Virus record (IMG/VR): IMGVR_UViG_3300044640_000916
Span: 1-21,769 of that record
Length of the DNA: 21,769 nt
Strand: one strand, 5' to 3'
Source: a virus
A program made the position numbers and the translations under genes. Positions 1 to 21,769 of this stretch are shown here, piece by piece; position 1 is the first letter of the stretch, and every line of letters begins with the position of its first letter. The notes beneath the pieces were generated by a model that did not search any database, was not told the origin of the DNA, and worked only from the letters and a program-made list of their open reading frames with translations.

Positions 1-173
1 GATTCCCAAACAGATTTAACAGCGGCCGGGCAAACAACCAAGACGGGCAAGTTTTCCAAGGCTGCCGCAGCAGCTGGCAATGTCTTACCGCATCTTGGTT
101 CGTCGGCCAGGATAGCACGCTTCTTTTCTAATAAGAAGGCTTTTGCCTCCACTTGATGAGGATAAAGGATCAT
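1..173 (-). CDS. SNF2/DEAD-type helicase, N-terminus only (partial)
   Basis: The ATG is at 173 and the reading frame stays open to the left edge, giving about 57 residues. The protein begins MILYPHQVEAKAFLL, followed by a SNF2-style Walker A (ADEPRCGKT, about residues 25-33) and a motif Ia-like strand (LPVLVVCPAAVKSVW, about residues 42-56). In SNF2-type phage helicases a Q-like 'PHQ' start, 'LADE..GKT' and 'VVCP' occur in this order and spacing. The ATG follows the TAA of the upstream ORF directly (TAAATG), and a GAAAG Shine-Dalgarno lies about 7 bases upstream. It is the last visible gene of the leftward operon. The role is inferred to be DNA-dependent ATPase work in replication or recombination. 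The C-terminal helicase half is outside the window, so the subfamily cannot be set. Confidence 0.8.
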   Translation of the reverse strand, partial: MILYPHQVEAKAFLLEKKRAILADEPRCGKTLPAAAAALENLPVLVVCPAAVKSVWE

Positions 174-389
174 TTATACTTTCAGCAATGACTCTTGGAT
201 AGACAAATATAAATGCGTCCAAGGCACAGCTTGATAAATAAAGAAAACAATACCCGCATAAATAAATAACTTAAGCAAGTCAAACGTCAACTCAATAAGA
301 ATGCCAATGCCTAGCTGGATATTTTTTTATGTTAACCAAGTGCCAGCCTTTGGCGCTAATTCAGATAACGGTTTTAACAATTCTTTCAT
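174..389 (-). pseudogene. Small membrane protein ORF with an in-frame TAA
   Basis: An ATG at 389 (one base after the previous stop) starts a 20-residue peptide, MKELLKPLSELAPKAGTWLT, ending at TAA 327-329. The same frame then continues for 50 codons without another stop to the TAA at 174-176, directly before the helicase ATG. The downstream part contains a clear hydrophobic helix (LFIYAGIVFFIYQAV, about codons 41-55 of the full frame) and a soluble end. No ATG and no convincing Shine-Dalgarno serve the second part. The simplest reading is one 71-codon gene interrupted at codon 21, either by a real nonsense change or readthrough codon, or by a base error; the TAA sits in a TAAAAAAAT run. Function is unknown. 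Confidence 0.5.
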
Positions 390-390
390 T

Positions 391-504
391 TTATTTACCT
401 TCCAATAATGTATTAATAACAACCATTGCCATGATAAAAACAAACATCCAGATCTGGAATTTTACATATAGCATTGCTGCTTTTCCTAATGTGCTATCTT
501 TCAT
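391..504 (-). CDS. Small single-pass membrane protein (37 aa)
   Basis: Start ATG at 504 overlaps the upstream stop as ATGA. The protein begins MKDSTLGKAAMLYVKFQ and continues with a hydrophobic stretch (IWMFVFIMAMVVINTLL, residues 18-34) that fits one membrane helix, ending in EGK. A weak GAAAGG Shine-Dalgarno lies upstream in the end of the previous gene. Its position inside a chain of overlapping small ORFs on the same strand supports that it is translated. Function is not recognised. Tiny hydrophobic proteins in early phage operons are often host-takeover or superinfection factors, but nothing in the sequence shows this here. Confidence 0.6.
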   Translation of the reverse strand: MKDSTLGKAAMLYVKFQIWMFVFIMAMVVINTLLEGK

Positions 505-623
505 TTTGAACCTTTCAAATATTGTTTAACGTGGAATGACCAAATAGGAAACCATTTTGCTTTATCTTCAGCCATTAAATGGCTAACTATAGCTGCATAT
601 TTAAGGTGGAATTGTTTATTCAT
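501..623 (-). CDS. Hypothetical small protein (40 aa)
   Basis: The chosen start is ATG at 623 (MNKQFHLKYAA...), not the upstream in-frame codon at 695, because a GGAG Shine-Dalgarno sits 8 bases before it and because the 620-736 gene ends exactly there in an ATGA overlap. The protein is mixed in composition, with many aromatic residues (FPIWSF, residues 25-30) and a basic C-terminus (KQYLKGSK). It has no membrane helix and no motif that I recognise. It overlaps the next gene by ATGA at 501-504. Function is unknown. Confidence 0.6.
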   Translation of the reverse strand: MNKQFHLKYAAIVSHLMAEDKAKWFPIWSFHVKQYLKGSK

Positions 624-736
624 GAGTAGATCTCCATTAATGCATAGCCAAGTAATATAAAACTCATTGGCACTGACAAAATAGCCAAAACCCATAAAAA
701 GATTTGAAAAATTGTTGGTTCGTCGTTGTGATTCAT
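620..736 (-). CDS. Small single-pass membrane protein (38 aa)
   Basis: This gene is too short for usual length cut-offs but is well supported. ATG at 736 has a GAGGTGA Shine-Dalgarno about 5 bases upstream, overlaps the upstream TAA by one base (TAATG), and ends in an ATGA overlap with the next gene. After a short charged N-terminus (MNHNDEPTIF) comes a hydrophobic segment (IFLWVLAILSVPMSFILLGY, residues 12-31) that would form one membrane helix, then MEIYS. Function is unknown. It is one of several tiny membrane proteins in this operon. Confidence 0.65.
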   Translation of the reverse strand: MNHNDEPTIFQIFLWVLAILSVPMSFILLGYALMEIYS

Positions 737-912
737 TATTTCACCTCGATATTAGCTAATTCAGCAACCATTAAAAAGTCAGCTTTTAATGTGCGTAAGC
801 TTGAGTTTAAATATCTAGGAGGATTCATATAGTCATACATCACAGCTGCAATTTTTTCAGCCGTCTCTAGATTACATTTCAAAGCTTCTTGGATCCAGTC
901 TTTATCTTCCAT
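736..912 (-). CDS. Hypothetical small protein, first gene of the leftward operon (58 aa)
   Basis: ATG at 912 is preceded by a GAAAGG Shine-Dalgarno at about 8 bases. The protein starts MEDKDWIQEALKCNLETAEK and is soluble, acidic at the N-terminus and predicted mostly helical by eye. No family is recognised. It is the first gene after the leftward promoter (958-987), with a leader of roughly 40 bases, and its TAA overlaps the next ATG. As the first gene from the divergent control region it is likely expressed early. Confidence 0.65.
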   Translation of the reverse strand: MEDKDWIQEALKCNLETAEKIAAVMYDYMNPPRYLNSSLRTLKADFLMVAELANIEVK

Positions 913-950
913 TTTTGTTGCCTTTCAGTTAGTCATTTAATCAGTTGCTA

Positions 951-987
951 CATTGATAGTTTAACACAATTACTCAGTTTTTGTCAA
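951..987 (-). promoter_or_regulatory. Leftward promoter with consensus -35
   Basis: On the minus strand TTGACA (982-987) is a perfect sigma-70 -35. The -10 is TAAACT (958-963) with an 18-base spacer, or TTAAAC (959-964) with 17. It is preceded by TGT, forming an extended -10 (TGTTAAACT). Transcription would start near 951, about 40 bases before the ATG at 912. The same 11-base word, TGTGTTAWACT, forms the rightward -10. Confidence 0.65.
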
Positions 988-1003
988 GTTTTTAGCTAAA
1001 AAC
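988..1003. promoter_or_regulatory. Perfect 16-bp palindrome, candidate operator
   Basis: GTTTTTAGCTAAAAAC is a perfect palindrome that directly abuts the leftward -35. A site at about -36 to -51 of a promoter could be a repressor or activator operator or, given its A+T content, an UP-like element. No binding protein is shown by the sequence; the ribbon-helix-helix protein at 3936-4073 is one candidate. Confidence 0.45.
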
Positions 1004-1027
1004 ACACCAGATTATGGCAAATATTTA

Positions 1028-1059
1028 GTGTTTTTTTATCGCATAGTGGTGTTTTTTTA
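1028..1059 (+). repeat. Two direct T-tract repeats 21 bp apart
   Basis: GTGTTTTTTTA occurs at 1028-1038 and again at 1049-1059, exactly 21 bases (two helical turns) apart, just upstream of and across the rightward -35 region. A related GTGTTTTTAG reads on the minus strand through the nearby palindrome. The phasing suggests same-face binding by a regulator or intrinsic DNA bending. Confidence 0.45.
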
Positions 1060-1078
1060 ATAAAAACTGTGTTATACT
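1050..1078 (+). promoter_or_regulatory. Rightward extended -10 promoter
   Basis: TGTTATACT (1070-1078) is an extended -10 (TG-N-TATACT). The -35 position 17 bases upstream (TGTTTT, 1050-1055) is poor, which fits an extended -10 promoter or one that needs an activator. Transcription would start near 1085, giving a leader of about 47 bases with a small hairpin at its 5' end. Confidence 0.6.
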
Positions 1079-1086
1079 CTTTCCAA

Positions 1087-1102
1087 CCAGCGCTTTTGCT
1101 GG
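1087..1102 (+). other. 5'-leader hairpin
   Basis: CCAGC (1087-1091) pairs with GCTGG (1098-1102) around a 6-base loop GCTTTT. It lies within a few bases of the predicted start of the rightward transcript. A 5'-terminal hairpin commonly protects an mRNA, but that role is inferred here. Confidence 0.4.
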
Positions 1103-1131
1103 CCAAAACTGTTAAACTGTAAAGGAACTAT

Positions 1132-1677
1132 ATGAAAATCGTAACTAACAAAGTGCGCTTTAGCTATCTTAACTGGGCAAGCCCTAAAAAGAATGAGCTA
1201 TCAGGTAAAGATGAATACTCAACCGAGCTATTGATCCCTAAGTCTGATGAGTCTGGCATTGCAGCTATTAAGGCCGCTATGAAAGCAGCATTGGATAAGA
1301 AGTTTCCAGGCGGTAAGTATCCACCAAACTTGCGCAACCCATTGCGTGATGGTGATACTGAGACTAAGCAAGACGGATCTCCACTAGGTAGCCAATATGC
1401 TGGTCACTTCTTTATCCGCACAAAATCAAATGAGCAGCCTGGTGTTGTTGATGCTCAAGGCCAATCAGTAATGGTTGCAAATGATTTTGTAAGCGGTGAT
1501 TATGGACGTGCCTCGATTACTGCTTTTGCTTACCAGCAAGCAGGCAATTCTGGCGTAAGTTTTTATCTAAACAACCTACAGAAATTAGCTTCAGGCGAGC
1601 CATTAGGTGGCAAAACCTCCGCGGCTGATGACTTTGGTGTTGCAAAACCTGCATCTGATAATAACATTCCATTCTAA
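1132..1677 (+). CDS. ssDNA-binding protein, DUF2815/Enc34-type
   Basis: The 181-residue protein begins MKIVTNKVRFSYLNWASPK and continues with EYSTELLIPKSD, the strand pattern of the DUF2815 single-stranded DNA-binding family of phages (OB-fold, Enc34 type). The middle holds the family-like region PGGKYPPNLRNPLRDGD and later YAGHFFIRTKSNEQPGVVD. The C-terminus is flexible and ends DNNIPF, very like the acidic DDDIPF tip by which bacterial SSB recruits partners. It would coat ssDNA during phage replication. AAAGGA sits 5 bases before the ATG. It is the first gene of the rightward operon, behind the extended -10 promoter, and is followed by a strong hairpin, so it may be made in excess over the downstream enzymes. 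Confidence 0.85.
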   Translation: MKIVTNKVRFSYLNWASPKKNELSGKDEYSTELLIPKSDESGIAAIKAAMKAALDKKFPGGKYPPNLRNPLRDGDTETKQDGSPLGSQYAGHFFIRTKSNEQPGVVDAQGQSVMVANDFVSGDYGRASITAFAYQQAGNSGVSFYLNNLQKLASGEPLGGKTSAADDFGVAKPASDNNIPF

Positions 1678-1683
1678 AAAGGC

Positions 1684-1706
1684 ACCTGGGGGAAACCCCA
1701 GGTTTT
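1684..1706 (+). terminator. GNRA-capped hairpin: attenuator and Shine-Dalgarno-masking stem
   Basis: ACCTGGGG (1684-1691), loop GAAA (1692-1695) and CCCCAGGT (1696-1703) form a perfect 8-bp stem with a GNRA tetraloop, followed by TTT. It starts 6 bases after the ssDNA-binding gene stop. The T-run is short for an efficient terminator, so partial termination is likely. The only Shine-Dalgarno for the next gene, AGGT at 1700-1703, lies inside the 3' arm, so the stem would also repress translation of the next gene. Confidence 0.6.
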
Positions 1707-1710
1707 AACT

Positions 1711-2097
1711 ATGCAAATGATGACAAAAATTATTGAGATGCACAAAAAATTTGACCTTGCTGCTGACCAGGCACCTAAAGCGTTACCCGACGATGAAAAA
1801 AACTTTAGGATTGTTGCAATGCAGGAAGAATTAGACGAGTATGCTGATGCAAATACTAGAGCTGATGAGCTCGATGCATTAGTTGATCTTCAGGTCTTTT
1901 TATTAGGCACAGTTTATAGGCATGGATTTGCCGACGTGTTTGATGAGGCTTTTAACCGAGTGATGGATGCCAATATGCAGAAAATGCTAGCTGGTGAAGC
2001 TTTGCACTCCAAGCGTGGATTTGCCCGTGATTTGGTCAAGCCAGCTGGTTGGATCGCGCCAAACTTATCAGATTTAACTGGAGATCATCATGAGTGA
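1711..2097 (+). CDS. MazG-like / PRA-PH-like nucleotide pyrophosphatase
   Basis: The 128-residue helical protein carries the all-alpha NTP pyrophosphatase signature: EELDEY (residues 39-44) on one helix and ADELDALVDL (residues 51-60) on the next, which supply the acidic metal ligands, then VYRHGF and FNRVMDANMQKM. This arrangement is seen in phage proteins usually labelled phosphoribosyl-ATP pyrophosphohydrolase-like. The reaction would be dNTP to dNMP plus pyrophosphate; which nucleotide is not shown. In this neighbourhood dCTP (to make dCMP, as T4 gp56 does) is an attractive but unproven substrate. ATG 1711 is chosen because AGGT lies 7 bases upstream; ATGs at 1717 and 1720 are alternatives. 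The C-terminus overlaps the next gene. Confidence 0.8.
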   Translation: MQMMTKIIEMHKKFDLAADQAPKALPDDEKNFRIVAMQEELDEYADANTRADELDALVDLQVFLLGTVYRHGFADVFDEAFNRVMDANMQKMLAGEALHSKRGFARDLVKPAGWIAPNLSDLTGDHHE

Positions 2098-2374
2098 AGG
2101 TAAAAAATTTGATGGCGATAAAGCTAGATTTGATTTAATTCCATTGCTAGCATTAGAGGGCGCCGCTAAAGTTATGGGCTTTGGCGCCCAAAAATATGGT
2201 GCATGGAATTGGTTAGCCGTTGAAAATGCTGAAGCTAGATATACAGCCGCTTTATTGCGTCATTTGGCATTGCATCAAGCCGGTGAAATGATCGACCAAG
2301 AATCGGGCTTTAAACATATTGATCATATTTTATGCAATGCTTTATTTTTGGCAGCATTAAACAAGGATAAATAA
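2090..2374 (+). CDS. dATP/dGTP diphosphohydrolase-like protein (DUF5664 type)
   Basis: The 94-residue protein matches the pattern of the small DUF5664 / dATP-dGTP diphosphohydrolase N-terminal family: KFDGDKARFDLIPLLALEG (residues 6-24), FGAQKYGAWNW (about 31-41), RYTAALLRHLALHQAGE (about 50-66) and ESGFKHIDHILCNALFL (about 71-87), with the conserved His and acidic residues in order. Members are related to MazG-fold enzymes that strip pyrophosphate from purine dNTPs. GGAG lies 8 bases before ATG 2090, which overlaps the end of the MazG-like gene, and the TAA overlaps the next ATG (TAATG). It would act on the dNTP pool. Substrate is inferred from the family only. No purZ-like gene is present in the window. 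Confidence 0.75.
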   Translation: MSEGKKFDGDKARFDLIPLLALEGAAKVMGFGAQKYGAWNWLAVENAEARYTAALLRHLALHQAGEMIDQESGFKHIDHILCNALFLAALNKDK

Positions 2375-3183
2375 TGCTTAACTACAACGACGCATTGATT
2401 GAAATTATTAGAGATGGCGATGAAGTGCCGAGCCGTGCAGGTCCGGTGCTTCGCTTAAGCCATCAGTTTTTAACGTTTGACTTGCGCGATGGCTTTCCAT
2501 TATTGACCGGGCGTAAAGCTTTTTATAAAGGCATGCTTGCTGAATTGGAATGCTTTGTCAAGGGCTTTACTAACATTGATGAGTATACATCACGCGGCTG
2601 TAATTTCTGGACAGCTAACTTAGAAGAGTGGAATAATAAACGCGGCACCCCAGGCAATAAAAACCTAGGTCACATTTATCCTTACCAATTGCGCCACTTT
2701 AATGGGGTTGATCAGCTCCGCACCGTTATTAACACGGCTAAAGCTGACCCTACATCACGCCGTTTATTGGTTAGCTATTGGAATCCAGCCGAGTTAGATA
2801 AGGGTGCATTGCCGCCGTGCCATTACTCTTGGCAGTTGAGTATTGTTAATGGCTATTTGGATTTAATGTTCACCATGAGATCCTGCGATATGGCTTTGGG
2901 CTTTCCTACTGATTTGGGTCATTATGCTGGCCTTAATCATTTGATTGCCAATGAGCTAGGCTTAAGACCGCGTTTTGTCAGTGCATCAATTGCAGACGCA
3001 CACATTTACAAGCAAAACCTAGACGGCGTTAAGGAATATTTAACACGCCAACAGCATCCATTACCACAGATTGAATTAAATGCGCCCGCTGGCATGCCAG
3101 TTGAGCAGTTTGATGCATCTAAAGTAGTTTTTATTAATTATCAGCATGAAAGTGCTATTGATATGGGCGGCATGGCCGCTTAA
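2374..3183 (+). CDS. Thymidylate-synthase-family enzyme, predicted dCMP methylase or hydroxymethylase
   Basis: A full-length TS fold of 269 residues (E. coli ThyA has 264). Catalytic features match: R21, E57 (in AELECF), the R129/R130 pair that contacts the partner subunit's phosphate site, nucleophile C149 in LPPCH, R169-S170-C171-D172, and H210/Y212 in DAHIY. The position of ThyA N177 (LPFNIASY) is D180 here (FPTDLGHY). Asn at this site selects dUMP; Asp is found in T4 dCMP hydroxymethylase, and the Asn-to-Asp change in TS turns it towards dCMP. The enzyme therefore likely uses methylene-tetrahydrofolate to modify C5 of dCMP; methyl or hydroxymethyl cannot be told by eye. AAGGAT precedes the ATG, which overlaps the previous TAA. 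Plain ThyA is the less likely alternative. Confidence 0.8.
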   Translation: MLNYNDALIEIIRDGDEVPSRAGPVLRLSHQFLTFDLRDGFPLLTGRKAFYKGMLAELECFVKGFTNIDEYTSRGCNFWTANLEEWNNKRGTPGNKNLGHIYPYQLRHFNGVDQLRTVINTAKADPTSRRLLVSYWNPAELDKGALPPCHYSWQLSIVNGYLDLMFTMRSCDMALGFPTDLGHYAGLNHLIANELGLRPRFVSASIADAHIYKQNLDGVKEYLTRQQHPLPQIELNAPAGMPVEQFDASKVVFINYQHESAIDMGGMAA

Positions 3184-3196
3184 CAAGGAGAAAAGT

Positions 3197-3487
3197 ATGA
3201 AAACAACCACAAAAAAACCTACATTATTACAAGCAACAATTGCAAAGCGTAACGCAAAAATGCCCGCTGAAAATAACAGTGGCTATCGCGTTATTCAAAA
3301 ACTTGCAAAAGAAATGCTGTTAATTGTTGAGCCCGGTGCAATTATTAAATTACCCCATGAAGATCAAAATAAAACTATAGCAAGCCTGAGAAAAACAAAG
3401 CATTTAACAATTGATCAAAAAGATAAATGCTTAGGCCTTGTTTCAAGAATAAAACACGAACTACTTGAATCACAAGCCCAAAAATGA
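3197..3487 (+). CDS. Hypothetical basic protein (96 aa)
   Basis: The frame is open from 3146, but ATG 3197 is preferred because AAGGAG lies 7 bases upstream and the longer version would run into the end of the TS-like gene. The protein begins MKTTTKKPTLLQATIAKRNAK and is rich in Lys, with a predicted helical C-terminus (DQKDKCLGLVSRIKHELLES). No family is recognised. It is placed between the TS-like enzyme and the deaminase, with an ATGA overlap to the latter, so co-expression with the nucleotide genes is certain, but a role in that pathway is only a guess. Confidence 0.65.
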   Translation: MKTTTKKPTLLQATIAKRNAKMPAENNSGYRVIQKLAKEMLLIVEPGAIIKLPHEDQNKTIASLRKTKHLTIDQKDKCLGLVSRIKHELLESQAQK

Positions 3488-3939
3488 GAATTGACCTCCA
3501 CAATTATTTGGTTAACCTGGCCAAAGTTGCAGCAACACGAGCAACCTGTAAAAAGCGCGCTGTTGGCGCAGTGATTGCAGATGCAAACAATAAAGTGATT
3601 GCTGTGGCTTATAACGGCCCTCCAAGTGGCCAACCGCATTGCCATGAAAAGCCATGCGTTGCATTAACTTTGTCGGCGCCCGCTAGTCATTTAGCTTGCC
3701 GTGCAATACATGGTGAGGCCAATGCCTTAATGCTAGCTGGGCGTCATGCTGAAGGTGGCACGCTTGCAATTACAACCTCACCATGCCTTGAATGCGCAAA
3801 GCTAATTGTTAACGCTGGTATTAAAACAGTTATCTTTGGTGAGACCAATAGATTATTTAATGGAGCCAATACTCTATATTCCCAATCGCCTAAGGACTTA
3901 TTGGAGTCCGCTGGTATTTTAGTTAAGGAAATTGTATGA
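3484..3939 (+). CDS. dCMP deaminase-like zinc enzyme
   Basis: The 151-residue protein follows the dCMP deaminase (ComEB/cd) layout: CKKRAVGAVI (residues 22-31), YNGPPSGQPHCHEKPC (about 43-58, which in T4 dCMP deaminase helps hold a second zinc), C72, then HGE (76-78) with the catalytic Glu, and PCLEC (100-104) giving the two zinc cysteines. The usual motif is HAE; the Gly is a rare but compatible change. It would convert dCMP to dUMP, possibly under dCTP/dTTP control as in the family. Beside a dCMP-type TS homologue it would control how dCMP is shared between modification and thymidylate supply. It overlaps both neighbours by ATGA. Confidence 0.85.
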   Translation: MRIDLHNYLVNLAKVAATRATCKKRAVGAVIADANNKVIAVAYNGPPSGQPHCHEKPCVALTLSAPASHLACRAIHGEANALMLAGRHAEGGTLAITTSPCLECAKLIVNAGIKTVIFGETNRLFNGANTLYSQSPKDLLESAGILVKEIV

Positions 3940-4073
3940 AAGAAGAGAAAAAGCAAATCGGCGTTATTTTGCCAAAAGCATTGGTAGAGCAATTGGATCA
4001 AGCAGCAAAGAACCAAGGCCTAAAGCGCTCTGGTTATATTCGCCAGCTATTAATCCAGGTTTTAAATCAATAA
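3936..4073 (+). CDS. Ribbon-helix-helix (Arc/CopG-like) protein, 45 aa
   Basis: ATG 3936 overlaps the deaminase stop (ATGA), and AAGGAA is about 5 bases upstream. A longer ORF in another frame (start 3932) covers the same bases but lacks these signals. The protein MKEEKKQIGVILPKALVEQL continues DQAAKNQGLKRSGYIRQLL and fits the ribbon-helix-helix plan: a short basic beta strand (KKQIGVILP), helix 1 (KALVEQLDQAAKNQG), turn and helix 2 (KRSGYIRQLLIQVL). Such dimers bind DNA at tandem or palindromic operators and often repress their own or nearby promoters. A target in the 913-1131 control region is plausible but inferred. Confidence 0.75.
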   Translation: MKEEKKQIGVILPKALVEQLDQAAKNQGLKRSGYIRQLLIQVLNQ

Positions 4074-4074
4074 T

Positions 4075-4100
4075 AATTAGCCGGGTCCGCCCGGTTAATT
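4075..4100 (+). terminator. Hairpin with UNCG tetraloop
   Basis: AATTAGCCGGG (4075-4085), loop TCCG (4086-4089) and CCCGGTTAATT (4090-4100) pair over 11 bp including one G-U. It starts right after the ribbon-helix-helix gene stop codons. The stem has a GC core and a UNCG loop, but only a weak T-rich 3' side, so it may be a partial terminator or a 3'-end stabiliser. Confidence 0.55.
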
Positions 4101-4116
4101 CAACTAATATACTGAC

Positions 4117-4470
4117 ATGACCCAAAAACTATCTGCAAACCCAGAAGCACTAAAAATATTAAACTTAATTAATACTGGATTTAACACCAAAGAGGACTTT
4201 GAAGTCTTTAGCGTTAATTCAGACTTATTAATGGGTTTATTAAAAGGAAACTATATCCAAAAGTTTTACGGCGAGCAATTTACATTGACTCATCGCGGAT
4301 ATAAAGCAATCAAAGGCGATACAGGCAAGCCCAAAGGCATTAAAGCGGACCCCAGGGAGCTTGTAACCAGAGGTGAGCTAAAGTTTAAGCCGCATCCACG
4401 TCAAGCTGATATGGACGCATTTAGAGCAATACCGTCATTATGGAATGGAGAGCGATATGTCACCAAGTGA
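4117..4470 (+). CDS. Hypothetical protein, possible winged-helix (117 aa)
   Basis: The protein begins MTQKLSANPEALKILNLI. Residues about 33-66 (VNSDLLMGLLKGNYIQKFYG and then FTLTHRGYKAIKG) look like a helix followed by a beta wing, as in small winged-helix DNA-binding domains, and the C-terminal half is basic. No specific family is recognised. No Shine-Dalgarno is visible before ATG 4117. A TAATAT 6 bases upstream of the ATG fits the pattern of a leaderless promoter behind the 4075-4100 hairpin. The 3' end overlaps the next gene's Shine-Dalgarno and start. Confidence 0.65.
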   Translation: MTQKLSANPEALKILNLINTGFNTKEDFEVFSVNSDLLMGLLKGNYIQKFYGEQFTLTHRGYKAIKGDTGKPKGIKADPRELVTRGELKFKPHPRQADMDAFRAIPSLWNGERYVTK

Positions 4471-4681
4471 TATTAATTTAATCCAGCAAATGATTAAAGC
4501 TGGCAAATATAATGCTGTTTATGATTTAATGCCAGCGGCCAATGATGCCAAGTCAAAGGCTATTATTGAGAAAATGGGTGAGCTTTGGGTATGTCACCCA
4601 AAGAATAAAACTAAACGCCTAGAGACGCCATTAGGAATACTTGATCAATCAAGAATGGGCTCAAAGATCCTTAAACGATAA
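4457..4681 (+). CDS. Hypothetical small protein (74 aa), last rightward gene
   Basis: ATG 4457 is chosen over 4445 because GGAG (4447-4450) sits 6 bases upstream of it and covers the other start. The protein MSPSDINLIQQMIKAGKYNA is helical and slightly basic, with YDLMPAANDAKSKAIIEKMG and a Lys/Arg-rich end (SKILKR). It overlaps the previous gene by 14 bases. No family is recognised. It lies at the end of the rightward operon, facing the late operon. Confidence 0.6.
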   Translation: MSPSDINLIQQMIKAGKYNAVYDLMPAANDAKSKAIIEKMGELWVCHPKNKTKRLETPLGILDQSRMGSKILKR

Positions 4682-4687
4682 AAAGGG

Positions 4688-4759
4688 TGAGGGGTCACAA
4701 AAGTTTGCTGCTACTGAGCTGTGAGAGCTTAACCAGGCAGCTAGTTATTGGACCCCTCA
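4688..4759 (-). other. Structured inverted-repeat element A (late operon end)
   Basis: TGAGGGGTC (4688-4696) and GACCCCTCA (4751-4759) form a perfect 9-bp stem. Inside it, GCTGC pairs with GCAGC, CTG with CAG, and AGCT with AGCT around loop CTCAC (minus-strand sense), giving a long nested hairpin. On the minus strand it is followed by CCC and TTTTT (4681-4685 region), so it may terminate the late transcript. It shares the plus-strand words CTGTGAGAG and CAGGCAGCT with element B at 16975-17035. Confidence 0.6.
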
Positions 4760-4765
4760 TAAGAG

Positions 4766-5008
4766 CTACTCTTTAAAGTAATCGCCTAATTTTATACCTT
4801 TTGCCCTGCACTCACCATATTGATAGGCAAGTTTATTTGTAAAAATCATCAAGTCACCAAGATTTGAAAGCTTTGGCTCTTCAATTGGCTCGCAAGGTAT
4901 TAGTAAATTACTGGGCGGCATTGGCTTCACGAATTGCACTTGAGATGAGGCGCAGCCCACCATCAGGAATGCGACAAGCGTAATCGCTGCTATTTTTATT
5001 GACCTCAT
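4766..5008 (-). CDS. Rz1: Rz1-like outer-membrane spanin lipoprotein
   Basis: An 80-residue protein with a lipoprotein signal: MRSIKIAAITLVAFLMVGC, with the lipobox Cys at residue 19. The mature part is short (about 62 residues) and has prolines near the start (KPMPPSNLLIPCEPIEEP), as in Rz1 proteins. ATG 5008 has GAAAGG 7 bases upstream. The first 101 bases lie inside the 3' end of the Rz gene in another frame, the classic embedded Rz/Rz1 arrangement. It would sit in the inner leaflet of the outer membrane and pair with Rz to fuse the two membranes at lysis. It is the last gene of the late operon. Confidence 0.88.
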   Translation of the reverse strand: MRSIKIAAITLVAFLMVGCASSQVQFVKPMPPSNLLIPCEPIEEPKLSNLGDLMIFTNKLAYQYGECRAKGIKLGDYFKE

Positions 5009-5246
5009 TTAATGACCTTTCATTGGAGTTAAGTTTTAATTTATTTAATGCTGCTTGAGATAATGCAAACTCTTGCGCTACTTTATTGGACTTTGCCTGA
5101 CTTTCAGCTGCCTGGCGCATAACCTTTTCTTTTATTTTATTCTCACGCTCAAGCCAGTAAGATTTTTCTACTTGCTTACCTGTATAAAATACAGCCAGGG
5201 TGATGAGAATAATGGCGGCTGACTTTGCAATCATGATTGGGTTCAT
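4908..5246 (-). CDS. Rz: Rz-like inner-membrane spanin
   Basis: The 112-residue protein has an N-terminal membrane helix (about residues 5-22, AAIILITLAVFY) followed by a long charged helical region (25-75) fit for a periplasmic coiled coil, a Cys at 91 and the ending DGGLRLISSAIREANAAQ, which resembles Rz C-termini. It spans the periplasm and binds Rz1. The ATG overlaps the stop of the upstream gene (ATGA) and GAGGAT lies upstream. The 3' third codes for the start of Rz1 in another frame. Confidence 0.88.
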   Translation of the reverse strand: MNPIMIAKSAAIILITLAVFYTGKQVEKSYWLERENKIKEKVMRQAAESQAKSNKVAQEFALSQAALNKLKLNSNERSLNEVNKNSSDYACRIPDGGLRLISSAIREANAAQ

Positions 5247-5854
5247 TTAACTAGCATCCTCGATGTGAGTTCAAGTATTCCCTGGACTTTGTATATATCC
5301 TTAGGGGGCTCTTTCCAGCCAACTGAAACCTGTCCAATAAAGGCATTGATCTCTGGTGGCACTGATACTCGGCACATGAATGTCACTCCCTGGGATAAAT
5401 ACCAAAGACCAATCTCTGACTGTGCCGATGAGTAATGATTGCAAGGCACTTCAGCGCCCATCAATCTGATTAAATCATAATTGTTGTTTTGATTGGATGT
5501 GAATAAGCCTGTGTCGATACCATCGAAAGCCTTATATCTGCCATCCCTGGTATAAGCTCGCTCCAGGACTCTTTTTCCTAGCACTGGATTGACATTAAAT
5601 ATCGCCACCAAATCAGCGCCAGTCTCCTTGATGATGATTGCTGCCACATCATCTGCCCTGGATAGATTCATCTTTGGCAGCTCCTGGCTTTTCTGATATG
5701 CGCCAATGATGACAGCCTGGTTCGCATAGATGAAATATCCTACAAATCCCATGACAGCCAAAAGAGCCACGACAAACAATCTAAATGGAGAATTGATATA
5801 GGACAAAACACCCAGGAGGGTGTCTTTGGCATTAGTCTGGTCCACTTCAGCCAT
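5243..5854 (-). CDS. Membrane protein of the lysis cassette, T4-holin-like topology
   Basis: From ATG 5854 (203 aa; a GTG at 5857 is in frame just before it) the protein has a short N-terminal tail, one membrane helix (about 25-44, RLFVVALLAVMGFVGYFIY) and a periplasmic domain of about 155 residues with C138 and C161. T4 holin T (218 aa) has the same plan: one N-terminal helix and a large periplasmic domain. The domain has GAF-like features by eye (GADLVAIFNVNP, then FIGQVSVGW), which could be a signal-sensing fold. Position between endolysin and Rz, overlapping both, supports a lysis function. Sequence identity to T4 T is not claimed. Confidence 0.6.
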   Translation of the reverse strand: MAEVDQTNAKDTLLGVLSYINSPFRLFVVALLAVMGFVGYFIYANQAVIIGAYQKSQELPKMNLSRADDVAAIIIKETGADLVAIFNVNPVLGKRVLERAYTRDGRYKAFDGIDTGLFTSNQNNNYDLIRLMGAEVPCNHYSSAQSEIGLWYLSQGVTFMCRVSVPPEINAFIGQVSVGWKEPPKDIYKVQGILELTSRMLVK

Positions 5855-6465
5855 CACGCCACCTGGACTGCTAAGGCTTGAGAATATAACTTGGTTCGGT
5901 CATCCAAGCCAATGAATCCACCATTGATGGCTTTGGTCAGAGCCTTGATGTCTCCAGCCTTGTCATTGAGCTTGTTGGTATGCCAAAACCAGCCAGCTGA
6001 TAGGACCGCCAACTCTGGACCCTCAACCATTGATGGGTCATCCATGATTTCTGGAATGTTGATATATGTTGAGAATGCCTGGTAATTGTTTTTCCCAGTC
6101 AGCTGAATCAATCCTCTGCCGCAATACTTATATCCATCGCCAGATGATTCGCTTCCGTTACCCATGCGGTCTGCATAAACTCGGTTCGCTATCTTTTCTG
6201 GATTGCGATTGTATTGCATCGCCACTTCATCTAAGGGAAAATACTTAGGGAATACTCTGCGCAGAGCCTCCCAGGAGTAATTGAGATTCTCTTTGACCAT
6301 CGTGAAGTGAGCTGACTCATGGCTGCACTGAGCCAGGAATCCAGCAATCTGCTCTGGAGTTGAGATGTTATATTTCTCAAGGGTTTCATTGATAGCGCTC
6401 ACCCACTTATCAGCTGCGGATGCGCCACATAATTTAGCCTCAATCAGATATTCTTTTGTAATCAT
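5854..6465 (-). CDS. Endolysin, GH19 chitinase-like lysozyme
   Basis: The 203-residue protein has the GH19 pattern: FLAQCSHESAHF (residues 43-54) with the putative acid E50, then KENLNYS (58-64) with E59 as putative base, GRGLIQLTGKNNY (116-128), and TKAINGG (177-183). It would cleave the glycan strand of peptidoglycan. No signal peptide is visible, so export depends on the holin. AAGGTGG precedes ATG 6465, which overlaps the upstream stop (ATGA). GH19 endolysins are common in phages of Gram-negative hosts. Confidence 0.9.
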   Translation of the reverse strand: MITKEYLIEAKLCGASAADKWVSAINETLEKYNISTPEQIAGFLAQCSHESAHFTMVKENLNYSWEALRRVFPKYFPLDEVAMQYNRNPEKIANRVYADRMGNGSESSGDGYKYCGRGLIQLTGKNNYQAFSTYINIPEIMDDPSMVEGPELAVLSAGWFWHTNKLNDKAGDIKALTKAINGGFIGLDDRTKLYSQALAVQVA

Positions 6466-7025
6466 GCAGCCACCTTCATGATGAATGCCAATGCAAAATA
6501 TGGCGGCAAGTTTTTGTTTGTGCCATCTTCGCCAGAGCCAGTGATTGTCACTGTTCCTGATACTGAATGAGTGTGGTCTCCAGCGTAATTTGTTGGGAGG
6601 CTTGTCACATTACTTGTTGAGTTAATAGCTGGACCAGAGCCACCACCGCCACCACACTGATAAGTGTGATTATGATTGCCAGCAGAGCTGGTCGAGCCAC
6701 TAAATGAAGCAGAGTGACTGTGACTGACAGCAACTGCATTCGCACTGCCGCCAGTTGCGCCAACTGCATAAGTTGAACCAGCACCAACAATGAAGCGGTC
6801 TATCAGATTTGGAGTGCCATTCGTGCCATCACATAAAGCAAAGGATGGGGGAATATTTGTAATTGAGCCAGACCACATGATAATCCCTCCATCTGGGATG
6901 CCAATTGGCACGACATAAGCATTCACTCGGTCCCAAGCATAACCATTCCAGCGATATGTGCCTGAGCTGTCATTTTCATAAAGCTGACCCACAGATGGGG
7001 ATGGTGGAAAATCTAATATTGGCAT
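6462..7025 (-). CDS. Tail-collar-type fibre protein
   Basis: A 187-residue protein with an N-terminal module LDFPPSPSVGQLYEND and YRWNGYAWDRV, seen in phage fibre attachment proteins, then a tail-collar domain (PDGGIIMWSGSITNIPPSFA, then CDGTNGTPNLIDRFIVGAG). The distal part carries HxH pairs (HSHS, HNHT, HTHS) of the kind that bind iron in T4 gp37-like receptor-binding tips, and ends PPYFALAFIMKVAA. It is probably a receptor-binding or fibre-tip protein. AAGGAC lies upstream of ATG 7025. It is the last structural gene before lysis. Confidence 0.82.
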   Translation of the reverse strand: MPILDFPPSPSVGQLYENDSSGTYRWNGYAWDRVNAYVVPIGIPDGGIIMWSGSITNIPPSFALCDGTNGTPNLIDRFIVGAGSTYAVGATGGSANAVAVSHSHSASFSGSTSSAGNHNHTYQCGGGGGSGPAINSTSNVTSLPTNYAGDHTHSVSGTVTITGSGEDGTNKNLPPYFALAFIMKVAA

Positions 7026-7034
7026 GATATGTCC

Positions 7035-7961
7035 TTAAATTGGATTGAAAGTCCCAGAGGATGTAAACACATGATATGTGAATCCTCCAGATTGTGAAAT
7101 TGAGCCACCATTGGCTCTTTGACCGCCAGAATAACGAATAATTACTATCCCAGAGCCGCCTCTGCCGCCAGCGCCTGGACTACCTCTGTCCTGACCGCCA
7201 CCGCCACCACCACCGCCTAGACCATCTGTCCCAGGTCCTCCAGCGGAAGCGTAAGCACCGCCACCACCGCCACCACCAGAGCCACCAGTGCCATTCCAGG
7301 CTGAGTTGCAACCACCGCCACCGCCACCAGCATAAACAACACCATTGACCCAAGTAGCTCCTGGACCTCCATTGCCGCCATTGCCTGGGTTTCCGTTATA
7401 TCCATCGGCACCAGTGCCACCAGCACCACCGCCACCGCCAGCGGCATATTGAGGAGCTCTACCTCCTGGGTTTCCTTGTCCAGGTGTGGCTGCTGCTCCA
7501 GCTGTGCCATATCCAGCACCACCACCACCAGAGCCACCAACTCCAGGCGCTGTGCCACCAGGGCTGCCACCTCTACCGCCACCGACTGCTGTGGCAATGC
7601 CAGCAATTGATGAATCACCTCCATTTTGTCCTGGCGCTCCACCTCCTCCAACTGTTATTGCTGTCGGACCAGAGCCAAGTAGGTTACCGCTGGATGCAAT
7701 ATAACCACCACCGCCACCACCGCCACCGCCACCATTGTTACTTTGTGCGCTATTACCACCACCACCACCGCCCACAATCAAATAATCAACTGGGATAGAT
7801 TTTGATTTTCCATAAAAGTCACTCATGGCAATCACGCCACTTGGGACCCTAGCCAGTGTCCTTGAATCAGGCTCTCCCATGCTTGTTGTTGCATTGGATG
7901 CTCTGCCCAATTCCACAGATACATTGGAAATCGATATTGTTCCAGAGCTTTGTAGAGCCAT
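7035..7961 (-). CDS. Glycine-rich fibre adhesin
   Basis: A 308-residue protein. Residues 1-57 form a fibre-type start ending SDFYGKSKSIP. VDYLIVGGGGGG then opens a roughly 200-residue glycine-rich domain with runs of up to ten Gly, interrupted by short turns. This pattern is found in polyglycine adhesin domains that fold as packed polyglycine-II helices (as in phage S16 gp38). The C-terminus GSGIVIIRYSGG and FTYHVFTSSGTFNPI is typical of this domain class. It is likely a receptor-binding adhesin on the tail. The start overlaps the upstream stop (TAATG). Confidence 0.85.
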   Translation of the reverse strand: MALQSSGTISISNVSVELGRASNATTSMGEPDSRTLARVPSGVIAMSDFYGKSKSIPVDYLIVGGGGGGNSAQSNNGGGGGGGGGGYIASSGNLLGSGPTAITVGGGGAPGQNGGDSSIAGIATAVGGGRGGSPGGTAPGVGGSGGGGAGYGTAGAAATPGQGNPGGRAPQYAAGGGGGAGGTGADGYNGNPGNGGNGGPGATWVNGVVYAGGGGGGCNSAWNGTGGSGGGGGGGAYASAGGPGTDGLGGGGGGGGQDRGSPGAGGRGGSGIVIIRYSGGQRANGGSISQSGGFTYHVFTSSGTFNPI

Positions 7962-8632
7962 TATGGAGTCCCAAAAGCAGTTGTGTTGCCAACTGAAACA
8001 ATGTTTCCAGATGTGTCAATGCTGAATTTGTTGGCTCCAGAGTGCGCAAAATATAACTTGTTTCCAGATTCAGTGATTGTCCATGCTCCCAATGTTACGC
8101 CAGGGATAGCTGGACCTTGCGGACCAGTTGGTCCTTGAGGTCCCATAGGACCAGCTGGACCTGTCGCACCAATTGGACCTTGAATTCCCTGGGGACCTTG
8201 AATTCCCTGGGGACCTATTGGACCCACTGGACCTGGGACACTAGAGCTGGAGCTTTCCACCCAGAGCTCTGTCCCATCTGGATTTTTATATCTAATATAA
8301 ACACGACCAGAATCTGTCTCAAACCAGAATGACTTTTCCTTTGCCTCATCTCCTGGAGGAGATTCACCAGAGAATGTGGATGCTGCATATGCTGGCTGAC
8401 CAGTCACCAGGTTATAAATACCAACCTGGATGTCCACATTGCCATCAAAAATATATAAAATCGCCTTTTCTGGGTCCAAGTCATTCATCCACATGGTTCC
8501 CTTTTGGGCATACGATGGTCTCGATGTGCCAATATGCAATGACTCCAAAGCATCTCGCCAATTATTTAGCTTATTGCTTAAATCAACGCCATTGTCCACA
8601 TATGGAAAAATCTCAAAATCAAATTGACTCAT
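7961..8632 (-). CDS. Collagen-like tail fibre protein
   Basis: A 223-residue protein: an N-terminal region (1-125) beginning [20 protein letters not shown], with [15 protein letters not shown], a phage tail fibre pattern, followed by about 15 Gly-X-Y triplets ([18 protein letters not shown] onward) that would form a trimeric collagen helix, and a C-terminal beta cap ending NTTAFGTP. It lies directly after the J-like tip gene and probably forms a side or tip fibre. The triplet region contains an 18-bp tandem DNA repeat. Confidence 0.82.
8175..8210. repeat. 18-bp perfect tandem repeat in collagen-like region
   Basis: GGACCTTGAATTCCCTGG occurs twice in tandem (8175-8192 and 8193-8210), followed by another GGACCT. 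On the minus strand it encodes two identical GPQGIQ-type units. Exact tandem copies suggest that the triplet number can change by slippage. Confidence 0.85.
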
Positions 8633-8643
8633 CTTGTCACTCC

Positions 8644-11600
8644 TTATCTAGGGATGGAGTCAGCGAGCTGACCATATCCACGCACCAACCAATCGAATTG
8701 CTTTTCAACTGGTAAGCCATTATTAAAAAATCTAACATCAAAACCATCCACACCCTTATTGCGAATCTCATAAGTGTCACCCTCAATCACATCGGATGGA
8801 GTAATCTGGACAGACAAAACCTCCTGGAATGGTGGCTCATACAAAACCCTCATGCCAGCACTTGGACATACTAAATCATACTGGCTGGCAGTGCGAATAT
8901 TAGCAGTGCCAATCGATTTAGCCTTCTTGATTGTCACACCAACATCGCCACGCCTAGAGATGACTGTCAATCTGAATTGGAAATATAAGCCAGTGTATTC
9001 ACCAGAATATAATCTTCTCCACTCTCCCATGTCCACTGAGCCAGCTGCCAAACTATCTGGCAATGCTGTCGCTAGGTTAGGCTCCCAGGTAGCGATAGGC
9101 ACTCTCGCTGAGGCGCTTCTCACTTCAATATAAGCATCAAAATATTGCTCAATTGATTCCAGGCTGCCAGGGGTGAAACCTTCGACCTCAACATGGCTGC
9201 TCAAAACAACTGGATAGATATTGGCGAAATCAATGTAATCATCAAAGTAATAAGTGCCAACACGCTCACCAGTGTTTGGAGTGATGGAGATTGGCATCTT
9301 CAACTCATCGCCATCAACAATCAAACCGCCAACTTTTCTGCCAGTCCAGGCAGCATCTTCAACCTCAATCACCTCAATCTCATTGTTGAGCAATTTAGTT
9401 GGTGTGATGACAGTGCCATATTCATCCGATATTAGACCTGTCGTGTCCACAGCCTTGATGTAATAAGTGCCAAGTCTTGCTGGGACTGTCACGCTATTTG
9501 TAGGATATGAAATCTTGTCAGCCACAATGGTCGATTGATTGATGTCCTTGATGTCAAAATTTGGACTATATCGAACCACATAATAGTCAATGTCATTACT
9601 GTCTGAATGTCTCCAGTCAAGATAGATGTGAGTGGATGAGCGAATATCCAAATCGAATGTCTTTGGCTTGCTTGGCTTTACCTGGTCACCCACTGGTGTG
9701 ATAGTTACCTGGGAGCCATTGCTTGGCTGCAATCTCAAACCGCCAGGAGATGCGCCAACCACAGCAAAAGTCATCTTCTTACCAATGAAGTCACTTTTCT
9801 CGCCATTGTCTTTTCTGGCACTGACTTCTTTGTAAGCATAGAAATTGCGCTCAATGGTCTGACCAATCTCTCGCCATTTATTGTCTTGCCACTCATAAAT
9901 CACATAGTAATAAGGCTGGGCTCCAGCTGGCTTTGACCAGGAGAGACCGATTGAGATGTAATGATTGCGATTGATAACAGTGTCCACCTCATTCGCCTGG
10001 AGATTGACCACTGGCATTGGTCGCACATTCTCGACCTGGGTGATATTTGGATTGTAATCAGGAATAGGGTCCACTTCAGCAGAGTAAATCGCTGGAGCAT
10101 ATGGCATCAATTCAATGTCAGCAGTCAAGTCATATCCAGGGCTGATTGATTTGACCAGGCAGTCCATTGTGATTCTCTCCAGAGTGCCATAAGTAATCAG
10201 CATCCCTGGCTGAATGTTGCTCATATCGCCATCAACATTGACCTCAGAATCATTCAGAATGTTATTGACCAAAAGGTCCATTTGTCTCTCATTATCCACT
10301 CGGACTCTGATATAAAAGCCATTCTCCATGTTGGTGAATTGCTCATCAATGATGATTCGCTGACCATTGACTGATTTAATTCTTGCCCAGCCATTACCAA
10401 TCTTTGGCACATCGTAAGCCAGGCGAACCAAATCGCCTCTGGTGGCAAGGATATTCTCAAGACCAACACTGATACTGAATGTCTCTTGTCTTAATCTGCC
10501 TTGAGCCAATGCTCTGCGACCTAAACGATAGGCATGGTGATAATTGGTGATTCCCACCAGGTTCATGGTTTCCAGGATGGTGGCATTCGCCTCTGAATAT
10601 CCATCGTCATAAACCACGATTTCTCTTTGCTGCCAGTTTTGATTTGGGTCCACAAACTGAACTCTCAAACCATGAGGCTGGATGTGATATGCCCTGGATG
10701 ACTTGAATCCATTGCTATTCCTTGGCGTAAACATCTGGACTGGATATGGCTTAATTCTGTCAATGGAGATTGAATACTTGCCAGAGCGCAGTGATGGAGT
10801 TGCATCACCAGTGGCTGCAATCATCTTCAGCACTTGGTGAGCTGTATAAGTCCCAGAGATAACCATATCGCATTGAGCTTTAGGTTTACCAATTGCATTC
10901 TCAGCAGAGGCATCACACCACTGAGCCCACTCTGCGAATGCTGCAATGTCAATCCTAGAATCTGGGGCAGCTCTCCTGGCAGCAGTGCCACGCAACACAT
11001 CCAAATATATCCAGGCTGGATTGCGAGTCTCTTGCTCAACAAAAGCAACACCATTCCACACTGGCAGCACTGAAGTTGCCACAGCTGTGAAATTATTGAT
11101 GACACCATTGAGCTGGTCAGTTGCCAATAAGCGCATCTCCACGATGGTATGTGGGACCTCTGGAGCGATTGGAGATTTGTTTTTGCTTGAGCGCAATGAA
11201 GTCAAATAGACATCATCTGAAATATATCGACTCTCTGAATCAGCCGATGTCCTACCTGTTCTCAATTCATATTCGCCAGGAGCTGGGAATTTCAATAGCA
11301 CTGATACAGTGAATCCCTTTTGTGTCTTTTTAGACACACGAATGCGAGCCACATTGCTGGACACATTTGAGCGATAGTAGTCTTGGCGGCTTACGCTGCT
11401 CTGATAATAACCATCATAATCAACATATGAGCTGTCAGTGGTCACAGTGATAAAGGTATCAGCTGGGATGGTATTCCAATCAGGCAAAGATGAATAATTG
11501 GTATATCGTGGATTGTCACCATAAGAAGCGCCAATCATCTCCCATTTATAGTCCACATTAGTTGGTCGAATAATCGTGCCACCACCAGCAACTGTGCTCT

Positions 11601-12672
11601 GTAAATCAGTGAAATTCAACCAGGTCGAGCTGCCAGCTTCTCTGTATTGCAATGACAATTCAACTGTCCTGGTGTAAAGGTCACCATTTTGTGAATTAAC
11701 CTCAACCAATCCCTGAGGGAATCCAAAGTCAATCACTGCCTCATCTGAATCTATTTGAGTCGTGACTGTTCTGAATGTTGATGCTGAAATCTTTTGAGAA
11801 TATGAATCTTGCCAGACATCTCGATTGTATAAATCTAATTTGTCGCCAGCTTTAAATGATGGGTGAATCTTATATTGGATATTGGCATAAGTGTTGATGT
11901 CATTCTCGCCAATCTGCAAGTCAGTCAGATTCAATGGACCATATCCAAAGTCAAAAAGAAGATGCAGATATTGCTGGTCTCCAAGAGATTCGACAAAGGG
12001 CTGGGCTGCATAAGGAGGAGCCATCTTGACTCTACCATAAACTCTAGGGACTGATTGATACTGGAGGAGCTTATTGTTCTCTGTATTCCAGCCAAAAGTC
12101 TGACCCTCTGCCTCACGATTGCCAAGCTGTGGCTGGTCTGCAACTGGAGGAGGGAAAATGGCATTGATTGCAAGTGTAGCAGCCATAGTCACTGCCGCTG
12201 CTGTTAAGGCTGAGGCAACTGTGAAAGCTGTCGAGCCAGCAGTGAAACCCATTGCAGTCGCACCCAATGGACCCAAATAGGTCGCAGCCACTACAGTGAT
12301 GGCAATGATGGCAATCTGCTTTAATGTGTCCACAGCGCCACCCTGAGGGATGACCATGATGGTAATTGGAGCGCCTTGCTTAAGTCTTACTCTTGACCAG
12401 GATTCCTTTGGCACTAAAGCATCGCCAACTCTGACCTCTAAATAATTGATGAGCCAGGCATTATTGACACACGCTGCCCTGGTAATCTCCTCAACTGTCG
12501 CACCTTCATGATATTGAATGACCTGATAATCGCCACCCAATGAGTTGAATGGGTTGTCTTTAAATACCGCGTAGCCTAAAAAATCCGATGATGCGCTTTG
12601 ACCAACTGTGGGAGTCAATCCTTTGGATTGCTGAGTCATGTCCCTGGTGGGAATGCAAGAAAGTGGATTCAT
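8644..12672 (-). CDS. J-like tail tip / host-specificity protein
   Basis: The 1342-residue protein has the J-family plan. An N-terminal ubiquitin-like segment (about 30-112, [17 protein letters not shown]...) leads to a long hydrophobic stretch (about 118-175), as seen in such tip proteins. Then comes a beta-rich body starting [17 protein letters not shown] (about 208-224). Two fibronectin-III-like domains follow (about 885-995 and 1000-1090, [19 protein letters not shown] and [19 protein letters not shown]), and a C-terminal host-facing part. It forms the distal tail tip and contacts the receptor. ATG 12672 (AGGA 10 bases upstream) is preferred over an adjacent TTG. The first 113 bases overlap the NlpC/P60 gene. 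Confidence 0.88.
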
Positions 12673-12949
12673 CAATGAATATTCCTAAGTGACAAGCATA
12701 AGCGCCAATTCTGAAAAGAATTATATCGCCAAAAGTAGGCTCAGAGATAGGCTCAAAGAGGCTTTTTTGTGATTCAATCACGATATTGTGATATCTGTAT
12801 TCGGATGGGTCAAGGTATAAATCACTGAAATCTGGGATGCTTCTGCCCAATACTTCTTTGTTAAACAACTCAACCAAACCAACGCAATCAGCGCCAGCAA
12901 AACTTTTGCCTTTATGCTCATATGGGATGCCAATGAACTTATCAATCAT
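12560..12949 (-). CDS. NlpC/P60 tail-tip peptidase (lambda K-like)
   Basis: The 129-residue protein has the NlpC/P60 triad: C22 in GADCVGLVELF, H87 in YACHLGIFI, and a third polar residue about H99 in FLHSH. GDIILFR (74-80) and the ending [11 protein letters not shown] are typical of the family. In lambda-like tails this protein sits at the tip and cuts peptide cross-links during DNA entry. It lies between the L-like protein and J, as expected. The ATG overlaps the upstream stop and the 3' end overlaps J by 113 bases. Confidence 0.88.
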   Translation of the reverse strand: MIDKFIGIPYEHKGKSFAGADCVGLVELFNKEVLGRSIPDFSDLYLDPSEYRYHNIVIESQKSLFEPISEPTFGDIILFRIGAYACHLGIFIDESTFLHSHQGHDSAIQRIDSHSWSKRIIGFFRLRGI

Positions 12950-13416
12950 TGAAATAATCCAGCAAAATTACTTGGTAAATAACGCTCTTTTGGGAAGATG
13001 GTATTTAAAAGATCATCAATATTTGCTGTGAGTTTAAGATTTTGAGCGTCATATTCAATGCCAGAGACTCTCATATCAGCAATGGACTGCTCAATATAAT
13101 CTGGGGTAGAAGCCAGAATAAGCTCCAGAGTAACAGACATTGGCGACACCAAAGTGCGCAATTCATCAATCAATTCAAGACTAGCATTCTCACAGCTGAT
13201 TTCCACGGTTGGCAATGAGTCGCCATCATCGACTGGAAGAGCCAAATTAAATGGAAATGCCATATAAACATTGCCTCTAGAGGTGATGTCCTCCAAATTA
13301 TTTACTAAACGGATAGGCGCAGCAAATTTCTCATGATTAAACGTCAGTAGCATAAGAAAAACCTCAGCTGTATTTTCAGCTAAGGCTGCTTGAATTAACT
13401 TGGTAGAGTAACTCAT
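12946..13416 (-). CDS. DUF1833-type tail protein (lambda L-like position)
   Basis: The 156-residue protein carries the DUF1833 pattern: VFLMLLTFNHEKFAAPIRLV (about residues 19-38), NNLEDITSRGNVYMAFPFNL (39-58) and later ASLELIDELRTLV. DUF1833 proteins occupy the tail-tip hub position between the M-like protein and the NlpC peptidase, and so likely correspond to lambda gpL. GGAG lies about 9 bases upstream of ATG 13416, which overlaps the previous TGA. Confidence 0.85.
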   Translation of the reverse strand: MSYSTKLIQAALAENTAEVFLMLLTFNHEKFAAPIRLVNNLEDITSRGNVYMAFPFNLALPVDDGDSLPTVEISCENASLELIDELRTLVSPMSVTLELILASTPDYIEQSIADMRVSGIEYDAQNLKLTANIDDLLNTIFPKERYLPSNFAGLFQ

Positions 13417-13766
13417 AGCAATTGCTCCAATTGGCAGCTAATAGTCCAGGTTAATGGCCCTACAGCAGACACTGATGGGGCAGCCATAAATTTAAAGGTT
13501 GCCGGCACATTAGTAATTGGCTTCTCCCAGTCAAAAGGCAATGAGCCTTGTGCTAAAAGAACATCATACCAGTTAAAGAATTCTTCATACTGAGTTTTAT
13601 TAACCCAAATTGTCATAGCTGCCTCAGTCCTGGTTTTAGTAAACCTTGGGCGCGACATTGATGGGCCAACGGCTGGATTTGACCTAATCACCCCATCCAT
13701 AATCTTTTCTGAATAATCAATATTTGGATGGTCCTGGAGAGATGTGAGCCATTGTGGATTTGCCAT
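13413..13766 (-). CDS. Minor tail protein, M-like position
   Basis: The 117-residue protein (MANPQWLTSLQDHPNIDYSE...) sits directly after the tape measure gene and before the DUF1833 protein, the position of lambda gpM. Its beta-rich pattern (RTEAAMTIWVNKTQYEEFFN, then WTISCQLEQLL at the end) fits the distal tail proteins that resemble tail tube subunits. Assignment is by order and general look, not by a signature motif. AAGGAAC precedes the start, which overlaps the tape measure stop (TAATG). Confidence 0.7.
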   Translation of the reverse strand: MANPQWLTSLQDHPNIDYSEKIMDGVIRSNPAVGPSMSRPRFTKTRTEAAMTIWVNKTQYEEFFNWYDVLLAQGSLPFDWEKPITNVPATFKFMAAPSVSAVGPLTWTISCQLEQLL

Positions 13767-15598
13767 TATCTAGTTCCTTGTCTGCGTAGGCCATAAGTTG
13801 AACCCATTGCTTTATCAAAATCACCGCTAGCGATGCCAGAGGCAACCGCTTTCTTAATCATAATATCAATAATTTTGCCGCCATTAGGATCCTGGCGCTC
13901 TTGCGTAGTAACCTCACCACCATTTGAGTTATAAATATTGACTTGTGTTGATGAACCGCCGGCGGCAACGCCTAGTTTTCCGTCCTTGCCACGCTTAAGC
14001 GGCATGATCGCTTCTGGACCAGCCTCACCCATCAAGCCAGTTTGACCGCCAGACATTGGGAATAACATTGGAGATGAAACCACGCCACCTTTAGCAAATG
14101 GCACAACACTTCCGCCAGCAAAAGCATTGCCATTAGCGTTAGGCATTGCTGTAACAGGTGGGCCGTAAGTTGGGGCTGTTGGTTTAAATGTTAAGCCGGC
14201 GCCGGCCATAGATGCTTTTAATGCATCAATTAAAGGCTGCACAACCATAACTTGATAAGCAACTTTGGCTAAGCTTTCAACCATGTCATTCATGACATCA
14301 TTCATTCCTTTGCCAGAGAATGCAATATCAGTCATGGCGTTAGATAAAGATTGGCCAGCGCCTCTAATTAATGGGTCTGAATCTGCTAGTCTTCTATTGG
14401 CAAAATCAACAGCTCTTGCGTATTCCTCTGCTGATAGCTTATTGTCATTGTAAAGAACCCTGGCTCTTTCAAGAGCCTGAGTATGCGATGACAATGGATC
14501 AATGCTGCGCATTAATGCTTCAGCTTCTTTTTTACGTGATTCGCTTAACTTTTCAAGTGCCTCAAACTCTTTAACAATAGCGTCTAGCTCTTTGTCTCTG
14601 GCTTTAGCAGAATCTTCTAATGACTTACTTGTTGAATAATCACCACTATTTAAGCGCTTAACAGCATCCGCATATTGCTGCTGCTGTAATTCAAGCTCTT
14701 TTGTTTTTGTAACTGTCTTTTGTAGCTCTTGCACCCACGCTGTAAAGTCTTTAGTTGGCTTTTTAGTTTCAATATAAACTTTAGAGACTGCATCTAAAAA
14801 TTCAGTAGCTGAAATCTTAGACGCATTTAATAATTTTTGTGCCTCTTGTAATGAGTTAAGTTGCTGGTCAGAAATACCAAAGCCTTCACCTAGAAGAGCT
14901 TGGCTGCTCATACCAGCTGCTTTAGCGGCAAAAGGATTTATGCTGCCAGCTTTTGCAGCTGCCTCATTGTCCTTAAGATACTTATTAGTCTCTAATAAAG
15001 CACGATTAAAAAAGCCTAACTTTTTAACGCCTGCGTCTAAACTGTTTAATAAACTATCTTGCAAATCATTGGCGGCTACTTTTGCAATAACCATGTTAAG
15101 CTCCATATTTGACAATATGAGCTTACGCGTTTCAACGTTTGCTTTTTTATAGCTTTCAATCAAGGTGTCAAAGCTTGCACGATCAGCAAAGTTAAATGTC
15201 TCTTTTAATAACTTTAAAGCATCGTCAGCGCCTTTAATGGCCTCATCAAATGTCTTTGCCTCTTTTGACATTTCCTTGAATAGCTGGATAACAACCGGCG
15301 ACAATGATGCAACAACACCGATTGCTGCGCCAAGCGCGCCAAAGCTGCCAAGTAGCTGCGGCGCTTGTTGTCCAAATGCTCTTAGGGCATCAGTGCCCAT
15401 GGATGTCTGAACAATAAAGTCTTGTAATTGATAACTTGTATTTTGAATAGTGCGCTGGAACCCGCCAACAGCTTTGCCACTATTAGCGGCTTGCGTGTTA
15501 ATGTCTCTGACCTTGCCGGCCACTGCCTCCATGTCTTTAACAGCCTTTGCCGCATCAACTTGGATTTTATATAGCATTTCTGCTTTATTAGCTGCCAT
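13766..15598 (-). CDS. Tail tape measure protein
   Basis: ATG 15598 (610 aa) is chosen, with GAGGG about 9 bases upstream; an upstream TTG at 15607 would overlap the previous gene. The protein has long charged helices, a hydrophobic segment (about 75-110, GSFGALGAAIGVVASLSPVV), and the lambda-type C-terminal signature AKGGVVSSPMLFPMSGG followed by GLMGEAGPEAIMPLKRGKDG. It sets the tail length and is carried inside the tube. By the usual 0.15 nm per residue rule a tail near 90 nm is expected. It is short for a siphovirus. Confidence 0.9.
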   Translation of the reverse strand: MAANKAEMLYKIQVDAAKAVKDMEAVAGKVRDINTQAANSGKAVGGFQRTIQNTSYQLQDFIVQTSMGTDALRAFGQQAPQLLGSFGALGAAIGVVASLSPVVIQLFKEMSKEAKTFDEAIKGADDALKLLKETFNFADRASFDTLIESYKKANVETRKLILSNMELNMVIAKVAANDLQDSLLNSLDAGVKKLGFFNRALLETNKYLKDNEAAAKAGSINPFAAKAAGMSSQALLGEGFGISDQQLNSLQEAQKLLNASKISATEFLDAVSKVYIETKKPTKDFTAWVQELQKTVTKTKELELQQQQYADAVKRLNSGDYSTSKSLEDSAKARDKELDAIVKEFEALEKLSESRKKEAEALMRSIDPLSSHTQALERARVLYNDNKLSAEEYARAVDFANRRLADSDPLIRGAGQSLSNAMTDIAFSGKGMNDVMNDMVESLAKVAYQVMVVQPLIDALKASMAGAGLTFKPTAPTYGPPVTAMPNANGNAFAGGSVVPFAKGGVVSSPMLFPMSGGQTGLMGEAGPEAIMPLKRGKDGKLGVAAGGSSTQVNIYNSNGGEVTTQERQDPNGGKIIDIMIKKAVASGIASGDFDKAMGSTYGLRRQGTR

Positions 15599-15599
15599 A

Positions 15600-16304
15600 T
15601 TAAACAACCCTCATAATTGTGTTAAACACCACGGCTGGATGCCTTCTATTGGTGCCAGTTGTAAAATTAAAAGGGCTGTCGGTATACCACAAATCGGTAA
15701 TCTTTAACCCTGGATATTTTCTGCGCAATGAGTTAGCAATTGCTTTAGTAACTGATACTTGACTTCTAACTTTTTTGCCTTCTAATTGACGCTGTGCATT
15801 TTTCATACGTTTTTTCAAGCTTCGTGCGCTTGCCCAATTACCGGCTTCCAAAAAGCGGGCATATGGCAAATTTGAAGTAATGCGCACGTCATCGCCACCT
15901 TTGCCAAGCTTAACATTTTCTAGCTGGCTCATGGTTGCAGGCTTGCCATTAATATATAAACCCCAGGAGTCAGCCATAGCACCAGTAGGTTCAGCAGCAT
16001 AGCTCCTAGATAGCTTTTGGGCCATCTCTAGGGCTTCCGTTACGGCTTTTAATAGCAATGACTGCTTAAGGTTGAAATACCACGATATGTCGCGTTTCAT
16101 CTCATCTGGTGAGCGATTGCGGCGGTTGTCAACGGATATAAAAGACAATTCATTGCCTTTTTTGATTTGATCATTTGCAGCTTCATTACCTAATGCAAAA
16201 GCATAAGCTCTTAAGCCTTTTAATCCAGACTCAAGGAAAGCAGCTGGCACTTGAGAATGAGCGATTCTCTTGCCATCATACTCGATCTCTAGCGCTGCTG
16301 CCAT
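15600..16304 (-). CDS. Hypothetical tail-module protein (234 aa)
   Basis: The protein begins MAAALEIEYDGKRIAHSQVP and is basic and largely helical. The segment NLPYARFLEAGNWASARSLK resembles the 'YA..lE.G' region of HK97-gp10-like proteins, but the place between the tail chaperones and the tape measure is not the usual one for gp10. It overlaps the GT chaperone frame by 29 bases; AAGGAAAA precedes ATG 16304. A minor tail or tail completion role is inferred from position only. Confidence 0.7.
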   Translation of the reverse strand: MAAALEIEYDGKRIAHSQVPAAFLESGLKGLRAYAFALGNEAANDQIKKGNELSFISVDNRRNRSPDEMKRDISWYFNLKQSLLLKAVTEALEMAQKLSRSYAAEPTGAMADSWGLYINGKPATMSQLENVKLGKGGDDVRITSNLPYARFLEAGNWASARSLKKRMKNAQRQLEGKKVRSQVSVTKAIANSLRRKYPGLKITDLWYTDSPFNFTTGTNRRHPAVVFNTIMRVV

Positions 16305-16949
16305 TGATTTTCCTTAAATAAGCACTGTCTAATTGCTGCAAAACATGTATTGCTAAATTGCTTAAATTGTATCGTCTTTGAGCCTCCCACAAAAGGGTTA
16401 TTGGTATTGGCCCAACTGACATTCCAACATTTCTACCGCTACTAAGCTCATGAAATAAACTCAGCATAAGACCTTCACCATCTGATACTTCTGGCATTTT
16501 ATCGGCAGGCTTTAGCTTTCCCTTTTTTTCAAGCATTTTATAAAAATCAAATTTGCCTGCCCAATCAGCTTGCCAGGTAAAGGTCCTTATTATTTTTTTA
16601 CTTCGGCTTCAACCTTTTTTTCATAGTTTGGCAATTCAGCTTGGACTTTGTTCCAAATCTCATCCTTAGCCAATGGGTAATCCTTAAAGAATGTCTCTGG
16701 ACTATCTACGCCTTCAACTTTAATAATCTGTGTTTCAAAAAAGGAATCTTGCTGTGCCTTAATAATGTCAAATGGCGTTGAAATAATCTCGCCATCTAAT
16801 ACTTTTAATCTTCGTGCCCAATCCAATGAAAAATCTTTGTTTGCATCAATTGGCATCTTGACAGTAATAATTACCTCTTTAGCATCATCCAAAGTGAACG
16901 ATACGCCCTCTGTTAAGCACAAAGGCAACTTGTATTTATTTAAACTCAT
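16276..16949 (-). CDS. Tail assembly chaperone GT fusion by -1 frameshift
   Basis: Reading starts at ATG 16949 and shifts back one base at the A AAA AAA heptamer (16593-16599), just before the G stop. The -1 frame is then open without a stop for 105 codons to 16276, starting IIRTFTWQADWAGKFDFYK and continuing MLEKKGKLKPADK. The fusion has 224 residues. This matches the G/GT system of lambda-like phages, in which a small share of ribosomes make the longer chaperone that holds the tape measure during tail assembly. The T part has no good start of its own, which supports the frameshift. Confidence 0.85.
16590..16949 (-). CDS. Tail assembly chaperone G
   Basis: The 119-residue protein begins MSLNKYKLPLCLTEGVSFTL and ends PNYEKKVEAEVKK. 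It lies between the major tail protein and the tape measure, where the gpG-like chaperone of long-tailed phages is found, and its 3' end carries the slippery heptamer and an internal AAGG that leads to the GT product. A GAAAGAG/AGTGAG Shine-Dalgarno precedes the ATG. It binds the tape measure protein during assembly and is not expected in the finished virion. Confidence 0.82.
   Translation of the reverse strand: MSLNKYKLPLCLTEGVSFTLDDAKEVIITVKMPIDANKDFSLDWARRLKVLDGEIISTPFDIIKAQQDSFFETQIIKVEGVDSPETFFKDYPLAKDEIWNKVQAELPNYEKKVEAEVKK
16593..16616 (-). promoter_or_regulatory. -1 frameshift signal
   Basis: The slippery heptamer A AAA AAA (16593-16599, in zero-frame phase GTA AAA AAA TAA) is directly followed by the stop. 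AAGG (16613-16616) lies 13 bases upstream, near the spacing of the stimulatory Shine-Dalgarno of E. coli dnaX. No strong downstream hairpin is evident; the stop codon next to the slip site may itself promote pausing. Confidence 0.8.
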
Positions 16950-16974
16950 TTTTTGCTCTCACTCTTTCAGTAGG

Positions 16975-17035
16975 TTGGACCTAGGAACAGCTGACTGTGA
17001 AAGGTCAGGCAGCTGCCGTGAAGTCCTAGGCCCAA
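16975..17035 (-). other. Structured inverted-repeat element B (after major tail gene)
   Basis: On the minus strand TTGGGCCTAGGA (17035-17024) pairs with TCCTAGGTCCAA (16986-16975) over 12 bp with a single G-U. In the plus-strand RNA that pair would be an A-C mismatch, so the minus-strand transcript is the likely form. The 37-base interior holds a second hairpin, CTGAC/GTCAG, with loop CTTTCACA. It shares CTGTGAAAG and CAGGCAGCT (plus-strand words) with element A at 4688-4759. No T-run follows, so it looks more like a stabiliser or regulator than a terminator. Confidence 0.65.
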
Positions 17036-17039
17036 TTGA

Positions 17040-18203
17040 TTAAAACTTATAAATGTCGAAATAACCAGACTCAACCGCTTTAGCTGCTCCGCTAAACTCA
17101 ATTGAAACTTGTTGATCCATACCACCGCTTGATGGGTCTGGGAATGATAATTGGGCGCCATGAATAACGAATGCCATGCCGCCATCATCATTTTCAACAG
17201 AGAATGCAATTGATACTGGAGTCTGACTTAACTTCTTAGCCATCAAATCCCAATTTTCATTGCTTAGATAAGCGCTACCAGATACTGTGATTGCGGCCAT
17301 GCCCAAAGCATACTGGCGAGGAGCTAATGTGCCCATACAGGTTTGTGGTGTTAAACCATTTGATAATGAGATTTGAAGTGACTGGATACAGAAATCAGCA
17401 ACTTCGCCCTCAACAATCACCAAGCCAATATCACTAGAGGCATTGAATGGCTGTGTCGTGCCAGCTGGTGTGATAGTGCGACCAGAAGTCATCTTTGGAA
17501 CTGGTGTGTCATATCCATTGCCCATGAACATAAAGCTGGACTCAACGATTGAGCCATATGTCATGGATAGATTCATCTGGTTCACCAACATACCACGATA
17601 AGCAATTGCCTTATCAGTTAAGTCTGTGAAATCTTTTTCGATTGAGAATGAAATTGGCTGAGTGCCCACTGATAATCGTTCAGAGCGAGTCAATTCCATT
17701 GGACCAGACTCAGAGGCAATAGTTTCCTTAGCCACTGTCAAAACAGTTGTGCCAGGAGTTGTCTCTGTGTCTACAGCAGTCACATACATAGGACCATTGT
17801 TCTTTGTCTCAGTTGCATTTGAAACAATGAACAAGTCACCAACGCTGTAAGTTAATGAGGTCGTGTCTGAAGTGAATGTCTTGTCAATTGGGTTCACTGT
17901 CCAATCATTAGCATCGATAGCGCCTGGCGTCCAGACTGGCTGCATCATTGCGCCACGAATAAAATCATTCAAGGCTGTATCACTAGACAATTCAGCATTG
18001 ATGTCACCACCAACATCTAAACCAACTTGCACCTGACCGCCAGATGTGCGGTCAGATTGAATCTCAGCAGACTCAGCTGTTTGCGGAGTGCCTGATAAGC
18101 TTTCGCTTGTATAGCGCACTGTTTTAAAATCACCAGTCGCTGGTGTCACACCATAGACTGTCTCCTCAATTGAGGAAATTTTTACTAGATTTGAGGATGA
18201 CAT
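17040..18203 (-). CDS. Major tail (tube) protein
   Basis: The 387-residue protein begins MSSSNLVKISSIEETVYGVT and continues with FKTVRYTSESLSGTPQTAES and SDRTSGGQVQVGLDVGGDIN. This start is typical of phage tail tube proteins of the PF18906-like group. A domain inserted at about residues 95-160 (TYSVGDLFIVSNATETKNNG...VLTVAKETIAS) has a beta-rich, small-barrel look. The end, MDQQVSIEFSGAAKAVES, is also family-like. AAGGACT lies in the end of the upstream gene, 6 bases before the ATG. The gene is followed by structured element B. Expected to be one of the most abundant virion proteins. Confidence 0.85.
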   Translation of the reverse strand: MSSSNLVKISSIEETVYGVTPATGDFKTVRYTSESLSGTPQTAESAEIQSDRTSGGQVQVGLDVGGDINAELSSDTALNDFIRGAMMQPVWTPGAIDANDWTVNPIDKTFTSDTTSLTYSVGDLFIVSNATETKNNGPMYVTAVDTETTPGTTVLTVAKETIASESGPMELTRSERLSVGTQPISFSIEKDFTDLTDKAIAYRGMLVNQMNLSMTYGSIVESSFMFMGNGYDTPVPKMTSGRTITPAGTTQPFNASSDIGLVIVEGEVADFCIQSLQISLSNGLTPQTCMGTLAPRQYALGMAAITVSGSAYLSNENWDLMAKKLSQTPVSIAFSVENDDGGMAFVIHGAQLSFPDPSSGGMDQQVSIEFSGAAKAVESGYFDIYKF

Positions 18204-18206
18204 TTT

Positions 18207-18626
18207 TTAAGTCCTTATAGATTGATATGAACAAATTAAAGCAAAACCCTGCCAAGGTGAATTCCACTCAATCGCAGGGGGTGACTGAGAGATTGGCGGT
18301 GAAACTGACTCGATCACTAATGTGCCAATTCTGACGCCACGTAGTGATCTTCTCAGCTGCTCACCTAAGTCTATTGCTAATGATGATGGATAACCATTAG
18401 GAATAGCAATATGAAAAAATATGGTGCCACGCTCGTCCCACATATTAGCTGGCAAGCAATTAACCTGCTCCGTGACTGCAACGTATTCAATACCTACCCA
18501 AGGCTCAGAGTCATTGGTAGGTATAGATTCAACGTCGTCAATATCGTCAATGACGTGGTAAGGTGTCTCTGTCCAATTGGCAGCAAAGTGTGCCTGGATA
18601 GTATCGCGGACAAATTTAGAGCTCAT
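18207..18626 (-). CDS. Tail terminator / completion protein
   Basis: The 139-residue protein begins MSSKFVRDTIQAHFAANWTE. The middle has VGIEYVAVTEQVNCLPANMW and GTIFFHIAIPNGYPSSLAID, close to the DUF4128-like pattern of minor capsid/tail terminator proteins. Its place just before the major tail gene is that of lambda gpU or HK97 gp10-type tail terminators, which cap the tube at the head side. The start overlaps the upstream stop (ATGA). Confidence 0.75.
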   Translation of the reverse strand: MSSKFVRDTIQAHFAANWTETPYHVIDDIDDVESIPTNDSEPWVGIEYVAVTEQVNCLPANMWDERGTIFFHIAIPNGYPSSLAIDLGEQLRRSLRGVRIGTLVIESVSPPISQSPPAIEWNSPWQGFALICSYQSIRT

Positions 18627-18964
18627 CCAATTACCCTCACCTCAGTTGCATAATAAGAATTATCTGATCCTCTAGCTAATTCATTAATGGCTTGTGGAAC
18701 GTAGGATTTGCCATTAATAAATAAGCGATCAGATTTCAAGCGTATTTTATACCCGTTTAAATCTCTATTTAAAATTAAAATTCTATGGCTATTTTCTGGA
18801 ATAGCACCGGATAACAATTCGCTTGGCGTATAGTTTTGCACAACTGCCTTAACAGTTTTGACATCTTCCCACACTGTTCCATTTAATGCCTGAATTTTAA
18901 TGTCATGCGCATAAGCGTCAAACATTCTGGCATATAAAGAGCTAACAGCTGCTGGATTAAGCAT
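18623..18964 (-). CDS. Head closure-like protein (113 aa)
   Basis: ATG 18964 is chosen over the in-frame codon at 18994 because AGGA sits 6 bases upstream of it and the gene then overlaps its neighbour by only 8 bases. The protein MLNPAAVSSLYARMFDAYAH is followed by beta-rich segments (VKAVVQNYTPSEL, HRILILNRDLNGYKIRLKSD, FINGKSYVPQ), compatible with a small beta-barrel head-closure protein (Ad2/gp7 position). It is named by its order between the gp6-like connector and tail terminator. Confidence 0.65.
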   Translation of the reverse strand: MLNPAAVSSLYARMFDAYAHDIKIQALNGTVWEDVKTVKAVVQNYTPSELLSGAIPENSHRILILNRDLNGYKIRLKSDRLFINGKSYVPQAINELARGSDNSYYATEVRVIG

Positions 18965-19526
18965 AGCGGTTCCTATGTGGCTCAAGTGTGTCAATTACAT
19001 AGCCAGGGATTGATCCAAAGCCACCGGAATTGTTATTGCTAGAAGAGCTTGAGCTGCCAGTTTCATAAGTGACCTTTGCCACCCCGACAATTTCCTCTGA
19101 CTTAACAGCGCCAATTGCAACGCCGCTACTGCCACTGCCATTTGAGGCAAATAAGTTTGCGGCAGTTTCAACAATTGCTTTTTTAGCCCAGGCTGGAAGA
19201 ACAGCATACCCGCCTTTGTAATTAATAACTAAATCACCATTAAAACCAATATTGGAACGGATCTCGCCAGAAGGCTTAACAAGCTTAAACTCTGTATATG
19301 CAAAGCCGTCTAATGTTTCAATAGAGGTAACTGACTCTAATGGAAAGTTACGCACTACCAAAGTAGAAGCGCAGCCTGGCTCAATATAGTCTTCATAGTC
19401 AGCCAAATCTAATTTACGTTGCAAAAACTCTTCGACATATTCCTGAGCCTCAATCAAGAGCTCAGTCAATAAAGCATCTTGAGTGTTGTCAGTAATTCCA
19501 AGCAATCTTTTTAGTTGTTCAAGCAT
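18957..19526 (-). CDS. Head-tail connector, gp6-like
   Basis: From ATG 19526 (189 aa; GGAG 7 bases upstream, another ATG three bases earlier) the protein begins MLEQLKRLLGITDNTQDALL, followed by IEAQEYVEEFLQRKLDLADY. This helical start is typical of HK97 gp6-like connectors (Phage_QLRG/gp6 group), which form the ring under the portal. Then come a beta insertion (NFPLESVTSIETLDG), WAKKAIVETAANLF and a Ser/Asn/Gly-rich linker near the C-terminus (GSSSSSSNNNSGGF). It overlaps the head closure gene. Confidence 0.85.
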   Translation of the reverse strand: MLEQLKRLLGITDNTQDALLTELLIEAQEYVEEFLQRKLDLADYEDYIEPGCASTLVVRNFPLESVTSIETLDGFAYTEFKLVKPSGEIRSNIGFNGDLVINYKGGYAVLPAWAKKAIVETAANLFASNGSGSSGVAIGAVKSEEIVGVAKVTYETGSSSSSSNNNSGGFGSIPGYVIDTLEPHRNRYA

Positions 19527-19528
19527 CA

Positions 19529-21769
19529 TTAAGCTCCAATTGTATTCTGCTCAATCACTAATTTTGCCTCTGTGATTGTGTAAGCTGAACCATAGCAGCG
19601 GAGAGTCGTGGTGCAGCCATTGGTCGCAAAAAATCCATCCTTATCCACTGAAAAGAATGTGCCAAAAGCGAACTTGTCACCAGCTGGGTCCTCATCTCTT
19701 GCCTGGGTGTATATATCTGGGCTTGTCAAATTAAATGTCAAAGAAATGCCTCTGCCAGTTGTGCTAGGTCCAGCGAATGTGCCAGACAATGTCAACTTGA
19801 AAAACATTGATGCATCTTGATTAATAACTTTTAATTTGTTCGCAACTGTGTCCACAAATGGGGATGTCAATTGACCAGAGGTAGGCGCGCCCAATATCTT
19901 CAATAATGAGACAAGATTTGTCTCGGTAGTTGTGTTTAATGTGAAATTAACGCCGGTCCAGACAGCCTCTGCCTTTTTACGAGTAGGGACAGCGGCAACC
20001 GCAGCTGCATCAACATACTGCTTTGTCGCAGCCTGGAGAGGAGCAACTGGGTCGGCTGGTAAAACGATTGGATTGAATGAGATGTGCTCTGGGTTATCAA
20101 ATCTAAACTTTTGCACTCCACCAATATAAGCGCCAATACCAGTTGAGACTTTAGATAAATAAGCGCCACCTGTACCAAATTGAACGCCAATGCCAGAGGC
20201 TGGTGTGATTATTGGTTTATAAGCATAAATGCCAGATGTGGAGAATGCAATTAAATCAGCCGCGCCATTTCTAAATGACACTCCACCATTCGCTGTAAAC
20301 ATTGAATAATTATTTGTGTAATTCATTACAGTGCCAGCTGGCATGACAATTGAACCAGTCATTGTGCCGCCGGCTAACGGCAAGTAAGCGCCACTGCCGC
20401 CAGTGCCAGCTGGGACAAATATCAATCCATCTGTGCCAAGAGTTGCAGTGTTGCCAGCATTAGCTGATACAGCAGTTGGTCCTGGTAAGCCTTGAGGACC
20501 TTGCGGACCAGTCGCGCCGGTTGGTCCAACAGGACCCTGGTCTCCAGTTGGGCCAACTAGCGGACCTGCATTTTCAAAGGCTGCATCAATCTCTGACCAA
20601 ATCCAAGCATCACCAGTCTCATCGATAATATACATATCGCCAGATTCACCAGTCGCTGGTAAGTCTGCAACTGTGGCAATCCTGGCTTTAAATGTAATGC
20701 CTAAACCAGCAACGCCTTGAATGCCTTGCGGACCTTGAGGACCAGTTGGCCCTACTGGACCTGGTTCGCCTTGAATACCTTGAATACCTTGAGGGCCTGC
20801 TGGACCCATAGGCCCTGGAGTGCCCGCGCCACCTTCGCCTGAGGAGCCGCCAGACAAGACTTGCATTTCTTTCCAAAATTGGCTGCCAGCAAGTGGGTTA
20901 GTTAATGAGCCGCCAGTAGGTTGCGCAGATTGTGAGGCTTCAATTGCAATATATAGCTTGCCGCCGAATGAAACAACGTCACCAGTTTGATAGCCATTAT
21001 CAATTGACCAGTTGCCGCGATAAAAACGGATTGGGGCTGCCGTATCATCAGCTTCATGCACAAGCAAGCTTTTTTCAACTACCTTAGTGACTTCGTCATA
21101 AGACAATTCATAAAACTCTTTACGCAAGGCTTCAACTTCGCTATCAAATGCTTTAGCAAAATCAACTGAATATGTTTTTAGGCTTCCGTCTACTTCTTCG
21201 ATGACAAGCGCTGCAGCAAAGCCTTTAGCTTCAAATGCAACAACTTTAGCGCCGTCTTTACCGTCAATACCGTCTTTGCCATTTGTTCCTGCAATACCTT
21301 TTTCACCTTTGTCTCCTTTTGCGCCGCGGCCAGCAATAAGTTTAGCTTCGCCGTTAAATACGCCAAACAAGCCATAGTCTTTAATATATAAATCGCCATT
21401 TTGATAAGTGGCTTCTTTATCAAATGTCTTTGCAAATCTAAAGCCAGCATTGCCAATGCGCTCCCAATCGGCGGATTCGCCTGGCTCGTCAGCTGTGTCT
21501 TTTACTGCTTTAAAGAATTGGCCAATGTGATGCTGGACAATTGAGCCTTCGCGGTAAACGCCTGATTCCCAGCTTTTTGCCTCAAGGCCTGCACCATGTA
21601 AGCCGTCTTGGCCTTTTTCACCTTGGGCGCCATCTTTACCATTAGCACCGGCTGGCAGATCAAACTCAAACTTTTGCTCATTATCTAATTCAATAGATAA
21701 TTTATCATCTGCAGTTTTTTCAATTGCTTTAATGCCAATGGCTGATTTTTGCTGGGCGCTGGCTAATTC
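19529..21769 (-). CDS. Collagen-like fibre protein with carbohydrate-binding-like modules (partial)
   Basis: The frame is open from 19529 to the right edge, 746 visible codons; the start lies outside the window, and an internal TTG at 21370 is not the real start. Numbered from the edge: Gly-X-Y segments (about 41-56, 149-175, 317-354, 405-430); a 'W..GVYREGSIV...QFFKAV' module (67-106) and a similar 'W.IDNGYQTGDVVSFGGKLYIAI' module (about 253-307), which resemble small CBM5/12-type carbohydrate-binding folds; a fibre repeat YLPLAGGTMTGSIVMP; LQAATKQYVDA; and a C-terminal beta cap. It lies just upstream of the gp6-like connector, the usual place after the capsid gene, so a head fibre is plausible; a tail fibre is the alternative. 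Confidence 0.75.
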   Translation of the reverse strand, partial: ELASAQQKSAIGIKAIEKTADDKLSIELDNEQKFEFDLPAGANGKDGAQGEKGQDGLHGAGLEAKSWESGVYREGSIVQHHIGQFFKAVKDTADEPGESADWERIGNAGFRFAKTFDKEATYQNGDLYIKDYGLFGVFNGEAKLIAGRGAKGDKGEKGIAGTNGKDGIDGKDGAKVVAFEAKGFAAALVIEEVDGSLKTYSVDFAKAFDSEVEALRKEFYELSYDEVTKVVEKSLLVHEADDTAAPIRFYRGNWSIDNGYQTGDVVSFGGKLYIAIEASQSAQPTGGSLTNPLAGSQFWKEMQVLSGGSSGEGGAGTPGPMGPAGPQGIQGIQGEPGPVGPTGPQGPQGIQGVAGLGITFKARIATVADLPATGESGDMYIIDETGDAWIWSEIDAAFENAGPLVGPTGDQGPVGPTGATGPQGPQGLPGPTAVSANAGNTATLGTDGLIFVPAGTGGSGAYLPLAGGTMTGSIVMPAGTVMNYTNNYSMFTANGGVSFRNGAADLIAFSTSGIYAYKPIITPASGIGVQFGTGGAYLSKVSTGIGAYIGGVQKFRFDNPEHISFNPIVLPADPVAPLQAATKQYVDAAAVAAVPTRKKAEAVWTGVNFTLNTTTETNLVSLLKILGAPTSGQLTSPFVDTVANKLKVINQDASMFFKLTLSGTFAGPSTTGRGISLTFNLTSPDIYTQARDEDPAGDKFAFGTFFSVDKDGFFATNGCTTTLRCYGSAYTITEAKLVIEQNTIGA

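Follow-up and report, generated by a model that had tools for sequence, protein, structure and literature searches.

A likely cytosine-modification cassette built around a dCMP-type thymidylate synthase homologue in an uncultured phage

The cassette and its surroundings

The DNA considered here is the 21,769-base IMG/VR record IMGVR_UViG_3300044640_000916, a 21.8-kb fragment from an uncultured phage, the whole of which is referred to below as the window. Its GC content is 43%. The minus strand encodes a tail and lysis module, and a short block of plus-strand genes lies at the left end of the window. From position 1132 this block encodes, in order, a ssDNA-binding protein, a MazG-like protein, a PF18909 protein, a thymidylate synthase (TS) homologue, a 96-residue hypothetical protein, a dCMP deaminase and a 45-residue open reading frame:

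1132–1677, plus strand: Enc34-type ssDNA-binding protein (PF10991, E 3e-49; 38% identity to PaMx28_66, E 2e-31), a replication gene upstream of the cassette
1711–2097, plus strand: MazG/PRA-PH-like pyrophosphohydrolase (PF01503, 24.5 bits; PHROG 671, E 3e-16)
2090–2374, plus strand: PF18909 protein, of the dATP/dGTP diphosphohydrolase N-terminal or DUF5664 type (PF18909, E 3e-29; PHROG 801, E 7e-38)
2374–3183, plus strand: dCMP-type TS homologue of 269 residues, proposed dCMP C5-methyltransferase (PF00303, E 7e-65; active-site residues, model and tree)
2911–2913, plus strand: codon GAT for Asp180, the substrate-specificity position (sequence and alignment to ThyA)
3197–3487, plus strand: hypothetical protein of 96 residues between the TS homologue and the deaminase (no Pfam match; weak match to PHROG 1828, E 0.006, of unknown function)
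3484–3939, plus strand: dCMP deaminase (PF00383, E 1.5e-20; PHROG 174, E 1e-41; HGE and PCxxC motifs; homologous to PaMx28_50, E 8e-15)
3936–4073, plus strand: putative ribbon-helix-helix protein of 45 residues, read from the sequence, whose start overlaps the deaminase stop (ATGA)

The original prediction had placed a MazG-like pyrophosphohydrolase, a DUF5664-type protein and a dCMP deaminase around the TS homologue, and the Pfam and PHROG matches confirm all three. Taken alone, the PF01503 score of the MazG-like protein is weak (24.5 bits, with the cut-off at 21.3), and it is accompanied by the match to the PHROG family annotated as nucleotide pyrophosphohydrolase and by a C-terminal D-x-V-KP-x-GW motif. 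The open reading frames at 3197–3487 and 3936–4073 were missing from the earlier gene list. As read from the sequence, the MazG-like and PF18909 genes overlap by 8 bases and the PF18909 and TS genes by 1 base, while the ATGA overlap is found at both the hypothetical/deaminase and the deaminase/45-residue junctions. Overlaps of 1–8 bases thus occur at most junctions of the cassette, which in this respect resembles a translationally coupled operon.

No P-loop kinase-like open reading frame is found in the window, in keeping with the earlier statement that a dNMP kinase is not visible there; since the record is a fragment, this absence proves nothing for the rest of the genome. There is likewise no dihydrofolate reductase (DHFR) in the window, the open reading frames after the deaminase being the 45-residue one and hypotheticals. 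A search for relatives of the phage through a tail protein yielded 13 contigs. Nearly all are short fragments, and neither a TS nor the deaminase of the window occurs in any of them, so that the set is uninformative.

A thymidylate synthase homologue with aspartate at position 177

Both profile and fold make the protein at 2374–3183 a member of the TS superfamily. Its AlphaFold2 model has a mean pLDDT of 95, and the best PDB matches to it are thymidylate synthases, with TM scores of 0.92–0.95. Alignment to E. coli ThyA, with which it has 31% identity, bears out the original claim that the main catalytic residues are kept: in ThyA numbering these are R21, E58, W80, Y94, R126, R127, C146, H147, R166, S167, D169, H207 and Y209, the nucleophile being Cys149 in the window enzyme, followed by His150. 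The exception is ThyA N177, which is Asp180 in the window enzyme. In other words, the Asn of a canonical dUMP enzyme is replaced, and the residues are those of a dCMP-preferring TS, in which Asp177 is combined with an intact Cys, Glu58, Tyr94, Arg pair and His207/Tyr209. Indeed, the main columns of the active site do not vary when the window enzyme is aligned with 19 further relatives that have Asp177. The Asp that had been ascribed to the same site of T4 gp42 is seen in the alignment, and the Asn-to-Asp switch cited in the original prediction matches a published study in which this replacement is reported to turn TS from dUMP to dCMP, yielding 5-methyl-dCMP, and in which Asp177 is reported as a mark of contigs with modified cytosine (PMC8670742). 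The predicted specificity of the window enzyme for dCMP is well supported, given in addition the rarity of Asp177 in cellular genomes, the gene context and the tree described below. The other discriminating site in that study is position 147, where the window enzyme keeps His; His147 was rejected as a sign of the substrate, as this position is variously His, Pro, Val, Tyr or Thr among Asp177 enzymes.

Relatives of the enzyme were gathered by an alignment query and by a DNA motif for Asp177 (RS-C-D...G.P.D..Y); a single-sequence scan of IMG/VR returned no near relatives of the window TS. The motif, which can match only ThyA of the RSCD form, has 1 match in 84,980 cellular genomes as against 19 in IMG/VR, and the single cellular match lies in a metagenome-assembled genome and is nearly identical to a TS of the large viral contigs L006 and L019. 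ThyA is present in 9 of the 14 cellular genomes of a control panel, from which we estimate that the scan probably covered tens of thousands of ThyA genes. With so rare an occurrence in cellular genomes, Asp177 does not look neutral.

In a careful TS tree of 79 rows, the window enzyme groups with the TS of phages S144 and ZCSE2 and with the L039 group (support 87/94), although this grouping amounts to moderate evidence because the window and ZCSE2 sequences sit on long branches. An insertion, ANL...N, is common to the window, S144/ZCSE2 and the L039 group and is absent from ThyA. The tree requires at least three changes at position 177, and well-supported branches make two of these unavoidable, which shows that Asp177, as far as these sequences tell, has been gained or lost on more than one occasion.

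Gene context of the Asp177 enzymes

The surroundings of TS genes were surveyed in 50 other viral records picked by their TS alone, 32 with Asp177 and 18 with Asn or Ser177. A PF01503 gene is found at most 2.5 kb from the TS in 26 of the 32 Asp177 records and in none of the 18 others (Fisher 7.5e-9, with near-copies in the sample), and a dCMP deaminase within the same distance in 9/32 and 0/18, respectively (p 0.018, again with near-copies). Proximity of the deaminase was accordingly set aside as the main signal, being weaker than that of the pyrophosphohydrolase; counted anywhere in the record, a deaminase occurs in 20/32 as against 6/18. These statistics come from related sequences which provide only 2–4 independent pairs on the tree; whenever the members of a pair differ, they do so in the expected direction, but a paired test on so few cannot reach significance.

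A PF18909 gene is near the TS in 5/32 Asp177 records and 0/18 of the others. Within 2.5 kb of an Asp177 TS, as in the window, this family is found in L009, L012, L017, L018 and L074, and in L009, L012 and L018 the same four families as in the window stand together in one cassette. Several of the partner pyrophosphohydrolases have in common a C-terminal D-x-[VI]-KP-x-GW motif, and an enzyme with this KPxGW tail is near 14 of 54 Asp177 TS genes and none of 38 with Asn or Ser177; with only 14/54, the idea that the tail marks every partner enzyme was rejected. DHFR follows the opposite trend, being found inside this 2.5-kb distance in 2/32 Asp177 and 6/18 Asn/Ser177 records. ThyX is absent from all 50 records, and a second ThyA from all 32 with Asp177.

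Comparison with known systems

The order of the window genes has a close counterpart in the cassette of Xp12-type phages, examined here through the Xp12 relatives AXL1 and PaMx28 (Bosavirus/Pamexvirus) and found also in RDJL Phi 1 and RcSimone-Hastad. Xp12 DNA has 5-methylcytosine in place of cytosine (PMC7653180), as has been known since 1968. These cassettes run pyrophosphohydrolase, Asp177 TS, dCMP deaminase, as in the window, and the components are homologous: the window pyrophosphohydrolase matches AXL1_64 (E 6e-13) and PaMx28_53 (E 5e-10), and the deaminases of the window and PaMx28 are related as listed above. PaMx28 also has a hypothetical gene between TS and deaminase, and both AXL1 and PaMx28 encode a homologous ssDNA-binding protein. 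The differences are that the Xp12-type cassette has DHFR directly after it and no PF18909 gene, and that its TS has Asn143 and Pro147, about 29% identity to the window TS and a separate clade in the tree. RDJL Phi 1 and RcSimone-Hastad encode the pyrophosphohydrolase as a fusion with a domain resembling dNMP kinases (PHROG 139, E 3e-12 and 2e-10), which is what a pathway from dCTP through dCMP and modified dCMP to the diphosphate would need. Of 31 enzymes tried on AXL1 DNA, only 5 cut it, and three of these have A/T-only sites; the authors of that study called the genetic mechanism unknown (PMC9206674).

A second cultured comparison is provided by the Loughboroughvirus phages S144 and ZCSE2, whose TS proteins are identical to each other and about 37% identical to that of the window. 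The only enzymes reported to cut DNA of S144, a Salmonella phage, are SspI and PacI, which have AT sites, and from this its authors inferred cytosine modification while finding no gene for it (PMC7432712); these restriction data do not say which modification it is. Like the window, S144 and ZCSE2 have a TS with Asp177, Leu143, the C-terminal tail and the ANL...N insertion, together with a KPxGW-tailed pyrophosphohydrolase homologous to that of the window (E 7e-9), which in their case is directly upstream of the TS. They differ in having Tyr at 147 where the window has His, a dCMP deaminase 5 kb away rather than adjacent, and no PF18909 protein beside the TS; S144, unlike the window, encodes DHFR and thymidylate kinase (PMC7432712).

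The modified contigs detected by MetaGPA likewise combine an Asp177 TS with PRA-PH and dCMP-deaminase domains (PMC8670742), and differ in an accompanying carbamoyltransferase, of which there is none among the cassette genes of the window.

The product of the TS homologue

The TS-superfamily member gp42 of phage T4 is a dCMP hydroxymethylase that carries Asp at 177, and the phage has a dCTPase and a dCMP deaminase as well. It is conceivable, if unlikely, that the window cassette works in the same way, with water attacking the methylene intermediate to give 5-hydroxymethyl-dCMP and, after a kinase, 5-hydroxymethylcytosine in DNA. Apart from Asp177, such a reading could draw on Shewanella phage Thanatos, in which a trio of dCTP pyrophosphatase, deaminase and TS homologue accompanies modified cytosine (PMC12838424). 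The active site of the window enzyme argues otherwise. A signature proposed for dCMP hydroxymethylases is Asp or Glu three residues before the Cys and Ser or Thr two before the Tyr, together with the lack of a TS-like C-terminal tail, and T4 D145N is reported to make no 5-hydroxymethyl-dCMP (PMC6400193). In T4 gp42, which has 16% identity to the window TS, the two sites are occupied by Asp and Ser, respectively, and the tail is missing, whereas the window enzyme has Leu146, His100 (in LGHIY) and a TS-like tail, NYQHESAIDMGGMAA, and the fold of its model is closest to ordinary TS. The site three before the Cys is Asp in T4 gp42 and in SPO1 gp29, a dUMP hydroxymethylase whose Asp fits the signature while the residue two before its Tyr is Ala; it is Asn in the Xp12 relatives (AXL1, PaMx28, RDJL1 and RcSimone), which thus resemble the window in combining Asp177 with a non-acidic residue, and Leu in ThyA. 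The comparison with ThyA, gp42 and gp29 that the original prediction had proposed accordingly sets the window with ThyA at this site. Leu is also present in all members covering the site in the IMG/VR Asp177-motif sample, which was not picked on residue 143; another TS sample, seeded on LP[PA]C, is no gauge of how common an acidic residue 143 is.

A methylase makes dihydrofolate, and a hydroxymethylase would not need DHFR. In this regard, the scarcity of DHFR beside Asp177 TS genes speaks mildly against a methyl product and suits a hydroxymethylase. Taken together, Leu146, the lack of Ser/Thr-x-Tyr and the presence of the tail nonetheless favour 5-methyl-dCMP, which, judged from the residues, is probably the product rather than the 5-hydroxymethyl-dCMP of T4. 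Of the T4-like scheme originally put forward, with a 5-methyl or 5-hydroxymethyl product, the evidence supports a dCMP-type TS fed by a pyrophosphohydrolase and hence modified cytosine, but not the T4 chemistry, and a better precedent is found in Xp12.

The proposed pathway and its alternatives

The likely function of the cassette is cytosine modification at the nucleotide level, modified cytosine being supported by the family-wide residue context, the tree and the two cultured phage groups with modified or restriction-resistant C sites. In the pathway that we propose, the MazG-like pyrophosphohydrolase would convert dCTP to dCMP and PPi, possibly aided by the PF18909 protein, and would thereby both remove ordinary dCTP and supply the substrate. 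The TS homologue, for which a dCMP preference is strongly indicated, would bind dCMP through Asp180, transfer a one-carbon unit from methylene-tetrahydrofolate to C5 and, if its residues are a guide, complete a TS-like reduction to 5-methyl-dCMP and dihydrofolate. A kinase encoded outside the fragment, or that of the host, would raise 5-methyl-dCMP to 5-methyl-dCTP and, by analogy with Xp12, the polymerase would use 5-methyl-dC instead of dC, which would shield the DNA against restriction. The dCMP deaminase may then supply thymidylate from dCMP (via dUMP) or from 5-methyl-dC nucleotides, the latter being reported in Xp12-infected cells in work cited in PMC11946847. We consider this reading as a whole, from dCMP to phage DNA with 5-methyl-dC in place of dC, somewhat better than an even bet. 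Against it are the lack of DHFR in a window whose methylase would make dihydrofolate, the rarity of DHFR near Asp177 enzymes generally, which is not as expected from a methylase alone, and the lack of a dNMP kinase in the window.

The same enzymes might also serve mainly a reverse-order thymidylate route, in which dCMP is methylated first and 5-methyl-dCMP is then deaminated to dTMP by the neighbouring enzyme, so that infection could proceed without the dUMP step; the DNA would keep ordinary C, any 5-methylcytosine in it being secondary. The nearby deaminases and the absence of ThyX and of a second ThyA from all Asp177 records would fit, as would the new thymidylate biosynthesis and 5-methyl-dCTP deaminase of Xp12-infected cells, again as cited in PMC11946847. 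Such a route is quite improbable: 12/32 Asp177 records are without a deaminase, the commoner partner is a pyrophosphohydrolase, which fits the removal of dCTP from DNA synthesis, and the DNA of Xp12 and S144 is itself modified or restriction-resistant. Were it true, many viral Asp177 TS genes would represent an overlooked second way to thymine. Equally doubtful is an ordinary dUMP TS that happens to have Asp, in a cassette that recycles dCTP into dTTP to serve a phage with AT-rich DNA, since, although dCTP to dCMP, dUMP and dTMP is complete with the cassette enzymes, the other residues are canonical and the GC content is as given above, it is at odds with the non-neutral look of Asp177, its reported effect on substrate preference (PMC8670742) and a gene context sharply unlike that of Asn177 enzymes.

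Significance

The preferred reading, a cassette for 5-methyl-dCMP, is known in kind from Xp12, and the window enzyme is a separate lineage. Phages in which all cytosine is replaced escape most restriction enzymes, and the present comparison ties Asp177 enzymes to a pyrophosphohydrolase neighbour. It also names candidate genes for the modification of AXL1 and the resistance of S144 DNA, for which the authors of the two studies had named no mechanism or gene. S144, being cultured, unlike the window phage, makes the idea directly testable. As the annotation of such genes reads just thymidylate synthase, phages with modified cytosine probably go unnoticed in many cases.

Tail module and related contigs

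The tail protein of the window (17040-18203, minus strand) has copies 94-100% identical to it in several further metagenome contigs (L026-L038), and therefore the phage group to which the window belongs recurs. The proposed cytosine-modification cassette is absent from these contigs, which are themselves fragments. Also within the tail module is a strongly glycine-rich protein of 308 amino acids (7035-7961, minus strand).

Thymidylate synthase (TS) homologues in other genomes

In gp18 of Roseobacter phage RDJL Phi 1 (L118:2950-3996), which carries the annotation ‘Cof hydrolase’, a pyrophosphohydrolase is joined to a deoxynucleoside-monophosphate-kinase-like domain, and gp24 of Rhodobacter phage RcSimone-Hastad (L119:2651-3853) is a fusion of this kind too; each fusion gene adjoins an Asp177 TS. 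The RcSimone-Hastad enzyme (L119:3857-4747) is labelled ‘ThyX-like thymidylate synthase’; by sequence it is of the ThyA type with Asp177.

The TS homologues of three viral records (L062, L068 and L083) carry Ser in place of Asn or Asp at position 177; they are placed within an Asn177 clade, and DHFR lies close to TS in two of the three.

Among cellular genomes the sole Asp177 match lies in a Lachnospiraceae metagenome-assembled genome (L120); this match is nearly identical to the TS of viral contigs of 51-208 kb (L006, L019) and may represent viral DNA binned with the Lachnospiraceae genome.

A further 51-kb viral contig encodes a DHFR-TS fusion (L020:2-1591, minus strand), the TS half of which carries Asp177. 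Such a fusion fits methylase rather than hydroxymethylase chemistry.
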